Under the pieces are notes generated by a model. It ran no database searches and was not told where the DNA came from. It saw nothing but the letters and a program-made list of their open reading frames with translations. This document shows, one piece after another, positions 1-63,992 of a stretch of DNA of 63,992 nucleotides (the first letter of the stretch is position 1; every line of letters starts with the position of its first letter). Origin of the DNA: an uncultured Lachnospiraceae bacterium (GTDB lineage Bacteria > Bacillota > Clostridia > Lachnospirales > Lachnospiraceae); NCBI GenBank assembly GCA_947629565.1, contig CANREG010000006.1, positions 1 through 63,992 on the forward strand, read 5' to 3'. The position numbers and the translations under genes were made by a program.

Positions 1-201
1 TAAGTAACAAGTTTTTATTATTTCACTTGTCTACCTAGAAGGGAGCATATCAAATTCTCATTCGTTAAAGCGACAGCCCCTTTCTTTTTTTTTGAGTTTT
101 TGACAAGGAGCCTGTTTTCAATATAGGGAATTTGCAGTATGTATAGAAAAAAGGAGACAAACCCATAAAAACAGCAAAGAAGAAAAAGAAATATTCCGGC
201 T
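1..201. other. Intergenic stretch at the window edge, no gene seen
   Basis: No credible coding frame. A weak hairpin (AGAAGGGAGC near 37-46 against AGCCCCTTT near 75-83) is followed by a run of Ts and may be the terminator of a gene outside the window. The rest is AT-rich spacer leading to the pcrA promoter. Confidence 0.4.
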
Positions 202-230
202 TTTACAAACAGGGCTTATTATGCTATAGT
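202..230 (+). promoter_or_regulatory. Sigma-A promoter of pcrA
   Basis: The -35 box TTTACA (202-207) and -10 box TATAGT (225-230) are separated by exactly 17 bases, about 20 bases upstream of the pcrA start. No operator is evident. Confidence 0.75.
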
Positions 231-252
231 AAAAAATGAAAGAGGTGGAGTG

Positions 253-2505
253 ATGAATGATTTAAATGATATGCAGTTACAGGCAGTACAGCACACCGAA
301 GGGCCGTTGCTGCTGCTGGCGGGAGCGGGCTCCGGCAAGACAAGGGTAATCACGCATAGGATTGCGCATCTGATTGAAGAAAAGGGAGTTCCTCCCTATC
401 ATATACTGGCCATAACCTTTACCAATAAGGCGGCGGGGGAAATGCGGGAAAGGGTGGACCGCATTGTTTCCTGGGGAGCGGAAGGCGTGTGGGTGTCCAC
501 CTTTCATTCCCTGTGTGTCCGCATTTTAAGGCGTTACATTGACCAGTTGGGATATGACAATCATTTTACCATTTACGATACGGACGACCAGAAGGCTGTA
601 GTGAAGGCCTGTCTCAAAAAATTAAATATGGATCCCAAACAGTATCCGGAACGCAGTATGCTTTCAGAGATTGCCAAAGCCAAGGAACGCTTTATCTCGC
701 CGGATGCATATGAGCAAAACGCCAGCGGCAATTACCGGCAGATGCAGGCGGGACGGGTGTACCGGGAATATCAGGAGAGGCTTAAGCAGAATAACGCCTT
801 GGATTTTGACGACCTTTTGTATAAGACCGTGGAGTTGTTCCAGTTCCACCCGGAAATCCTTGACAGTTATCAGGAGCGGTTCCGCTATATTATGGTGGAC
901 GAGTATCAGGATACCAACCATATCCAGTTTTTGCTCGTAAAGCAGTTGGCGGCAAAGTACCGCAATCTGTGCGTGGTGGGAGATGACGACCAGTCCATAT
1001 ACAAATTCCGGGGAGCGAACATTTATAATATACTGAATTTTGAGGAGGAGTATCCGGAGGCGGCGGTTATCAAATTGGAACAGAATTACCGCTCCACTAA
1101 GAATATATTAGCTGCGGCTAACGGCGTAATCTCCTGTAACGAGGGGCGCAAGGACAAGGCTTTATGGTCCAGCCTGCCGGAGGGGGATAAGGTGAAGTTT
1201 TCCCTCTACGATACGGAGTATGACGAGGCGGAAGGGATTGCCGCGGAGATAATGAGCAGGCATAATCGTGAGAAAATGGCATATAATGATTTTGCGGTCC
1301 TTTACCGGACAAATGCCCAGTCCAGAGTTTTGGAGGAAGTCCTCCTTATGCACAATATCCCCTACCAGATTATCGGCGGGCAGAATTTCTATGGCCGCCG
1401 GGAGATTAAAGATATGCTCGGCTACCTGCAGCTAGTGGATAATGGGCGGGACGACATGGCAGTCCGCAGGATTATCAATGTTCCCAAACGGGGCATTGGG
1501 ACGGCCAGCGTGGATAAGGTTCAGGCCTATGCGGATACATATGAAATGAGCCTTTTTGACGCCCTGTTTGAGGTGTCTAATGTGCCGGGGCTTGGGCGGG
1601 CCGCCGGTAAGATTGAGACCTTTACCAATCTGATTATGGATTTCCGGGAACTGTTAGAGGGCGGTATGCATTTAAGTGAGCTTTATGATGAGATATTAGA
1701 GCGCACCGGTTACTGGGATGAATTAGTGGCAGAGCACACCGACGAGGCGGAAGGCCGTCTGGAAAATCTGACGGAGTTGAAAAACAAGATTGTAAAGTAT
1801 GAGGAGGAGACGGAAAATCCTACGCTTTCAGAGCTTTTAGAGGAGATTGCCTTAGTTGCCGAGGTGGACAATATACAAGAACAGCAGGAGAGGGTGCTTT
1901 TGATGACTCTCCACAGTGCGAAGGGGCTGGAGTTTCCCTGTGTGTTTCTAGCAGGCATGGAGGACCGGCTGTTTCCCAGCGGAATGGCGCTTAATTCTGA
2001 GGACCCGGACGCAGTGGAGGAGGAGCGCAGGCTTTGTTATGTGGGGATAACGCGGGCGAAGGAGAAGCTGCTTTTGACTGCCGCCAGACAGAGAATGGTC
2101 CATGGCAGCCATAACTATAATCCGGTCTCCCGGTTTGTGCAGGAGATTCCGGAGGAGGTAATCGAGAAAAACGGCGAGGGAGCTTATGCCATGAAACGCC
2201 AGGCGGAGGCGTTTCATAAGGCCCAAAATGCATTGGACAGGGCCGGCGCAAGCGTTACCCGTAAGCCCTATTCTTATCAGGCAGCCCCGTCCGTTACACC
2301 GTCCTTTGGGAAGGAATTTAAAGTGGAGCGGTTGGAAGTGGATTATGGAGTCGGCGATACGGTGTCCCATGTGAAATTCGGCACCGGTGTGGTAAAGGAA
2401 TTGGTATCCGGAGGCAAAGATTATGAGGTGACTGTGGATTTTGAAAAATATGGCGTAAAACGGATGTTTGCCTCCTTTGCCAAACTGAAAAAAGTGGATT
2501 TGTGA
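253..2505 (+). CDS. pcrA: ATP-dependent DNA helicase PcrA/UvrD (superfamily 1)
   Basis: A 3'-5' SF1 helicase acting in nucleotide excision repair, removal of stalled RNA polymerase and plasmid replication. All hallmark motifs are present in order: Walker A GAGSGKT at residues 24-30, motif II DEYQDTN near 215, motif III GDDDQSIYKFRGA, QNYRST, LMTLHSAKGLEF, and VGITRAKEKL. The C-terminus (about 680-750) holds the small Tudor-like PcrA domain that starts at VGDTVSHVKFGTGVV. The length of 750 aa is normal for the family. I chose the ATG at 253 over the GTG at 250 because AGAGGTGG lies at a better distance. A sigma-A promoter precedes it and nothing suggests co-transcription with an upstream gene. 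Confidence 0.97.
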   Translation: MNDLNDMQLQAVQHTEGPLLLLAGAGSGKTRVITHRIAHLIEEKGVPPYHILAITFTNKAAGEMRERVDRIVSWGAEGVWVSTFHSLCVRILRRYIDQLGYDNHFTIYDTDDQKAVVKACLKKLNMDPKQYPERSMLSEIAKAKERFISPDAYEQNASGNYRQMQAGRVYREYQERLKQNNALDFDDLLYKTVELFQFHPEILDSYQERFRYIMVDEYQDTNHIQFLLVKQLAAKYRNLCVVGDDDQSIYKFRGANIYNILNFEEEYPEAAVIKLEQNYRSTKNILAAANGVISCNEGRKDKALWSSLPEGDKVKFSLYDTEYDEAEGIAAEIMSRHNREKMAYNDFAVLYRTNAQSRVLEEVLLMHNIPYQIIGGQNFYGRREIKDMLGYLQLVDNGRDDMAVRRIINVPKRGIGTASVDKVQAYADTYEMSLFDALFEVSNVPGLGRAAGKIETFTNLIMDFRELLEGGMHLSELYDEILERTGYWDELVAEHTDEAEGRLENLTELKNKIVKYEEETENPTLSELLEEIALVAEVDNIQEQQERVLLMTLHSAKGLEFPCVFLAGMEDRLFPSGMALNSEDPDAVEEERRLCYVGITRAKEKLLLTAARQRMVHGSHNYNPVSRFVQEIPEEVIEKNGEGAYAMKRQAEAFHKAQNALDRAGASVTRKPYSYQAAPSVTPSFGKEFKVERLEVDYGVGDTVSHVKFGTGVVKELVSGGKDYEVTVDFEKYGVKRMFASFAKLKKVDL

Positions 2506-2552
2506 AATAAGGAAAATTTTTCTTTTTATCTATAGTAAATCACTTGATTTTG

Positions 2553-2561
2553 TGATATACT
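2553..2561 (+). promoter_or_regulatory. Possible extended -10 promoter for the small acidic membrane protein
   Basis: TG-A-TATACT lies about 65 bases before the ATG at 2628. No good -35 is seen, as expected for an extended -10 element. The short dyad ATCAC/GTGAT overlaps it. Confidence 0.4.
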
Positions 2562-2627
2562 AAGAACACTTAATGGGCGTCGGAGATTATGCGGGCGCTT
2601 AATTCCAGGAAAGAAAGAGGTATTGTG

Positions 2628-2909
2628 ATGAAGAATTTAGATGATTTAATTAATGTAGCTAAGATTCAGGAGTTGATTAAGCGGGAGGACCCACAGGAGA
2701 AAGCCACCAGAAGAGTGTTATGGGTATTTGCCGTTATCGGTGTGATTACCGCTGTTGCCGGAATTGCTTATGCGGTATACCGCTATCTGACACCGGATTA
2801 TCTGGATGATTTTGACGACGATTTCGATGATGATTTTGACGACGATTTTTTTGATGATGAAGAAGAAGTGAAACCGGCCCCTAAGGCAGTGGAGCCGACA
2901 GAGGCGTAA
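2628..2909 (+). CDS. Small single-pass membrane protein with an acidic DDFD-repeat tail
   Basis: Function not recognised. The 93-aa product has an N-terminal amphipathic stretch (MKNLDDLINVAKIQELIKRE), one hydrophobic membrane segment at about 28-48 (VLWVFAVIGVITAVAGIAYA), and then a very acidic tail of repeated DDFD units ending in EEE and a Pro/Ala/Glu segment. The tail would be cytosolic or extracellular depending on topology, which cannot be settled here. The DDFD repeat is encoded by a 12-base near-tandem repeat at about 2806-2850, which may vary by slippage. The ATG at 2628 is preceded by GAAAGAGG. An in-frame upstream ATG at 2589 lacks a good RBS. A strong terminator follows, so this is a one-gene transcript. 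Confidence 0.8.
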   Translation: MKNLDDLINVAKIQELIKREDPQEKATRRVLWVFAVIGVITAVAGIAYAVYRYLTPDYLDDFDDDFDDDFDDDFFDDEEEVKPAPKAVEPTEA

Positions 2910-2930
2910 TTAAGGAAAGAATGATTAAGC

Positions 2931-2970
2931 GACAAGGGACTGCTGCTTCGGCAGAAGTTCCTTGTCTTTT
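2931..2970 (+). terminator. Rho-independent terminator
   Basis: GACAAGGGAC...TTCCTTGTC stem with a CTTCGG-type loop, followed by TTTT. It ends the small membrane protein transcript. Confidence 0.9.
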
Positions 2971-2990
2971 CATGGGAAAAGGAAGGACAA

Positions 2991-3917
2991 ATGTTATCAA
3001 TTATTTTACCTGTATATAATGAAGAAAATAATATCGAGCGGGCATATTCCGCTATCCGGGAAGTGTTAGCGCCGAAGGGAATCGACTTTGAACTGGTATT
3101 TGTCAATGACGGTTCTAAGGATAACAGCTTTGAAAAGATAAGGGGACTGTCGGAGACAGTCCGGGACGCAAAGATTATAGGTCTTTCTTTTTCCAGAAAT
3201 TTTGGCAAGGAGGCGGCCATTTTTGCCGGCCTTTCCCATGCCACCGGTGAGGTCTGCGCAGTAATGGACTGTGATTTGCAGCACCCGCCTGAGACTTTGC
3301 TGGAGATGTATGAATTGTGGCAGCAGGGTTTTGAGATTATCGAGGGCGTGAAACGCTCCCGGGGTAAGGAAAATTTCCTGTACAAGGCCTTTGCCAAACT
3401 GTTTTACAAATTAATCAGCCGTTCCACCGGCATTGAGATGTACCGTTCCTCCGACTTCAAGATGTTAGACCGTAAGGTGGTGAATGAGTACATCAAGCTT
3501 ACGGAGAGAAATATTTTCTTCCGGGCGTTATCCTCCTGGCTTGGTTACAAGAGCGCTGTGGTGGAGTTTGATGTGAAGGAGCGGGCTTCCGGCGTAACCA
3601 AATGGTCCATCAAATCACTTGTGTCTTATGCCATAGGCAGCATTACCTCTTTTACAACGGCCCCCATGCAGCTGATTACCCTGTCCGGAGTCCTGTTTTT
3701 CCTTTTTGCGCTTGTGTTAGGCGTCCAGTCTATCGTAAAATGGGCTACCGGCCACGCCTTAGAAGGCTTTACTACGGTTATTATCCTGATCCTGATTACA
3801 GGCAGCCTGATTATGATCAGTCTCGGCATTATCGGCTACTATTTGGCGCGAATTTACGAGGAAATCAAAGGACGTCCCCGCAGCATCATAGAGGAAATCG
3901 TCAAATCCCCCAATTAA
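2991..3917 (+). CDS. GT2 glycosyltransferase, polyprenyl-phosphate sugar transferase type (GtrB/CsbB-like)
   Basis: The 308-aa protein has a DPM1-like GT2 catalytic domain at about 1-230 (ILPVYNEENNIERA, VNDGSKDNS, and the metal-binding MDCDLQHPP near 84-92). Two C-terminal membrane helices follow, at about 230-255 and 265-290. The family moves glucose or another sugar from a nucleotide sugar to undecaprenyl phosphate at the inner membrane face, giving a donor for extracytoplasmic glycosylation. The sugar and acceptor are not predictable. The gene stands alone between a terminator and the palindromic element, and no terminator other than that element follows it. Confidence 0.88.
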   Translation: MLSIILPVYNEENNIERAYSAIREVLAPKGIDFELVFVNDGSKDNSFEKIRGLSETVRDAKIIGLSFSRNFGKEAAIFAGLSHATGEVCAVMDCDLQHPPETLLEMYELWQQGFEIIEGVKRSRGKENFLYKAFAKLFYKLISRSTGIEMYRSSDFKMLDRKVVNEYIKLTERNIFFRALSSWLGYKSAVVEFDVKERASGVTKWSIKSLVSYAIGSITSFTTAPMQLITLSGVLFFLFALVLGVQSIVKWATGHALEGFTTVIILILITGSLIMISLGIIGYYLARIYEEIKGRPRSIIEEIVKSPN

Positions 3918-3931
3918 AGCCCTCCCTGCGT

Positions 3932-4463
3932 CACTTCCGCCCCGCATATATAATGCAGCGTAAGCGGTATCTCCCGATTATCCTTTTTTTGAGTGTCCTC
4001 CACCACAAGGTAATCTTTTCCCAATTTTTCCGACACGCGGTTTTTTAGAAATCCGCCGCCGGGCCGTCCTGCATGAAGCACGTGCGAAGAAGTGTCTGAG
4101 CACCGGGTTTGGGGTGCTGGGCAAACATTATGCAGCCACGCTTGCGCTCTGTCGAAAACGCAACGGTACATAAGCGAAGGCCCTGTTCATTATCTGCTGA
4201 ATAACAGATTGTCGCAGGGCCTTCGCAAGTACCGGCGTTTTCAAAGGGGCTGCAAATGTTTCCCAGCCACCCCTTCCCGGCGCGAGTTCTTCGTAAGCAC
4301 GTGCAATCAAACATGCAGGAGGACCCGGCGGCAGGATTTCTTAAAACCGATGGCAGTGCGGGAAAATGGGAAAGATTATCTTGTGGTGGTTTTACTAAGA
4401 AGAGAGGATAATCGGGAGATATCCGCTGAAAAATGCAATAGGATTGCGAATGGGGCGGAAGTG
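3932..4463. repeat. Giant imperfect palindrome, copy 1 (~532 bp)
   Basis: Two arms of about 250 bases (3932-4185 and 4215-4463) are imperfect reverse complements around a 29-base centre. The outer ends CACTTCCGCCCC (3932-3943) and GGGGCGGAAGTG (4452-4463) pair perfectly. A second pair is CTCCCGATTATCC (about 3971-3983) with GGATAATCGGGAG (4416-4428). The apex is GCGAAGGCCCTG (4174-4185) with CAGGGCCTTCGC (4215-4226). GCACGTGC occurs once in each arm (4078-4085, 4297-4304). The same element occurs inverted at 14345-14875. Open frames inside it (4092-4484 and others) have no homology that I recognise and look accidental. It could be a structured RNA, a mobile miniature element or a very large terminator-like hairpin. 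Confidence 0.9.
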
Positions 4464-4492
4464 TTGGCATGGCGAAAAATATAAAAAAGTGG

Positions 4493-4521
4493 TTGACAAG
4501 TGAAGTCCGTTTTGTTATAGT
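4493..4521 (+). promoter_or_regulatory. Strong sigma-A promoter of the tRNA cluster
   Basis: TTGACA (4493-4498), a 17-base spacer, and TATAGT (4516-4521), 34 bases before the first tRNA. It starts 30 bases after the end of the palindromic element. Confidence 0.88.
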
Positions 4522-4555
4522 AGGTGTTGCGTCAGTGATTATGGAACCGCGAAAG

Positions 4556-4630
4556 CGGGGTGTGGCTCAGCTTGGCTAGAGCGCTTGATTTGGGATCAAG
4601 AGGTCGCAGGTTCGAATCCTGTCACCCCGA
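4556..4630 (+). tRNA. tRNA-Pro (TGG)
   Basis: Acceptor CGGGGTG pairs with CACCCCG, discriminator A. Anticodon loop TTTGGGA gives TGG. The T arm GGTTCGAATCC is intact. CCA is not encoded. Confidence 0.97.
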
Positions 4631-4646
4631 CTTTAGCAGATGATAT

Positions 4647-4717
4647 GCGGGTGTAGTTCAATGGTAGAACACTAGCCTTCCAAGCTAGATACGTGGGTTC
4701 GATTCCCATCACCCGCT
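4647..4717 (+). tRNA. tRNA-Gly (TCC)
   Basis: Acceptor GCGGGTG/CACCCGC, anticodon loop CTTCCAA, 71 bases with a short variable loop. No encoded CCA. Confidence 0.97.
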
Positions 4718-4740
4718 TTTAACGGGAGATGTACCCGTGT

Positions 4741-4814
<74 letters not shown>

Positions 4815-4818
4815 CTAT

Positions 4819-4893
4819 GGTGGGTATGGCGCAGTTGGTTAGCGCGCCAGATTGTGGCTCTGGAGGCCAAGGGTTCGAATCCCTTTACCCACC
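4819..4893 (+). tRNA. tRNA-His (GTG)
   Basis: Acceptor GTGGGTA/TACCCAC, with the His-specific extra G(-1) at 4819 opposite C at 4893. Anticodon loop TTGTGGC. Confidence 0.97.
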
Positions 4894-4919
4894 TTCATTG
4901 CCGAGGATGCAGTGAGTAC

Positions 4920-4991
4920 TGGGGTATCGCCAAGCGGTAAGGCACAGGACTTTGACTCCTGCATTCGCTGGTTCGAATCCAGCTACCCCAG
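4920..4991 (+). tRNA. tRNA-Gln (TTG)
   Basis: Acceptor TGGGGTA/TACCCCA, anticodon loop CTTTGAC, discriminator G. Confidence 0.97.
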
Positions 4992-5007
4992 CTGGAACAA
5001 TATTTAT

Positions 5008-5080
5008 GGAGCACTAGCTCAGTCGGTAGAGCACCTGACTTTTAATCAGGTTGTCGGGGGTTCGAATCCCCCGTGCTTCA
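5008..5080 (+). tRNA. tRNA-Lys (TTT)
   Basis: Acceptor GGAGCAC/GTGCTTC with one G-T wobble, anticodon loop CTTTTAA, discriminator A. Confidence 0.96.
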
Positions 5081-5164
5081 CTGAAGAAGCAGCAATGCTT
5101 CTTTTTCTTATTAGAAGGATAACAGAATCAGGCGGTAACAGGTACAACCTGTTATGATCAATAT

Positions 5165-5244
5165 GCGGATGTGGCGGAACTGGCAGACGCGCTAGACTTA
5201 GGATCTAGTGGGAGACCGTGGGGGTTCGAGTCCCTTCATCCGCA
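5165..5244 (+). tRNA. tRNA-Leu (TAG)
   Basis: Acceptor GCGGATG/CATCCGC, anticodon loop CTTAGGA gives TAG. At 80 bases it is short for a class II tRNA but has a compact extra arm. It is the last tRNA of the cluster and its 3' end borders AT-rich accessory DNA. Confidence 0.95.
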
Positions 5245-5266
5245 TTTTGTTTTGCAAAAACAAGGG

Positions 5267-5299
5267 AATCCAAGGGGTTTGTGCCTCTTGGATTTTTTT
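5267..5299 (+). terminator. Rho-independent terminator of the tRNA cluster
   Basis: AATCCAAG...CTTGGATT stem followed by a run of Ts. Confidence 0.85.
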
Positions 5300-5492
5300 G
5301 TGTTTTGGGGTTTGACATCAATGGTGACATCAACCAGCAGAAAAATGAAATCGAAGTATTATCGCTCTACTTGATTTAAGTTTCAAAATCAAATAATGGC
5401 AAAGCAAAGTTACAGTAGCACATTTCAACAAAAATGGTTATAATAGTCTTAGAAAAAGCTGTTACTATATTAAATTTTTTGTATATATCTGC
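5300..5492. other. AT-rich spacer with a 12-base-period direct repeat
   Basis: GACATCAA occurs at 5314-5321 and again at 5326-5333, just downstream of tRNA-Leu. This resembles the boundary of an integrated element, but no integrase is present. No gene seen. A TATAAT-like hexamer near 5440 has no matching -35. Confidence 0.35.
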
Positions 5493-5521
5493 TTGTTGTG
5501 ATATATGTAACATGGTACAAT
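5493..5521 (+). promoter_or_regulatory. Promoter of the Rpn-family gene
   Basis: TTGTTG (5493-5498), 17 bases, TACAAT (5516-5521). The first in-frame ATG (5535) would be almost leaderless, which supports the ATG at 5559. Confidence 0.6.
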
Positions 5522-5558
5522 AAAGACAAGGCAAATGAGGATACAAAAGGTGAGCCGT

Positions 5559-6545
5559 ATGGATAAATCAAATGGTACGTTAAGTTTATACAGCAGTCTG
5601 CAATTGACAGAACAGATGAAGGGGCTGGATGAAGAAAGTAAGCTGGTTCTTTCTCAGATTCCTGTATTGGCAGTAATATTGAAAAATTGTGTTCGGGAAT
5701 ATGCAGATTATTCTACGAAAGAGATTGAAGGGTTCATTGAGGCAGACAGTATCCAGGTCGAAGAAACAGAAGTCTCTAACAACCGGACAAATACTACAGT
5801 CAAGGGTTCTAATACAGAATTTTCGGCACTGAATGAGATGTTGTCGAAGTTTGATATTTTATTCAATACAGTAAACCCGTTATTATCGGATGAGAAAATA
5901 TTGATTAATCTTCATGTAGATATTGAACCGCAGAAGAATTATAAACCTGGGTATCCTGTGGAGAAGAGAGGGCTGTATTATCTTGCAAGAAAATTGTCCG
6001 CACAGATTCCGGTTGTTTCAGATGATACCAATTATGGTACGCTGGAAAAATGTTATAGTATATGGATTTGCAGGGATAATATTCCGAAGAAGGAGCAATA
6101 TACGATTACAAGATATGGTGTTGGAATATTAGAAGATTCTACCTATACAGATGTAAAGAAAGAGAATTATGATTTAGAAGAACTGATATTGATTCGTCTT
6201 GGAGCAGAAGATTATGACGGTGAAGTAGGATTATTGGATTTCTTAAATATCCTATTTTATCCACATAAAAAAGACTTTGTAAATAAACTGGAGAAATATA
6301 TTGACCTAAGCAGTTATGATGAATGGAAAGAGGAGGCGATGAAAATGAGTGGATTAGCTGAAAGTATATTGGAAGAAGGAATTGAACAAGGAATTGAACA
6401 AGGAATTGAACAAGGAATTGAACAAGGAATTAAACAAGGCAAATTAAATACCTTGATTGAATTAGTTAAAGACGGTTTATTAACAGTGGAGGAGGCTGCA
6501 CAGAGATTACAGAAAAACGTAGAGGAAATTAAGTCCTTGTTGTAG
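5559..6545 (+). CDS. Rpn-family / PD-(D/E)XK nuclease-family transposase-like protein
   Basis: The 328-aa product matches the Rpn-type (YhgA-like) family, annotated as recombination-promoting nuclease or PD-(D/E)XK nuclease-family transposase. The nuclease core signature is visible near 125-150: LINLHVDIEPQKNYKPGYPV, then KRGLYYLARKLSAQ, followed by the typical CYSIWIC and ITRYGV segments. The C-terminus carries four GIEQ units and one GIKQ, encoded by five 12-base tandem repeats at 6378-6437, then a coiled tail (LNTLIELVKDGLLTVEEAA). These tails are common in the family. The start at 5559 has AAAAGGTGAG upstream. The region is visibly AT-richer than its neighbours and follows a tRNA gene, so it was probably acquired. 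It has no operon partner. Confidence 0.85.
   Translation: MDKSNGTLSLYSSLQLTEQMKGLDEESKLVLSQIPVLAVILKNCVREYADYSTKEIEGFIEADSIQVEETEVSNNRTNTTVKGSNTEFSALNEMLSKFDILFNTVNPLLSDEKILINLHVDIEPQKNYKPGYPVEKRGLYYLARKLSAQIPVVSDDTNYGTLEKCYSIWICRDNIPKKEQYTITRYGVGILEDSTYTDVKKENYDLEELILIRLGAEDYDGEVGLLDFLNILFYPHKKDFVNKLEKYIDLSSYDEWKEEAMKMSGLAESILEEGIEQGIEQGIEQGIEQGIKQGKLNTLIELVKDGLLTVEEAAQRLQKNVEEIKSLL
6378..6437 (+). repeat. 12-base tandem repeat coding GIEQ units
   Basis: Five consecutive copies of GGAATTGAACAA, the last reading GGAATTAAACAA. The repeat stays in frame, so copy number changes would alter length without breaking the gene. Confidence 0.95.
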
Positions 6546-6564
6546 CAGAATATATTGAAGAGAT

Positions 6565-6610
6565 GAGGCCGTTTGAAATTTTGAACTCACACAGAACTTC
6601 AAACGGTCTC
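6565..6610. terminator. Likely bidirectional terminator between convergent genes
   Basis: GAGGCCGTTTGAA (6565-6577) pairs with TTCAAACGGTCTC (6598-6610). The T run is weak on both sides. It lies between the Rpn-type gene (+) and the small minus-strand gene. Confidence 0.6.
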
Positions 6611-6622
6611 TATTTCAATGTT

Positions 6623-6781
6623 TTAATCCTCTTTCCGGTTGACAGGATAACCGTTTCCCTGCAAATCAGTAGTAAGTCGGTTAATATCCTTGTCCTTTTT
6701 TTCGGGTTTATCCGGTCTGCTGCTTTCCCAGACGCCGCTGGGAATGGTGTGGACAGGTTTCTTTTTATCAGTTATTTTCAT
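6623..6781 (-). CDS. Small hypothetical protein (52 aa), minus strand
   Basis: A complete short frame starts at an ATG (complement of 6779-6781) behind a good RBS (GGAGGGCAAAAACA). The product begins MKITDKKKPVHTIPSGVWES and ends in NGYPVNRKED. It is highly charged, rich in Lys, Pro and Asp, and has no signal peptide or membrane segment. Codon use looks like that of real genes here. Function not recognised. It is transcribed divergently from dgt and converges on the Rpn-type gene. Confidence 0.55.
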   Translation of the reverse strand: MKITDKKKPVHTIPSGVWESSRPDKPEKKDKDINRLTTDLQGNGYPVNRKED

Positions 6782-6972
6782 TGTTTTTGCCCTCCGTTTA
6801 ACAGAAATTTATCAGAATTCATACATTTTTTTGTTTTGAGATTAATATTTCTTGTTTGTAAGAAAAATATACAAAAAAGAATATGCAAAATTTTAAAATA
6901 AAAAAAGGAATTTTTAAATTTATGTCGTATATTTGTAATAGACGGCTTAAAATAGTCAGGGAATTGCGAAAG
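6782..6972. other. AT-rich divergent intergenic region
   Basis: Spacer between the small minus-strand gene and dgt. Many A/T runs make promoter assignment ambiguous. An in-frame extension of dgt (from 6883) lacks an RBS and looks non-coding. Confidence 0.4.
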
Positions 6973-6987
6973 AAAGGAAGCTTTGTG

Positions 6988-7998
6988 ATGATGAACATCC
7001 GGGAGAAGTTAGAGCTGTGGGAGCATGAATATCTATGTGAATATGCGGCGTTTTCCGACCAGTCCAAGGGACGGGATGTGGACGAGCCAAAATGCGATGT
7101 GCGGACCATTTACCAGCGGGACCGGGACCGGATTTTGCATAGCAAATCCTTTCGGCGGCTGAAGGAAAAGACGCAGGTATTCCTGTCTCCGGAGGGAGAC
7201 CATTACCGGACGAGGCTTACCCATACCCTGGAAGTATCTCAGACCGCAAGGACCATTGCGCGGGCGTTGCGTCTGAATGAAGAACTGACGGAGGCCATAG
7301 CCTTAGGCCATGATTTGGGGCATACGCCATTTGGACATGCGGGGGAGCGGGCCTTAAACGAGGTGTGCTCTAAAGGGTTCAAACACAATGAACAGAGTAT
7401 CCGGGTGGTGGAGCGTTTAGAGAAAAAAGGAAGAGGATTAAACCTGTCTGTGGAGGTGCGGGACGGCATTTTAAATCACAAGACCACGGGCAATCCGTCC
7501 ACTTTAGAGGGGAAAATTGTACAGTTAGCGGATAAAATCGCATATATTAACCATGATATAGATGACGCCATACGGGGAGAAATCCTGACGGAAGAGGAAC
7601 TGCCGGAGGAATGTACCCGTTTACTTGGGAACCGGACCAGAGACCGGTTGAATACCATTATCCATGATGTGATTGCCAACAGCGAGGGAACGGGTGATAT
7701 TGTCTGCTCCGCAGAAATCCGCCAGGCCATGACGGGGCTGCGCACCTTTTTGTTTGACCGGGTTTATACCAATCCGGTGGCGAAGGGCGAAGAGGGAAAG
7801 GCAAAGCGGATGCTGCAGGAACTCTTTAATTACTACAGCGTTCATCCGGACAACATGCCGGAGGAATTTATCCGGATGGTGGAACAGGGGGAAGACCGGG
7901 AAGTGGTCGTCTGTGATTATATTGCGGGAATGACGGACAACTATGCGGTGTTAAAGTTCCAGGAAGCCTTTGAACCCATGGGCTGGAAATGGAAGTAA
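6988..7998 (+). CDS. dgt: dGTPase-family HD phosphohydrolase (dNTP triphosphohydrolase)
   Basis: Hydrolyses dGTP or other dNTPs to the deoxynucleoside and triphosphate. The HD-domain metal ligands are visible: H in RLTHTLEVSQTAR, HD in LGHDLGHTPFGHAGERAL, and D in LADKIAYINHDIDDAIRG. The length of about 336 aa fits the shorter Firmicute form. I chose the ATG at 6988 (or 6991), preceded by AAAGGAAG. Only 12 bases separate it from dnaG, so a dgt-dnaG-rpoD operon is likely, an arrangement common in Clostridia. Confidence 0.93.
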   Translation: MMNIREKLELWEHEYLCEYAAFSDQSKGRDVDEPKCDVRTIYQRDRDRILHSKSFRRLKEKTQVFLSPEGDHYRTRLTHTLEVSQTARTIARALRLNEELTEAIALGHDLGHTPFGHAGERALNEVCSKGFKHNEQSIRVVERLEKKGRGLNLSVEVRDGILNHKTTGNPSTLEGKIVQLADKIAYINHDIDDAIRGEILTEEELPEECTRLLGNRTRDRLNTIIHDVIANSEGTGDIVCSAEIRQAMTGLRTFLFDRVYTNPVAKGEEGKAKRMLQELFNYYSVHPDNMPEEFIRMVEQGEDREVVVCDYIAGMTDNYAVLKFQEAFEPMGWKWK

Positions 7999-8010
7999 GG
8001 GGGATGCGGA

Positions 8011-9783
8011 TTGTATTATTCAGACGAGATAATTGAAGAAGTGCGCTCCCGGAACGATATCGTAGATGTAATAGGAAGTTATGTCAACCTAAAGAAAAAG
8101 GGAAATTCCTATTCGGCCTGCTGTCCGTTTCACCATGAGAAGACGCCCTCCTTTCATGTCAGCCGGGACAAGCAGATGTATCACTGCTTTGGCTGTGACG
8201 CGGGAGGCAATGTCTATACCTTTTTGATGGAGCATGAGAATATGACTTTTCCGGAGGCGTTAGAAACATTGGCGGAGCGGGCCGGCATTAAGCTGCCGGA
8301 GAAAAGCATGTCCCCGGAGGCGAAGCAGCAAAATGACCTGCGTACCCGGATAAAGGAGATGAACCGGCTGGCGGCAGGGTATTTTCATTATCTGCTAAAA
8401 TCAGAGCGAGGAACCCACGCCATGGAGTATCTTAAGGGCAGGGGGCTCACGGATGAGACGATACAGCGTTTTGGACTGGGATTTTCGGATGTGTACAGTG
8501 ATGATTTGTATCAATACCTGAAAAGCAAGGGATGTACAGATGAGGAATTGAAGGATTCCGGATTGGTCCGGTTTGATGAAAAGCATGGCGCGTCAGACCG
8601 GTTCTGGAACCGGGTTATGTACCCGATTGCTGACGCCAACAACCGGGTAATCGGTTTTGGCGGGAGGGTAATGGGAGACGCCAAACCCAAATATATTAAT
8701 ACCCAGGATACGCCGGTCTTTGACAAGAGCCGCAACCTTTACGGATTGAATTATGCCAAAAAAAGTAAGCGGCCAGGGATCATTTTCTGCGAGGGTTATA
8801 TGGACGTAATTGCCATGCATCAGGCGGGTTTTGATAATGCGGTTGCCTCTTTGGGAACTGCTCTTACGCCGGGGCAGGTCAATTTGATTAAGCGGTATAC
8901 GGACCGGGTATATCTGGCCTATGACAGTGACGAGGCGGGAACCAAGGCGGCGCTGCGGGCGTTGGAGATTATGAGGGAGTTTGAACTGCCTGCGAGGGTG
9001 ATATCCCTAAAGCCCTATAAGGACCCCGACGAATTGATTCAGGCGGAAGGGACGGAGGAATTTGAACGGCGCATTGTAAAGGCCCGAAGCGGTACGATGT
9101 TTGAAATCGATATTTTGGCAGATAATTATAATCAGGAGGATCCCCAGGAAAGGACTGAATTTCAGAAGGAAGCGGCGAAAAAACTGTCTGTAATTGAAGA
9201 ACCTTTAGAGAGAAATAATTATATTGACAGTGTGGCGGAGAAATATCAAATGGATGCCGCCGCCCTGAAAGAGATTGTCACCAAATATGGAATTGCGGGA
9301 ACGGCAAGGGTTAATCTGTCCGGTTTTCAGGAAAAAAGATCCAAAGGGGAAACAGGGGCGGATAAAGACGACCAAATGCTTAAGGCGGAGCGTTTACTGA
9401 TTACCTGGCTTATCAATGAAAGCTCCCTGTTTGATGCATTAAATGGCGTCCTGTCTCCGGAAGATTTCTATGAACCTGTCTATCACAGCATTGCAGAGGA
9501 ACTGTTTACCCAGTATAAGGCGGAGGGAAAGGTTACCCCGGCGGCCATATTAGATCACTACCAAAGCAAAGAAGAGCATGATAAGATTGCAGGCATTATG
9601 CAGCAGGATTTTGATATGGAGATTGCGCAGGAGGAAAAGGCAAAGACTGTCACGGATCTGGTGAGGACGGTAAAAGAACGCAGTATTTTACACCAGTTAG
9701 ACAATGCCAAGGGAGATTTGACAAAGATTAATCAACTGATGATGGAAAAAGCGCGGATACAAAAGCTGATTATCAGGTTGTGA
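8011..9783 (+). CDS. dnaG: DNA primase DnaG
   Basis: Makes RNA primers at the replication fork with the replicative helicase. The N-terminal CHC2 zinc domain has C38, H41, C59 and C62 (CPFHHEKTPSFHV...YHCFGC). The TOPRIM domain shows IIFCEGYMDVIAMHQ, near 255, and YDSDEAG. The C-terminal helicase-binding region runs from about 455 to 590. At 590 aa the length is normal. The start is TTG at 8011 with GGGGGAT upstream. The nearby ATG at 8004 is out of frame. Confidence 0.97.
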   Translation: MYYSDEIIEEVRSRNDIVDVIGSYVNLKKKGNSYSACCPFHHEKTPSFHVSRDKQMYHCFGCDAGGNVYTFLMEHENMTFPEALETLAERAGIKLPEKSMSPEAKQQNDLRTRIKEMNRLAAGYFHYLLKSERGTHAMEYLKGRGLTDETIQRFGLGFSDVYSDDLYQYLKSKGCTDEELKDSGLVRFDEKHGASDRFWNRVMYPIADANNRVIGFGGRVMGDAKPKYINTQDTPVFDKSRNLYGLNYAKKSKRPGIIFCEGYMDVIAMHQAGFDNAVASLGTALTPGQVNLIKRYTDRVYLAYDSDEAGTKAALRALEIMREFELPARVISLKPYKDPDELIQAEGTEEFERRIVKARSGTMFEIDILADNYNQEDPQERTEFQKEAAKKLSVIEEPLERNNYIDSVAEKYQMDAAALKEIVTKYGIAGTARVNLSGFQEKRSKGETGADKDDQMLKAERLLITWLINESSLFDALNGVLSPEDFYEPVYHSIAEELFTQYKAEGKVTPAAILDHYQSKEEHDKIAGIMQQDFDMEIAQEEKAKTVTDLVRTVKERSILHQLDNAKGDLTKINQLMMEKARIQKLIIRL

Positions 9784-9828
9784 ATATAGATGTGACAAAG
9801 GAAAGCCAATATAAGGAAGGATGGAACG

Positions 9829-11055
9829 ATGGAAGAACAAAAAACAAATACAGTAGATGAAGAAAAATTTGAGGCAAAGCTAAAGGAGCTCTTAGCTATT
9901 GCCAAGAAAAGGAAGAATGTAATCGAGGATACCGAGATTATATCCTGTTTTGCCACCAGCAAGGATATTGAACTGACCACGGAGCTTATGGAGAGGATAT
10001 TCGATTTTCTTGAGAAAAATAAGGTAGACGTCCTTACTATTTCCGAGGATGAGGACGAGCCGGACGAGGACGCCCTTTTAGAAGTGGAGAATGACGAAGA
10101 CCTGGCTGTAGAGAAGATCGATCTGTCTGTTCCGGAAGGAACCAACATTGAGGATCCGGTCAGGATGTATCTGAAAGAGATTGGAAAAGTCCCTCTTCTG
10201 AGCGCGGAGGAAGAAATTACTCTTGCACAGGAGATGGAAGCGGGCGATGCGGCGGCAATTCAATTACAGGAAGACGACGGTTCGCTGGATCAGGATACCA
10301 AGGAGGAACTGGAAAGACTGGTTGACATAGGAGATAACGCCAAGAAGAAGCTTTCAGAAGCAAACTTAAGGCTGGTTGTCAGCATAGCCAAGCGCTATGT
10401 GGGACGTGGGATGCTGTTCCTTGACCTGATTCAGGAGGGAAATCTGGGATTAATCAAGGCTGTGGAAAAGTTTGATTACCGCAAGGGATATAAATTTTCT
10501 ACTTATGCTACCTGGTGGATTCGCCAGGCCATTACCAGAGCCATTGCCGACCAGGCCAGAACAATCCGGATACCGGTGCATATGGTGGAGACGATTAATA
10601 AGTTAATCCGGGTGTCCAGACAGCTTTTACAGGAGTTGGGGCGGGAACCTTCGCCGGAGGAAATTGCAGAGGAGATGGAAATTCCTGTTGAGCGCGTCCG
10701 CGAGATTTTGAAGATTTCTCAGGAGCCGGTTTCTTTAGAAACTCCCATTGGAGAGGAGGAGGACAGCCATTTAGGCGATTTTATCCAGGACGAGAATGTT
10801 CCGGTACCGGCGGATGCAGCAGCCTTTACTCTGTTAAAGGAACAGTTGGTAGAGGTACTTTCCACCCTGACGGAGCGGGAACAGAAGGTGTTGCGGCTCC
10901 GCTTTGGATTAGATGACGGACGGGCGAGAACCTTAGAGGAGGTAGGCAAGGAATTTAACGTTACCAGAGAGCGTATCCGCCAGATTGAGGCAAAGGCCCT
11001 GCGTAAATTAAGGCATCCGAGCCGCAGCCGTAAATTAAGGGATTATCTGGAGTAG
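9829..11055 (+). CDS. rpoD: Primary sigma factor RpoD/SigA
   Basis: The housekeeping sigma factor. Visible parts are the acidic region 1.1, region 1.2 ([22 protein letters not shown]), region 2 with the DNA-melting/-10 helix ([20 protein letters not shown]), region 3, and the region 4.2 helix-turn-helix ([20 protein letters not shown]) near the C-terminus. The 408-aa length is typical of Firmicute SigA. It follows dnaG by 45 bases, the classic macromolecular-synthesis operon order without rpsU. Confidence 0.98.
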
Positions 11056-11059
11056 AAGG

Positions 11060-11866
11060 ATGTTGTCAAAAAGAATGGAGGCAGTGGCGGGTATGGTTCC
11101 AACCGGCTGTCCTGTTGTGGCGGATGTCGGATGCGATCATGCCTATGTGTCCATTGCGCTGGTTGAAAGGCGCATAGCCCGTAAGGTCATTGCCATGGAT
11201 GTGCGGAAAGGTCCGCTGGCCATTGCAGCGGACAATATAAACGAAGCCGGTCTTACTGAACGGATTGAATTGCGTTTAGGAGACGGACTTGCAATGCTGC
11301 GGCGGGACGAAGTGGATGCCATAGTGATTGCGGGTATGGGCGGTCTTTTGACGAAGCGTATATTAGAGCAGGGGATGGATATCTTATCTGGCAAAAAGCC
11401 GCCGGTGTTAATCTTGCAGCCCCAGTCGGATATACGGGAAGTGCGGATATTTTTACACAGCAGCGCATATCATATTGTGCAGGAAAAAATGCTTGTGGAA
11501 GAGGGCAAATATTATACAGTGATGCGGGCGGAGCCGGGGAAAAAAGCGCAGATTACAGGGACCATTTCAGGTGAGGACGGAAGCTGTTATTGGCATGTGG
11601 CGGCTGAGGATGGTAGTATTTTGCGGTATACATATGCGGACTGGGAATACGGACGGTATAACTTAGAACACAGGGACGAGATTTTGCATTCTTATCTTTT
11701 GAAGGAACGCAGTAAATTGTTGGAAATCCGGAAAAATATCAGGAAAAATCAAAAGACCTCCCTGCCGGGAAAGACAATGGAGCGTTTAGACGAGGTCTGC
11801 CGACAGCTGCAGGAAAACGAAGCAGCCTTACGGCAGTATTACGGGGAACGGATACAGGAGGAATGA
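11060..11866 (+). CDS. trmK: tRNA (adenine-22-N1)-methyltransferase TrmK
   Basis: SAM-dependent methyltransferase that forms m1A22 in tRNA. The Rossmann SAM site is VADVGCDHAYVSIAL (about 20-34), the acidic strand end is VIAMDVRKGP, and the TrmK-type motif is IAGMGG followed by LILQPQSD. A coiled C-terminal domain follows. At 268 aa it is slightly longer than the Bacillus enzyme. It starts 4 bases after rpoD and is surely co-transcribed, the usual rpoD-trmK-nif3 order. Confidence 0.93.
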   Translation: MLSKRMEAVAGMVPTGCPVVADVGCDHAYVSIALVERRIARKVIAMDVRKGPLAIAADNINEAGLTERIELRLGDGLAMLRRDEVDAIVIAGMGGLLTKRILEQGMDILSGKKPPVLILQPQSDIREVRIFLHSSAYHIVQEKMLVEEGKYYTVMRAEPGKKAQITGTISGEDGSCYWHVAAEDGSILRYTYADWEYGRYNLEHRDEILHSYLLKERSKLLEIRKNIRKNQKTSLPGKTMERLDEVCRQLQENEAALRQYYGERIQEE

Positions 11867-11869
11867 GAA

Positions 11870-12664
11870 TTGAAATGCAGTGAGATTATGGAGGCGTTAA
11901 GAAGACTTTCGCCGGAGCAGTATGCCTGCGACTGGGACAATGTGGGGCTATTAGTGGGCAGAAAGGATAAAGAGGTAAGGAAAATCATGGTGGCTTTGGA
12001 CGCCTCTAAGGAAGTGGTGTCGCTGGCGGCTGACCGGAAAGTGGATATGCTGATTACCCACCATCCCATGATTTTTTCTTCCCTGAAAAAGATAAATGAG
12101 GACGACTTTGTTGCGGAAAAAGCGTTGGTTCTAGCGGAGCATGGCGTCAGCTATTATGCCATGCACACCAATTTTGACGCAGTGGGAGGAATGGCGGAAT
12201 TAGCAGCGGGAAAGCAGTATTTAGACCTTAGGGACACTTCACCGATTGTCCTTTCCGGCGAGACCGGGGAAGGCATGGGCAGATATGGGAAGCTGCCCCG
12301 CCCTATGACGGCAGAAGAGGCGGCGGAGTATGTCAAGGAGAAATTCGGCCTTTCTTTTGTCCTGCTGTATCAGGGACAGGACACAAAGAATCAGGTGTTT
12401 GAGAAGATTGCCGTATTGCCAGGCTCCGGGAAAAGCGAGATGCTGCAGGTAAAGGAGCAGGGGTATTCCCTGTACCTAACCGGAGACTACGGACACCATG
12501 GCGGATTAGATGCCATTGACATGGGAATGACAGTAATCGACGCCACCCATTACGGATTAGAGCATATATTTATTGCATATATCAGCGGTTATCTCCGGGA
12601 TACCTTCGGGGACGCCGTCGAGATCATAGAGACAGATGCAGGCTGTCCGGTAAAGGTGATATAG
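11870..12664 (+). CDS. Nif3-like dinuclear metal-centre protein (YqfO family)
   Basis: A short Nif3/YqfO/DUF34 protein of 264 aa. Metal-binding signatures are DMLITHHPMIFSSL (about 62-75), HTNFDAVGGMAEL near 100, and the C-terminal GLEHI with a downstream glutamate. The family folds around a dinuclear metal site. Proposed roles include GTP cyclohydrolase-like activity, but function is unsettled. It starts at TTG 11870, with AGGAGG placed inside the 3' end of trmK, so translation is probably coupled. Confidence 0.9.
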   Translation: MKCSEIMEALRRLSPEQYACDWDNVGLLVGRKDKEVRKIMVALDASKEVVSLAADRKVDMLITHHPMIFSSLKKINEDDFVAEKALVLAEHGVSYYAMHTNFDAVGGMAELAAGKQYLDLRDTSPIVLSGETGEGMGRYGKLPRPMTAEEAAEYVKEKFGLSFVLLYQGQDTKNQVFEKIAVLPGSGKSEMLQVKEQGYSLYLTGDYGHHGGLDAIDMGMTVIDATHYGLEHIFIAYISGYLRDTFGDAVEIIETDAGCPVKVI

Positions 12665-12691
12665 GGACAGCGTATAAGGAGGAATAGGGTT

Positions 12692-14350
12692 ATGATTCAG
12701 GTTACAATCGGTGATAAAACTCATGAGGTGGAAGAAGGCGTTTCACTTGAGGAATTAGCGGTAAAGTATGGCACATGCGAAAAAGGGGATATCGTGCTGG
12801 CTTATATGGACAATCACTTATGCGAACTTTACAAGACGGTACAGGAATCTACCGAGGTCCGGTTTGTGTCCACAGCAGAGAAAATCGGATTTGATACCTA
12901 TAAGCGGAGCATGATACTAATGATGATGAAGGCGTTCCGGGATGTGCTAAGAACCAAAGGCGCTACAGGAAGAATCCGGGTTTTGTTCTCTGTCAGCAAG
13001 GGATTTTACTGCGAATTAGAAAGCAGGGAAGTAAATCTTAGCCAGGAGCTTTTAAATGAGGTTGAGGACAAAATGAGGCAGCTGGTCCGGGCAGATATTC
13101 CCATTGTGAAAAATACTTATAAATCCCACGATTTAATGAAGCGTTTTGAAGCGCAGGGCAGAAAGGATAAGGTGCAGCTTTTCAAATACCGCAGGGCATC
13201 TAACGCCAATGTGTACCGGTTAGATGATTTTGAGGATTACTACTATGGATTTATGGTGACATCTACAAGGTATCTCAAATTTTTTGCCCTCTATGCGTAT
13301 GAGGACGGTTTTGTGCTGCAGCTTCCGGCCCGCTCGAACTTAGGGGAAATCGCAGAATTTAATCCGCAGAAGAAGCTGTTTTCCGTATTAAAGCAGGCTG
13401 ACGACTGGGGCGTGATGTTAAATGTGGATACCGTAGGCGGCTTAAACGACGCTATTGCCAACGGGGAGATTAATGACCTGATGTTGGTGCAGGAAGCCCT
13501 GCAGGAGAAAAATATTGCAAAGATTGCCGAGAGAATCTGCAAGGAGGATAAGAAAATTATCTTAATCGCAGGTCCGAGTTCTTCCGGAAAAACCTCCTTT
13601 TCCCACAGACTGAGCATCCAGCTTAGGGCTATGGGAATGCGTCCCCACCCGGTGGCTCTTGACAATTATTTTGTGAACCGGGAGCATACGCCGAAGGACG
13701 AGAACGGCAATTATGATTTTGAGTGCTTAGAGGCGGTGGACGTGGCGCAGTTCAATGAAGATATGATGCGCCTGTTAAACGGAGAAGAGGTCAAAATGCC
13801 CACCTTTAATTTCCTGTTGGGAAAAAGAGAATACAGGGGCAACACTCTGAAATTAGAGGAAAGTGACGTACTGGTTATCGAGGGCATTCACGGCCTGAAC
13901 CCAAAAATGTCAGAAAGGCTTCCGGATGACAGCAAATTTAAGATTTATATCAGCGCATTAACCCAGTTAAATGTAGACGAACACAACCGGGTGGCAACCA
14001 CAGACGGGCGGCTGATCCGCCGGATTGTGCGGGATGCCAGAACCAGAGGCAATACAGCCCAGATGACGATTTCCATGTGGGAGTCTGTAAGGCGGGGCGA
14101 GGAACACAATATATTCCCCTATCAGGAGGAAGCGGATGTCATGTTCAACTCTGCCCTGATCTATGAACTCAGCGTAATCAAGCCCTATGTGGAGCCCCTG
14201 TTATTTGCAATCCCCAAGGACGCAAAAGAATACCAGGAGGCCAAGCGCTTACTCAAATTCTTAGACTACTTTTTGGGCGTCGGCTCCGAAAACATACCCA
14301 ACAACAGTATCCTCCGGGAATTTGTGGGCGGCAGTTGTTTCCCTGTCTGA
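12692..14350 (+). CDS. Nucleoside kinase with N-terminal TGS and ThrRS-like domains
   Basis: A 552-aa multidomain protein: TGS domain at about 1-65, a threonyl/alanyl-tRNA synthetase-like second domain (about 70-250), then a uridine kinase/phosphoribulokinase-type P-loop kinase (IAGPSSSGKTSFSHRLS, near 290). Family members phosphorylate nucleosides such as uridine or cytidine. The exact substrate is not predictable. It lies 27 bases after the Nif3-like gene. Its last codons and stop (14345-14355) form one side of the outermost stem of palindrome copy 2, so the gene end and the element overlap. Confidence 0.9.
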   Translation: MIQVTIGDKTHEVEEGVSLEELAVKYGTCEKGDIVLAYMDNHLCELYKTVQESTEVRFVSTAEKIGFDTYKRSMILMMMKAFRDVLRTKGATGRIRVLFSVSKGFYCELESREVNLSQELLNEVEDKMRQLVRADIPIVKNTYKSHDLMKRFEAQGRKDKVQLFKYRRASNANVYRLDDFEDYYYGFMVTSTRYLKFFALYAYEDGFVLQLPARSNLGEIAEFNPQKKLFSVLKQADDWGVMLNVDTVGGLNDAIANGEINDLMLVQEALQEKNIAKIAERICKEDKKIILIAGPSSSGKTSFSHRLSIQLRAMGMRPHPVALDNYFVNREHTPKDENGNYDFECLEAVDVAQFNEDMMRLLNGEEVKMPTFNFLLGKREYRGNTLKLEESDVLVIEGIHGLNPKMSERLPDDSKFKIYISALTQLNVDEHNRVATTDGRLIRRIVRDARTRGNTAQMTISMWESVRRGEEHNIFPYQEEADVMFNSALIYELSVIKPYVEPLLFAIPKDAKEYQEAKRLLKFLDYFLGVGSENIPNNSILREFVGGSCFPV

Positions 14351-14875
14351 CCCTGTATAAATTTTATCTTTTTGCGGATATCTCTCTATTATCCTTAGAC
14401 GTATATTTGTGAAACCGCCACAGGATAATCCTTTCCCATTTTCCCGCACTGCCATCGGTTTTAAGAAATCCTGCTGCCGGGCCCTCCTGCATATTAGATT
14501 GCACGTGCTCACGAAGAACTCGCACCGGGAAGGGGTGGCTGGGAAACATTTGCAGCCCCTTTGAAAACGCCGGTACTTGCGAAGGCCCTGTAATATCAGC
14601 CATTAAGTGCATGATTAGAGGGGCCTTCGCTTATGTACCGCTGCGTTTTCGACAGAGCGCAAGCGTGGCTGCAAAATGTTTGCCCAGCACCCCAAACCCG
14701 GTGCTCAGACACTTCTTTGCACGTGCAATATGCAGGAGAACCCGGCAGCGGATTTCTAAAAAACCGCGTGTCGGGAAAATTGGGATAAGGATTACCTGCG
14801 GCGGTAGTCCACGAATATTTTAGAGGATAATAGAGAGATATCCGCTTAAAAACCTTGAAACAGGCAGGGGCAGAC
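14345..14875. repeat. Giant imperfect palindrome, copy 2 (~531 bp), inverted relative to copy 1
   Basis: Same two-arm design as copy 1, in the opposite orientation. The outer pair is GTCTGACCCTG (14345-14355) with CAGGGGCAGAC (14865-14875). Next, a 21-base perfect pair runs 14374-14394 against 14825-14845. The apex is GCGAAGGCCC (14579-14588) with GGGCCTTCGC (14621-14630). GCACGTGC lies at 14501-14508 and 14719-14726. Specific matches: 14650-14669 is the reverse complement of 4135-4154, and 14441-14460 of 4345-4364. Frames inside it (such as 14611-14823) look accidental. Confidence 0.9.
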
Positions 14876-14910
14876 GGTGCAAAAAAATGGGGAAAATGTG
14901 TCGGAAAAGG

Positions 14911-14939
14911 ATGACAAAAATGGCAGGATATGTTATAAT
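14911..14939 (+). promoter_or_regulatory. Promoter of the unknown gene at 15011
   Basis: ATGACA (14911-14916), 17 bases, TATAAT (14934-14939). It begins 36 bases after palindrome copy 2. Confidence 0.75.
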
Positions 14940-15010
14940 TAGGACATCAGAAAAGTTTTCTTGTTTCCAGTCGTTTTCGTGTGTTTGCAACTCGTGAAGG
15001 AGGGCTGTCT

Positions 15011-15730
15011 ATGGATACTTCAGATCAGAAATTCAACCTATTGCAGATGAAAGAATATTTTGAGAGCCAGATTCCTAATATACGGGTGCTAAGCGATATG
15101 ACCTTAAGCGAATCTGATTTCAGAAGCTTAGGCGCCAGGCTTAAGTCCGCATTTTCCTTTACAGACAAAAAGGATGGAATACAGGACATTATGCTCTGTT
15201 ATCTGGTGTACTGGGTATACGCCTTGATTTACTGGAAGGAAGAGACAGGGATTCATGATGAGCTTACCGATTATTGCGCTAAGCTTCCCCAGTATCAGTT
15301 AAGACATCATTTTGAGATGCTGCTGGATATTTTTGCCGATTATAACATTGACGATTTCGGGTATCGGGCGAACAGTATTGAGGAACTTTGCTCCATGCTG
15401 ATTGCAAGGCATGCGGGGATTCCCAATGATGAGAAGTATCAGGTCTTTGAACTGATTGATGATTATCGGAACCAGAATGTGTCGGTTGATTCCATGGTGG
15501 AGGATATCTATGAGCATCTTCCGTATAAGAGCCGCTATATTTTCTCTTTACTGGATGCATCGTCCAGACAGGACATGATTTGGGAGGTGCGTACCATTAT
15601 GGCGGAGGTCTGCTCCGGGGCCTACAGCCGGGATATGCTGCTTGTAAAGTATCCGAGAACTTCTGTAAGTTTAATTGATTACTGTTACTACTGGCAGGAG
15701 GGAAGGTCGTTGTTGAATCAGGCGAGATAG
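15011..15730 (+). CDS. Conserved-looking hypothetical protein, 239 aa
   Basis: Not recognised. The product looks soluble and mostly helical, rich in acidic and aromatic residues, with one hydrophobic helix (MLCYLVYWVYALIYW, about 63-77) that is probably buried rather than a clear membrane anchor. There is no signal peptide. The ATG at 15011 has a perfect GAAGGAGGG; the earlier in-frame ATG at 14981 lacks one. It has its own promoter and a strong terminator, so it is a single-gene unit. Confidence 0.8.
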   Translation: MDTSDQKFNLLQMKEYFESQIPNIRVLSDMTLSESDFRSLGARLKSAFSFTDKKDGIQDIMLCYLVYWVYALIYWKEETGIHDELTDYCAKLPQYQLRHHFEMLLDIFADYNIDDFGYRANSIEELCSMLIARHAGIPNDEKYQVFELIDDYRNQNVSVDSMVEDIYEHLPYKSRYIFSLLDASSRQDMIWEVRTIMAEVCSGAYSRDMLLVKYPRTSVSLIDYCYYWQEGRSLLNQAR

Positions 15731-15767
15731 AATGTAACGGCGTCCCTGCCGGGGCGCCTCAACATAA

Positions 15768-15806
15768 AGAGAAGACTGCGGGTTTTGGCCTGTAGTCTTC
15801 TTTTTT
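15768..15806 (+). terminator. Terminator, probably serving rnpB too
   Basis: AGAAGACT...AGTCTTCT stem followed by TTTTTT on the plus strand. On the minus strand the same stem lies about 50 bases past the rnpB 3' end, followed by a weaker CTTTATGTT. Confidence 0.85.
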
Positions 15807-15856
15807 GCGTCGGCATTCCGATGGGAAATGCATACGCATAGAGGTTATAGGAAAAT

Positions 15857-16217
15857 GACTCAGACGATAAGCCGGGTTATGTCGTTGAATGGTCATCTAT
15901 CTAGGCCGGCTGTTACCAGCGGGCTCAAGCGACCTACCCGAAAACGTGACGGGCCGCCACATTGTTTTCTGTTCGGTCTTGCTTCGGATGGGGTTTACAG
16001 AGCCTGTCCTGTTACCAGAACAGCGGTGAGCTCTTACCTCGCCTTTCCACCCTTACCAGACGAACCCTGCATGGCAGAGAAGACTGGCGGTATATTTCTG
16101 TTGCACTGGCCTGGGAGTCGCCTCCACCGGACGTTATCCGGCATCCTGCCCTGTGAAGCCCGGACTTTCCTCACCTGCAGCCTTTCGGCGTTGCAGCCGC
16201 GACCATTTGTCTGAGTC
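15857..16217 (-). ncRNA. rnpB: RNase P RNA, bacterial class A
   Basis: Catalytic RNA of RNase P, which matures tRNA 5' ends. On the minus strand the 5' end GACTCAGAC (16209-16217) pairs with the 3' end GTCTGAGTC (15857-15865) as P1. The universal GAGGAAAGTCCGGGC core (P4 5' side) follows about 45 bases in, and the 3' core ACATAACCCGGCTTATCG matches the conserved P4 3' side. The length of about 361 fits class A. Plus-strand frames over this region are shadows. Confidence 0.96.
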
Positions 16218-16223
16218 GGGAAA

Positions 16224-16252
16224 ATTTTAGCACAATTTTAATCAATCTTCAA
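16224..16252 (-). promoter_or_regulatory. Promoter of rnpB
   Basis: On the minus strand, TTGAAG (16252-16247), 17 bases, TAAAAT (16229-16224), with the RNA start 7 bases beyond. Confidence 0.82.
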
Positions 16253-16317
16253 TCATTTTTGAGAGAAATAAGGGAATATCGAAGGAGGAAGCGCTAATGG
16301 TTTTAGGGGCGCATAGC

Positions 16318-17121
16318 TTATGAAAGGTCTTCCCGGGTATATTGCAAAATCCGGTCGGAGATGGAAATGGCGTCGTATATGCGGCGGTATTCCTCAGAGG
16401 AATATTCGTTGATATAATTCTTCACGTATTTTTTGCGGATTCCCTTGGCAGATAGTGTGTCTACGGCTTTATTGTATGCGATGGCGGCGGTTATCTTGTC
16501 GGGGTAGCGGCCTACAAGGAAATTTCCCCGTATGTGGATGACACATTCGTACAGAGTATGCGTATCCTGTTCTATGCAGGTTACGCCCATATACTCGTTG
16601 ATGATGCGGATATTTTCATAGCGGAAATCACATTCGTTTTGATTGACAAAGAGATAGTCCTTTCCTTTTTTGGCGTAGCTTTTAATGCCGTAGCGGGACA
16701 GGATGCTGTATTGGCTTCCATAGTCGCAGATAAAATAATAGCCGCCCCGTGTCTGTATTTTGTGGTCTGCATAGAAAAACAAGTCTTCCCGGTCAAAGAT
16801 TAGATACCGCTCCGGGGAGAGATAGTAATAAAAGTATCCGGTCTGTAGATAAATGGGCGTTTTAAAATAGATTCCCGTGTTCCGGTAATTCATAAGGATA
16901 ACAAATTTGCTGAAATCCAGCGCAAAATCACTGGAATAATCCTCTAACCGGTATTTCCCCTCCCTTACGATTGCCACGGCTTCCCGGTAAGCCTGTCCGG
17001 CTTCTTCCTCTGTAGGGAAGCTTCCCAGGCTCACATGTTTTGACTGAATCGTCATGGATGAGCGGTAATAGATTGTCCCGTCTTTCTTGGCTGTTTTTGC
17101 AACCCCTGGCAGATATCCCAT
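16318..17121 (-). CDS. AP2-like DNA-binding protein with two AP2-type modules and an HNH-like remnant
   Basis: Role not known. The 267-aa product begins MGYLPGVAKTAKKDGTIYYR. An N-terminal AP2-like three-strand/helix module spans about 14-50 (IYYRSSMTIQSKHVSLGSFP, then EEEAGQAYREAV). A second, diverged one spans about 190-228 (ECVIHIRGNFLVGRYPDKIT, AAIAYNKAVD). Between them, YENIRIINEYMGV resembles the end of an HNH homing-endonuclease module (ENLRI...N), but the catalytic His residues are not seen. This is the AP2/HNH layout of phage endonucleases without an evident nuclease. It could be a domesticated regulator. The start has AAGGAGGA at good spacing. It is divergent from the 3D-domain gene. 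Confidence 0.7.
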   Translation of the reverse strand: MGYLPGVAKTAKKDGTIYYRSSMTIQSKHVSLGSFPTEEEAGQAYREAVAIVREGKYRLEDYSSDFALDFSKFVILMNYRNTGIYFKTPIYLQTGYFYYYLSPERYLIFDREDLFFYADHKIQTRGGYYFICDYGSQYSILSRYGIKSYAKKGKDYLFVNQNECDFRYENIRIINEYMGVTCIEQDTHTLYECVIHIRGNFLVGRYPDKITAAIAYNKAVDTLSAKGIRKKYVKNYINEYSSEEYRRIYDAISISDRILQYTREDLS

Positions 17122-17171
17122 AAATCCTCCTTAACTGGAATACAATGATTATTACAAAAAAATATATATAT

Positions 17172-17200
17172 ATAATAATTGTAAATTATAAAAAAATCAA
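17172..17200 (-). promoter_or_regulatory. Possible promoter of the AP2-like gene
   Basis: On the minus strand, TTGATT (17200-17195), 17 bases, TATTAT (17177-17172). It sits in a very AT-rich tract, so other -10 boxes are possible. Confidence 0.5.
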
Positions 17201-17225
17201 TATACATCCTGGTAAGATAAAATGC

Positions 17226-17254
17226 TTGACCTTTTGATATGGAAAATTTATAAT
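17226..17254 (+). promoter_or_regulatory. Promoter of the 3D-domain gene
   Basis: TTGACC (17226-17231), 17 bases, TATAAT (17249-17254). Confidence 0.78.
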
Positions 17255-17298
17255 TATTATATGTGTCTATATAAATATGAGATAGAAGGCGGTTTGCA

Positions 17299-18177
17299 AT
17301 GAAAGGAAAGGTTCGTATATCCACGATTGTTGGGATTGTCATTCTCGCAGCATTTGCGGTATTTCTGGTGTTCTTTGGATATCGGGTGGTGGTAACCTCC
17401 GGCGAACTTCCGGGAAAGCTTGGCAGTGTTTCCGAGTCGGCAAAGAACTGCGGATACGATGCGCCTGTACTGGCAAAAGTACAGAAGGTGGAATATGATA
17501 CAATGAAATACGGCTATATGGATGATCTGCTGTTGGCGCAGATGGATTTTTTGGATCGGCATTATGAATCCCAACGGATGGATGAAGTAAGAGCGATCAA
17601 TGACCTGACGGCTATGAGCCTGAAAACGGCGGACAAGCTGGCTTATGAGCAGGCAAAAGCAGAAAAAGAGGAAGCGGATCGACAGGCAAGATTAGCTGCG
17701 CAGATGGCCGAGCAGGCAAGACAGGCGAAGATCAGGGCGCTTGCAGACGCTATGTTAAGGGAAGAACAGGGAGAAAATGAGCAGATTCCCATAGATACCG
17801 GCGACAGCAGTGATACAGGCTCCGGCTCAACTAAGTCCAGAGGCGGCAAGCAGGGCAAGCCGGTATATGCGGATTCCCATGGGGAAAGTCTTGGCAAGTT
17901 CGTCATTACCGCTTATTGTACCTGCCGGGTATGCTGCGGCGTCTATTCCGGAAGAAATCGTACCGCCAGCGGTACGGTTCCTACTTCCAACCATACCATA
18001 GCAGTGGATACCAGCGTGATTCCATTTGGCACCAAAGTAGTCATCAATGGACAGGTCTATGTGGCGGAGGACCGGGGAGGAGCCATTAAGGGAAAGCGTA
18101 TCGATATGTTTTTCATGACGCATAAAGAAGCTACCCGCTGGGGAAGAAAAACCATGGAGGTATATTTGGCAGAATAA
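17299..18177 (+). CDS. Membrane-anchored 3D-domain protein, putative cell-wall lytic enzyme
   Basis: 292 aa. One N-terminal membrane anchor (about 8-28), a helical coiled-coil region rich in Lys, Glu and Ala (about 100-160), a flexible Gly/Ser linker, and a C-terminal 3D domain (about 198-292). The 3D domain has the double-psi barrel of MltA/RpfB-type muralytic enzymes. Its acidic residues are seen in AVDTSVIPFGTKV, VAEDRGGAI and GKRIDMFF. Cys residues in YCTCRVCCG may bind metal or form a disulfide. It likely acts on peptidoglycan outside the membrane, by family inference. GGCGG-type RBS. Single-gene unit with its own promoter. Confidence 0.85.
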   Translation: MKGKVRISTIVGIVILAAFAVFLVFFGYRVVVTSGELPGKLGSVSESAKNCGYDAPVLAKVQKVEYDTMKYGYMDDLLLAQMDFLDRHYESQRMDEVRAINDLTAMSLKTADKLAYEQAKAEKEEADRQARLAAQMAEQARQAKIRALADAMLREEQGENEQIPIDTGDSSDTGSGSTKSRGGKQGKPVYADSHGESLGKFVITAYCTCRVCCGVYSGRNRTASGTVPTSNHTIAVDTSVIPFGTKVVINGQVYVAEDRGGAIKGKRIDMFFMTHKEATRWGRKTMEVYLAE

Positions 18178-18218
18178 CAGACAAGGTAAAGCTTTGATGA
18201 GAACTTTACGTCTGTCTG
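18178..18218 (+). other. Intergenic hairpin without a T run
   Basis: CAGACAAGGTAAAG (18178-18191) pairs with CTTTACGTCTGTCTG (18204-18218). No poly-T follows, so it is not a standard terminator. It lies 30 bases before thrC and may be a processing, attenuation or stability element. Confidence 0.6.
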
Positions 18219-18248
18219 GTACAAGATAAAAGAAAAGAGGATATAAAG

Positions 18249-19736
18249 ATGGCAGTAACTTATAAGAGTACGCGCAACAGTAACGAAACGGCAACGGCAT
18301 CCCAGGCGATATTAAAAGGTCTGGCAGAGAATGGAGGGCTTTTTGTCCCGGACCATATTCCGGCGTTGGATGTGGATTTGGAAAAGCTTTCCGGAATGGA
18401 CTACCGCCAGGTGGCCTATGAGGTGATGAGCCGGATGCTCACGGATTTTACAGAAGAAGAATTAAAATACTGTATTGACCACGCATATGATAAGAAGTTT
18501 GATACAGAGGCAATCGCGCCTGTGGTAAAGAAGGCGGGGGCGTATTATCTGGAATTATTCCATGGCTCCACCATTGCCTTTAAAGATATGGCGTTATCCA
18601 TACTGCCCTATCTTTTAGTCACTTCCGCAAAAAAGAATCATATTAAGAATGAAATTGTAATATTGACGGCGACCTCCGGGGATACGGGCAAGGCGGCGTT
18701 AGCCGGATTTGCAGATGTTCCCGGCACCCGGATTATTGTCTTTTATCCGAAGAACGGCGTCAGTCCGATTCAGGAAAAGCAGATGGTAACCCAGAAGGGA
18801 GACAATACGGCGGTTGTTGGGATTATCGGTAACTTTGATGATGCCCAGACCGGAGTGAAGAAGATGTTTAGCGACAAGACGTTAGAAGCAGAGATGGATA
18901 AAAAGGGCTTCCAGTTCTCCTCTGCCAATTCCATTAACATCGGGCGCTTGGTTCCCCAGATGGTATATTATGTGTATGCTTATACCAGGCTGGTCGCAAA
19001 AGGGGATATAAAAGCAGGAGACAAGATTAATGTGGTGGTGCCTACCGGTAACTTCGGGAATATCCTAGCCGCATATTATGCGAAGGAGATGGGACTTCCG
19101 ATTGCCAGGTTTATCTGCGCCTCTAACGAGAATAAGGTGTTATATGATTTCTTTGAGACCGGTGTCTATGATAAGAACAGAGAGTTTATTCTGACCACAT
19201 CGCCGTCCATGGATATTTTGATTTCCAGCAATTTAGAGCGGCTCATTTACCGGATTGCGGGAGAGGATTCCGCAAAGAACAGCGAGCTGATGAAAGCGCT
19301 GACCACAGAGGGAAGATATGAGATTACCGGTGAGATGAAGAGCAGGCTTTCTGAATTTTACGGCAACTACGCCACAGAGCAGGAGTGTGCCGGTACGATT
19401 CGGAAGGTATATGAGAGCGACGGTTATATTATGGATACCCATACGGCAGTGGCTTCCGCCGTCTATGACAAATATGTGGCCGCAACCGGCGATCATACGC
19501 CGGCAGTTATCGCTTCTACAGCCAGTCCCTACAAATTTACCAGAAGCGTTATGGAGGCCATTGGCGGACAGTGTGATGAGAAGTCGGACTTTGAATTGGT
19601 GGACGAGCTGAACCGGATTTCCGGCGTAAAGGTTCCAAAGGCAGTGGAGGATATCCGCAGCGCGCCGGTGCTTCACGATACGGTGTGCGACAAGAGCGAG
19701 ATGGAGAGCATCGTCAGAAAGATTTTGGCGCTGTAG
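18249..19736 (+). CDS. thrC: Threonine synthase
   Basis: PLP enzyme converting O-phosphohomoserine to threonine. The 495-aa length and the pattern MAVTYKSTRNSNETATASQA, GGLFVP, and the PLP lysine in FHGSTIAFKDMALS (about 100-113) fit the long ThrC type found in E. coli and Clostridia. The phosphate-binding TATSGDTGKAAL and the conserved VPTGNFGNILAAYYA follow. It stands alone, without hom or thrB nearby. No T-box leader is seen in the 71-base upstream gap. Confidence 0.95.
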   Translation: MAVTYKSTRNSNETATASQAILKGLAENGGLFVPDHIPALDVDLEKLSGMDYRQVAYEVMSRMLTDFTEEELKYCIDHAYDKKFDTEAIAPVVKKAGAYYLELFHGSTIAFKDMALSILPYLLVTSAKKNHIKNEIVILTATSGDTGKAALAGFADVPGTRIIVFYPKNGVSPIQEKQMVTQKGDNTAVVGIIGNFDDAQTGVKKMFSDKTLEAEMDKKGFQFSSANSINIGRLVPQMVYYVYAYTRLVAKGDIKAGDKINVVVPTGNFGNILAAYYAKEMGLPIARFICASNENKVLYDFFETGVYDKNREFILTTSPSMDILISSNLERLIYRIAGEDSAKNSELMKALTTEGRYEITGEMKSRLSEFYGNYATEQECAGTIRKVYESDGYIMDTHTAVASAVYDKYVAATGDHTPAVIASTASPYKFTRSVMEAIGGQCDEKSDFELVDELNRISGVKVPKAVEDIRSAPVLHDTVCDKSEMESIVRKILAL

Positions 19737-19816
19737 GCAGACTGCGTATTTTAAGAGCAGAATCGAATAACAGACAGTTCGTTTGTACCATCCTGTCTAT
19801 AAATAAAACCAGGACT

Positions 19817-19864
19817 GAAGGCGCTTTTGTTCCGGCCTTGTCCGGGGGAAGGCGCCTTTCGTTG
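19817..19864 (+). terminator. Terminator after thrC
   Basis: GAAGGCGC (19817-19824) pairs with GCGCCTT near 19852-19858, followed by a short broken T run. Confidence 0.6.
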
Positions 19865-19943
19865 ATAAATGCCTGTGTAATCATGAGAGGTTGGCTCATT
19901 GCATTTTGCCGTTTGGCAGCTATGATAAAAAAGGAGAAGAAGT

Positions 19944-20363
19944 ATGTATACATTGCAGACCAGCGCCTGTTTTGACAGCGCACATTTTTTAAAAGGATAT
20001 GAGGGAAAATGCAGCAATATCCACGGCCACCGCTGGCGCGTGGAGGCCACAGTGGCAGCAGAGGAAGTGGCGGAGGAAGGCCAGGAGCGGGGAATGGTTG
20101 TGGATTTTAAGGTGTTAAAGGAGGCGCTGTCGGCGCTTACGGAGGAGTTTGACCACAGCCTGATTATCGAGGCGGGAAGCCTTAAGGAGGAGACGAAGAA
20201 GGCGCTGCTTGATGAGGATTTTCGCTTAGTGGAGCTGCCCTTCCGGCCAACGGCAGAGAATCTGGCCCGGTACTTTTATGAGGAGATAGAAAAACAGGGC
20301 TATGGAGTGATGCTCGTCAAGGTATATGAGACGCCGAATAACTGTGCGTCTTATACTGCTTAA
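19944..20363 (+). CDS. queD: 6-carboxy-5,6,7,8-tetrahydropterin synthase
   Basis: Converts 7,8-dihydroneopterin triphosphate to 6-carboxytetrahydropterin, the second step of preQ0 synthesis. The 139-aa T-fold protein has the zinc ligand H in FDSAHFLKG plus IHGH (about 27-30), the catalytic Cys in KCSNIHGH, and the Glu of KVYETPNN. RBS AAGGAGA. First gene of queD-queE-folE-queC. No preQ1 riboswitch matching the known classes is visible upstream. Confidence 0.95.
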   Translation: MYTLQTSACFDSAHFLKGYEGKCSNIHGHRWRVEATVAAEEVAEEGQERGMVVDFKVLKEALSALTEEFDHSLIIEAGSLKEETKKALLDEDFRLVELPFRPTAENLARYFYEEIEKQGYGVMLVKVYETPNNCASYTA

Positions 20364-20398
20364 TTTCCGGAATAAGAAAATGAAATCAGGTGAGAAAT

Positions 20399-21073
20399 AT
20401 GAATACGCTTCCTGTTGTGGAGCATTTTATCAGTATTAACGGGGAGGGCCGCAGGGCCGGGCAGTTAGCGCTGTTTATCCGCTTTGCAGGCTGTAATTTA
20501 AACTGTGAATATTGCGATACGAAGTGGGCCAATGAGCCGGGCGTGCATTATGAGGCGTATGCCCCGGACAAGCTGGCGGCTATGGCTTATGACTCTGGCA
20601 TAAAAAATATTACCTTAACCGGCGGCGAACCGCTTTTGCAGCCGGGAATGAAGACGCTTTTGCATCTGTTTCGGCAGCAGCCCAAGATCAATGTGGAGAT
20701 TGAGACCAACGGCAGTGTGGATATTGTGCCGTTTATGGAAAAGGGGCGGGACAATGTGACATTTACTCTGGATTACAAAACCGGGGCCAGCGGCATGGAG
20801 GATAAAATGTGTCTGTCCAATTACCGGAATCTGCGAAGCGCCGATACGGTGAAATTCGTGGTTGGAAGCCGGGCGGATATGGAACGGGCAAAGGAAATCA
20901 TAGAGACATACCGTCTGAAGGAGAAAGGCTGCGGCATCTACTTAAGTCCCTGTTTTGGGAAGATAGAGCCTGTGGAAATCGTGGAGTTTTTAGTGGAAAA
21001 CCGGATGAATGAGGCAGCCTTGCAGCTTCAGCTTCATAAATTCATCTGGGACCCGGACAGAAGAGGGGTATAG
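20399..21073 (+). CDS. queE: 7-carboxy-7-deazaguanine synthase (radical SAM)
   Basis: Radical SAM enzyme that contracts the pterin ring to 7-carboxy-7-deazaguanine. The 4Fe-4S/SAM cysteines are in GCNLNCEYCDT (about 30-40). The substrate and SAM motif ITLTGGEPLLQ follows, and SINGEGRRAG is the expected N-terminal signature. 224 aa from the ATG at 20399, behind AGGTGAG. The GTG at 20390 is a less likely start. Confidence 0.95.
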   Translation: MNTLPVVEHFISINGEGRRAGQLALFIRFAGCNLNCEYCDTKWANEPGVHYEAYAPDKLAAMAYDSGIKNITLTGGEPLLQPGMKTLLHLFRQQPKINVEIETNGSVDIVPFMEKGRDNVTFTLDYKTGASGMEDKMCLSNYRNLRSADTVKFVVGSRADMERAKEIIETYRLKEKGCGIYLSPCFGKIEPVEIVEFLVENRMNEAALQLQLHKFIWDPDRRGV

Positions 21074-21110
21074 GGCGGTGTTAAAATGACACCGGGAAAG
21101 GAAGGATAAA

Positions 21111-21689
21111 ATGGCAATTGACCAGAATGCAATAAAGGAGCATATACGCGGAATTCTTGCGGCGTTAGGGGATGATCCGGACCGGGAGGGATTAAAGGAT
21201 ACGCCGGACCGGGTGGCGAGAATGTACGCAGAGGTTTTTGAGGGAATGAATTACAGCAATGATGAGATTGCAGAGATGTTTTCCAAAAACTTTGCCGTGC
21301 CGCAGACAGGAAGCGGCGATATGGTGGTGGTAAAGGACATCGATGTATTTAGCTATTGTGAACATCATTTAGCCCTGATGTATGATATGAAGGTGACTGT
21401 GGCTTATATTCCGAAAGGGAAGGTAATCGGGCTTAGCAAGATTGCCAGAATTGCAGATATGGCGGCCAAACGGTTACAGCTTCAGGAGAGGATCGGAACG
21501 GATATTGCGGAGATTATCAGCAAAGCCACCGGCTCTGAGGATGTGGCGGTCTATATTGAGGGCAGCCACAGCTGCATGACCGCAAGAGGAATTAAAAAGC
21601 CGGGGGCAAAGACGGTAACGACTACATTGCGGGGAAGATTTGAAACAGAGGCAGAGCTGCAAAACCGGTTTCTTTTAGCTGTCAGATAA
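21111..21689 (+). CDS. folE: GTP cyclohydrolase I
   Basis: Makes dihydroneopterin triphosphate from GTP, feeding folate and, in this operon, preQ0. The zinc ligands are seen in [11 protein letters not shown] (C and H) and in HSCMTARG. Other family motifs are TPDRVARMY and GLSKIARI. The length of 192 aa is typical. Its place between queE and queC points mainly to queuosine precursor supply. Confidence 0.96.
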
Positions 21690-21712
21690 GAATTGTTTAA
21701 GGGATTGTATCC

Positions 21713-21741
21713 TTGACATATAGGGAGCTATCCTGTAAATT
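21713..21741 (+). promoter_or_regulatory. Possible internal promoter of queC
   Basis: TTGACA (21713-21718), 17 bases, TAAATT (21736-21741), in the 71-base gap between folE and queC. Confidence 0.55.
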
Positions 21742-21766
21742 GGATATAAAAGGAAGGTAGATGGAA

Positions 21767-22450
21767 ATGAATATGAACACCAGGAATAAGGATGGGGCAG
21801 TGGTTGTATTTAGCGGCGGTCAGGACAGTACCACCTGCCTGTTATGGGCAATGAAACGTTACCGGGAGGTATTGGCCGTATCCTTTGATTATGGACAAAG
21901 ACATAAGGCTGAATTAGAGTGTGCCGAAAAGATTGCAAAGCAGCTTCAGGTGGAGTGGCATGTGTTGGATATGTCCCTGTTAAACCAGTTAGCGCCAAAT
22001 TCCCTGACCAGGGCGGATATCAGCGTGGACGAGGAGGCCCCTGACGAGGGAGCACCCAACAGTGTGGTGGATGGACGGAATATGCTGTTTTTAACCTTTG
22101 CCGCTGTATTTGCCAAGCAAAGGGGGATTACGGATTTGATTACCGGCGTGTCACAGAGCGATTTTTCCGGGTATCCGGACTGCCGGGATGTATTTGTGAA
22201 ATCTTTAAATGCGACGCTGAATCTGGCAATGGATTATACCTTCTGCATAGAAACTCCGTTGATGTGGATTGACAAGGCGGATACGTGGAAGCTGGCAGAA
22301 GAATTAGGGGGACTTGAATTAGTGCGGACAGAGACACTTACCTGTTACAATGGGGTAAAGGGGGATGGCTGCGGCAACTGTCCAAGCTGTAAGCTAAGAC
22401 GGCAGGGCTATGAAGAATTTGTCCGCCGTTATGGGAAAAATATCAGCTGA
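21767..22450 (+). CDS. queC: 7-cyano-7-deazaguanine (preQ0) synthase
   Basis: ATP-dependent conversion of 7-carboxy-7-deazaguanine to preQ0. The PP-loop [13 protein letters not shown] is near the N-terminus. [12 protein letters not shown] is a QueC signature, and the C-terminal zinc knuckle is [14 protein letters not shown] with an upstream Cys ([15 protein letters not shown]). Three in-frame ATGs (21761, 21767, 21773) follow AAAGGAAGG; 21767 is best spaced. It completes the route to preQ0. queF for preQ1 is not in the window. Confidence 0.95.
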
Positions 22451-22455
22451 TTTCA

Positions 22456-22483
22456 TTGTGATTTCATGGTGTTGTGGTATAAT
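22456..22483 (+). promoter_or_regulatory. Promoter of the cysD leader
   Basis: TTGTGA (22456-22461), 16 bases, TATAAT (22478-22483). Transcription would start near 22490, just before the structured region. Confidence 0.65.
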
Positions 22484-22498
22484 ATCCATGAATGCAAT

Positions 22499-22622
22499 AA
22501 GCCGTGTGGAGATGGCGAATGACAAAGCGGCTGCTTGCAGACAGATTTGTCAGACGACATCGACATAGGGCGCAAGCCCGTGACCGAGAGAACACGAAGT
22601 GTTCACGAGGGATGCACGGCTT
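22499..22622 (+). ncRNA. Unassigned structured RNA leader upstream of cysD
   Basis: AAGCCGTG (22499-22506) pairs with CACGGCTT (22615-22622), closing a domain with several local stems: CTGCTTGCAG (22531-22540), GACAGATTTGTC (22540-22551), GGGCGCAAGCCC with a GNRA loop (22568-22579), and GAACAC-GAA-GTGTTC (22590-22604). It does not match riboswitch classes I can recall. A 26-codon frame (22488-22568) with two Cys codons crosses its 5' half, but it lacks an RBS and starts at the predicted transcript start. The RNA could be a riboswitch, an attenuator or an independent small RNA. Confidence 0.55.
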
Positions 22623-22632
22623 AACGAAAAGA

Positions 22633-22641
22633 TGATATAAT
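22633..22641 (+). promoter_or_regulatory. Possible second promoter of cysD (extended -10)
   Basis: TG-A-TATAAT just after the structured leader. A small hairpin, CATTGC-TTTTT-GCAATG, then sits before the cysD RBS. If this promoter is used, the upstream RNA may be separate. Confidence 0.4.
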
Positions 22642-22694
22642 CAATAACTAAAGTACATTGCTTTTTGCAATGAATATAGAAGAAGGAGAAGGAT

Positions 22695-23588
22695 ATGGAT
22701 CATTTAGATGAATTAGAAGCAGAGGCAATTTATATCATGAGGGAAGTGGTTGCTGAATGTGAGAAACCGGTTATGCTGTATTCCATTGGAAAGGATTCAT
22801 CGGTTATGCTGCATTTGGCTATGAAGGCTTTCTATCCGGAAAAGCCGCCATTTCCCTTTTTGCATGTGAATACCACATGGAAGTTTAAGGAGATGATTGC
22901 CTTTCGGGACAAGACGGCTAAGGATTTAGGCATTGAGATGCTTGAGTATATCAATGAGGAGGGTGTTAAGCAGGGAATCAATCCTTTTGACCATGGGGCT
23001 TCTTACACGGATATTATGAAGACGCAGGCGTTAAAGCAGGCTCTCGATAAGTATGGCTTTACCGCTGCTTTTGGCGGGGGAAGACGTGATGAGGAGAAAT
23101 CAAGGGCCAAGGAGCGGGTATTTTCTTTCCGGAATGAGAACCATGCCTGGGATCCGAAGAACCAGAGACCGGAGCTTTGGAATTTCTATAACACACAGAT
23201 TAATAAAGGGGAGAGCATCCGGGTATTTCCTCTTTCCAACTGGACGGAAAAGGATATCTGGCAGTATATCAAGAGAGAGAATATTCCTATTGTTTCCCTT
23301 TATTATTCCGCAGTCAGGCCTGTGGTAGAGCGGGATGGCAATTTAATCATGGTCGATGACGACAGGATGAAGCTGCGGCCCGGTGAAAAGGTGGAGAATA
23401 AAATGGTGCGCTTCCGTACCCTTGGCTGCTATCCTCTTTCCGGAGCGGTAGAATCCAATGCGGTAACCTTGGATGAGATTATTGAGGAGACGTTAGCCTC
23501 TGTGGAATCAGAGAGGACAAGCCGGGTTATTGACTCTGACGGCGGTGCGGCAAGTATGGAAAGAAGAAAGAGAGAGGGGTATTTTTAA
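22695..23588 (+). CDS. cysD: Sulfate adenylyltransferase subunit 2
   Basis: The catalytic small subunit of ATP sulfurylase, making adenosine phosphosulfate (APS) from ATP and sulfate. The PP-loop signature [18 protein letters not shown] (about 30-47) and [27 protein letters not shown] and [12 protein letters not shown] are CysD hallmarks. 297 aa, AGAAGGAGAAGG RBS. One base separates it from cysNC, so the two form a translationally coupled pair. Its leader may regulate expression. Confidence 0.96.
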
Positions 23589-23589
23589 T

Positions 23590-25416
23590 ATGAATGATCA
23601 ACTCCTGAAATTTATCACATGTGGAAGTGTGGATGATGGAAAATCCACCTTAATCGGACATTTATTATATGATGCGAAGTTAATCTTCGCAGATCAGAAA
23701 CGGGCGTTAGAGCTGGATTCCAAAGTAGGCTCCAGAGACGGACAGATCGACTATTCCCTGCTGCTTGACGGCCTGATGGCGGAGCGGGAGCAGGGCATTA
23801 CCATTGATGTGGCGTACCGCTATTTTTCCACAGACAACCGAAGCTTTATTGTGGCGGACACGCCGGGACATGAGGAGTATACCCGCAATATGGCGGTAGG
23901 CGCTTCCTTTGCCTCTCTGGCAGTGATTTTAGTTGACGGAAGCCAGGGAGTGCTGACGCAGACCAAACGGCATGCAAGGATATGCGCGTTAATGGGAATT
24001 AAGCATTTTGTCTTTGCGGTCAACAAGATGGATATTGTCCACTATGACCAGCAGAAATTTTTAAAGATACAGAAGCATATCAAAATGCTGATGGCGGAGT
24101 TCGACTACGATTCCCTCTGCATTATTCCGGTATCGGCTACGGAAGGGGATAACATCGTTAAGAAATCCACTAATATGCGGTGGTATAACGGGACTACCCT
24201 GCTTTCCTATTTGGAGCAGATTGACGTTTCCGAGGCCAATGAAAATGAGAACTTTACCATGCCGATTCAGCGGGTGTGCCGTCCGGATTATACCTTCCGG
24301 GGATTCCAGGGCACTATAGCTACCGGACACGTTGCTGTGGGAGATGAGATTGAAGTTCTGCCAAGCGGGGAGACGGCAGTGGTGACTAAGATTTTGCAGG
24401 GCGACAAGGAAGTGAAAGAAAGCAGCAAGGGATACGCCGTCACGGTTTCCTTAGATACAGAGGTGGATATATCAAGAGGGTGCGTGCTCCAAAAGGACGC
24501 AGGCTTAGAGACCGGCTCTTTATTTGTGGTTTCCATGCTGTGGATGGATGAGAAGAGCTTAGCGGCAGGCAAGAATTTCCTGATTAAGTTAGGCACCCAG
24601 CTTGTACCGGCAACGGTAATGCGGATTAAGTATAAGATTGACGTCAATACCGGGGCTGAGGTAAATGCAGACGCCATATACAAAAATGAGATTGCTGTCT
24701 GCGAGATTTCAACCGGTACCAAAGTGGTCTTTGACCGTTTTATCAATAACAAGCAGTTAGGCTCCTTTATCCTGATTGACCGGATTTCCCATGCTACGGC
24801 GGCAGGGGGCGTGGTGATGCATCCGCTTTCCAGAGGGAATAACCTCAAGTGGCAGGAGCTTGATATTACCAGAGAAATCAGGGAGAATCAGATGCAGCAA
24901 AAGGCGATTACCCTGTGGCTTACCGGACTGTCAGGGGCAGGAAAATCAACTCTTGCCAATGAACTGGAAAAACGGCTGTTTTCGATGGGCAAGCATACCA
25001 TGCTGCTAGACGGCGATAATGTGCGTATGGGACTCAATAAGAACTTAGGCTTTAAGGAGAATGACCGGGCAGAGAATATCCGCCGTGTGGCAGAGGTCTC
25101 TAAGCTGATGAATGATGCGGGATTGATTGTGTTAAGCTCCTTCATCTCCCCCTATAGAATGGACCGGAGAATGGCAAGGGAGATTATCGGGGACAGCTTT
25201 GTGGAACTCTATGTCAGCACGCCGCTTGAAGAATGTGAAAAGCGGGATGTAAAGGGACTGTATAAGAAGGCAAAGGAGGGTAAGATTCCCAACTTTACCG
25301 GTGTGTCCAGTCCGTATGAGGAGCCGGAGCATGCGGAGATTACGATTGATACCAGCCGGCAGGATTTAAATGCGTGTGTGGAGCAGGTGTTAAAGCAGCT
25401 TGAAAAATATATGTAG
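23590..25416 (+). CDS. cysNC: Bifunctional sulfate adenylyltransferase subunit 1 / APS kinase (CysN-CysC fusion)
   Basis: 608 aa. Residues 1 to about 430 are an EF-Tu-like GTPase that drives ATP sulfurylase (G1 GSVDDGKSTLIGHL, G3 DTPGHEEY, G4 NKMD). The C-terminal part, from about 435, is APS kinase (P-loop LTGLSGAGKSTLANEL, then LDGDNVRMGLNKNLGF and FISPYRMDR), giving PAPS. The fusion is known from rhizobial NodQ and some Clostridia. The start at 23590 is one base past the cysD stop. An earlier in-frame start overlapping cysD lacks support. No CysH (PAPS reductase) is in the window; a sulfotransferase follows. Confidence 0.95.
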   Translation: MNDQLLKFITCGSVDDGKSTLIGHLLYDAKLIFADQKRALELDSKVGSRDGQIDYSLLLDGLMAEREQGITIDVAYRYFSTDNRSFIVADTPGHEEYTRNMAVGASFASLAVILVDGSQGVLTQTKRHARICALMGIKHFVFAVNKMDIVHYDQQKFLKIQKHIKMLMAEFDYDSLCIIPVSATEGDNIVKKSTNMRWYNGTTLLSYLEQIDVSEANENENFTMPIQRVCRPDYTFRGFQGTIATGHVAVGDEIEVLPSGETAVVTKILQGDKEVKESSKGYAVTVSLDTEVDISRGCVLQKDAGLETGSLFVVSMLWMDEKSLAAGKNFLIKLGTQLVPATVMRIKYKIDVNTGAEVNADAIYKNEIAVCEISTGTKVVFDRFINNKQLGSFILIDRISHATAAGGVVMHPLSRGNNLKWQELDITREIRENQMQQKAITLWLTGLSGAGKSTLANELEKRLFSMGKHTMLLDGDNVRMGLNKNLGFKENDRAENIRRVAEVSKLMNDAGLIVLSSFISPYRMDRRMAREIIGDSFVELYVSTPLEECEKRDVKGLYKKAKEGKIPNFTGVSSPYEEPEHAEITIDTSRQDLNACVEQVLKQLEKYM

Positions 25417-25484
25417 CATTTGGATGAGCTTAGAACAGGACGAAAGCAGTCGGATGCCGGAATCAGAATGAGGGGGAAAATGGA

Positions 25485-26624
25485 ATGAAAACACTTTATT
25501 TGCATATTGGCACTCCTAAAACAGCCACTACGGCAATCCAGAGCTTTTGCTGGAACAACAGGGAGCTTCTTGCCGGAAAAGGGTACTGCTATCCGATGCT
25601 TGATTTTACCTTTCAGAATGTGCGGAAATACAGAAACGGACATTTTTTAGTGGCGCGCCTCTACACGGAAGACAGGCAGCGGGAATATGATAAGGAAGAA
25701 CAGATCGTTGCAGAGGGAATGGAAAAGATTTTACAGTGTTTTCAGGAATATGACAATGTAATCCTTTCGGATGAAGGAATCTGGAACAGAGGATTGGTGG
25801 ATAACACGAACTGTTGGAAACGTCTGCAGGATCACCTGATGAATCATGGAATTGCAGTTAAAGTGATCGTATATCTGCGAAGACAGGATGATTTTTTGTT
25901 TTCCTGGTGGAACCAGCAGGTAAAAGAGGGGATGCTCCCAAGTTCAGTTATGGATTGGGAGGCCATATCAGAAGAACTTCCATATATTCAATTGGATTAT
26001 TATAATATTCTGGAGCAGATTGCAGGATATGTGGGAAAGGAAAACATAACGGTACGGCTTTTTGACAGGGAGGCGTTTCAGGGCGGTTCCATTCAAAAGG
26101 ATTTCTTACAAGCCCTTCGTCTGGAGGATACGGAGGAATACGAGGTTACGGATTCTATTAAAAATCCAAGCCTGACAAAGAATAATCTTGAAATCAAACG
26201 GCTGCTTAATACGCTGCCGGGGCTTGACAAAAAGCGGAATGATTATTTCCGCCGGACAATCACCAAATTGTCTGTGGGAGGTTCAAAAGAGGACTGTAAG
26301 GGAATGTTTTCTGAGACAGAGCAGCATAAATTTCTGGAAACCTATAAAGAGGGAAATACCAGACTGGCGGAAGAATATCTGGGCGGACGGGAATTGTTTG
26401 ATTATGACTATCATTCACAGGGAAAATGGCAGTTTGACAATGAGGAAGCCCTGCGGGATATCGTCACATTTTTTGGAACGGCAATGATGCAGCTAATGAA
26501 GGACAATGAAAAATTAAAGGAACAGTTAGATGTTCAGGGAAGGCATATCAGCAATATCCGCTACAAGATGAAGCATCCGGCAAAGGCGGTTATGCAAAAG
26601 CTTAAAAAAAGTGACGGGCAATGA
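25485..26624 (+). CDS. PAPS-dependent sulfotransferase family protein
   Basis: 379 aa. The PAPS 5'-phosphosulfate loop is visible at the N-terminus (YLHIGTPKTATTAIQSF, about 4-20). A 3'-phosphate region follows near 130 (VKVIVYLRRQDDFLFSWWNQ). The rest diverges from NodH and Stf0, and the acceptor cannot be predicted. No signal or membrane segment, so it would act in the cytosol on a glycan or lipid precursor, and the C-terminal basic helices may contact membrane or polymer. It sits 68 bases after cysNC, so PAPS supply and use are genetically linked. RBS GAGGGGGAAA. Confidence 0.85.
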   Translation: MKTLYLHIGTPKTATTAIQSFCWNNRELLAGKGYCYPMLDFTFQNVRKYRNGHFLVARLYTEDRQREYDKEEQIVAEGMEKILQCFQEYDNVILSDEGIWNRGLVDNTNCWKRLQDHLMNHGIAVKVIVYLRRQDDFLFSWWNQQVKEGMLPSSVMDWEAISEELPYIQLDYYNILEQIAGYVGKENITVRLFDREAFQGGSIQKDFLQALRLEDTEEYEVTDSIKNPSLTKNNLEIKRLLNTLPGLDKKRNDYFRRTITKLSVGGSKEDCKGMFSETEQHKFLETYKEGNTRLAEEYLGGRELFDYDYHSQGKWQFDNEEALRDIVTFFGTAMMQLMKDNEKLKEQLDVQGRHISNIRYKMKHPAKAVMQKLKKSDGQ

Positions 26625-26633
26625 AAGGGGTTC

Positions 26634-26663
26634 TTGCCAAAAAAAGGGAGTATGGGGTATAAT
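26634..26663 (+). promoter_or_regulatory. Promoter of the lipid kinase gene
   Basis: TTGCCA (26634-26639), 18 bases, TATAAT (26658-26663). Confidence 0.55.
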
Positions 26664-26704
26664 GTACAAGTATATGTTTGTGTATCAGGAGGCTGCGCGT
26701 ATTT

Positions 26705-27589
26705 ATGAATAATATGTTGTTGATTGTGAATCCGTCAGCAGGGCGGAAACATATCAGAGGAAAGCTGTTTGATATTGTGGATTTATTTGTAAAGGCAGAC
26801 TATAATGTACGAGTGTATCCGACACAGGCAAAGGAAGACGCCACAAGAATTGTGTCTGAGGAGGGCTGGCTTTACGATGTCATCGTGTGTGTAGGCGGAG
26901 ATGGGACATTAAATGAAGTGGTATCCGGCTGTATGCAGTGTGGATGCGACACACCCATTGGTTATATTCCTGCGGGAACCACGAATGATTTTGCCAGGAG
27001 CATGGGAATTCCCAAAGATCCGATCCGGGCGGCTAAACGTATTGTCAAGTATGAGCCAAAGCCAATTGACGTAGGCTGCTTTAACGGGGATTATTTTAAT
27101 TACGTGGCGGCTTTTGGAGCATTTACGGATGTATCCTATTCCACACCCCAGGAGTACAAGAACTATCTGGGGCATATGGCATATGTTTTAGAGGGCATAA
27201 AGAGCGTTCCCAGCCTTACCTCCTATCACCTCAAGGTGGAGTATGACGGGAATGTGATTGAGGATGATTTTTTGATTGGCATGATTACCAATTCCCTGAC
27301 GGTAGGGGGATTTCCGAATCCCAACAGCCGGATTGCCCTTTTGGATGACGGGCTTTATGAGGTGCTGTTAGTCAAGTATCCTACCAATCCAATTGATTTG
27401 CAGGCTACGGTAACAGCATATTTTACAAGGGAATTTAATCCGGAATACATGTATCAGTTCAAGGCAAAAGATATCGTCATTGAGAGTCCGGAGGCGATTA
27501 TGTGGACGTTAGACGGCGAGATAGGCAGCAATGTAACCTATGCGAAGGTTGAAAATCTCCATAAGGCGGTTAATATCATAAGAAAATAG
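26705..27589 (+). CDS. Diacylglycerol kinase-family lipid kinase (YegS/BmrU type)
   Basis: 294 aa. Catalytic domain signatures are LLIVNPSAGRKH, VCVGGDGTLNEVVSG (about 66-80) and the nucleotide-site GYIPAGTTNDFARS. These are DAGK_cat features shared by DgkB and YegS. Substrate is probably diacylglycerol or another membrane lipid, for example recycling diacylglycerol released when polyol-phosphate polymers are made from phosphatidyl donors. The start at 26705 follows CAGGAGG at a slightly long distance. It is separate from glmM, which has its own promoter. Confidence 0.88.
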   Translation: MNNMLLIVNPSAGRKHIRGKLFDIVDLFVKADYNVRVYPTQAKEDATRIVSEEGWLYDVIVCVGGDGTLNEVVSGCMQCGCDTPIGYIPAGTTNDFARSMGIPKDPIRAAKRIVKYEPKPIDVGCFNGDYFNYVAAFGAFTDVSYSTPQEYKNYLGHMAYVLEGIKSVPSLTSYHLKVEYDGNVIEDDFLIGMITNSLTVGGFPNPNSRIALLDDGLYEVLLVKYPTNPIDLQATVTAYFTREFNPEYMYQFKAKDIVIESPEAIMWTLDGEIGSNVTYAKVENLHKAVNIIRK

Positions 27590-27607
27590 CTGCATTTGGG
27601 AGTCCAA

Positions 27608-27636
27608 TTGCGAAAATAGTGAATAATTTATATAAT
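27608..27636 (+). promoter_or_regulatory. Promoter of glmM
   Basis: TTGCGA (27608-27613), 17 bases, TATAAT (27631-27636). Confidence 0.75.
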
Positions 27637-27666
27637 CAAAGTAATAATGGTATAAAGGGGAAAGCT

Positions 27667-29019
27667 ATGGGAAAATATTTTGGAACAGACGGATTCCGCG
27701 GGGAAGCAAATGTGAATCTGACAGTGGAGCATGCCTATAAGGTGGGAAGATACTTAGGATATTATTATGGTAAGAATCACGAAGACGGCAAGGCAAGCAT
27801 TGTCATTGGAAAGGACACCAGAAGATCCTCCTATATGTTTGAGTATTCTTTGGTGGCGGGGCTTACAGCCAGCGGAGCGGATGTGTATCTGATGCATGTA
27901 ACGCCGACTCCCAGCGTGTCTTACATTGTCAGATTGGATGATTTTGACTGCGGCATTATGATTTCCGCCAGCCATAATCCGTATTACGATAACGGAATTA
28001 AGATTATTAACGGACAGGGCTCTAAAGTAGAAGCAAAGGTGGAGGAAGAGATCGAGGCTTACATTGACGGAGAGATTCCGGAGATTCCCTTTGCGGAGCG
28101 TGAAAAGATTGGTAAGACCGTGGATTATGCCATGGGAAGAAACCGTTATATCGGGTATCTGATGACATTGGCTACCCGTTCTTACAAGAATAAGAGAGTT
28201 GGCTTAGACTGTGCCAACGGAGCTTCATCCACGGTGGCAAAGGCGGTGTTCGAGGCACTGGGAGCGAAGACCTATGTCATCAACAATGAGCCGGACGGCA
28301 CGAACATTAACCGGGATTGCGGCTCTACCCATATCGGGCAATTGCAAAAGCTTGTGAAGGAGAAGCAGCTGGATATCGGATTTGCCTATGACGGAGATGC
28401 AGACCGGTGCCTTGCAGTAGACGAGCACGGCGAGGTGATTGACGGAGATAAGATTTTATATGCCTGCGGCTGTTATCTTTCCGAGAGAGGGGAGCTTAAC
28501 AACAATACAGTGGTCACAACCGTTATGTCTAACCTTGGACTTTATAAAGCGCTGGATAAAAAAGGCATTTCCTATGAAAAGACTGCGGTGGGAGATAAAT
28601 ATGTGTTTGAAAATATGATGGAGAACGGCCATTCATTAGGCGGCGAGCAAAGCGGCCATATCATTTTCAGCAAGTATGCCACAACCGGAGACGGCGTGCT
28701 GACCTCCATTAAGCTTATGGAAGTGATTTTAGAGAAGAAGGTCAATGCTTCCGAACTGTTTAGGGATTTGAAGATATATCCCCAGCTTTTGGTCAATGTG
28801 AAGGTAAAGAGTAAGCCGGAGGCTAAGGAGGATGCAGATGTGATTGCGGCGGTCAAGAAGGTGGAGGAAGCCCTTGGCGACGACGGGCGGATTCTTCTTC
28901 GGGAAAGCGGCACGGAGCCGGTCATCCGCGTTATGGTGGAGGCGGCAACGGACGCCCTTTGTAAGCAGTATATAGATGAGGTAGTTGCGGTAATTAAGAA
29001 AAAAGGCCATGAGGCTTAG
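27667..29019 (+). CDS. glmM: Phosphoglucosamine mutase
   Basis: Interconverts glucosamine-6-P and glucosamine-1-P for UDP-GlcNAc. 450 aa, with the N-terminal KYFGTDGFRGEAN, the phosphoserine loop ISASHNPYYDNGIKI (about 97-111), the metal loop AYDGDADRCLAVD, sugar-binding GGEQSGHI, and phosphate-binding LLRESGTEPVIRVM. ATG at 27667 behind AAAGGGG; an upstream in-frame start lies in the promoter. Together with glmS further on, this places the hexosamine route in the surface-polymer region. Confidence 0.94.
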   Translation: MGKYFGTDGFRGEANVNLTVEHAYKVGRYLGYYYGKNHEDGKASIVIGKDTRRSSYMFEYSLVAGLTASGADVYLMHVTPTPSVSYIVRLDDFDCGIMISASHNPYYDNGIKIINGQGSKVEAKVEEEIEAYIDGEIPEIPFAEREKIGKTVDYAMGRNRYIGYLMTLATRSYKNKRVGLDCANGASSTVAKAVFEALGAKTYVINNEPDGTNINRDCGSTHIGQLQKLVKEKQLDIGFAYDGDADRCLAVDEHGEVIDGDKILYACGCYLSERGELNNNTVVTTVMSNLGLYKALDKKGISYEKTAVGDKYVFENMMENGHSLGGEQSGHIIFSKYATTGDGVLTSIKLMEVILEKKVNASELFRDLKIYPQLLVNVKVKSKPEAKEDADVIAAVKKVEEALGDDGRILLRESGTEPVIRVMVEAATDALCKQYIDEVVAVIKKKGHEA

Positions 29020-29029
29020 GAGACAATTT

Positions 29030-30544
29030 ATGAACACAGGAAGAAAAAATCATATCAGGATATTGCTGCTTGCCACTGTCCTTATAGTATCAGCCCTGAC
29101 GTCTGCACAGACCGTTTGGGCAGCCAAAAAGAACGGTTGGCATGAGGAATATTTTTATATTAAGGGAAAGAAACAGACTTCTAAATGGGTAAAGGATAAG
29201 CACGGTACCTATTATGTAGACAGCAAGGGCAAAAAGGTGACGGGTTGGAAAAAAATCGGGGGAAGATATTATTATTTAAATGAAGCTTCCGGTGGGAAAA
29301 TCCGCAACAGCCGGAAAAAGACAGGTGTCCGGCTTTCAAAATTAAGTGGTAATGTACTTACCGTTGGTCTGGATATGTCCCAGTGGCAGGGGAATGTAAA
29401 TTGGAATAAAATCAAGCAGTCCGGCGTGGATTTTGTCATGCTGCGCTTAGGTTATGGAAAAGGCCGTTACGGCAGCAAAAATTGTACGATGGACACAAAA
29501 TTTAAGTCCTATGTGGAAGGGGCAGGACGGGTTGGCATCCCGATTGGAATATATTTTTATTCATATGCGAAGAATCCGGAGCAGGCTCTCGCAGAGGCAG
29601 AATTTACGATTCAGCAGCTTGAGGGGATCGAGGTGGCGTTTCCGGTTGCTTTTGACATTGAAGATCCGGCAATATTAAGTGAGACGGATACAGAAGAACG
29701 AACAGAAATGGTGCGGACTTATATGGAAACCATTGCGGCAGCAGGATATACTCCGATGTTTTATTGCAATCAGAACTGGTATGATAATTATCTTAATGCA
29801 GATGAGCTTGAAGAGTATGAATTCTGGTACGCCAGATATACTTATGTAGAACCGGAGCGGGGAGAGTATCCTTATGGTATGTGGCAGGCTACTTCTACCC
29901 AGAGAATAAGCGGTATAACTGAGAATACAGTGGATTTAAACTTTCTGTATGAGGATTATTTCCAATCCGTAGAAAAACGCGAGCAGGCACTGAAATATGG
30001 ATGGCATGAGGAAGAAGGCGGATTGTATTACTATTATCAGGGCGAAAAGCATGATGACGGGTGGTTCCAACTGGCCGGTAAGCGGTATTACCTTCAGGGT
30101 GGCGCCGCAACATTAGGATGGCTGGATTTATCCGGACAGCGGTACTATTTTAACGCAAAGGGAGAAATGCAGACGGGATTTACCACGATAGACGATAAGA
30201 TATATTTTTTTGACAGCAATGGCGTGCAGCAGACAGAGATAGACCAACCGGGCGTGACGATGCGCGAAGACGGTTCCTGCCGGATTAAAGCGGGCTGGCA
30301 TCGGGCAGAAAAAGGAAAATATATCTACCGGACACCCGATGGCCCGATTGTGAAGAATAGTTTTGTGACAGTCAAGGGAAAGAAATATTATTGTGATAAA
30401 AACGGATACCGGGTAACCGGATTCAGAACAATAAGCGGTCATACGTATTACTTTAAGAGTAATGGACAGATGGTAAAAAGTAAGACTATGAAGATTAAAG
30501 GAAAGAAGTATAAATTTAACAGCAAAGGATATTTGGTTAAATAA
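29030..30544 (+). CDS. Secreted GH25 lysozyme with CW-binding repeats
   Basis: 504 aa. Signal peptide at about 1-31 (IRILLLATVLIVSALTS, cleaved near VWA-AKK). An N-terminal pair of CW_binding_1-type repeats follows (GKKQTSKWVKDKHGTYYVDS, GWKKIGGRYYY). The GH25 muramidase domain (about 108-305) has LDMSQWQGNVNW, the catalytic DIED region (PVAFDIEDPAI) and VDLNFLYED. Five or more C-terminal Tyr/Gly-rich repeats would hold the enzyme on the wall or its anionic polymer. Start at 29030 behind TAGGAGA; it begins 10 bases after glmM. Confidence 0.93.
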   Translation: MNTGRKNHIRILLLATVLIVSALTSAQTVWAAKKNGWHEEYFYIKGKKQTSKWVKDKHGTYYVDSKGKKVTGWKKIGGRYYYLNEASGGKIRNSRKKTGVRLSKLSGNVLTVGLDMSQWQGNVNWNKIKQSGVDFVMLRLGYGKGRYGSKNCTMDTKFKSYVEGAGRVGIPIGIYFYSYAKNPEQALAEAEFTIQQLEGIEVAFPVAFDIEDPAILSETDTEERTEMVRTYMETIAAAGYTPMFYCNQNWYDNYLNADELEEYEFWYARYTYVEPERGEYPYGMWQATSTQRISGITENTVDLNFLYEDYFQSVEKREQALKYGWHEEEGGLYYYYQGEKHDDGWFQLAGKRYYLQGGAATLGWLDLSGQRYYFNAKGEMQTGFTTIDDKIYFFDSNGVQQTEIDQPGVTMREDGSCRIKAGWHRAEKGKYIYRTPDGPIVKNSFVTVKGKKYYCDKNGYRVTGFRTISGHTYYFKSNGQMVKSKTMKIKGKKYKFNSKGYLVK

Positions 30545-30557
30545 TTGGTGACATGGT

Positions 30558-31946
30558 ATGCAGAACAAGGTAAGAAAAAGAGACCAGTTTAAGAGAGTCA
30601 TTAATTTTTTTGAGAGCTTTATTTTACTGGCAATGCACAGTTTCATATTTGGATATGTATGGTATACCGTATATGTTAAGCAGTTAGAGCAGTTGGAAAC
30701 GCCGTTTTTCCGCCGCGGTAACTGGGCCGTGATTGGCGTCTATGCGCTGATATTGTTTTTGCTGACTCACCTTTACGGAGGATTTCGTATTGGATATCTC
30801 AGGCTGATGGATGTGTTGTATTCCCAGATTCTTGCTTTAGTATGCGCCAATGTCTTTGCCTATGTGCAGGTGGTACTGATCAGTAGAAAGTATCTTACGG
30901 CGGCGCCGTTATTGGAGATGACGATTGTGCAGATTATCGCAATCCTGTTGTGGGTGTTAATCTGCAAGGGAATTTATGCCCTGCTCTATCCGCCCAGACA
31001 GATGCTTTTAGTCTGCTATGACAGGGATCCGGACGATATGATTATGAAGATGAGTTCCAGAAGGGACAAATATGAAATCTGTGATCTGGCAGACCTGACA
31101 GTCGAAGATTTGGACAGTGTCTGCGATATGGTGGCCGATTATGAGGCTGTACTGATATATGATATCCCTGCTTATGAGCGGAATATTATTTTGAAAAGGT
31201 GTTTTACGGAGTCGGTTCGCACCTATGTGACGCCAAAGATTTCTGATATTTTGCTGCGTGGCTCCGACAGCATTCACCTTTTTGATACTCCGCTGTATCT
31301 GTCCAGAAATAAAGGACTTTCCGGAGAGGAAATTATATTCAAGAGAATATTGGATTTGGTACTTTGTATTCCGGTATCTGTTATTTTACTGCCTATGTTT
31401 CTAATCATTTCCCTGTTAATCAAGTGCTATGACGGGGGTCCGGTGCTTTACAAGCAGCCCCGCCTTACCATTGACGGCAAGGTGTTTGATATCTATAAAT
31501 TCCGAAGCATGCGCATGGACTCGGAAAAGGAGGGCGCCCAGTTAGCCAAGAAGAATGACGACAGGGTGACCCCGATAGGAAAAGTGCTTCGCGCCATTCA
31601 TTTTGATGAATTTCCACAGCTTATTAATATTATCAAAGGGGATATGTCTTTAGTGGGACCAAGACCGGAGCGGCCGGAGATTGCGGCGCAGTATAAGGAG
31701 ATTATTCCGGAGTTTGATTTCCGCTTAAAGGTAAAAGCCGGACTTACCGGTTATGCCCAGGTATACGGCAAATATAATACGACGCCCTATGATAAATTGA
31801 AACTGGATTTAACGTACATTGAGAATTATTCGATCTGGCTGGATATCAAGCTGCTTCTGCTTACCTTTAAGATTTTGTTCCAGAAGGAGAATACGGAAGG
31901 AATTGATATGACGCAGATCACAGCAGTAAAGAGGCATAAGGAGTAG
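30558..31946 (+). CDS. Polyprenyl-phosphate sugar-1-phosphate transferase (WcaJ/WbaP type)
   Basis: 462 aa. Four N-terminal membrane helices, a soluble Rossmann-like middle region, one further helix (LDLVLCIPVSVILLPMFLII, near 262) and the bacterial sugar transferase domain (DIYKFRSMRMDSE, VGPRPERPEI, KAGLTGYAQVYGKYNT). It starts polymer synthesis by moving a sugar-1-phosphate from a UDP-sugar to undecaprenyl phosphate. The sugar, galactose, glucose or GalNAc-type, is not predictable. It lies at the head of a long, tightly spaced run of polymer genes (gaps of 4-20 bases or overlaps). Confidence 0.92.
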   Translation: MQNKVRKRDQFKRVINFFESFILLAMHSFIFGYVWYTVYVKQLEQLETPFFRRGNWAVIGVYALILFLLTHLYGGFRIGYLRLMDVLYSQILALVCANVFAYVQVVLISRKYLTAAPLLEMTIVQIIAILLWVLICKGIYALLYPPRQMLLVCYDRDPDDMIMKMSSRRDKYEICDLADLTVEDLDSVCDMVADYEAVLIYDIPAYERNIILKRCFTESVRTYVTPKISDILLRGSDSIHLFDTPLYLSRNKGLSGEEIIFKRILDLVLCIPVSVILLPMFLIISLLIKCYDGGPVLYKQPRLTIDGKVFDIYKFRSMRMDSEKEGAQLAKKNDDRVTPIGKVLRAIHFDEFPQLINIIKGDMSLVGPRPERPEIAAQYKEIIPEFDFRLKVKAGLTGYAQVYGKYNTTPYDKLKLDLTYIENYSIWLDIKLLLLTFKILFQKENTEGIDMTQITAVKRHKE

Positions 31947-31950
31947 CGGC

Positions 31951-33138
31951 ATGGGACAGGCGTTGGTTAAAATTGTATTTTCTATGCTGGTCCGGGTGCT
32001 TACCCTGCCTTTGCGTATTCTGCCGGTAAAGCCCAACCGGATACTGTTTACCGGTCTTACCGGGGGGAAGGTCTATGATTATTCCTGTAATCCCAAGTAT
32101 CTGTATGAATATATGCGGGAACATTTTCAGGGGCAGTTTGAGTATGTGTGGGCTGTCAGTGATATAGAAAAATATGGTTTTTTGAAAGAAGAAGGAGTGA
32201 GGCTGGTCAGACATTTTACTGTTTCTTCTTTTCCTATGCTGTTAACCTCCGGGGTGATTGTCACCAACGGTTCCTATGCGCCCTGGTTTCCGTTTCGGAA
32301 AAAACAGTATGTCATTAACACATGGCATGGGGGCGGCGCTTATAAACAGGTAGAAAACGGCAGGCCGGACGCTAACTGGGCTACCAGAAAGCGGGCGGAA
32401 TTTTGTGCCAATAATATCGATTTGTTTCTGGCAAGCTGCCGGATACAGGAGGAAAAAATGATTCGGGAAACCTACGCCTATAGGGGTGAGGTGTTAAGGG
32501 CCGGAACGCCCAGAAATGATAAGCTGGTTCGCGGAGATATAAAGGATATGGCGCAGCGGGTAAGGGAGTATTACGCCATTCCCGACAACGGGAAAATCGT
32601 CCTGTATGCCCCGACCTACAGAAAGCTTCAAAATCCGGTTGTGGTGGACAGTGATGAGCTTCTTAAGCAATTAGAAAAGCCGGAAAACCGGACGGAATGG
32701 TTTTTTTTCTGCCGCTATCACCGCTACCAGGGCGGCGACGACGGACTGAAGGTAACGGGAAAACGTGTGGTTGATGTAATGGATTATCCGGATATGCAGG
32801 AGCTTTTGTGTGCTGCGGACTTACTGATTACGGATTATTCTTCCTGCGTATGGGATTACAGCTTTTTAGGACGGCCCTGCTTTTTATATGTGCCGGACAA
32901 GGAGGAATATACGGCAAAGACCGGTTTCTATGTGGACTTAGAGCAGTGGCCTTTTGACCGGGCGGAGAATATGGAAACGCTGATAGAGAATATCCGGAAT
33001 TATGATGCGGAACCGGCAGTTGAACGAATTGCCGCTCATCTTGAAAAACTCGGAAGTTATGAGAGCGGCAGATGTTGTCAGGTACTTGCAGAAAAGATTT
33101 GTGAACAGGGAGGAGTGGAGAACTATGGCGGGAATTAA
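31951..33138 (+). CDS. CDP-glycerol/CDP-ribitol polyol-phosphate transferase, paralogue 1 (TagB/TarB-like)
   Basis: 395 aa. Belongs to the TagB/TagF/TarL polyol-phosphotransferase fold. The catalytic His motif is YVINTWHGGGAYKQ (about 126-139). The nucleotide-binding part has LYAPTYRK and ITDYSSCVWDYSFLGRPCF near 290. It lacks the extra N-terminal domain of TagF, so it is more like a primase/TagB form, which adds the first polyol phosphate to the lipid-linked primer. It starts 4 bases after the sugar transferase. Confidence 0.88.
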   Translation: MGQALVKIVFSMLVRVLTLPLRILPVKPNRILFTGLTGGKVYDYSCNPKYLYEYMREHFQGQFEYVWAVSDIEKYGFLKEEGVRLVRHFTVSSFPMLLTSGVIVTNGSYAPWFPFRKKQYVINTWHGGGAYKQVENGRPDANWATRKRAEFCANNIDLFLASCRIQEEKMIRETYAYRGEVLRAGTPRNDKLVRGDIKDMAQRVREYYAIPDNGKIVLYAPTYRKLQNPVVVDSDELLKQLEKPENRTEWFFFCRYHRYQGGDDGLKVTGKRVVDVMDYPDMQELLCAADLLITDYSSCVWDYSFLGRPCFLYVPDKEEYTAKTGFYVDLEQWPFDRAENMETLIENIRNYDAEPAVERIAAHLEKLGSYESGRCCQVLAEKICEQGGVENYGGN

Positions 33139-34261
33139 AGTTTCCGTTATTATGCCTTGTCATAACGGAGAGAAATATATAAGAAACACGATGAATATGC
33201 TTCTTTCGCAGAGCTTAAAGGATATGGAGCTTATCTGTGTAGATGATGAATCTGACGATTCTACATTTGAAATATTAAGGGAATATGAGGCAAAGGACAG
33301 CCGCGTTCATGCCTTTCGACAGAAAAAATCCAATGCGGGAGCCGCAAGGAATCTGGGGACAAAAAATGCTTCCGGGGAATATCTGATTTTTCTGGATAGC
33401 GATGATGTATTTGAAACGAATATGCTGGAAGTGATGTATACTGCATGTATACAGGACAGGGCTGAACTTTGCATCTGCAATGCGGATCAGTATGATGTGG
33501 AGAACGGAAAATACAGAAAGGCGCCCAAATATTTAATTGATAAATTTTTGCCGAAATCTTTTCCTTTTTCCAGAGAAGATATGCAGGAGCATATCTTAAG
33601 CTTTACAAGAAGTGTACCGTGGAACAAAATGGTAAAAGCTGATTTTCTGTCGGAGCAGGGAATTGCATTTCAGGAAATTGCCAGAGCTAACGATCAGTTT
33701 TTTTCTATTATGTGCCTGATATTGGCAAAAAGGATTACTGTGGTAAAGGATAAACTGGTACATTATCAGGTAAAGCAAAAAGAAAATTTGACCAATACAT
33801 TTTCCCAAACGCCTCTTTGCAGCTACGAAGCCATGTTGGCGGTAAAGCAGGAATTAGAACGAAGGGAACTGTTAAAAGAGCCGTCAATCCGTCAGGCTTT
33901 TGATAATAAAATTTTGAATATGCTTATCTATACGTTGAATATTCAGTCAGACTATAATGGTTTCAGACAGCTTTATGAAAAAATGAAAGAAGAAGGCTTT
34001 GAACGGTTGGGAGTGGTGGAGAAAGAACGAGACTATTATTTTAACGAAAAGGAATATAATAATCTGCGGTATATCTTACAATATTCCTGTCAGGAATATC
34101 TTGCCTTTACCCGGCATGAATATTATGAAAAACTGAAAGAAAAGACTAATGCGCTGCGGGAAAAAAATGCCGAGATTAAAAGATTATCTGAAAAGGAAAA
34201 AGAGTTAAAGACGATTCAGAATACATGGTGGTACAAATTTTTTACAAGGGTTTCTAATTAA
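33125..34261 (+). CDS. GT2 family glycosyltransferase
   Basis: 378 aa. Classic GT2 N-terminus (VSVIMPCHNGEKYIRNTM, CVDDESDDST, and the metal motif FLDSDDVFE near 97), then a helical C-terminus with a charged coiled coil. Cytosolic, nucleotide-sugar dependent, adds a sugar to the growing polymer. Acceptor unknown. The chosen ATG at 33125 overlaps the previous gene by 14 bases behind GGGAGGAG, so the two are translationally coupled. Confidence 0.9.
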   Translation: MAGIKVSVIMPCHNGEKYIRNTMNMLLSQSLKDMELICVDDESDDSTFEILREYEAKDSRVHAFRQKKSNAGAARNLGTKNASGEYLIFLDSDDVFETNMLEVMYTACIQDRAELCICNADQYDVENGKYRKAPKYLIDKFLPKSFPFSREDMQEHILSFTRSVPWNKMVKADFLSEQGIAFQEIARANDQFFSIMCLILAKRITVVKDKLVHYQVKQKENLTNTFSQTPLCSYEAMLAVKQELERRELLKEPSIRQAFDNKILNMLIYTLNIQSDYNGFRQLYEKMKEEGFERLGVVEKERDYYFNEKEYNNLRYILQYSCQEYLAFTRHEYYEKLKEKTNALREKNAEIKRLSEKEKELKTIQNTWWYKFFTRVSN

Positions 34262-34281
34262 GAGGAAAGAGTTGGTGAAAA

Positions 34282-36045
34282 ATGAGATTAAACGAAGAGA
34301 CAGAGGTGTTAGTGGATAAGCTGGCTATCCGGAAAAATATTATGACGTTGGGGGCGCTGGCTAAGAATATATCCGGCAAACCGGAGGATTTGGAAATTAA
34401 ATTTGCGGTAAAATTCAAAAACAAGGCGGAGACAAGGATTCTGCCCCTGCCGATTACAGATACCAGTGTGGACGAGAAGGGCAATTATGTAGGATACGCA
34501 GTATTGGAATATGAATTGGACGCCCTGTTTGAGAACGGAGATCTGAACGAATTCCAGGTGTTAGTACAGGCGTACAATAAAGACGGATATGAAAATATTG
34601 TCGTAGACAACATGAATTTCAATCAGGTAAAAGACGAAAATGAGTATGCCTGTCTGCTGGAAAACGGCGTTATTGTTATACGCAGGAAAAAACCGGTAAG
34701 GCTCAGAAAATCTAACTGGCTGATTTCCCTGTTGTGCAGTTTGTACCGGATTGCGGAATTTATCATCGGCACCCTGCTGATTCCCCTGTTCCTTTTAGAT
34801 GGGGTATATGTTATGCTGTTAGGATATCGCCGGAGGTTTTTGGAAGAAACCTATGGAGGAAGCCAGCTTAAGAGGACGCTGCTCTTTGCCAAATGGAGAT
34901 ATTCCGCCTTTTGCCGTCTCACGATTAACATGGCGACGGTTAAGAGAATGATTTTAAATATTACAGCCTCTATTTTGACCATATTCTGCCGGAAGGAATG
35001 TATTTTATTCGTATCATCGCGCAGGGAGGATTTGACAGGAAATATCGCTTATGTAAATGAGGTCTTACAGCAGAAAAATGCAAAGGTGCTGTTCTGGCTG
35101 GTTCCGGGAAAGACGAAATATATTCCTTTTAAGAAAGTGTTTTCTCTGGCATATAAGATTGCAAAGAGCGGCGTAGTGGTAGTGGATGACTATACGCCTG
35201 TGTTAAATGATATCTGGGCGCTAAAGCACTGTAAACAGATACAGCTCTGGCATGCCTGCGGAGCCTTTAAGACCTTCGGATTTTCCCGGATTGGAAAGGA
35301 CGGAGGCCCGAACCAGACCAGCCGGAATCACAGAAGTTATGACTATGCGATGGTCAGTTCATCAGAAATCCGCCGTTTTTACGCCGAGGGCTTTGGGATT
35401 GATGAGGAAAATGTAAAGGCACTGGGGGTTCCGAGAACAGATGATTTCTTTAAAGAAGATTATAAGATAAAGATTCGCGGGGAGCTATACGAAAAGTATC
35501 CGGTTTTAAAGGAAAAGAAGGTAATCCTTTTCGCCCCCACCTTTCGCGGTAATGGGGCGGGAAGCGCTTATTATCCCTTTCAGCGCTTTGACGTAGAAAG
35601 CCTGTTGTCGGGCTTAGGAGACGACTACATGGTAATCATTAAGCATCATCCCTTTGTGTTAGAGTCGCATCCGGTACCGGAGTCCATAAAGGACAGAGTG
35701 CTCGATTTGTCTAAGGAATCGGAGATTAATGATTTGCTGTTTATTACGGATATTTTGATTACGGATTATTCGTCAGTTATTTTTGAGGCTTCTCTTTTGG
35801 ATATTCCCATGCTCTTTTATGCCTTTGACTTAGAGGAATACACGGTAAACAGGGATTTTTATTATCCCTTTAAGAATTTTGTTCCGGGCAAAATCGTGAG
35901 AAACTTAGAGCAGATACAGGAAGCAATTCATAATGCAGATTATGAACAGGAGAAGGTAAAGACTTTCAAACACAGGTTTTTTGATGATTTGGACGGGAAA
36001 TCCTCGGAACGAGTGGCGGATTTCATGTTGTCCCTGCTTAAATAA
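34282..36045 (+). CDS. Polyol-phosphate polymerase (TagF/TarL-like), paralogue 2
   Basis: 587 aa. An N-terminal beta-rich domain (about 1-135) precedes a hydrophobic/amphipathic segment (about 140-180) and the glycerophosphotransferase domain. His motif [13 protein letters not shown] near 316, FAPTFRGNG, IIKHHPFV, and [19 protein letters not shown] near 493. The size and layout resemble TagF/TarL polymerases that extend poly(glycerol- or ribitol-phosphate). With tarI and tarJ close by, CDP-ribitol is the most likely donor (inference). Confidence 0.88.
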   Translation: MRLNEETEVLVDKLAIRKNIMTLGALAKNISGKPEDLEIKFAVKFKNKAETRILPLPITDTSVDEKGNYVGYAVLEYELDALFENGDLNEFQVLVQAYNKDGYENIVVDNMNFNQVKDENEYACLLENGVIVIRRKKPVRLRKSNWLISLLCSLYRIAEFIIGTLLIPLFLLDGVYVMLLGYRRRFLEETYGGSQLKRTLLFAKWRYSAFCRLTINMATVKRMILNITASILTIFCRKECILFVSSRREDLTGNIAYVNEVLQQKNAKVLFWLVPGKTKYIPFKKVFSLAYKIAKSGVVVVDDYTPVLNDIWALKHCKQIQLWHACGAFKTFGFSRIGKDGGPNQTSRNHRSYDYAMVSSSEIRRFYAEGFGIDEENVKALGVPRTDDFFKEDYKIKIRGELYEKYPVLKEKKVILFAPTFRGNGAGSAYYPFQRFDVESLLSGLGDDYMVIIKHHPFVLESHPVPESIKDRVLDLSKESEINDLLFITDILITDYSSVIFEASLLDIPMLFYAFDLEEYTVNRDFYYPFKNFVPGKIVRNLEQIQEAIHNADYEQEKVKTFKHRFFDDLDGKSSERVADFMLSLLK

Positions 36046-36051
36046 CATGGC

Positions 36052-36080
36052 TTGTGAATTGGAATATTCTGTGATATAAT
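36052..36080 (+). promoter_or_regulatory. Internal promoter before the ABC exporter genes
   Basis: TTGTGA (36052-36057), 17 bases, TATAAT (36075-36080). It can start a transcript covering the exporter, paralogue 3, tarI, tarJ and ugd. Confidence 0.75.
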
Positions 36081-36120
36081 ACGGACACTTAAATGAAGGG
36101 GCTAATGAGGAGTAAAAAAG

Positions 36121-36912
36121 ATGAGACGTTTCATTGATGATGTTAAGAAGTATTTTGATTATGAGGTAAGGTCTGCCAAATCTACCCTGAAAACCGAGGT
36201 GGCCAATTCCTACCTGAACTGGATCTGGTGGATATTGGATCCCCTGTTTTCCATGATGGTATACTATCTGGTTTTCGGAATTGTGTTCCGGGCAAAGGAA
36301 CCCCATTTTGTCGCCTTTCTTTTCGTGGGACAAACCATGTGGGGATTTTTTAACAAAAATGTGGTGCAGAGTGTGAAGATGATTAAGAGGAATAAGGGAA
36401 TTGTGGCCAAGGTATATATTCCCAAGTTTGTTCTGCTCTTTGCCAATATGATGGTGAATGGAGTAAAGATGACTATTTCATGGGGGATTGTTTTGCTGAT
36501 GATGGTTGCGTTTAAGGTACAGTTTTCACCTTATATCATCTTTTTCATCCCGGTTTTGCTGGTTCATATTCTGATTACCTTTTCCATATGTGTGAATTTA
36601 ATGCATTTTGGCGTGTTTATTGAAGATTTGGGCAATGTGGTTACTATTGTAATGCAGCTTTTATTCTATTTGTCCGGTATACTTTATAATATTGATACCC
36701 GTATGGGAGACACTTATCCGGTGATTGCCAAGCTTATGACCTATTGCAATCCCGTGGCCTTTCTAATCCGGGATATGCGGAATGCGATGTTATATCAGAA
36801 GGCGCCGGATTGGATGGCCTTAGGCGTCTGGACGCTGATTGGTCTGTTGTTGTCTGTTATAGGCGTGCGGACAATCTATAAGAATGAAAATAGTTATGTA
36901 AAGGTGATATAA
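36121..36912 (+). CDS. ABC-2 type polymer exporter permease (TagG-like)
   Basis: 263 aa, six membrane helices, ABC-2 permease family of TagG/Wzm/RfbA. Short cytosolic N-terminus, then WIWWILDPLFSMMVYYLVFG, and the conserved interfacial region after helix 2 (VQSVKMIKRNKGIVAKVYIP). It would flip the finished lipid-linked polymer across the membrane together with the next gene. The stop and the next ATG overlap by one base (TAATG). Confidence 0.9.
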   Translation: MRRFIDDVKKYFDYEVRSAKSTLKTEVANSYLNWIWWILDPLFSMMVYYLVFGIVFRAKEPHFVAFLFVGQTMWGFFNKNVVQSVKMIKRNKGIVAKVYIPKFVLLFANMMVNGVKMTISWGIVLLMMVAFKVQFSPYIIFFIPVLLVHILITFSICVNLMHFGVFIEDLGNVVTIVMQLLFYLSGILYNIDTRMGDTYPVIAKLMTYCNPVAFLIRDMRNAMLYQKAPDWMALGVWTLIGLLLSVIGVRTIYKNENSYVKVI

Positions 36913-37682
36913 TGGAAGATATAAAAGAGAAAAAAGAGATAAAAGAGAACATATCAGATGATATTGCAATTGAAGTGCGGGATTTATGGATTGGGTATAA
37001 GAATATTCAGGCGTATTCTATCAAGAAAAGCCTCTTACGGCTTAAGAAGGTGCACGTGGAGGAATTTCAGGCTGTAAAGGGAGTATCCTTTGATGTGCAT
37101 AAGGGGGAGATTTTGGGAATTATCGGCAAAAACGGAAGCGGTAAGTCCACTATGCTTAAGGCGTTGGCCGGAATATTTTCACCGGATAAGGGGACCATTG
37201 ATTTAAAAGGCCATTCCGTATCCCTTTTGTCTATCGGCGTAGGATTTCAGCCGGAGGTGACGGGAAGGGAAAATATACTGCTTTCCGGGATGCTGTTAGG
37301 TTTTTCCGAGGAGGAAGTGCGGGCTAAGATGCCGCAGATTATTGAATTTGCTGATTTAGGCAAATTTATTGATATGCCGGTAAAGACATATTCCAGCGGT
37401 ATGCATTCCAAGCTGGCCTTTTCCATTACCGTAATTTTAGAGACAGAGATTATGCTGGTAGATGAAGTGTTAAGCGTGGGAGACGCTAAGTTTAAGAAGA
37501 AAAGCTACCGGAAAATGAAGGAATTGATTTCTGACCGGACGCGTACCGTGGTCATCGTATCCCATAATGAAAAAACCTTAAGGGAATTGTGCGACAAGGT
37601 CATGTGGATGCATGAAGGGGAGATTAAGCGTCTTGGAGATCCGGAAGAAGTTTTGGATGAATACGAGGAGTTTATGCAATAA
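36912..37682 (+). CDS. ABC polymer exporter ATPase (TagH-like)
   Basis: 256 aa. Walker A GIIGKNGSGKSTMLKALAG (about 73-91), signature KTYSSGMHSKLAF, Walker B ETEIMLVDEVLSVGD, switch His in VIVSHNEKT. The E-V-L-S-V-G-D motif is typical of polysaccharide and teichoic acid exporters (TagH, Wzt). It has no long C-terminal substrate-recognition domain, like the short Wzt type. Confidence 0.93.
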   Translation: MEDIKEKKEIKENISDDIAIEVRDLWIGYKNIQAYSIKKSLLRLKKVHVEEFQAVKGVSFDVHKGEILGIIGKNGSGKSTMLKALAGIFSPDKGTIDLKGHSVSLLSIGVGFQPEVTGRENILLSGMLLGFSEEEVRAKMPQIIEFADLGKFIDMPVKTYSSGMHSKLAFSITVILETEIMLVDEVLSVGDAKFKKKSYRKMKELISDRTRTVVIVSHNEKTLRELCDKVMWMHEGEIKRLGDPEEVLDEYEEFMQ

Positions 37683-38845
37683 TGTTTCGAAGCGTCTGCA
37701 AATGGGTGGTATTTAAATGGCTGTATCCGGTCTGTTATTTTTTCGGAAGGCTTAGGAAAATAAAGCCGGAGAAGATTCTTTTTGTGGAGAACCATGCAGA
37801 CAGCCTGTCGGATAATTTTTTACTGTTGAAGGAATTTTTTGAAAAGAAAGGCTATGATATCCGGATTCATTATCTGCGGATATCATCTTCCGGTTGGGGG
37901 AAAATTATAAAACGCTCCCTTGGAATGATCTGGGATATGAGCAATGCCGGATGCGTGTTTTTAAATGAGTCCAACAGCCTGTTTGGAGCCTTTTCTTTCC
38001 GCAGGGGGACAAAGCTGGTTCAGGTATGGCATGCCTGCGGAGCCTTTAAACGGTGGGGATACAGCGTGGCAGACAAGTCCTTTGGCGAGGATCAGAAGGA
38101 GCTGGATACCTTTTTAGGGCATAGAAATTATGATCTGGTGCCGGTGAGCGGCGAGAAAGTTTGCTGGGCTTATGAGGAGGCATTCGGCCTTAAAGACCGG
38201 CCGGGAATAGTACAGGCTTTGGGAGTCAGCCGGACAGATGTATATTTTGACGGGGACAGGATCAGACAGGCTTATGACAGGCTGAAAAAATTGGATTTCC
38301 CCCTGAAGGGACGTAAGATTATATTGTACGCCCCAACCTTTCGCGGAGAGATTCGAACAGCTAAAGCGCCGGAGGGATTGGATTATACAAAGCTGTCTGC
38401 CCTGAAGAAAGAGTATGTGGTGTTTATCAAGCAGCATCCTTTTGTTAAGGAAAGGACAAAGCTGCCAAGGGAGTGCCGGGATTATTGTTTCGATGTGGGG
38501 AACGCCCTTTCTACGGAAGAACTGCTTATGGTATCGGATTTATTGATTACCGATTATTCTTCTGTGATTTTTGAATATTCCCTGATGGAAAGGCCAATGC
38601 TGTTCTTCGCCTATGATCTGGAAGAATATTATGATGAAAGAGGGTTCTATTATCCCTATCGGGAATTTGTGCCGGGACCTGTGGCGGAGACGACAGAGGA
38701 GCTTTTACGTGAGATTGAAAGCACGGCAGAGTTTGACGGGAATAAAGTGGCAGCCTTTCGCCAAGACTATATGAGTGGATGCGACGGTCATGCGACGGAG
38801 CGCATTGCGAACTATGTATTAGACCGGCAGAAAGCCGGTGGGTGA
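37682..38845 (+). CDS. Polyol-phosphate transferase (TagF/TarK-like), paralogue 3
   Basis: 387 aa. Single glycerophosphotransferase domain: [15 protein letters not shown] near 116, [19 protein letters not shown], and [20 protein letters not shown] near 290. It lacks the N-terminal beta domain of paralogue 2, and shares the HACGAFK motif with it rather than the HGGGAYK of paralogue 1. It may be the ribitol-phosphate primase or a side-branch enzyme. Its ATG overlaps the ATPase stop (TAATG). Confidence 0.88.
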
Positions 38846-38864
38846 TATAACAGGAGGTAATGAA

Positions 38865-39581
38865 ATGAAAGAGAGTCATGTATATGGAGTGATACTTGCA
38901 GGGGGTACGGGAACCCGCATGGGGAATGTGGAAAAGCCCAAGCAGTTTATGGATTTGGGAGGAAAGCCCATCATTGTTCATACTGTGGAGAAATTCATTA
39001 TGAATCCTGAATTTTGCGGTATTTTGGTACTGACGCCAAAACAATGGATTAAGCATACGGAAGATTTGCTTCGCAAATATGTGCCGAAGGATGACCGTGT
39101 GGAAGTCATTCAGGGCGGCGCCACCAGAAATGATACCATTATGAACGCCATTGCCCATATTGAAAAAAAGGGGGAGCTTTTGGAGGATACGATTATTGTA
39201 ACCCATGATTCTGTCAGACCTTTTGTCACGCATCGGATTTTGGAAGAAAATATCCGCTATGCCAGGGAATATGGCGCCTGCGATACGGTTATTCCGGCGA
39301 CGGATACGATTGTGGAAAGTCAGGACAAGCAGTTGATCAGCAATATACCGGACCGGTCTCTGATGTACCAGGGGCAGACGCCCCAGTCCTTTCGGGCAAA
39401 GCATTTAAAGGAGATTTATGAATCCTTAAGCGACGAGGAGAAGAAGATTTTGACCGACGCCTGTAAGATATTAGTGATTAAGGGAGAGCATGTACATCTG
39501 GTGGCTGGAGAGGAATCCAACATAAAGATTACATATCCTTATGATCTGAGGGTGGCGGAAGCCCTTTTAGGAGGAATGTAA
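38865..39581 (+). CDS. tarI: Ribitol-5-phosphate cytidylyltransferase (TarI; IspD family)
   Basis: 238 aa. IspD/TarI fold: [20 protein letters not shown] (about 9-28), [10 protein letters not shown], and [14 protein letters not shown]. It makes CDP-ribitol from CTP and ribitol-5-P. IspD of the isoprenoid route has the same motifs, but the very next gene is TarJ-like and the setting is a teichoic-type cluster, so TarI is favoured. Start at 38865 behind CAGGAGGT; the earlier ATG at 38860 is out of frame. Confidence 0.88.
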
Positions 39582-39582
39582 T

Positions 39583-40608
39583 ATGTTAAATGCGGTATAT
39601 CAGTTAAAACGGCCCAGACAATTTGAACTGGTGTTTAAAGATATCAGCTTTGATGAGGAGCATATTATCGTGCGGCCTACTCATCTGTCCATCTGTAATG
39701 CTGACCAGCGGTATTATCAGGGGAACCGCCCGGAAGAGGTCTTAAAGCAGAAGCTGCCGATGGCGTTAATCCATGAGGCTATTGGCAGGATAATCTATGA
39801 TCCTACAGGGGAGTTTGCCGTGGGGGATTATGTGGTTATGATACCCAACCTCCCTTCCGAGGAGGATGAGGTCATTGCAGAAAATTACCTTCGAAGCTCT
39901 AAGTTCCGGGCCAGTGGCACAGATGGATTTTTGCAGGAGTATGTGGTAACGGTACCGGACCGGTTAGTAAGGCTGCCGGAGGGAATCAATCTTACGGTGG
40001 CGGCCTTTACGGAAATTGTCAGTGTCAGTTATCACGCCATAGACCGGTTTATGAAGACAGCCCACAGCCGAAGGAATGTAATCGGCGTATGGGGGGACGG
40101 CAATCTCGGATATATCACTTCCCTGCTTCTAAAAAGCCGGTATCCGGAGATAGAAGTGTATGTCATGGGTTTAAATGAGTCCAAGCTTAACGATTTTACC
40201 TTTGCAGATGGCACGTATCTCGTTAATGAAATCCCGGCGGATTTCCACATGGATCATGCCTTTGAGTGTGTAGGCGGCAACGGCGCGCCAAGGGCCATTA
40301 ATCAGATTATTGATTATATCAACCCGGAGGGAACCATTGGGATTTTAGGAGTGACTGAGGATTTAGCCCCGATTAACACCAGAATGGTGTTGGAAAAGGG
40401 ACTTCGCATTGTGGGCAGCAGCCGCAGCGGAAGAGAGGATTTTGTCAATTTAGTGGAGCTTTATAAGGACAAACCGGCTGTGGTGGATTATCTGGAAAAT
40501 ATAGTAGGAGAGCAGATTACCGTACGGGAGATACGCGATATTGCCAGAGCCTTTGAAAAAGATATACACAAATTAATCGGAAAAACCATTATGATATGGG
40601 ATAAATAA
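39583..40608 (+). CDS. tarJ: Ribulose-5-phosphate reductase (TarJ)
   Basis: 341 aa, zinc-dependent medium-chain dehydrogenase fold. [13 protein letters not shown] holds the zinc ligand Cys, and [10 protein letters not shown] and GDYVVM are family features. NADPH-site glycines are in [12 protein letters not shown] near 170. It reduces ribulose-5-P to ribitol-5-P, the TarI substrate. It begins one base after tarI, as in the tarIJ pairs of staphylococci and streptococci. Confidence 0.9.
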
Positions 40609-40624
40609 AGTGGAGGAAATGAAG

Positions 40625-41827
40625 ATGAAAATAGCGGTTGCAGGAACAGGGTATGTAGGATTATCCAATTCCATATTGCTCTCTCAGCATAATGAGGTGC
40701 AGGCAGTGGATATTCTTCCGGAAAAGGTGGAGATGATCAACAACCGGAAATCCCCTTTGGTGGATGCGGAGATTGAGGACTATCTGGCAAATAAAGAATT
40801 AAACCTTACAGCTACTGTAGATGCGGAAGGCGCTTACAGGGATGCGGAATTTGTTATTATTTCTACGCCAACTAACTATGATCCGAAGAAGAATTATTTT
40901 GACACATCTTCCGTGGAGAATGTGATAGAGACGGTTATGCGGGTGAATCCCGATGCAATTATGGTGATTAAGTCTACGGTACCGGTAGGTTATACTCTGT
41001 CTGTCAGGGAGAAATATCACTGTGACAATATCATTTTTTCTCCGGAGTTTTTGAGAGAGGGAAGGGCCTTATATGATAATCTGTATCCTTCAAGAATCAT
41101 AGTGGGGGCTCCTCTTTCCGACGAGCGGCTTTCCAAGGCGGCCCACACCTTCGCCGGTCTTCTGGCGCAGGGGGCGATTAAGGAGAATATTGATATCCTG
41201 TATACCAATCCGACAGAGGCCGAGGCGGTTAAGCTGTTTGCCAATACGTATCTGGCGCTCCGCGTGTCCTTTTTCAATGAATTGGATACCTATGCGGAGG
41301 TAAGGGGCCTTGATACAAAGCAGATTATTGAAGGCATTGGTTTAGATCCGCGGATTGGCACCCATTACAATAACCCGTCCTTTGGGTACGGCGGCTACTG
41401 TCTTCCCAAAGACACCAAACAGCTACTTGCCAACTATGAAAATGTACCCAATAATATTATCGGCGCCATTGTGGAAGCAAACAGTACAAGAAAGGATTTC
41501 ATTGCAGAGCAGATATTGAATAAGGCAGGCTTTCCGGAAAAGAAAAATGCGGTGGTGGGAATTTACCGTCTTACCATGAAAGCGAATTCCGATAATTTCC
41601 GTCAGTCCTCTATTCAGGGAGTGATGAAGCGGATTAAGGCTAAGGGAGTAGAGGTGGTTATTTTTGAGCCTACTCTCAAAGAAGATCATTTCTTTAACAG
41701 CCGGGTAATCCGTTCTGTGGAGGAGTTTAAGAAGATTAGTGATGTGATTGTGGCAAACCGCTATGATGTAGCGCTCGAAGACGTGAAGGATAAGGTATAT
41801 ACCAGAGATTTATATCTAAGAGATTAA
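40625..41827 (+). CDS. ugd: UDP-glucose 6-dehydrogenase
   Basis: 400 aa. Rossmann site [39 protein letters not shown], active-site [15 protein letters not shown] with the catalytic Cys near 253, and a C-terminal [19 protein letters not shown]. It oxidises UDP-glucose to UDP-glucuronate in two steps with NAD+. The sequence follows the short E. coli-type Ugd closely. Start at 40625 with TGGAGG at good spacing; earlier in-frame starts (40610, 40619) overlap the RBS. Confidence 0.94.
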
Positions 41828-41846
41828 AAAAATTATAAAAAAATAC

Positions 41847-41877
41847 TTGAAGGTGACGTTACGTCACCTTTTATAAT
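41847..41877 (+). promoter_or_regulatory. rmlA promoter with a perfect dyad in a 19-base spacer; also a possible ugd terminator
   Basis: TTGAAG (41847-41852) and TATAAT (41872-41877) are 19 bases apart. The perfect inverted repeat AAGGTGACG-TTA-CGTCACCTT (41850-41870) lies between them. A long spacer with a central dyad is the layout of MerR-family controlled promoters. The same hairpin followed by TTTT could also be a compact terminator for ugd. Confidence 0.6.
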
Positions 41878-41919
41878 ACAGAAGATTGGAAAATATATAA
41901 AGTATGGAGGTATGTTACA

Positions 41920-42816
41920 GTGAAAGGAATTATTTTAGCCGGCGGTTCAGGAACCCGTCTCTATCCGCTGACCATGGTTACATCCAAGCAGCTTCTGCCC
42001 ATTTATGACAAGCCGATGATTTATTATCCCATGTCAGTGCTGATGAATGCGGGAATACGGGATATTCTGATTATCTCTACTCCCCAGGACACGCCCCGTT
42101 TTCAGGAGCTTTTAGGAGACGGCCATCAGTTTGGCGTAAAGCTTTCCTATGAGGTGCAGCCAAGCCCGGACGGATTAGCCCAGGCATTTATCATCGGCGA
42201 GCGGTTCATTGGCAATGATACGGTAGCTATGGTATTAGGGGATAATATTTTTGCCGGACATGGACTTAAGAAACGGTTAAAGGCTGCCGTGAAGAATGCC
42301 GAGACCGGTCTTGGCGCTACGGTATTTGGCTATTATGTGGATGATCCGGAGCGGTTTGGTATTGTGGAATTTAACGGAGAGGGCAAGGCTGTTTCCATTG
42401 AGGAAAAACCGGCGCAGCCGAAGAGCAATTACTGCGTTACCGGCCTTTACTTTTATGATAACAAGGTGGTAGAATATGCGAAGAACTTAAAACCCAGCGC
42501 TCGCGGGGAACTGGAGATTACCGACTTGAACCGGATTTATCTGGAGAAGGGAAATTTGAATGTGGAGCTTTTGGGACAGGGCTTTACCTGGCTTGATACC
42601 GGAACCCACGAAAGCTTAGTGGAGGCCACCAACTTTGTAAAGACCATGGAAGACCACCAGCACAGAAAGATTGCCTGTCTGGAGGAGATTGCCTACTTAA
42701 ATGGCTGGATTACCAAAGAAAGCGTTTTGGAGGTCTACGAGCTTCTCAAGAAGAACCAGTACGGCCAGTACTTAAAAGACGTGTTAGACGGCAAATATCT
42801 GGATGTGCTTCATTAA
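41920..42816 (+). CDS. rmlA: Glucose-1-phosphate thymidylyltransferase
   Basis: 298 aa. First step of dTDP-L-rhamnose synthesis. [20 protein letters not shown] (about 2-21), the sugar-binding [27 protein letters not shown] and [20 protein letters not shown] are RmlA/RfbA hallmarks. GTG start at 41920 behind TGGAGG. It heads the rmlA-B-D-C run. Confidence 0.96.
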
Positions 42817-42904
42817 CCTATTGCGCCTTATTAACCCGTCCGTTACACAACAATTACAGTGTATATGAGTTTTTTTATTAATCAACAGAAAAAGGAGAAT
42901 GATT

Positions 42905-43924
42905 ATGACGATTATTGTTACCGGCGGCGCCGGATTCATTGGAAGCAACTTTATATTTCATATGCTGGGCAAATACCCGGATTACCGCATTATCTGCTTG
43001 GACTGCCTGACCTATGCGGGCAACCTGTCCACATTGGCGCCGGTTATGGATAAGCCCAACTTCCGCTTTGTCAAGGAAAGCATTACCGACCGGGAGGCTG
43101 TGTATAAGCTGTTTGAAGAGGAAAAGCCGGATATGGTCGTAAACTTTGCGGCGGAAAGCCATGTAGACCGTTCCATTGAGAATCCGGAGGTCTTTTTGGA
43201 TACGAATATCAAGGGTACCGCAGTGTTGATGGACGCCTGCCGGAAGTACGGCATTACCCGTTATCATCAGGTGTCTACGGATGAGGTGTACGGCGATTTG
43301 CCTTTAGACAGGCCGGATTTGTTCTTTACCGAGGAGACGCCCATCCACACCAGCAGTCCCTACAGCTCCTCAAAGGCAGGAGCAGATTTACTGGTGCTGG
43401 CTTATCATAGAACCTACGGACTTCCGGTTACCATAAGCCGTTGTTCCAACAACTATGGTCCCTATCATTTTCCGGAGAAGCTGATTCCCCTGATGATTGC
43501 CAACGCCTTAAATGACAAGCCGCTTCCGGTATACGGCAAGGGAGAAAATGTGAGAGATTGGCTGTATGTGGAGGACCACTGCAAGGCTATTGATTTAATC
43601 ATTCATAAAGGCCGGGTAGGAGAGGTCTATAATATCGGCGGACACAATGAGATGAAGAATATTGATATTGTCAAGATTATTTGTAAGGAGTTAGGGAAAC
43701 CGGAAAGCCTGATTACCTATGTTACCGACAGAAAAGGCCATGATATGCGTTATGCCATTGATCCGACCAAGATTCATAACGAGTTAGGATGGCTGCCGGA
43801 GACGAAGTTTGCAGACGGTATTAAGAAGACAATTCAGTGGTATCTGGACAACAAGGATTGGTGGGAGACCATCATTTCCGGCGAGTACCAGAATTATTAT
43901 GAGAAAATGTATGGAAATCGTTAG
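42905..43924 (+). CDS. rmlB: dTDP-glucose 4,6-dehydratase
   Basis: 339 aa. Short-chain dehydrogenase fold with MTIIVTGGAGFIGSNFIFHM, AAESHVDRSIENPEVF, STDEVYGDLP, and the catalytic YSSSKAGADLLVLAY (Y-x3-K). Forms dTDP-4-keto-6-deoxyglucose. ATG at 42905 is better spaced from AAAGGAG than the in-frame ATG at 42899. Confidence 0.96.
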   Translation: MTIIVTGGAGFIGSNFIFHMLGKYPDYRIICLDCLTYAGNLSTLAPVMDKPNFRFVKESITDREAVYKLFEEEKPDMVVNFAAESHVDRSIENPEVFLDTNIKGTAVLMDACRKYGITRYHQVSTDEVYGDLPLDRPDLFFTEETPIHTSSPYSSSKAGADLLVLAYHRTYGLPVTISRCSNNYGPYHFPEKLIPLMIANALNDKPLPVYGKGENVRDWLYVEDHCKAIDLIIHKGRVGEVYNIGGHNEMKNIDIVKIICKELGKPESLITYVTDRKGHDMRYAIDPTKIHNELGWLPETKFADGIKKTIQWYLDNKDWWETIISGEYQNYYEKMYGNR

Positions 43925-43938
43925 GAGAGAGGCGGCCT

Positions 43939-44820
43939 ATGAAAGTATTAGTGACAGGCGTTAAAGGACAGTTAGGGCATGATGTAGTAAATGAGCTTGT
44001 TAAACGGGGGCATAAGGCAGTCGGCGTTGATATTGAGGAGATGGATATCACGGACCCTCTTTCCGTAAAGCAGGTGCTTCATGCAGAGAAGCCGGAGGCG
44101 GTGATTCACTGCGCAGCCTGGACGGCTGTGGACGACGCGGAGGATGAGGATAAGCAGGCGAAGGTATTTTTGGTAAACGCCACGGGAACAGAAAATATAG
44201 CAAAGGTCTGCAAAGAACTGGACTGTAAGATGATGTACATCAGTACCGACTATGTGTTTAACGGTGAAGGCGATAACTTCTGGGAGCCGGATGATATGAA
44301 CCGGCAGCCCCTTAACGTGTACGGACAGAGTAAATATGAGGGTGAGCTTGCCCTAGAGCAAAACCTTACAAAATACTTCATTGTGCGGATTGCCTGGGTA
44401 TTTGGCGTCAACGGCAGGAATTTCATTAAGACCATGCTGAATCTGGGGAAGAACCATGATAAGCTGACGGTGGTATGCGACCAGATCGGAAGCCCGACTT
44501 ATACCTATGATCTGGCAAGACTTTTGGTGGATATGATTGAGACGGATAAATACGGACGCTATCATGCCACCAACGAGGGTATCTGTTCCTGGTATGAGTT
44601 TGCCTGTGAGATTTTCAGACAGGCGGCAGCCATGGGGCATTCCGAGTATGACAGTGAACATTTAACGGTGGAGCCGGTTACGGCGGATCACTACCCGTCC
44701 AAGGCAAAGAGGCCTTCTAACAGCCGGATGAACAAGGACAAGCTGACGGAGCAGGGCTTTGAGCGTCTGCCCGCATGGCAGGATGCAGTGAGCCGTTATC
44801 TGAAAGAGATCGACTTTTGA
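43939..44820 (+). CDS. rmlD: dTDP-4-dehydrorhamnose reductase
   Basis: 293 aa. MKVLVTGVKGQLGHDVVNEL, AWTAVDDAEDE, the catalytic YGQSKYEGE and WVFGVNGRNF are RmlD signatures. NADPH-dependent last step to dTDP-L-rhamnose. It sits before rmlC, an order that varies between species. Confidence 0.95.
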   Translation: MKVLVTGVKGQLGHDVVNELVKRGHKAVGVDIEEMDITDPLSVKQVLHAEKPEAVIHCAAWTAVDDAEDEDKQAKVFLVNATGTENIAKVCKELDCKMMYISTDYVFNGEGDNFWEPDDMNRQPLNVYGQSKYEGELALEQNLTKYFIVRIAWVFGVNGRNFIKTMLNLGKNHDKLTVVCDQIGSPTYTYDLARLLVDMIETDKYGRYHATNEGICSWYEFACEIFRQAAAMGHSEYDSEHLTVEPVTADHYPSKAKRPSNSRMNKDKLTEQGFERLPAWQDAVSRYLKEIDF

Positions 44821-44938
44821 CCGTGATAATTAAAGGAGATTTGCCGGCACCTGAGAAGCAGACATTTGGAAAGCAGGGATTGGCAAGAGACTGACATAAC
44901 AAAGAGAGTATGAAAAGGAATGGAAAGAGGAGAGGAAC

Positions 44939-45541
44939 ATGGGACAGATTACAGTAACCGATTGCCCGATTGAAGGGCTTTATATTATTGAACCGGCAGT
45001 TCATGGAGATGCCAGAGGGTATTTTATGGAGACATATAACCAGCGGGATATGGAAGAGGCCGGACTTAATATGCAGTTTGTACAGGATAACCAGTCCTGC
45101 TCCACGAAGGGAGTGCTTAGAGGGCTTCATTTCCAGAAGGAATTTCCCCAGGGGAAGCTGGTCCGCGTGATTAAGGGAACGGTGTTTGATGTGGCTGTGG
45201 ATTTGCGTGAGGGCAGTAAGACCTACGGCCAGTGGTACGGCGTGGAGCTTTCCGAGGAGAACAAGAAGCAGTTCTATATATCCGAGGGGTTTGCCCATGG
45301 TTTTCTGGTGCTAAGTGACATGGCGGAATTTTGCTATAAGTGTACGGATTTCTACCATCCGGGAGATGAGGGCGGTCTGGCATGGAATGATCCGGAGATT
45401 GGGATCAAATGGCCGGGACTTACCGGAGAATATCCGGGCAGCGCATCCGCAAAAGGGTATCAGTTAACAGATGGAACGCCGCTTAACTTAAGCGATAAGG
45501 ACCAGCTCTGGTCTGGGTTAAAGGATACATTTCACTTTTAA
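44939..45541 (+). CDS. rmlC: dTDP-4-dehydrorhamnose 3,5-epimerase
   Basis: 200 aa, cupin-fold RmlC. DARGYFMETYNQRDM, QSCSTKGVLRGLHFQ (catalytic His), VFDVAVDLREGSKTYGQW and ISEGFAHGFLVLS are all present. The 118-base gap before it has no clear promoter and AGAGGAG supplies the RBS, so it probably belongs to the rml transcript. Confidence 0.95.
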   Translation: MGQITVTDCPIEGLYIIEPAVHGDARGYFMETYNQRDMEEAGLNMQFVQDNQSCSTKGVLRGLHFQKEFPQGKLVRVIKGTVFDVAVDLREGSKTYGQWYGVELSEENKKQFYISEGFAHGFLVLSDMAEFCYKCTDFYHPGDEGGLAWNDPEIGIKWPGLTGEYPGSASAKGYQLTDGTPLNLSDKDQLWSGLKDTFHF

Positions 45542-45567
45542 AAAATTTGCATAGAGGAAGATGCTTT

Positions 45568-46758
45568 ATGAAGAAACCGGGTTATTACAGTTCCGGAGAG
45601 TTTGCAAAGATGGCGCATATTTCTGTGCGGACGGTCCGTTATTATGACAAACAGAATATTTTGAAGCCCTCTTATGTGACGGAATCCGGCGCCCGGTTTT
45701 ATTCGGAAGCTGATTTGGCCAGGCTGCAGCAGATTCTCCTTTTAAAATATCTGGGCTTTTCTCTGGAGGATATTCGAAATCTGCTGGTAGAGGATATCGA
45801 TTACAAGATGCTTCGGAATTCTCTGAACCTTCAGCAAAAGCTGATTGTGGATCGGATAGAGCAGATGCAGCTGGTGGCAAAGGCCATTGCAGATACGACG
45901 GAGGCTATCGACAAAGAGCAGGAGATTGACTGGAGCCAGATGCTTAACCTGATTCATCTGACAGGAATGGAGAACAGTCTGAAGGGGCAGTATCAGAATG
46001 CCAAGAATATATCTGCGCGAATCCGTCTGCATAAACGGTTTTCCAAAAATGAACAGGGCTGGTTCCCATGGCTTTACGAACAGTGCGGTATAGAAAGCGG
46101 TATGCGGATATTGGAGATTGGCTGTGGAAACGGGACAATCTGGCGGGAAAATATCTCCGGGCTGCCGGGAAAGGTACATATTGTCTTAAATGACATATCG
46201 GAAGGAATGCTTCGGGATGCAAGAAGAGAAGTAGGGCAGGAGGATTCCCGCTTTTCTTTTCATTCCTTTGATTGCCATGAGATTCCGTATGAACAAGGAG
46301 CTTTTGATTTGGTAATGGCAAACCATGTGCTGTTTTATTGTGATAATCTGTCAGGGGTGCTTGGGGAAATCAGGAGGGTTTTAAAGCCGGGAGGAAGGCT
46401 GGTATGCAGTACCTATGGCATTTCCCATATGCAGGAGGTTACCCAACTGGTGCAAAGCTTTAACAGTCAGATTGTTCTGGCAGCCGAGCGGCTTTATGAG
46501 CGGTTTGGCATGGAAAACGGAGAAGCATTGCTGTCCCCTTATTTTACTGATATACAAAAGAGAGAGTATAAGGATGAGTTGTTCGTTACCGAAGCAGAGC
46601 CTTTAATCGAGTATATTTTATCCTGCCACGGGAATCAGAACCAGTATATACTGGACCGGTACAAGGATTTTCGAAACTTTGTAGAAAAAAAGACAAGAAA
46701 GGGTTTTCGGATTACAAAGTGTGCGGGCGCTTTTGTGTGTAACAGACGGGAAAAATGA
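45568..46758 (+). CDS. MerR-family regulator fused to a SAM-dependent methyltransferase domain
   Basis: 396 aa. N-terminal MerR winged helix-turn-helix (YSSGEFAKMAHISVRTVRYY, then GARFYSEADLARLQQILLL and LGFSLEDIRNLL; about 1-75), a dimerisation coiled coil (about 76-125), and a class I methyltransferase (MRILEIGCGNGTIW near 178, LNDISEGMLRDA, LVMANHVLFY, EIRRVLKPGGRLV). Methylation target unknown; the domain might instead sense SAM or a small molecule. MerR-UbiE-like fusions occur in Firmicutes. It lies 26 bases after rmlC and may regulate the dyad promoter before rmlA (inference). Confidence 0.88.
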   Translation: MKKPGYYSSGEFAKMAHISVRTVRYYDKQNILKPSYVTESGARFYSEADLARLQQILLLKYLGFSLEDIRNLLVEDIDYKMLRNSLNLQQKLIVDRIEQMQLVAKAIADTTEAIDKEQEIDWSQMLNLIHLTGMENSLKGQYQNAKNISARIRLHKRFSKNEQGWFPWLYEQCGIESGMRILEIGCGNGTIWRENISGLPGKVHIVLNDISEGMLRDARREVGQEDSRFSFHSFDCHEIPYEQGAFDLVMANHVLFYCDNLSGVLGEIRRVLKPGGRLVCSTYGISHMQEVTQLVQSFNSQIVLAAERLYERFGMENGEALLSPYFTDIQKREYKDELFVTEAEPLIEYILSCHGNQNQYILDRYKDFRNFVEKKTRKGFRITKCAGAFVCNRREK

Positions 46759-46776
46759 TGTTTAAGTTCCATAAAG

Positions 46777-46820
46777 AAAACGGAAATCTGCGCTTTTCAA
46801 TTTGCAGATTTCCGTTTTTT
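46777..46820. terminator. Strong bidirectional terminator
   Basis: CGGAAATCTGC (46781-46791) pairs with GCAGATTTCCG (46804-46814), flanked by AAAA and TTTTTT. It serves the MerR-type gene (+) and the converging beta-helix gene (-). Confidence 0.92.
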
Positions 46821-46836
46821 GTCTCACAGTGAAAGA

Positions 46837-48114
46837 TTATTTCTTTTTAGCCGGTTTGGGTACTTTATATTTGCGGTAAAAGACGTTGCCGTAATTGTCG
46901 GTTCCGTAGAATTTCACAACCTGGTTTGCCTTAATCTTTTTCTTCAATGTAAGTTTTACTTTCTTTTTCTTTCTCGTGAATTTGTAAGTCTTCCCCTTAG
47001 TCTTGACTTTACCCTTTTGGATATTGCCGCAGGTAAAGACAAATTTCTTCTTGCCAATATCGTCCTTGGTCACCACAAAGGAATGGGTTCCGTTGTTGGC
47101 GTCGCACCCTTCGATAATCATACTGCGGACATTGTTGTACATGAACCGGTTGCCGGTTACCTGAACATTAGTGGACTGTTTTACCCATGTGCCGTAGTCA
47201 TAGTAATTAAATGTGTTATTACTGATGGTAAAGTTCTTTACCCCGATTAAAAAGACACAGCTGCTGCACTTGTACTGTGTGGCAGTGGAGCTTCGCTTCA
47301 TCGTATTGTTGCGGATTACGACGTCGGAAATCTCATGCCCGCTCAGGCTATGATGAGCCCCGATTCCTCTCGGGTAGTCAATAATCGTGTTGTTCTCGAT
47401 GATAATATTTCTGCATTCCGTTCCGTCTAACATGTATCCCGGAGTCCATTCCTCGTCAGCTGATTCATAGCAGGTATCCAACTGGATAGCTTCGGCTGTA
47501 AAATTGTTAGGTGCATACCGGAAACCGGTAATCGTACAGTTGCTGATTACACTGTCCTTCACTCCTGCCAACTCGATGGCATGGGCACCGTAACAGTTTC
47601 TCACGGTGATGCCGGTGATATTAATACCGCTGGCGTGTCCGAGATAAATCAGGTTGCTTGTAGCGCCCTTTGCGGCTTTTTCAATATTGCCGCCATCCCA
47701 GGTTCCGCCGGTGATGGTAATGTTGCTGGCTAAGTCATAGCCTCCGACTTTCTCGGACGAATAATCATAGTCGCCGGTACGAATCATATTCTCATCGGAA
47801 AAGATTATATCCCGGGTAATGACGGTGTTCGGGCTTAACTGAATCACCGTGTTGGAATGGACGATAAGCGTGTCCTCTAAGTAAAAGGTGCCATCAGGAA
47901 AAGTAACATATGTAATATTCTCTGCATTTGCCTGATCCAGAGCTTCCTGAATGGCATCAGCGTCATCCTTCGTATCATTTGCCGTGGCGCCGAAAGTGGT
48001 GACATCATAGTATACAGTCGCCGCTTTGCTATGGCTGCCCGGCAATAATGTCAGGATACATAGCAATGAAAGATAAAAAATTGCCGCCAGTTGATGTTCC
48101 TTAAGTTGTTTCAT
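46837..48114 (-). CDS. Secreted right-handed beta-helix protein with a lysine-rich tail
   Basis: 425 aa. Signal peptide (about 1-31, ends SHSKA-ATV). YYDVTTFGATANDTKDDADA is the N-cap typical of pectate-lyase-3/GH28-like helices. Repeated parallel-beta-helix rungs follow (VTFPDGTFYL, NITITGGTWDGG, SVISNCTITGF, IIIENNTIID, VVIRNNTMKR, FTISNNTFNY). The tail (about 360-425) is unusually rich in Lys. Such proteins bind or cleave polysaccharide, but catalytic residues cannot be assigned. The Lys tail may bind an anionic wall polymer (inference). Divergent from a related gene at 48315. Confidence 0.82.
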   Translation of the reverse strand: MKQLKEHQLAAIFYLSLLCILTLLPGSHSKAATVYYDVTTFGATANDTKDDADAIQEALDQANAENITYVTFPDGTFYLEDTLIVHSNTVIQLSPNTVITRDIIFSDENMIRTGDYDYSSEKVGGYDLASNITITGGTWDGGNIEKAAKGATSNLIYLGHASGINITGITVRNCYGAHAIELAGVKDSVISNCTITGFRYAPNNFTAEAIQLDTCYESADEEWTPGYMLDGTECRNIIIENNTIIDYPRGIGAHHSLSGHEISDVVIRNNTMKRSSTATQYKCSSCVFLIGVKNFTISNNTFNYYDYGTWVKQSTNVQVTGNRFMYNNVRSMIIEGCDANNGTHSFVVTKDDIGKKKFVFTCGNIQKGKVKTKGKTYKFTRKKKKVKLTLKKKIKANQVVKFYGTDNYGNVFYRKYKVPKPAKKK

Positions 48115-48236
48115 GATTTAGTTGTCCCCTTTCGTTATGTATTCTGCTATTGTGGCAGAGAAAATTGAAAAGAATGTGTAAAATTCCTAACAATATTATC
48201 ACAAGTAGATGAAAAAGTAAAATCAGAGATTGACTC
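48115..48236. other. Divergent intergenic region between two beta-helix genes
   Basis: AT-rich, with an extended -10-like TGTGATAAT on the minus strand near 48198-48206. The minus-gene promoter is not certain. Confidence 0.35.
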
Positions 48237-48265
48237 TTGTTTTCAGTGATAATTACGGATATAAT
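48237..48265 (+). promoter_or_regulatory. Promoter of the plus-strand beta-helix gene
   Basis: TTGTTT (48237-48242), 17 bases, TATAAT (48260-48265). Confidence 0.55.
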
Positions 48266-48314
48266 ACAGAAGTAAGTATTCCTGATAAAAATGAATCTTA
48301 AGGAGGAATTGAAT

Positions 48315-49463
48315 ATGATAAAAGGGAAATCATTTCTATTAGTTTTTCTGGTTGCCTGCCTGCTTCCGTCGACAGCAAAGGCGGCTTCCGTAGTGGAGGA
48401 GATTCAGGCGGGCAGTGTAAAGGAATATGTGATATCCCCTAATGGAAGTGAGGATACCAGTAACGTTTTAAAAAAGTGCCTGCAGAGCAATGGGGACAAT
48501 GGCGTTAAGGTTACCCTCCAGCCGGGCAATTATGATCTGCGCTACACCCTTCAGCTTTACAGCAATACCACGATTATTGCGGAAGGGGCAACCATCACTC
48601 AGACCAATGCAGGAAGAGGCTGTCTGATGAACGGAACGCCGGCGAAGGGAAAATATAACAGTATCAGCAATATTACGGTACAGGGCGGTATGTGGGTAAC
48701 CACTACGAAACCCGATCCGACCAAATCCAAAAAGAAAAATGGATTTTATCCCGGATTTTGTACATTTTTGTTTTTCCATGGGAAGAATATAACGATAGAG
48801 AACTGCAGCTTTAAGAATAATTACAATGGTCACTATATTGAGTTTTCGGGTATTGAGAATGGAAAGATATTAAACTGTAATATGGATGTGAAAGGCAGCA
48901 GGATTATTGAGGAGAACAATCAGGAGGCGATTCAGATTGACAATACGTACGCCCAGTCCAATGCACCTTCTGCGCAGCCGTGGGATGATACGCCCTGTAA
49001 GAATATCGTTATCGACGGGTGTAAGATTCGGTATGCCAGAGGAATTGGCACGAACCGGGTGGGAAAGAGCTTTTTTGAAAATATTCAGATAACCAATAAT
49101 ACGATTGTTACCACGAAAGGGGAAGGAATCAACGCTTATGATATTAAGGGCCTGACCATTAAGGGGAATACGGTCAATGTAAAGCATAAGGCAAAGAATT
49201 ACCGCTCTACCGGAATTTATGTAGGCTTAGATTCTAAAATCAGCAAGTGGGGTAAATATTCTACTACCATATCGAATAACAAGATTACCGGGTATCAGAA
49301 TGGATTAAAGATATATTCCCTTTCCGGCTCTCCCTTTAATAAGGTTACGTTGGAGAAGAATGTGATTGCGTCGCGAAAATCCAAAGAGGACGCCCTGAGC
49401 CTTGACCAGAAGCATATCAAAAAATTGGTGAACAAGGGCAATAAGCTTAAAAAAGCCAAATAA
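48315..49463 (+). CDS. Secreted right-handed beta-helix protein, paralogue of the minus-strand gene
   Basis: 382 aa. Signal peptide (MIKGKSFLLVFLVACLLPST, cleaved near AKAAS). A Pro/Gly-containing N-cap and then beta-helix rungs (NITVQGGMWV, ITIENCSFKN, GKILNCNMDV, IVIDGCKIRY, IQITNNTIVT, LTIKGNTVNV, TISNNKITGY, VTLEKNVIAS). The fold and the QEAIQIDN segment match EAIQLDT of the divergent gene, so both bind or process a similar glycan. It is shorter and has only a modest basic tail. ATG at 48315 behind AAGGAGGA; the earlier ATG at 48291 lies before the RBS. Confidence 0.82.
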   Translation: MIKGKSFLLVFLVACLLPSTAKAASVVEEIQAGSVKEYVISPNGSEDTSNVLKKCLQSNGDNGVKVTLQPGNYDLRYTLQLYSNTTIIAEGATITQTNAGRGCLMNGTPAKGKYNSISNITVQGGMWVTTTKPDPTKSKKKNGFYPGFCTFLFFHGKNITIENCSFKNNYNGHYIEFSGIENGKILNCNMDVKGSRIIEENNQEAIQIDNTYAQSNAPSAQPWDDTPCKNIVIDGCKIRYARGIGTNRVGKSFFENIQITNNTIVTTKGEGINAYDIKGLTIKGNTVNVKHKAKNYRSTGIYVGLDSKISKWGKYSTTISNNKITGYQNGLKIYSLSGSPFNKVTLEKNVIASRKSKEDALSLDQKHIKKLVNKGNKLKKAK

Positions 49464-49487
49464 TCCGAAGATGATAAGGAGAAATCC

Positions 49488-51368
49488 ATGGAAGTTGTAA
49501 AGTCGCTGCTTTTTGCCATGCCGGTATTCGGGGTGGTGTGGCTGGTTTTGGAAAAGAAGAGAGGCATCTGGTCAAGAGTGACCGGATTTATAGAGAGCCG
49601 CAGGGAAGGGACGATTTATGCCGCCTTGTTTTTGGGGGTTCTTCTGCTGTTGGGCTGGACGCCCCTGCTTCGCCATCTGCCCATATCCTCTGACGAGACG
49701 TATACAATGGCGGGAGCAGCTTATTTTGCAGGGTATGACTGGAGTGCATATATGCACATGAAGAAATTTTATAATTTTGGATATACCATATGGCTGGCTC
49801 CCGTTTACAGGATTTTTTCCAATCCGGTAACGATTTACAGAGCCATGCTTTTTGCCAATATCATTGTGCATGCGGGGATTGTTGTGCTGGCATACCGGAT
49901 ACTGCGAAAGAATCTGAAATGCTCTAAGTGCTTCAGCATTGCCGTGTCTTTCGTATGTACCTGCAATGCGTTGATTCTGTTCTTCCGCGGATATCTTTAT
50001 AATGAAATTCCATTGATGTTAATAATGTGGCTGACGGCGCTGCTGCTTTTGGAACTTTCAGAAGCGGCAGGAAAGCAGCGGATTGCGCTTTCCGCAGTGC
50101 TTGGGCTGGTAGCTGCATATGCGTATCTGGTACACAGCAGATGTCTGATTATCTATGCGGCCATGCTGCTTCTTTTGCTGCTATATCTGCTTGTCTACCG
50201 AAAATGGCTGATACAGCCGGCGTCCTTCGCTGTTGTTTTTGCAGCGGGCCTATATTGCGGCAGCCGGCTTGTGGAATTCGTACAGGTGCACCTGTACCAA
50301 AAGGACGCGGGCGTGGTAATGCAGAATTCCGTGGAACACGTGGCAACGGGAACATGGCGTTACCGGGCGCTGCTGTCCTTAGACGGCATTAAGGACCTGC
50401 TCTGCCGTTTTCTGAATCAGGCGGGGGCCATGGCCGTTGAAACCGGGGGGATTCTCATTCTGGCTACTGCAGCGGTTATATATTTTATGATAAAGAATTT
50501 CAAAAAATTGAGAAGGGGAGAAACAGACAGGAAAATATTTGTATTACTGTTTTATTCCGCTTTTGCCCTGTGGGGAATGGCGGCAGCCACGGCGCTGACC
50601 GGAGCCTCTAACGGCAAGGTCCGTTTTCTGGCATATACCAGATATTGCGCTCCTTTTATCGGCGTATTTCTCCTGATCGGCCTGTTTCTTTTGAAAGGGT
50701 ATCGGAAAACGGATTTTCCCAAATTAGCGTTATGGACAATCGCCCTGACTCTGGCTGCAGGAGGGGTTCTGTTTCTGTATATGTATCCTCAGGTTGCGGA
50801 CAAGTGTATAAAGGAGGGGGTTACTTCATTTTTCTTCTTTATTCCCTTTGCGAGAAATCCCTTAAATCCCAGATTTTCCAAATGGGCTTTGGGCATCGCT
50901 GTGTCCCTGATGGCAGCTTTTGTTGCAGGATTTCTGTTTTTATACAGGAGAAGGCAGATGGTTGCCATCTGCACGGCGGCTATTATCTTTTCTGTGTGCC
51001 TGTTCTGGCAGGTAGAGCAGCAAAAATGTTCTCCGGCTTCAGAAAGAAGACTGAAACTGGCCGATGCAGGAAAGGAGTTAGTACAGGATAAGGAGCTTGA
51101 ACGGCTGTATGGCGCCGATATATATTGCATCGGCTCGGATACCTATAAAAAAACCCTGCTTTTTCAGTGTTATGACGAGGAAGATATCATTTATGATGAA
51201 GAAGGAATTGCGCCGGGGGCTGGAGATATTGTGCTAGGTAATTTAAAAGAGAATCTGGCTTTATATGCGCCGGATTATGTCTGTCAGTTAGACAAGAATG
51301 AATGGGCCGGCATGTGGGATGAGGATTTATATCATCTGATACGAGAGAGATATCATTCATTACAATAA
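49488..51368 (+). CDS. Polytopic membrane protein, GT-C-like glycosyltransferase
   Basis: 626 aa with about a dozen membrane helices. The first outer loop has SSDETYTMAGAAYFAGYDWS (about 68-87), with Asp/Glu placed as in GT-C/PMT/ArnT enzymes, which use polyprenyl-phosphate sugars on the outer face. A shorter soluble domain closes the C-terminus (about 520-626). Substrate unknown. The two GT2 genes that follow are plausible partners, since one is of the polyprenyl-phosphate sugar synthase type. It begins 24 bases after the beta-helix gene. Confidence 0.78.
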   Translation: MEVVKSLLFAMPVFGVVWLVLEKKRGIWSRVTGFIESRREGTIYAALFLGVLLLLGWTPLLRHLPISSDETYTMAGAAYFAGYDWSAYMHMKKFYNFGYTIWLAPVYRIFSNPVTIYRAMLFANIIVHAGIVVLAYRILRKNLKCSKCFSIAVSFVCTCNALILFFRGYLYNEIPLMLIMWLTALLLLELSEAAGKQRIALSAVLGLVAAYAYLVHSRCLIIYAAMLLLLLLYLLVYRKWLIQPASFAVVFAAGLYCGSRLVEFVQVHLYQKDAGVVMQNSVEHVATGTWRYRALLSLDGIKDLLCRFLNQAGAMAVETGGILILATAAVIYFMIKNFKKLRRGETDRKIFVLLFYSAFALWGMAAATALTGASNGKVRFLAYTRYCAPFIGVFLLIGLFLLKGYRKTDFPKLALWTIALTLAAGGVLFLYMYPQVADKCIKEGVTSFFFFIPFARNPLNPRFSKWALGIAVSLMAAFVAGFLFLYRRRQMVAICTAAIIFSVCLFWQVEQQKCSPASERRLKLADAGKELVQDKELERLYGADIYCIGSDTYKKTLLFQCYDEEDIIYDEEGIAPGAGDIVLGNLKENLALYAPDYVCQLDKNEWAGMWDEDLYHLIRERYHSLQ

Positions 51369-51390
51369 GCAAGCAAAAAGGAGAAAGAAC

Positions 51391-52380
51391 ATGAAGCTGA
51401 TAATTCAAATACCATGTCTGAATGAGGCGGAGACTTTGGAGATTGCCCTGAATGATTTGCCGAAGCACATTGACGGCATTGATGAGATTGAATACCTGAT
51501 TATCAATGACGGGAGCAGCGACAATACAGTGGAGGTGGCGAAGAACTGGGGCGTGCATTATGTGGTAAATTTCCGTCGGAATAAAGGTCTTGCCAAGGGC
51601 TTTATGGCGGGATTGGACGCCTGTCTTCGGGCCGGAGCGGATATTATTGTCAACACGGACGCAGACAACCAGTACTGCGGAGAGGACATTGAAAAACTGG
51701 TGAGGCCCATTCTTGAAGGAAAAGCGGATATTGTAATCGGGGAGAGGCCCATTGACGACACAGAGCATTTTTCCCCGCTTAAGAAAAAGCTGCAGCATGT
51801 GGGAAGCTGGACGGTAAGGGTAGCTTCAAAATCGGATATTCCCGACGCCCCCAGCGGGTTCCGCGCATACAGCAGGGAGGCGGCTTTAAGGCTGAATGTG
51901 GTCAATGAATATACCTATACTCTGGAAACGATTATTCAGGCAGGCCATGAGAAGCTGGCTATGACCTCCGTGCCGGTCCGGACCAATGAAGAGCTTCGGG
52001 AATCCCGGCTGTTCAGCAGTATGTTCGGCTATGTCAAGAAATCCATGGTGACGATTATAAGGTCCTTTATGATGTACAAGCCCCTGCGGTTTTTCGGGAG
52101 TATCGGTACAGTTATGTTTCTGATTGGATTGATTTTGGGAATCCGCTACCTGGTGTATTTCTTTACCGGCGGGGCAGCGGGACATGTACAATCCCTGATC
52201 TTGTCCTCCACCCTGATGATGATGGGATGCATGACCGGGATCATCGGTCTGCAGGCGGATATTATTGCAGCTAACAGAAAGATACTTGAAGATGTGCAGT
52301 ATCATGTGAGAAGATTAGATTATCAAAACAGTCAGGAACAGGCTGACAATGACGCAAATTCCGGGGGAAAAGAAGGATGA
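51391..52380 (+). CDS. GT2 glycosyltransferase of the DPM/polyprenyl-phosphate type
   Basis: 329 aa. Catalytic domain (MKLIIQIPCLNEAETLEIAL, INDGSSDNT, metal motif VNTDADNQYCGEDI near 90) and two C-terminal membrane helices (about 232-255 and 267-290). Likely forms a polyprenyl-phosphate sugar, the donor type a GT-C enzyme such as the upstream gene needs (inference). Its stop overlaps the next ATG (ATGA, 52377-52380). Confidence 0.88.
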   Translation: MKLIIQIPCLNEAETLEIALNDLPKHIDGIDEIEYLIINDGSSDNTVEVAKNWGVHYVVNFRRNKGLAKGFMAGLDACLRAGADIIVNTDADNQYCGEDIEKLVRPILEGKADIVIGERPIDDTEHFSPLKKKLQHVGSWTVRVASKSDIPDAPSGFRAYSREAALRLNVVNEYTYTLETIIQAGHEKLAMTSVPVRTNEELRESRLFSSMFGYVKKSMVTIIRSFMMYKPLRFFGSIGTVMFLIGLILGIRYLVYFFTGGAAGHVQSLILSSTLMMMGCMTGIIGLQADIIAANRKILEDVQYHVRRLDYQNSQEQADNDANSGGKEG

Positions 52381-53336
52381 ATCATTATAACGTATCGATT
52401 ATTGTACCGCATTATAATACCCCGGATTCTCTGCTTACCCTGCTGGGAACCATTCCGGAGCGGAAGGATATTCAGGTCGTAGTCGTAGATGACAACAGCA
52501 GTGTGCCTATGGAGGAGCTTATGGAGAAGCTTAAGCAATTTCCCAGGGTAGAGCTTTATGCAAACGACACGGGGACGAAAGGCGCAGGAGCAAGCAGGAA
52601 TGTAGGCTTGAGACACGCTGTAGGGAAATGGTTACTGTTTGCAGATGCAGATGATTATTTTACGGATGGATTTTATGAGTCCATAGCCCCGTATCTGGAT
52701 TCGGATTATGATATGGTATATTTTCCGCCCACCAGTATGGATGTGGTAACCGGTCAGGTATCTTCCCGGCATGTGATGTATATGGAGTTAGTGGAACACT
52801 ACAGGCAAAAGCCGACGGTTAAGAATCTCACGGAGTTGAAATACGGCTTTTGCACTCCGTGGTCAAAGCTGATTCGCCGGGAGATTGTGGAGAAAAATCA
52901 GATTGTTTTTGATGAGATTATGGTATCCAATGATATCATGTGCATGACAAAATGCGCATTTTACAGCGCAAAGACAGCGGCCTCAGACAGAACCATATAC
53001 TGTGTTACCCGGGGCGGAAAGACGCTGACCTCCCATAAGGACGAAAAACGGTTTGACACCAGAATCCGGGTGCTCATTAACCGCTATGTTTTTTTGCGGG
53101 AGCATTTGTCCAAAAAAGAATTCGGCTACGCCCACATTGACCGGCTGGCTTTGGGAAAGCTGGTGGATGTGTTTATTGAGCATTGGGGATTTGGAAAGCT
53201 TTGGGAAATTCTCAGGTTATACAGGGAAAATCATGTGCGCTTCTTTGATGTGGGATTGTTAAATCCTGTGACATTGTTCCACAAGGCAAAGATAGAGCTT
53301 TCCTGGTGGATGGATATTAAGAAACACAGGAAATGA
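52377..53336 (+). CDS. GT2 family glycosyltransferase
   Basis: 319 aa. GT2 motifs VSIIVPHYNTPDSLLTLL, VVDDNSSVPMEEL and LLFADADDYFTDGF near 85-98; C-terminal helical region without membrane spans. Adds a sugar in the cytosol. Coupled to the gene before it through a 4-base overlap. Confidence 0.88.
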   Translation: MNHYNVSIIVPHYNTPDSLLTLLGTIPERKDIQVVVVDDNSSVPMEELMEKLKQFPRVELYANDTGTKGAGASRNVGLRHAVGKWLLFADADDYFTDGFYESIAPYLDSDYDMVYFPPTSMDVVTGQVSSRHVMYMELVEHYRQKPTVKNLTELKYGFCTPWSKLIRREIVEKNQIVFDEIMVSNDIMCMTKCAFYSAKTAASDRTIYCVTRGGKTLTSHKDEKRFDTRIRVLINRYVFLREHLSKKEFGYAHIDRLALGKLVDVFIEHWGFGKLWEILRLYRENHVRFFDVGLLNPVTLFHKAKIELSWWMDIKKHRK

Positions 53337-53370
53337 GAGGACAGACTGTTGATTAGGAAAGGCGTTTGGA

Positions 53371-54642
53371 ATGGATACAGTTGAGGTTGTGGCAGAACAG
53401 GGATTATGTATCTCCTGCGGAATCTGTAAGGAGGTGTGCCCAAAGAACTGCATAGGGTATGAAATGAATGGCGGGGGATTAAGGGAGCCCGTAGTTAATA
53501 GGCAGCGCTGCGTGGACTGTGGCCGCTGCGTTTCTGTCTGCCCCGGATATAGCGTGGATTACACCAGATTGTTATCCCGGAATAAGGACAAAGACAGTGA
53601 TTTTTGGTTTGGCCCTTATTTGGCTGTATATACGGCAGGTACGTTGGACGTTCAAAGAAGAAAAAAGGGAGTCAGCGGGGGGATTGTGACAGAGTTGGTA
53701 TACCGGCTTTTACAGTCCGGGGAATATACCTCTGCATTTTTAGTAGAGGGGCATGACTACAGAGAAAAAGGAGCATACACCCGGAGATTTACGAAAGACG
53801 ATTCCTTAGAGGCAACCCAGAAATCCAGATATCTGCCGGTATCCCAAAGCCAGGCAGCTTCTTATATTCTGGCCCATCCGGAGGAGCGGATTATTTTAGT
53901 GGGAACGTCCTGCTTTGTCCATGGGATGAGTAAGCTTATGGACGTCTGCCATTTAGACAGGAGCCGATATTTTATAATCGGGTTGTTCTGTGACCGGACA
54001 ATGACGGAAAATGTGATTTCCTATTTTGGCCGGCATCCGGCCTTATCCGGGAAAACCATGGCCCAGCTTTATTTTCGTACCAAGGAGGCGGGAGGCTGGC
54101 CCGGCGGGGTGCAGATGGTTACGGATAATGGTGAAAAGGTAAAGTTAAATAGCGCAGAACGAATGAAGGTTAAAGATTATTTTCAGCCGGAACGGTGTCT
54201 GTACTGTCTGGATAAATTAAATATGTTAGCGGATATTTCCGTGGGAGATAACTATACAGGCGAGCATGCTGACCGGCGGGGCAGCAGCAGCGTCATTATA
54301 AGAACGGCAGCAGGAAAAAAGGTGTGGAATCAGTGCCGGGACGCTTTTGAATATTATGAGGCAGCAGCGGATAAACTGGCAGCCAGCCAACATTTAGAAC
54401 AGCGAAAGAATAACCAGGTCTATTCCGCGCTGAAGGAAAAGGAGTTGCCCCATCCTGTTAATATTACCGGGGATTGGGTGAGCGCGCCTTCTGTGACAGG
54501 GAAATTGCAGCGCTGGTATCGGGAAAGGCTTCGTAAGATAAGAGTAGGAGCCGCATATCGGGAAACGCCCCGGCTTTTATCCCGGAGTCTGCTTTGGAAA
54601 AATATAAAGCTTACATTAAAGAAAGCCATGAAAAGGAGTTAA
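53371..54642 (+). CDS. FrhB-like iron-sulfur flavoprotein of polysaccharide clusters
   Basis: 423 aa. Two 4Fe-4S ferredoxin motifs at the N-terminus (CISCGICKEVCPKNC at about 13-27 and CVDCGRCVSVCPGY at about 50-63), then the coenzyme F420 hydrogenase/dehydrogenase beta-subunit N- and C-terminal domains (KKGVSGGIVTELVYRLL, QKSRYLPVSQS, GTSCFVHGM, RCLYCLDKLNMLADISVGDN). This family occurs in bacterial polymer loci beside pyruvyltransferase-like genes. A redox step on a sugar or polymer is likely, but the substrate is unknown. Six bases before the next gene. Confidence 0.88.
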   Translation: MDTVEVVAEQGLCISCGICKEVCPKNCIGYEMNGGGLREPVVNRQRCVDCGRCVSVCPGYSVDYTRLLSRNKDKDSDFWFGPYLAVYTAGTLDVQRRKKGVSGGIVTELVYRLLQSGEYTSAFLVEGHDYREKGAYTRRFTKDDSLEATQKSRYLPVSQSQAASYILAHPEERIILVGTSCFVHGMSKLMDVCHLDRSRYFIIGLFCDRTMTENVISYFGRHPALSGKTMAQLYFRTKEAGGWPGGVQMVTDNGEKVKLNSAERMKVKDYFQPERCLYCLDKLNMLADISVGDNYTGEHADRRGSSSVIIRTAAGKKVWNQCRDAFEYYEAAADKLAASQHLEQRKNNQVYSALKEKELPHPVNITGDWVSAPSVTGKLQRWYRERLRKIRVGAAYRETPRLLSRSLLWKNIKLTLKKAMKRS

Positions 54643-54648
54643 GCACAA

Positions 54649-55890
54649 ATGCCAGTAAATGTATTGATTACCGGTGCAAATTTTAATAATAAGGGAGCGC
54701 AGTCCATGCTGTTTGTAGCCATAGATGAACTGCGAAAAAGAATCCCGGACAGTGAAATCTATTTTGGCTGCGGCTTAGGGGACCCGGCGTTACACCAGGT
54801 GCATTTCAGGCAAATTTGTTTTTCCAGGGAAGGGAGATATATTGCTCTTGGCGGCGGTCAGGCCGTATTTAATTTTCTGGTTGCAGTGGCGAAGGCATGT
54901 ATTTGGACAGTCAAGGGAAAACGTTCTAATCTTTGGAATTTTTTTGATGCTTCCAAATATATCGCAGATATGGATTTGATTGTAGACGTCAGCGGCTTTG
55001 CATTGGGGGATAAGTGGTCTAAGCGCACCAATGAAAATTTTTTAAATACCATACGGCTGGCGAAGCAGCATAACATACCCATGTATATTATGCCCCAGTC
55101 CTTTGGCCCCTTTCAGTATAGCAGGAAGCTGGAATACCTGAAGGAAGAGATTGCGGAGCTGTTAAAATATCCTAAGGTGGTCTATGCCAGGGAACAGGAG
55201 GGATACGAGCTGTTAACCCGTGACTTTGGCCTGACGAATGTCCGGTTGTCCTGTGATTTGGTACTGCAAAACACAGGGATTGATTATGGGAATATCTACG
55301 AGGAAGTGCCGCCGTTATGCCTGCCGGAGATAAAAACAAAGAAGAATGTGGGAATTGTACCCAATAAGCAGTGCTTTCGCCATGGCAATGACGAGCAGAT
55401 TCTAGCTCATTACCGCAGAATGATTGACTGCCTTTTAGAAGGCGGCAGGGAAGTGTACATCTTTCGTCACTCCGGAGAGGATATGCCCTACTGTGTGAAA
55501 ATAGCAGAAATGTACGACAGGGAGGAGCGGGTGCATCTGCTCAAAAATGATTTCTCCTGCATGGAGTACGACGCTTTTGTGAATAATTTTGAATTTATTC
55601 TGTGTTCACGGTTCCATGGAATTGTGCACGCCTACCGAAACGCCATACCGGTAATTGCGTTGGGCTGGGCGGTAAAGTACAGAGAACTGACAGCGGCGGT
55701 AGGGCAGTCCGCATACATTTTTGATATAACGGATCCTGCCTGTGACGGGGACAAGCTGACAGAGGCAGTAAACCATATGATGGAACATATAGATGAAGAA
55801 AAAAATACGATTACACGCTGCGTAGAAGCGCTTCAAAAGCAGAATTGTTTTGTGTGCATATCAGAATGGAAGAAAGAAAATCATGAGTAG
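54649..55890 (+). CDS. Polysaccharide pyruvyl transferase family protein
   Basis: 413 aa. CsaB/PssM-type fold: VLITGANFNNKGAQSMLFVA at the N-terminus, DVSGFALGDKW, MPQSFGPF, and the conserved SRFHGIVHAYRNAIPVIALG near 323. Members add ketal pyruvate from PEP to surface glycans, but many in this branch are untested and may do related chemistry. Paired with the FrhB-like gene. Its end overlaps the flippase start by 8 bases. Confidence 0.87.
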   Translation: MPVNVLITGANFNNKGAQSMLFVAIDELRKRIPDSEIYFGCGLGDPALHQVHFRQICFSREGRYIALGGGQAVFNFLVAVAKACIWTVKGKRSNLWNFFDASKYIADMDLIVDVSGFALGDKWSKRTNENFLNTIRLAKQHNIPMYIMPQSFGPFQYSRKLEYLKEEIAELLKYPKVVYAREQEGYELLTRDFGLTNVRLSCDLVLQNTGIDYGNIYEEVPPLCLPEIKTKKNVGIVPNKQCFRHGNDEQILAHYRRMIDCLLEGGREVYIFRHSGEDMPYCVKIAEMYDREERVHLLKNDFSCMEYDAFVNNFEFILCSRFHGIVHAYRNAIPVIALGWAVKYRELTAAVGQSAYIFDITDPACDGDKLTEAVNHMMEHIDEEKNTITRCVEALQKQNCFVCISEWKKENHE

Positions 55891-57298
55891 AGAAACCTCG
55901 CTGGCTAAAAATACGTTTATAATGTCAATCGGCACCATTCTGCCCAAGCTGTCCTGGCTTATTACCCTGCCAATCATCACGGAACGGCTTACCAAGGCAG
56001 AATATGGAACCTATGACCTGATTACCACATTAGTGTCTTTGTTTCTGCCGGTTGCAACCCTTCAGGTTCAGACGGCGGCATTTCGTTTTCTGATGGACTG
56101 CCGGGAGAATGCGGAGAACAGAAAGAGAATTATCACGAATGTGCTCTTCTTTGTTGTGGCCTCCTCTATTGCCGCTTTATTAGCGCTGTATTTTATACTT
56201 TACAGACTCTCTCCCTCTATCCGGTTATTTATATGCGTATATTTTTTTGTGGATATTATTTTTCTGACTTTGTCCCAGGTGGTAAGGGGATTGTCGAAGC
56301 CTAAGCTTTATGCGCTTTGCACCTCTGTGCAGCCCGTGGTCAATATGCTTTTGGTGGTTGTTTTTGTATATTTTGGAAATGGCGGCCTGACGGGGGCGCT
56401 GCTGGCGGTAACCCTGTCTACGCTTATGGCTTTGATAATCATTCTGATAAAGGCAAAGATTCCTTCCCAGATTGACAGCAGACTTTTTTCGGGTGCGAGC
56501 CTTAAGGAGATTATCAGTTATTCATGGCCTATGATTCCCAATTCCCTGTCCTTGTGGTTTCTTCATTTTTCTGACCGTCTGGTGCTGCTAAAATTTATCG
56601 GCATTGACGCTACGGCGGTCTATGGGGTGGCAAACAAAATCCCTTCCATTTTTGCCCTGGCAAATAACGCGTTTACTCTGGCCTGGCAGGAGAATGCCTC
56701 GCTAAGCGCAAGAGATGAAGATATTGCAGAGTATTACGGGAAAATGTTTGACAATATCATGCGCATATTATCAGGAATTTTGGCCATGTTAATTGCAGCC
56801 ACGCCAATTCTGTTCCTGATTCTGATACAGGGGGATTATGATGAGGCTTACGCCCAGATGCCCATACTTTTAATGTCTATGCTGTTTTCCTCCGTGTCCT
56901 CCTTTTTCGGAGGCATCTATATTGCCCATAAGAAAACAAAAAGCGTAGGCGGAACCACCATTATTGCGGCTATGGTAAATCTTGCCATCGATTTTGCACT
57001 GGTGCGGGTCATCGGCATTTATGCGGCGTCTGTCTCGACTCTCGTCTCTTATATGTTTTTAGCATTTTACAGAATGAAAAATGTGTTGAAGTTCCAATAT
57101 ATAAAGTATAAGTATCTGAATATTTTCGGATATATTCTGTTTTTGACAGGGATGTGCGTATTGTCATGGATGCATACGGTATATTTTGATGTGGTGAATG
57201 TGATTGTGGGCAGTATGTTTGCACTGTATATTAACCGCGCCATGCTGAAAAATATATGGAACATGGCGAGGAAAAAAGTAAAGGCAGGAAGAAAGTGA
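55883..57298 (+). CDS. Wzx-type lipid-linked oligosaccharide flippase
   Basis: 471 aa, about 12-14 membrane helices, polysaccharide biosynthesis (MATE-like) family. N-terminus ETSLAKNTFIMSIGTILPKL and TKAEYGTYDLITT are typical. It moves undecaprenyl-linked repeat units to the outer face. The ATG at 55883 overlaps the previous gene by 8 bases. No Wzy polymerase is evident in the window. The locus thus has both a flippase and an ABC exporter. Confidence 0.92.
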   Translation: MSRETSLAKNTFIMSIGTILPKLSWLITLPIITERLTKAEYGTYDLITTLVSLFLPVATLQVQTAAFRFLMDCRENAENRKRIITNVLFFVVASSIAALLALYFILYRLSPSIRLFICVYFFVDIIFLTLSQVVRGLSKPKLYALCTSVQPVVNMLLVVVFVYFGNGGLTGALLAVTLSTLMALIIILIKAKIPSQIDSRLFSGASLKEIISYSWPMIPNSLSLWFLHFSDRLVLLKFIGIDATAVYGVANKIPSIFALANNAFTLAWQENASLSARDEDIAEYYGKMFDNIMRILSGILAMLIAATPILFLILIQGDYDEAYAQMPILLMSMLFSSVSSFFGGIYIAHKKTKSVGGTTIIAAMVNLAIDFALVRVIGIYAASVSTLVSYMFLAFYRMKNVLKFQYIKYKYLNIFGYILFLTGMCVLSWMHTVYFDVVNVIVGSMFALYINRAMLKNIWNMARKKVKAGRK

Positions 57299-57302
57299 GG
57301 GT

Positions 57303-58052
57303 ATGGACATGGAAGAAATTCTGGTTTCGGTAGTTATGCCGGCCTATAATTGCGAACGCTATATCGAAAAGGCCATTCAGTCTGTGCTTGCGCAGGCGGT
57401 TTCACTGGAACTGGTTATCATAGACGACAATTCCAATGACGGGACGTCGGACGTCATCAGGCCCTTTTTGCAGGACGAACGGGTGATTTATGTCCATAAT
57501 CTTGAAAATCTGGGAGTGGCAAAGAGCCGCAATAAGGGAATGGAACTGGCAAGGGGTAAATACATTGCCTTTTTGGACGCAGATGATTACTGGACGGAGG
57601 ATAAGCTATTAAAGCAGGTTCGATTAATGGAGGAGCATCAGGCGGTGCTTTCTTCTACCGGCAGGGAGCTTATGGATCAGGACGGGAAGCTGTCGGGAAA
57701 GATCATTGGCATTCCGGAAACCATTAGCTATAAGGAGCTGCTAAAGGGAAATGTGTTAAACACCTCCGGGGTTATGGTGCTTTCCCAGGTGGCAAAGCGG
57801 TATCCCATGGAACAGGAGAAGCTTCATGAGGATTATATTATGTGGCTTTCCATATTAAAGGATTATGATATGGCATATGGGATAAATGAACCTTTACTGA
57901 AATACCGCGTAATGAAAGGCTCGAAGTCCGGCAATAAATTAAAATCTGCCGCCATGACCTTTGGCGTATACCGGTATATGGGACTGAACCTATTCCAGTC
58001 TTTTTATTATTTCTGCTTTTATGCAGTTGGGGGACTCCGCAAATATTTTTAA
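57303..58052 (+). CDS. GT2 family glycosyltransferase
   Basis: 249 aa. VSVVMPAYNCERYIEKAIQS, VIIDDNSNDGTS, GVAKSRNKGMELARGKYIAF, DADDYW. Short GT2 with an aromatic C-terminal helix (QSFYYFCFYAVGGL) that may touch the membrane. Start at 57303 or 57309. Last gene of this run; the next gene has its own promoter. Confidence 0.88.
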   Translation: MDMEEILVSVVMPAYNCERYIEKAIQSVLAQAVSLELVIIDDNSNDGTSDVIRPFLQDERVIYVHNLENLGVAKSRNKGMELARGKYIAFLDADDYWTEDKLLKQVRLMEEHQAVLSSTGRELMDQDGKLSGKIIGIPETISYKELLKGNVLNTSGVMVLSQVAKRYPMEQEKLHEDYIMWLSILKDYDMAYGINEPLLKYRVMKGSKSGNKLKSAAMTFGVYRYMGLNLFQSFYYFCFYAVGGLRKYF

Positions 58053-58104
58053 GAGGGTGCATATATTTTAAGAAAATCTTATGGAAATTATGAAGAAACG
58101 CATA

Positions 58105-58133
58105 TTGTAAAACATTGGTTTAAGTGATATAAT
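58105..58133 (+). promoter_or_regulatory. Promoter of glmS
   Basis: TTGTAA (58105-58110), 17 bases, TATAAT (58128-58133). The resulting leader of about 40 bases is too short for a glmS ribozyme. Confidence 0.76.
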
Positions 58134-58180
58134 CTTGATGACTTTGTAATTTGAAATACACAGAACAAGGAGGAAATTGT

Positions 58181-60007
58181 ATGTGTGGTATTGTCGGGTA
58201 TATCGGCAAGGAACAGGCAGCGCCAATCCTGCTTGACGGGCTGGCAAAGCTTGAGTACAGGGGATATGATTCCGCCGGTCTTGCCGTGTATGACGGTAAG
58301 GATATTGAGGTGGTCAAGGCTAAAGGACGGCTGCAGGCTTTACGGGATTTGACAGGTGACGGCAAGAAGATTACCGGAACGCTTGGTATTGGCCATACCA
58401 GATGGGCAACTCATGGAGAGCCATCCGTATCCAACGCCCATCCACATTTTAACAAGGATAAAAGCATTGCTGTGGTACACAATGGAATTATAGAGAATTA
58501 CCAGCCGCTTAAGGAGAAATTGGTATCCAAAGGCTATACTTTTGTGTCTGACACGGATACGGAGGTAGTCGCACATTTGTTGGATTATTATTATGACGGC
58601 AATCCTCTACATGCGGTGGAGAAGGTTATGCACAGGGTACAGGGTTCCTATGCTCTGGGTATATTATTTAAGGAATTTCCGGATCGGATGTATGCCGTGC
58701 GCAAGGATTCACCGTTAATTGTAGGTGCCTCAGGGGAGGGCAATTTTATTGCTTCGGATGTACCGGCCATTCTTAAGTATACGAGAGAAGTATATTTTAT
58801 TGAGAACCGGGAGATTTGCGAGTTGTCCGGTGAGGGAATTGCATTCTACAATGAGGATATGGAGTCTATTACCAAGGAGACGAAGACCATAGAATGGGAT
58901 GTGGAAGCAGCGGAGAAGGGCGGCTATGAGCATTTCATGTTAAAGGAGATCTATGAGCAGCCCAAGGCTGTGCTTGATACCATCAATCCGCGGATTCAGG
59001 ATGACAGAATTGTTATCGAGGAGTTGAATATGGACCGGGAGGAGATTGAGAAGCTTCGGAGGATTTATATTATCGGCTGCGGCTCCGCCTATCATGTAGG
59101 CGTTACCGGCAAATACGTCATTGAAAAACTGACGAGAATTCCTGTGGAGGTCGATTTAGCGTCCGAGTTTCGGTATCGTGATCCGATTTTAGAAGAGAAT
59201 TCCATGGTAATTATCATAAGTCAGTCCGGTGAGACGGCGGATTCTCTTGCCGCATTGCGGAAAGCCCAGGAGATGGGAGTCAAGGTGCTAGGCGTTGTCA
59301 ATGTGGTTGGCTCTACCATTGCCAGAGAGGCGGATAATGTGTTGTACACATGGGCAGGACCGGAGATTTCCGTTGCCACAACAAAGGCTTATAGCACCCA
59401 GTTAGCGGCGCTTGACCTGTTAGCCATTATGTTTGGCGAGATTCGGGGAACCATATCTAAGGAAGAATATGCAGAGCTTTTGGGGGAACTGAAAAGCCTG
59501 CCAGACAAGATACAGGAGATATTGGGAGACAAAGAGAGGATACAATGGTTTGCGAGCAAATACGCCAACGCCCAGGATGTATTTTTCTTAGGCAGAGGTG
59601 TGGATTATGCCACCTCGCTGGAGGGTTCTCTGAAACTTAAAGAGATTTCCTATATTCATTCAGAGGCTTATGCAGCCGGTGAGTTAAAGCATGGGACGAT
59701 TTCTCTGATTGAAGATGGGGTGCTGACTGTGGCAGTTGTGACACAGCCGGATTTATATGAAAAGATGATAAGCAATATTGTGGAAGTGCGGACCAGAGGC
59801 GGTTATATCTTTACACTGACCAACAAGGGCAACTGCGTGATGGAGGATACGTCAGACTTTACTGTGTATATTCCCAAGACGCATCCCTGCCTTACTCCGT
59901 CTTTGGCAGTGATTCCGTTACAGTTGTTTGGTTACTACGTTTCTGTGGCAAAGGGCTTGGATGTGGATAAGCCGAGAAACCTTGCAAAATCAGTTACAGT
60001 AGAGTAA
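58181..60007 (+). CDS. glmS: Glutamine-fructose-6-phosphate aminotransferase
   Basis: 608 aa. N-terminal glutaminase with the catalytic Cys right after Met (MCGIVGYIGKEQAAPILLDG), GHTRWATHGEPSVSNAHPHF, and two SIS domains (GCGSAYHVG, SQSGETADSLAALR) ending in LAKSVTVE. It makes glucosamine-6-P, the first committed step to UDP-GlcNAc for wall and surface polymers. AAGGAGGAA RBS. Confidence 0.97.
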   Translation: MCGIVGYIGKEQAAPILLDGLAKLEYRGYDSAGLAVYDGKDIEVVKAKGRLQALRDLTGDGKKITGTLGIGHTRWATHGEPSVSNAHPHFNKDKSIAVVHNGIIENYQPLKEKLVSKGYTFVSDTDTEVVAHLLDYYYDGNPLHAVEKVMHRVQGSYALGILFKEFPDRMYAVRKDSPLIVGASGEGNFIASDVPAILKYTREVYFIENREICELSGEGIAFYNEDMESITKETKTIEWDVEAAEKGGYEHFMLKEIYEQPKAVLDTINPRIQDDRIVIEELNMDREEIEKLRRIYIIGCGSAYHVGVTGKYVIEKLTRIPVEVDLASEFRYRDPILEENSMVIIISQSGETADSLAALRKAQEMGVKVLGVVNVVGSTIAREADNVLYTWAGPEISVATTKAYSTQLAALDLLAIMFGEIRGTISKEEYAELLGELKSLPDKIQEILGDKERIQWFASKYANAQDVFFLGRGVDYATSLEGSLKLKEISYIHSEAYAAGELKHGTISLIEDGVLTVAVVTQPDLYEKMISNIVEVRTRGGYIFTLTNKGNCVMEDTSDFTVYIPKTHPCLTPSLAVIPLQLFGYYVSVAKGLDVDKPRNLAKSVTVE

Positions 60008-60034
60008 GAATGAAAGCTAGGAGGATTTGATTCC

Positions 60035-61159
60035 ATGAGTAAATCACGCAAGAAAAAGAGTAAAAATAAGCGTCTGGGACTGATTTTGTTTTTTGAAATT
60101 CTCATTTTTATTGGGTTGGTTGCCGGATATGGGTGGTATTATGTCAACCATGCGCTGGATTTGATTGCAGCGGACGACACTCCCAAGGAGGAGATCGACG
60201 TCAGTGATGCCGTGACGGAGACTATGACAGAAAAATATAAGACGATTGCCCTGTTTGGTCTGGACACCAGGGATAACGTGGATATGACCAAGCCGGGTAT
60301 GGCGCACAGCGATGCGGTTATTATCGCCAGTATCAATAACGACACGAAAGAGGTTAAGCTGGTCTCTGTATACCGTGACTGTTTTCTGGAGATGGCAACA
60401 GGTTCCGGAGGCACTCAGAAATTTACCCATGCTTATTTCTTAGGCGGGCCAATCTGTGCAGTGGAGACGTTGAATAAGAATCTGGATTTGAATATTACAG
60501 ATTATGTGTCTGTAGATTTCAAGGCATTGACCAATGCCATTGACGCATTAGGCGGCGTTACCATTGACGTGAAGAGCAATGAGCTTAACAATCTGAATAA
60601 GAATCTGCAGGAGCAGGTTCAGGTTACCGGAATTGCCTCAGACGGCGTATGGTCTGCAGGCGAGCAGACACTGAACGGAACCCAGGCGACTGCTTATGCC
60701 AGAATCCGAAAGGTGGGCAACGGTGACTTTGAGAGAACCCAGCGGCAGAGAGCGGTTATCTCAGCTATGGTGAAGAAGGCAAAGGAATCTGATTTCAGTA
60801 CCATTACAGACCTGATCAACACGATCTTCCCGCAGATTGCCACGAATATGAGCAAGTCCCAGATTCTTAGTCTGGCAAAGGATGCTTTTGGTTATGATTT
60901 AGGGGATAATGTGGGATTCCCGCTGGCTAATGAGACGCCAACGTTAGGCAGCAAGGGAAGTGTTGTGGTTCCCTGTGATTTGCTCAGTAATGTGGAGCAT
61001 CTGCATGAGTTTTTGTATCCCGAGGATACGACATATACGCCGTCTTCTGAAGTACAGAGAATCAGTTCTGCTATTACGGCAGAGACCGGATATGGAGATG
61101 AGTTCACGGAAGATAAGACAACAGAATCTCCCACACAGACCAATTCGTCTGATGAATAA
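60035..61159 (+). CDS. LytR-CpsA-Psr (LCP) family ligase
   Basis: 374 aa. Basic cytosolic start, one membrane helix (about 14-36), then an extracellular LCP domain (about 66-250): LFGLDTRDN, SDAVIIASINNDTKEVKLVS, VYRDCFLEM, YVSVDFKALTNAIDALGGV, and the Arg pair in YARIRKVGNGDFERTQRQR. It transfers lipid-linked wall teichoic acid or capsule to peptidoglycan. The acidic Ser/Thr-rich tail is unstructured. It lies 27 bases after glmS and probably shares its transcript. Confidence 0.93.
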   Translation: MSKSRKKKSKNKRLGLILFFEILIFIGLVAGYGWYYVNHALDLIAADDTPKEEIDVSDAVTETMTEKYKTIALFGLDTRDNVDMTKPGMAHSDAVIIASINNDTKEVKLVSVYRDCFLEMATGSGGTQKFTHAYFLGGPICAVETLNKNLDLNITDYVSVDFKALTNAIDALGGVTIDVKSNELNNLNKNLQEQVQVTGIASDGVWSAGEQTLNGTQATAYARIRKVGNGDFERTQRQRAVISAMVKKAKESDFSTITDLINTIFPQIATNMSKSQILSLAKDAFGYDLGDNVGFPLANETPTLGSKGSVVVPCDLLSNVEHLHEFLYPEDTTYTPSSEVQRISSAITAETGYGDEFTEDKTTESPTQTNSSDE

Positions 61160-61181
61160 CAGATAAGGAGGAAACCTTAAG

Positions 61182-62546
61182 ATGCATATAGAACAACAAA
61201 ACGGCAGGAATTTGAAAAAGGATCGTTTCTTTTATAGATGTACGGTGGTTATATTGTCAGCAGTTTTGTTTTTCTCTGGCGGAAAACTTTCTGCTCAGGC
61301 AGCAACTGCTGTGGAAGAATATGGTGCGCTTAAGGTGGAAGGAACCAGGCTGACCAGCAAAAAGACCGGAGAGGCAGTGCAGCTTCGGGGCGTCAGTACC
61401 CATGGAATTAATTGGGATGTGGGGTATCCATATATTTCAAAGGAAGCATTTCAGACATTACGAGATAAGTATTCCGTGAGTGCTATAAGACTGGCAATGT
61501 ATACAACAGAATATTATGGATATTGTGATAAGGCGGGAGCTTCAGAATCTCAGAGTCAGGTGCAGTCAGTTTTAAAACAGCGCATTGATACCGGAGTGCA
61601 GGCGGCCACTGAGCTTGGAATGTATGTGATTATTGACTGGCATGTGTTAAATGACCAGACGCCTCTTAAATATAAAAACGAAGCAAAGCAGTTTTTTAAG
61701 GAAATATCTGAGAAATATGCATCCTATGATAATGTGCTGTATGAGATTTGTAATGAGCCTAACGGCGGAACCGGTTGGGAGGATATTAAGAAATATGCCA
61801 ACGAGGTTATTCCGGTTATCAGGGAAAATGACGGGGATGCCGTAATTATAGTGGGGACGCCTAACTGGTCTCAGGATGTGGACGAGGCGTCAAAGTCGCC
61901 CCTTGCTTATGATAATATTATGTACACGCTGCATTTTTATGCGGCTACCCATAAGGAATCCTATCGGGATAAGCTTCGGACGGCTCTGAATAACGGGCTT
62001 CCGGTTATGGTAACGGAGTATGGCGTATCAGAGGCCAGTGGCGCAGGCGCTATCAATACAGCCGAGGCAAAGAAATGGCTGGATCTTTTAGACCAAAACG
62101 GAATCAGTTATTTTGCATGGAGCTTAAGCAATAAAGCAGAGACGGCCTCTTTATTGAAAGCCGGTACAACGAAAAAAAGCGGCTGGGCAAAAGGGGATCT
62201 CTCTCCGGCGGGAAAATGGGTATTTAAGGAGTATAACGCCAGAAGCGGTAAGGCTTCAAATGAACCGGGGAAAGTTAGTAAGCTGAAGGCAAAGAATCTG
62301 AAGGGAAAGAAAGTTAAGGTTACTTTTAAGAAGCTTAGTAATGTTTCCGGATATGAGATTCAATATGCTTCCAACAGAAAATTTAAAAAATCATCTACTA
62401 AAAGAATGACGAAGACTTCCTGTATTCTTAAAAAGCTTAAAAAGGGCAAGAAATACTATATTCGGGTAAGGGCGTACCGGATTATCTCCGGACAGACCTA
62501 TTATGGGGATTACAGTTCTGTGCGCACGATAAAGATTAAAAAATAG
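61182..62546 (+). CDS. Secreted GH5 family glycoside hydrolase (endoglucanase-like) with C-terminal Fn3-like domain
   Basis: 454 aa. Signal peptide (about 18-41, ends LSAQA-ATA). The GH5 domain spans about 45-350: LRGVSTHGINWD, IRLAMYTTE, IIDWHV, the acid/base Glu in YEICNEPNGG near 194, TLHFYAATH, and the nucleophile Glu in VMVTEYGVSEASG near 285. A lysine-rich Fn3-like domain follows (about 362-454). The natural substrate may be cellulose, another beta-glucan or the cell's own polymer. Placed 22 bases after the LCP gene. Confidence 0.92.
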   Translation: MHIEQQNGRNLKKDRFFYRCTVVILSAVLFFSGGKLSAQAATAVEEYGALKVEGTRLTSKKTGEAVQLRGVSTHGINWDVGYPYISKEAFQTLRDKYSVSAIRLAMYTTEYYGYCDKAGASESQSQVQSVLKQRIDTGVQAATELGMYVIIDWHVLNDQTPLKYKNEAKQFFKEISEKYASYDNVLYEICNEPNGGTGWEDIKKYANEVIPVIRENDGDAVIIVGTPNWSQDVDEASKSPLAYDNIMYTLHFYAATHKESYRDKLRTALNNGLPVMVTEYGVSEASGAGAINTAEAKKWLDLLDQNGISYFAWSLSNKAETASLLKAGTTKKSGWAKGDLSPAGKWVFKEYNARSGKASNEPGKVSKLKAKNLKGKKVKVTFKKLSNVSGYEIQYASNRKFKKSSTKRMTKTSCILKKLKKGKKYYIRVRAYRIISGQTYYGDYSSVRTIKIKK

Positions 62547-62595
62547 ACGTTCAGGGTATGAAATGAAAAAGAAATAGAATAGGAGTGGAAAGATT

Positions 62596-63708
62596 GTGAA
62601 AAAGAGAAGTAAGGCGTCAAAGTATATTTTGGGTTTTGCATTTATCTTGTGTGGAATTTTACATACAGGCGGTTATGCTTATGCAACTACCACTGTACCG
62701 GCGCAACCGGCAGTTCCCGGCGCAGATGTGACAGTTAATGACCGGAATCAGAATGGCTGGGATGACAAAAAGACCAGTTATTTTGTAAATGGAGTCAAAG
62801 TTACCGGGATTTATAGCATTGAGGGAAAACTTTACTATTTTGATGAAACCGGCTCTCTGTACAAAAAGTTTGGCAAGCAGGATATCAAAGGAAAGACTTA
62901 TTATTTTGATGAGGATTATTCCTTAAAGACAGGGGCGGTACAGGTAAAAAATAAGGTCTATTATTTTCTTACGGAGACGGGAGAACTGTACGAGGGCGAG
63001 GAAGGCGTTCAGCAGGTAGAGGGAAAATATTATTGTTTTACGGAGGAAGGCGCAATCCAATCCGGCTGGTACCGCGACGATAAGAACAAGAGATACTATT
63101 TTGATAAACAAAGCTTTGCTGCGCTCACAGGATGGAATTATGTGGGGGAGTATAAATTCTATTTTAATAAAAAGGGCCAGCTTGTTCAGGATGTGAGAAA
63201 GAAGCTTACGAAAAAGCAAAAATCATCTTATTATATTAAGGTAAACAGAACGGCCAGTTGTGTCACGGTGTATGCCAAGGATGGCAATAAGGGATATACG
63301 ATTCCCGTGATTGCTTTTACCTGTTCAGCGGGAAAAGGAACTCCTACAGGAACCTTTAAGATTCGGGACAAGCTGCGCTGGCATGAATTGATGGGACCCT
63401 GCTGGGGGCAGTGGTGTGAACATCTGACGGATGATATCCTGTTCCATTCCGTATATTACAATGTAAAGAATGATAACCGTTCTTTAGATGTGAATGCGTA
63501 CAATAAGCTGGGAACCATGGCTTCCCATGGATGTGTCCGGTTACGGGCCGGAGACGCCAAATGGATATATGACAACTGTAAGATTGGCACACAGGTTTTG
63601 ATTTATAACAACAAGAAGAATCCGGGGCCTTTCGATAAGCCGGTAATCAAGAAAATAAGCAAGTCACAGAACTGGGATCCGACAGATCCGACGATTAAAA
63701 AGAAATAG
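62596..63708 (+). CDS. Secreted L,D-transpeptidase (YkuD) with CW-binding repeats
   Basis: 370 aa. Signal peptide (about 1-30, ends YAYA-TTT). Six or so Tyr/Gly-rich CW-binding-type repeats (about 45-195: GKLYYFDETGSLYKKFGKQ, GKTYYFDEDYSLKTG, KVYYF) precede the YkuD domain (about 205-350), with the catalytic SHGCVRLRAGDAKWIYDNC motif. It forms or alters 3-3 crosslinks in peptidoglycan, or anchors proteins. GTG start at 62596 behind AGGAGTGG. Confidence 0.92.
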   Translation: MKKRSKASKYILGFAFILCGILHTGGYAYATTTVPAQPAVPGADVTVNDRNQNGWDDKKTSYFVNGVKVTGIYSIEGKLYYFDETGSLYKKFGKQDIKGKTYYFDEDYSLKTGAVQVKNKVYYFLTETGELYEGEEGVQQVEGKYYCFTEEGAIQSGWYRDDKNKRYYFDKQSFAALTGWNYVGEYKFYFNKKGQLVQDVRKKLTKKQKSSYYIKVNRTASCVTVYAKDGNKGYTIPVIAFTCSAGKGTPTGTFKIRDKLRWHELMGPCWGQWCEHLTDDILFHSVYYNVKNDNRSLDVNAYNKLGTMASHGCVRLRAGDAKWIYDNCKIGTQVLIYNNKKNPGPFDKPVIKKISKSQNWDPTDPTIKKK

Positions 63709-63720
63709 ATGTATAAGAGA

Positions 63721-63757
63721 AAATCTCCGTCTGTAGAACAGGCGGAGATTTTTTTGT
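63721..63757 (+). terminator. Terminator after the L,D-transpeptidase
   Basis: ATCTCCGTCTGT pairs with ACAGGCGGAGAT (one wobble) around an AGA loop, followed by TTTTTTT. Confidence 0.93.
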
Positions 63758-63881
63758 CACTAGTGTCAAAACTTTTTCATATATTGCATAAGTTTGATAC
63801 CCGGTTCAAAATCCGGAAATCCGTGACACGAAAAGTTCAAAAAATATTTGTAATACAAACATATTTTAATGTAACACAAGT

Positions 63882-63910
63882 TTTACAACCGGCGTTGCCG
63901 GATTTATAAT
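63882..63910 (+). promoter_or_regulatory. Promoter of a gene beyond the window, with a GC-rich dyad in its spacer
   Basis: TTTACA (63882-63887), 17 bases, TATAAT (63905-63910). The spacer holds CCGGC-GTT-GCCGG (63889-63901). Confidence 0.6.
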
Positions 63911-63955
63911 ATAAATAACCGGAGAGGAAAGCGCTTTACAATCCGTCGAATTTTA

Positions 63956-63984
63956 TTGAATACCGAATCAGGTTGGGGTATAAT
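63956..63984 (+). promoter_or_regulatory. Second promoter near the window end
   Basis: TTGAAT (63956-63961), 17 bases, TATAAT (63979-63984). Tandem with the previous promoter. Confidence 0.6.
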
Positions 63985-63992
63985 GTGGGCAA

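Follow-up and report, generated by a model that had tools for sequence, protein, structure and literature searches.

A dispersed non-coding hairpin repeat of Lachnospiraceae with a covarying head and arms probably kept complementary by DNA processes

ERIC/IRU and YPAL are bacterial MITE-like palindromic intergenic repeats. In sections of an account of REP/RAYT systems, a REP is defined as a 20-40 bp palindrome with a GTAG or CGTC tag (PMC3733652). Parts of two papers describe a mutational route to palindromes: template switching between the arms of an inverted repeat homogenises the arms and inverts spacers (PMC8604942), and it is able to generate, lengthen, and correct stems as well as to invert loops (PMC8794818).

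The two palindromes analyzed here lie in a 63,992-nucleotide stretch of DNA (the window) from an uncultured Lachnospiraceae bacterium and share features with each of these systems. Like ERIC/IRU and YPAL, they belong to a dispersed, non-coding, intergenic, palindromic repeat with tens of copies; unlike these, the repeat reaches ~530 bp, harbors an asymmetric head with a GNRA mini-hairpin conserved across genera, possesses outer stems that are site-specific yet self-pairing, and flips. Only in genome G215 does the likeness to MITE-like repeats extend to end repeats and direct target duplications: five near-identical copies of ~266 bp end in GGGTGTCAAAAGCCCTTA-type repeats, and all five fetched copies are flanked by direct repeats of 8-9 bp (ATACTAGGA, CTATAATGA, CCCTATATA, CCTTGTAT, CCCTATTAT), so that the outer boundary in G215 is set by ordinary transposition. 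Genome G086 contains ten near-identical copies and a divergent one, with end repeats unlike those of G215; in some genera, the head is therefore carried by transposon-like units whose ends differ. No shared end repeat was seen among the window's own long-arm copies, the ends of which are site-specific. With REP/REPIN sequences and RAYT (TnpA_REP), the repeat shares its high-copy intergenic palindromes and, in some genomes, tandem arrays, as in G159, where head hairpins form direct tandem arrays with periods of 164 bp and 187 bp (C59:125301-125726 and C21:12431-12902; L332 and L333). In contrast to REP/RAYT systems, its ~98-nt head resides in a longer hairpin, the tag is mostly missing (GTAG or CGTC within the first 12 nt in only 5 of 123 head rows), and 7 of 13 head-rich genomes have no Y1_Tnp match. 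The seven without a Y1 transposase match (PF01797) are G000, which is 85% complete, G020, G106, G086, G215, G136, and G703; the domain is present in the other six and in all 13 genomes chosen for the absence of the head model R1. A RAYT/IS200 mobiliser was ruled out on account of these seven genomes. The covarying junction with a GNRA loop is reminiscent of Rfam structured RNA families, from which the repeat differs in fitting no Rfam 15 family, in its many copies per genome, and in lacking a fixed gene context. Finally, arm homogenisation, spacer inversion, and stem extension are common to this repeat and to quasipalindrome (template-switch) mutation, although the inversions reported in the relevant parts of the template-switch papers concern spacers of a few bases, whereas here cores of ~400 bp are inverted at several dispersed copies.

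With a probability of roughly 0.6, we regard both palindromes as members of a dispersed, non-coding, probably once-mobile Lachnospiraceae repeat, the head of which is selected as a single strand while the arms are kept complementary by DNA processes. The features referred to below are as follows.

14345..14875, + strand (element orientation +): copy 2, whole palindromic element
14345..14404, no strand: copy 2 left outer stem, locus-specific
14805..14875, no strand: copy 2 right outer stem, complement of the left one
14403..14806, + strand: copy 2 conserved core, common to long-arm copies
14549..14678, + strand: copy 2 head with P1, P2, variable tip hairpin P3, and GNRA mini-hairpin (model R1)
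14654..14665, + strand: copy 2 asymmetric GNRA mini-hairpin (AGAGCGCAAGCG, loop GCAA)
3932..4463, - strand: copy 1, whole palindromic element, inverted relative to copy 2
3932..3943, no strand: copy 1 outer stem, left, CACTTCCGCCCC
4452..4463, no strand: copy 1 outer stem, right, GGGGCGGAAGTG
4008..4398, - strand: copy 1 conserved core, flipped relative to the orthologue in the sister genome
4126..4256, - strand: copy 1 head (model R1, E 8e-17 and 1e-17 in two runs)
4139..4150, - strand: copy 1 GNRA mini-hairpin

The stem sequences and coordinates that an earlier note had quoted for both palindromes are correct to the base. In copy 2, GTCTGACCCTG (14345-14355) pairs with CAGGGGCAGAC (14865-14875) with one mismatch, and the next stem, CTCTCTATTATCC (14382-14394), finds its complement at 14825-14837; in copy 1, CACTTCCGCCCC (3932-3943) has its exact complement at 4452-4463 and CTCCCGATTATCC (3971-3983) at 4406-4418. 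The outer stems thus differ between the copies and pair within each, as had been proposed. The copies are also mutually inverted, as claimed, since positions 4135-4154 and 14650-14669 as well as 4345-4364 and 14441-14460 are exact reverse complements. The copy 2 region (551 nt) folds at -306 (+ strand) and -308 (- strand) kcal/mol compared with -161 +/- 6.3 and -165 +/- 6.5 for shuffled sequences, and the copy 1 region (548 nt) at -320 and -305 kcal/mol on the two strands compared with -176 and -166. None of the shuffled sequences is as stable as the real regions, and the palindromic folding of both copies is far beyond chance. The copy 2 head matches R1 with E 4e-17 in one run and 6e-18 in another. 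A uridine-kinase-like gene (12692-14350, PF00485) runs into copy 2: its 3' end and TGA (14348-14350) form the first bases of the left stem. Other neighbors in the window include an RNase P RNA gene (class A, 314 bits; 15852-16218, - strand) ~1 kb from copy 2, adjoined by a gene for a 267-aa protein (16318-17121, - strand) with no Pfam match at E 0.001; a cluster of seven tRNAs (Pro, Gly, Arg, His, Gln, Lys, Leu; 4556-5245, + strand) beginning ~95 bp past copy 1; and a PD-(D/E)XK family transposase-like protein (5535-6545, + strand) with a tandem run of EQGI near its end and a Pfam score slightly below the cut-off.

Copies of the repeat are numerous in the window's own genome (G000, 2.63 Mb) and are also found outside it. 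BLAST with copy 2 yields 65 matches in G000 and 62 in the genome of one sister species (G020), arm-to-arm matches being counted, and R1 yields 52 and 54 matches, respectively. Trained without any long-arm copy, R1 recovers both window palindromes. Among 60 genomes, the own one included, seven match copy 2 in BLAST searches: G000, G020, and five other members of the genus, which match over 37-50 bp only, in other long hairpins with the same tip. Long matches to the core are confined to G000 and G020 among 26 genus genomes. In a named genome collection, all 27 stretches containing a core 20-mer belong to one MAG, CANQMR01 ('uncultured Lachnospiraceae bacterium isolate Lapin-012__bin90'), a count from which the window's own records are possibly excluded. 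A core 18-mer is identical in 45 of 48 copies.

The head extends much further. R1, with strict filters and at most 13 candidates scored per genome, matches 122 of 299 sampled genomes of the Lachnospiraceae family (121 of 298 genera), often with many copies each; the tip pattern matches 8 of the 299, its reversed control none. Five of 398 genomes drawn from the phylum match R1, four in the Lachnospiraceae family (own included) and one elsewhere. Assignment to the Lachnospiraceae is based on the named MAG together with GTDB kinship labels. Genome G703, from another family of the phylum, has eight R1 matches, and its head copies possibly reflect horizontal transfer. By a crude ORF call with sufficient flank, 89 of 92 distinct places lie between ORFs and three inside one. 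Co-directional genes flank 61 of the places, divergent genes 17, and convergent genes 11; relative to co-directional genes, the head points in the same direction 34 times and in the opposite direction 27 times, which is near random. In G000, GCGAAACGC / GCGTTTCGC motifs recur tens of bases outside short-arm copies (flanks of L255 and L267). A plasmid or phage origin was rejected: no plasmid matched, and among phage records the core had no match and the head only three weak ones, to unannotated 'Bacteriophage sp.' entries; an exact core 20-mer occurs in no IMG/VR contig. An exact head 16-mer is found in four IMG/VR viral contigs (L247-L250). Open-access papers searched by title and beginning of abstract, with most subscription papers outside the search, yielded no description of the element, and two head 15-mers were absent from the papers returned by a literature search with head sequence strings. 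The hairpin repeat family is widespread and apparently uncatalogued.

Model R1 was built from 22 loci, eight of them short-arm copies of G000 and none a long-arm copy. The head comprises P1, P2, a variable P3, and a one-sided GNRA mini-hairpin at the junction, together ~98 nt. In the 22-locus alignment, 87.1% of the cells are paired compared with 74.0% in shuffled and at most 43.8% in slid controls, and double-change cells number 101 compared with 38.5 in shuffled controls; further pair types, one of five covariation measures, show no excess (42 vs 42.3 shuffled). In a larger set of 123 matches from 98 chosen sources, giving 111 distinct rows, all five measures exceed the controls: 90.8% of the cells are paired, double-change cells number 760 (219.7 shuffled, at most 169 for any slid structure), further pair types 105 (85.5 shuffled), and changes on both sides occur at 29 of 30 pairs. 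RNAalifold recovers P1, inner P2, P3, and the mini-hairpin unaided, though it misses the outer part of P2. In 108 of the 111 distinct rows, the loop of the mini-hairpin is GNRA; T never occupies its second position. A strand that must fold tolerates G·U better than A·C, while in a double-stranded palindrome the two are one change viewed from either strand. In distinct helices of the head, the ratio of G·U to A·C is 11:2 (P1), 7:1 (P2c), 18:2 (P3), and 2:1 (mini-hairpin), 38:6 in total, on alignment A2, which was fitted to R1 and possibly favors G·U, although P2a/b shows no such excess under R1. The ratio in P2a/b, the poorly aligned part of the head, which behaves like the arms, is 24:52 on A2, opposite to the trend, and 11:11 when realigned. 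With 38:6 over the four helices P1, P2c, P3, and mini-hairpin and ~1:1 in the arms, only part of the head shows strand-specific folding. Judging from these substitutions, the head appears to be under selection to fold as a single strand of one polarity, either RNA or ssDNA, as a strand bias in helices could arise in ssDNA hairpins too. Selection of the type expected for RNA is visible only in this ~98-nt tip, which the earlier note had not isolated. With gathering and E-value thresholds, Rfam 15 gives no credible match to the repeat, only chance-level hits (E 0.25-9). At L163:1109-1251, ~230 bp upstream of a head, a sub-threshold Clostridiales-1 RNA is found (40.9 bits, gathering 48).

Outside the core, the stem sequence differs by locus and is self-complementary within each locus. 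Across 48 copies, orthologues being entered as separate copies, the duplex energy of arms from the same locus at q20-60 is -54.9 kcal/mol compared with -26.1 (sd 8.6) for mixed loci; the values are -28.9 and -17.8 at -20 to +20 and -18.2 and -13.4 at -40 to 0, and there is no same-locus excess at -60 to -20 or further out. The ends of other copies are thus paired as well, on average far above mixed ends. The same holds for 110 R1 matches that have distinct flanks, those of the own and the sister genome among them: in 104, the arms pair better than the 95th percentile of mismatched arms.

That such stems may simply be old targets, the head having inserted into pre-existing palindromes such as terminators or the middles of other MITEs, is an alternative that deserves weighing, although we consider it unlikely. 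It would account at once for self-pairing stems, and it agrees with the heads of G215 and G086, which lie inside elements with their own end repeats, and with the GTAG REP dimers of A. variabilis, located within long palindromes according to part of the published account (PMC3733652). However, stems such as GTGCAGCTTGTATATTCC (L160) do not resemble terminators, paired changes and flips after insertion (see below) are left unexplained, and copy 2 itself points elsewhere. In its G020 orthologue, the right stem contains an inverted copy of the end of the upstream gene (score 15, equaled by 0 of 200 shuffles), whereas in G000 one mismatch reduces this match to a score of 8 (reached by 28 of 200 shuffles). 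For 21 other species of the genus, the sequence downstream of the gene shows no match to its end beyond chance level (at least 9 of 200 shuffles doing equally well); the relatives are only 70-76% identical at this locus. At this one locus, and by comparison with distant relatives, the pattern suggests that host DNA was copied into the opposite arm. Comparison of the two close species revealed no true empty site, the two candidates being deletions of an existing copy; insertion and inverted copying of host DNA were therefore not seen directly. A further proposal, also rather improbable in our estimation, is that a mobile folded head, as RNA or ssDNA, would copy flanking host DNA in inverted form upon arrival or replication, such that each new copy would build a site-specific stem of its own and the hairpin would grow outward with each generation. 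If true, this would constitute a class of mobile elements whose defining feature is that the site is duplicated in inverted instead of direct form.

Changes within the arms were counted in 17 orthologous long-arm pairs identified by flank comparison (at least 15 short-arm pairs were also found), each aligned as four arms over 726 stem columns. Between orthologues, 56 of the 726 columns (7.7%) differ in left arms and 85 (11.7%) in right arms, the latter value being inflated by noise from two pairs with non-matching right flanks (L014 and L020). As the two species differ by 13% (44/339) at fourfold sites in two genes of the window, the stems are not hypermutable, and hypermutability of the arms was dismissed. 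Both arms changed with pairing kept in 19 columns compared with about 2 expected, independence predicting 6.6 columns changed on both arms in whatever way, of which roughly one third would match. The paired changes noticed earlier between copies 1 and 2 are therefore real and general, occurring between loci and between orthologues. Copy 2 differs from its orthologue by two paired changes, and its single outer mismatch is absent from the orthologue. Three stem positions are exchanged between arms in the 17 pairs. By eye, the outer stems of homologous copies in G338 also differ by paired changes.

Nevertheless, the paired arm changes do not look like RNA compensation, because one-sided changes and mismatches favor G·U no more than A·C and because the core flips. 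One-sided changes from a matched pair number 91 (21 G·U, 31 A·C, and 39 other), about five times as many as paired ones. Arms beyond P1 have a G·U:A·C ratio of 102:113 (102 of 110 rows, after removal of the two rows from the window and of six with scores below 24), long-arm outer stems one of 131:135 (48 copies, orthologues counting twice), neither showing a G·U excess; in the long-arm core, the ratio is 138:180, mostly at fixed sites common to copies. This bears on the possibility that the entire ~530-nt hairpin is transcribed and that compensatory changes arise throughout the stem under selection for pairing. Highly stable folds on both strands, paired changes in the arms, and strong covariation in the head speak for such a whole-length structured RNA; it is made distinctly unlikely by the missing preference for G·U over A·C in the arms, by the excess of one-sided breaks over paired changes of ~5:1, by core flips at orthologous sites, and by the near-random orientation to genes. 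Of the two causes that the earlier note had offered for the paired changes, selection for pairing and correction between arms, the latter fits better in the arms, given the one-sided to paired ratio of 91:19, the G·U:A·C ratio of 21:31 among one-sided changes, and inversion of the core in place.

In 6 of the 17 orthologous long-arm pairs, the flanks are unchanged and the core between them is inverted (L002/L045, L006/L044, L010/L054, L012/L053, L017/L059, and L024/L067); loci with swapped flanks (L003, L005, L009, and L011), which may reflect recombination between copies or assembly error, were excluded from this count. L012/L053 is window copy 1 and its orthologue. The two arms do have distinct identities in the core, as had been stated, but the 'fixed design' derived from them fails as a fixed orientation, copy 1 itself being flipped. 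Assembly error is an unlikely source of the flips because exact inverted matches within the copies of the six pairs reach 33 bp at most, which is under the usual read length. Among short-arm copies, L212/L258 is flipped according to match strands and alignment, and at L263/L300 the sister retains only a flipped arm remnant; flips therefore seem to be less frequent in short-arm copies. L008 and L052 share their core orientation, but outer mismatches are swapped at two positions, which suggests repeated inversions with different end points. A DNA inversion switch, in which a site-specific recombinase would act on inverted sites to flip the core, similar to phase variation, accords with the six flips in 17 pairs but is very improbable, given that the flip points lie in stems differing by locus, with no common flip point outside the variable stem (both by eye), and that L008/L052 suggests differing end points.

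The preferred reading, arms kept complementary by DNA processes, can be framed as follows. During replication, a nascent strand would switch template between the arms, so that one arm, occasionally together with adjoining host DNA, is copied into the other; paired substitutions and site-specific stems would result, and a switch that turns the interior around would flip the core in place. Arm correction and inversion as seen here fit the published template-switch signature. The core arms hold fixed mismatches, and arm correction must therefore either not reach the core or be counteracted within it. In E. coli, palindromes with hairpin intermediates undergo inverted rearrangements without SbcCD and RecA, according to part of one study (PMC3315005). 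SbcD scores above the curated cut-off in 16 of 26 genus genomes; G000 and G020 have only weak relatives, which others have too. The lack of an SbcD above the cut-off may allow long palindromes in these two genomes, which is only a hint since the other eight genus genomes without above-cut-off SbcD give no long core match (G014 has one 41-bp match).

Compensatory base changes are usually read as proof of a functional RNA. Because an apparently RNA-like head coexists in it with arms whose paired changes emerge in the absence of strand-specific selection, the repeat constitutes a natural test bed for distinguishing these two sources of compensatory change by counting G·U versus A·C. It shows arm correction and inversion of a ~400-bp core between two species, and it adds to the Lachnospiraceae a high-copy structured repeat, present in 121 of 298 sampled genera of the family and missing from Rfam 15, whose head may be the functional or mobility-linked part.
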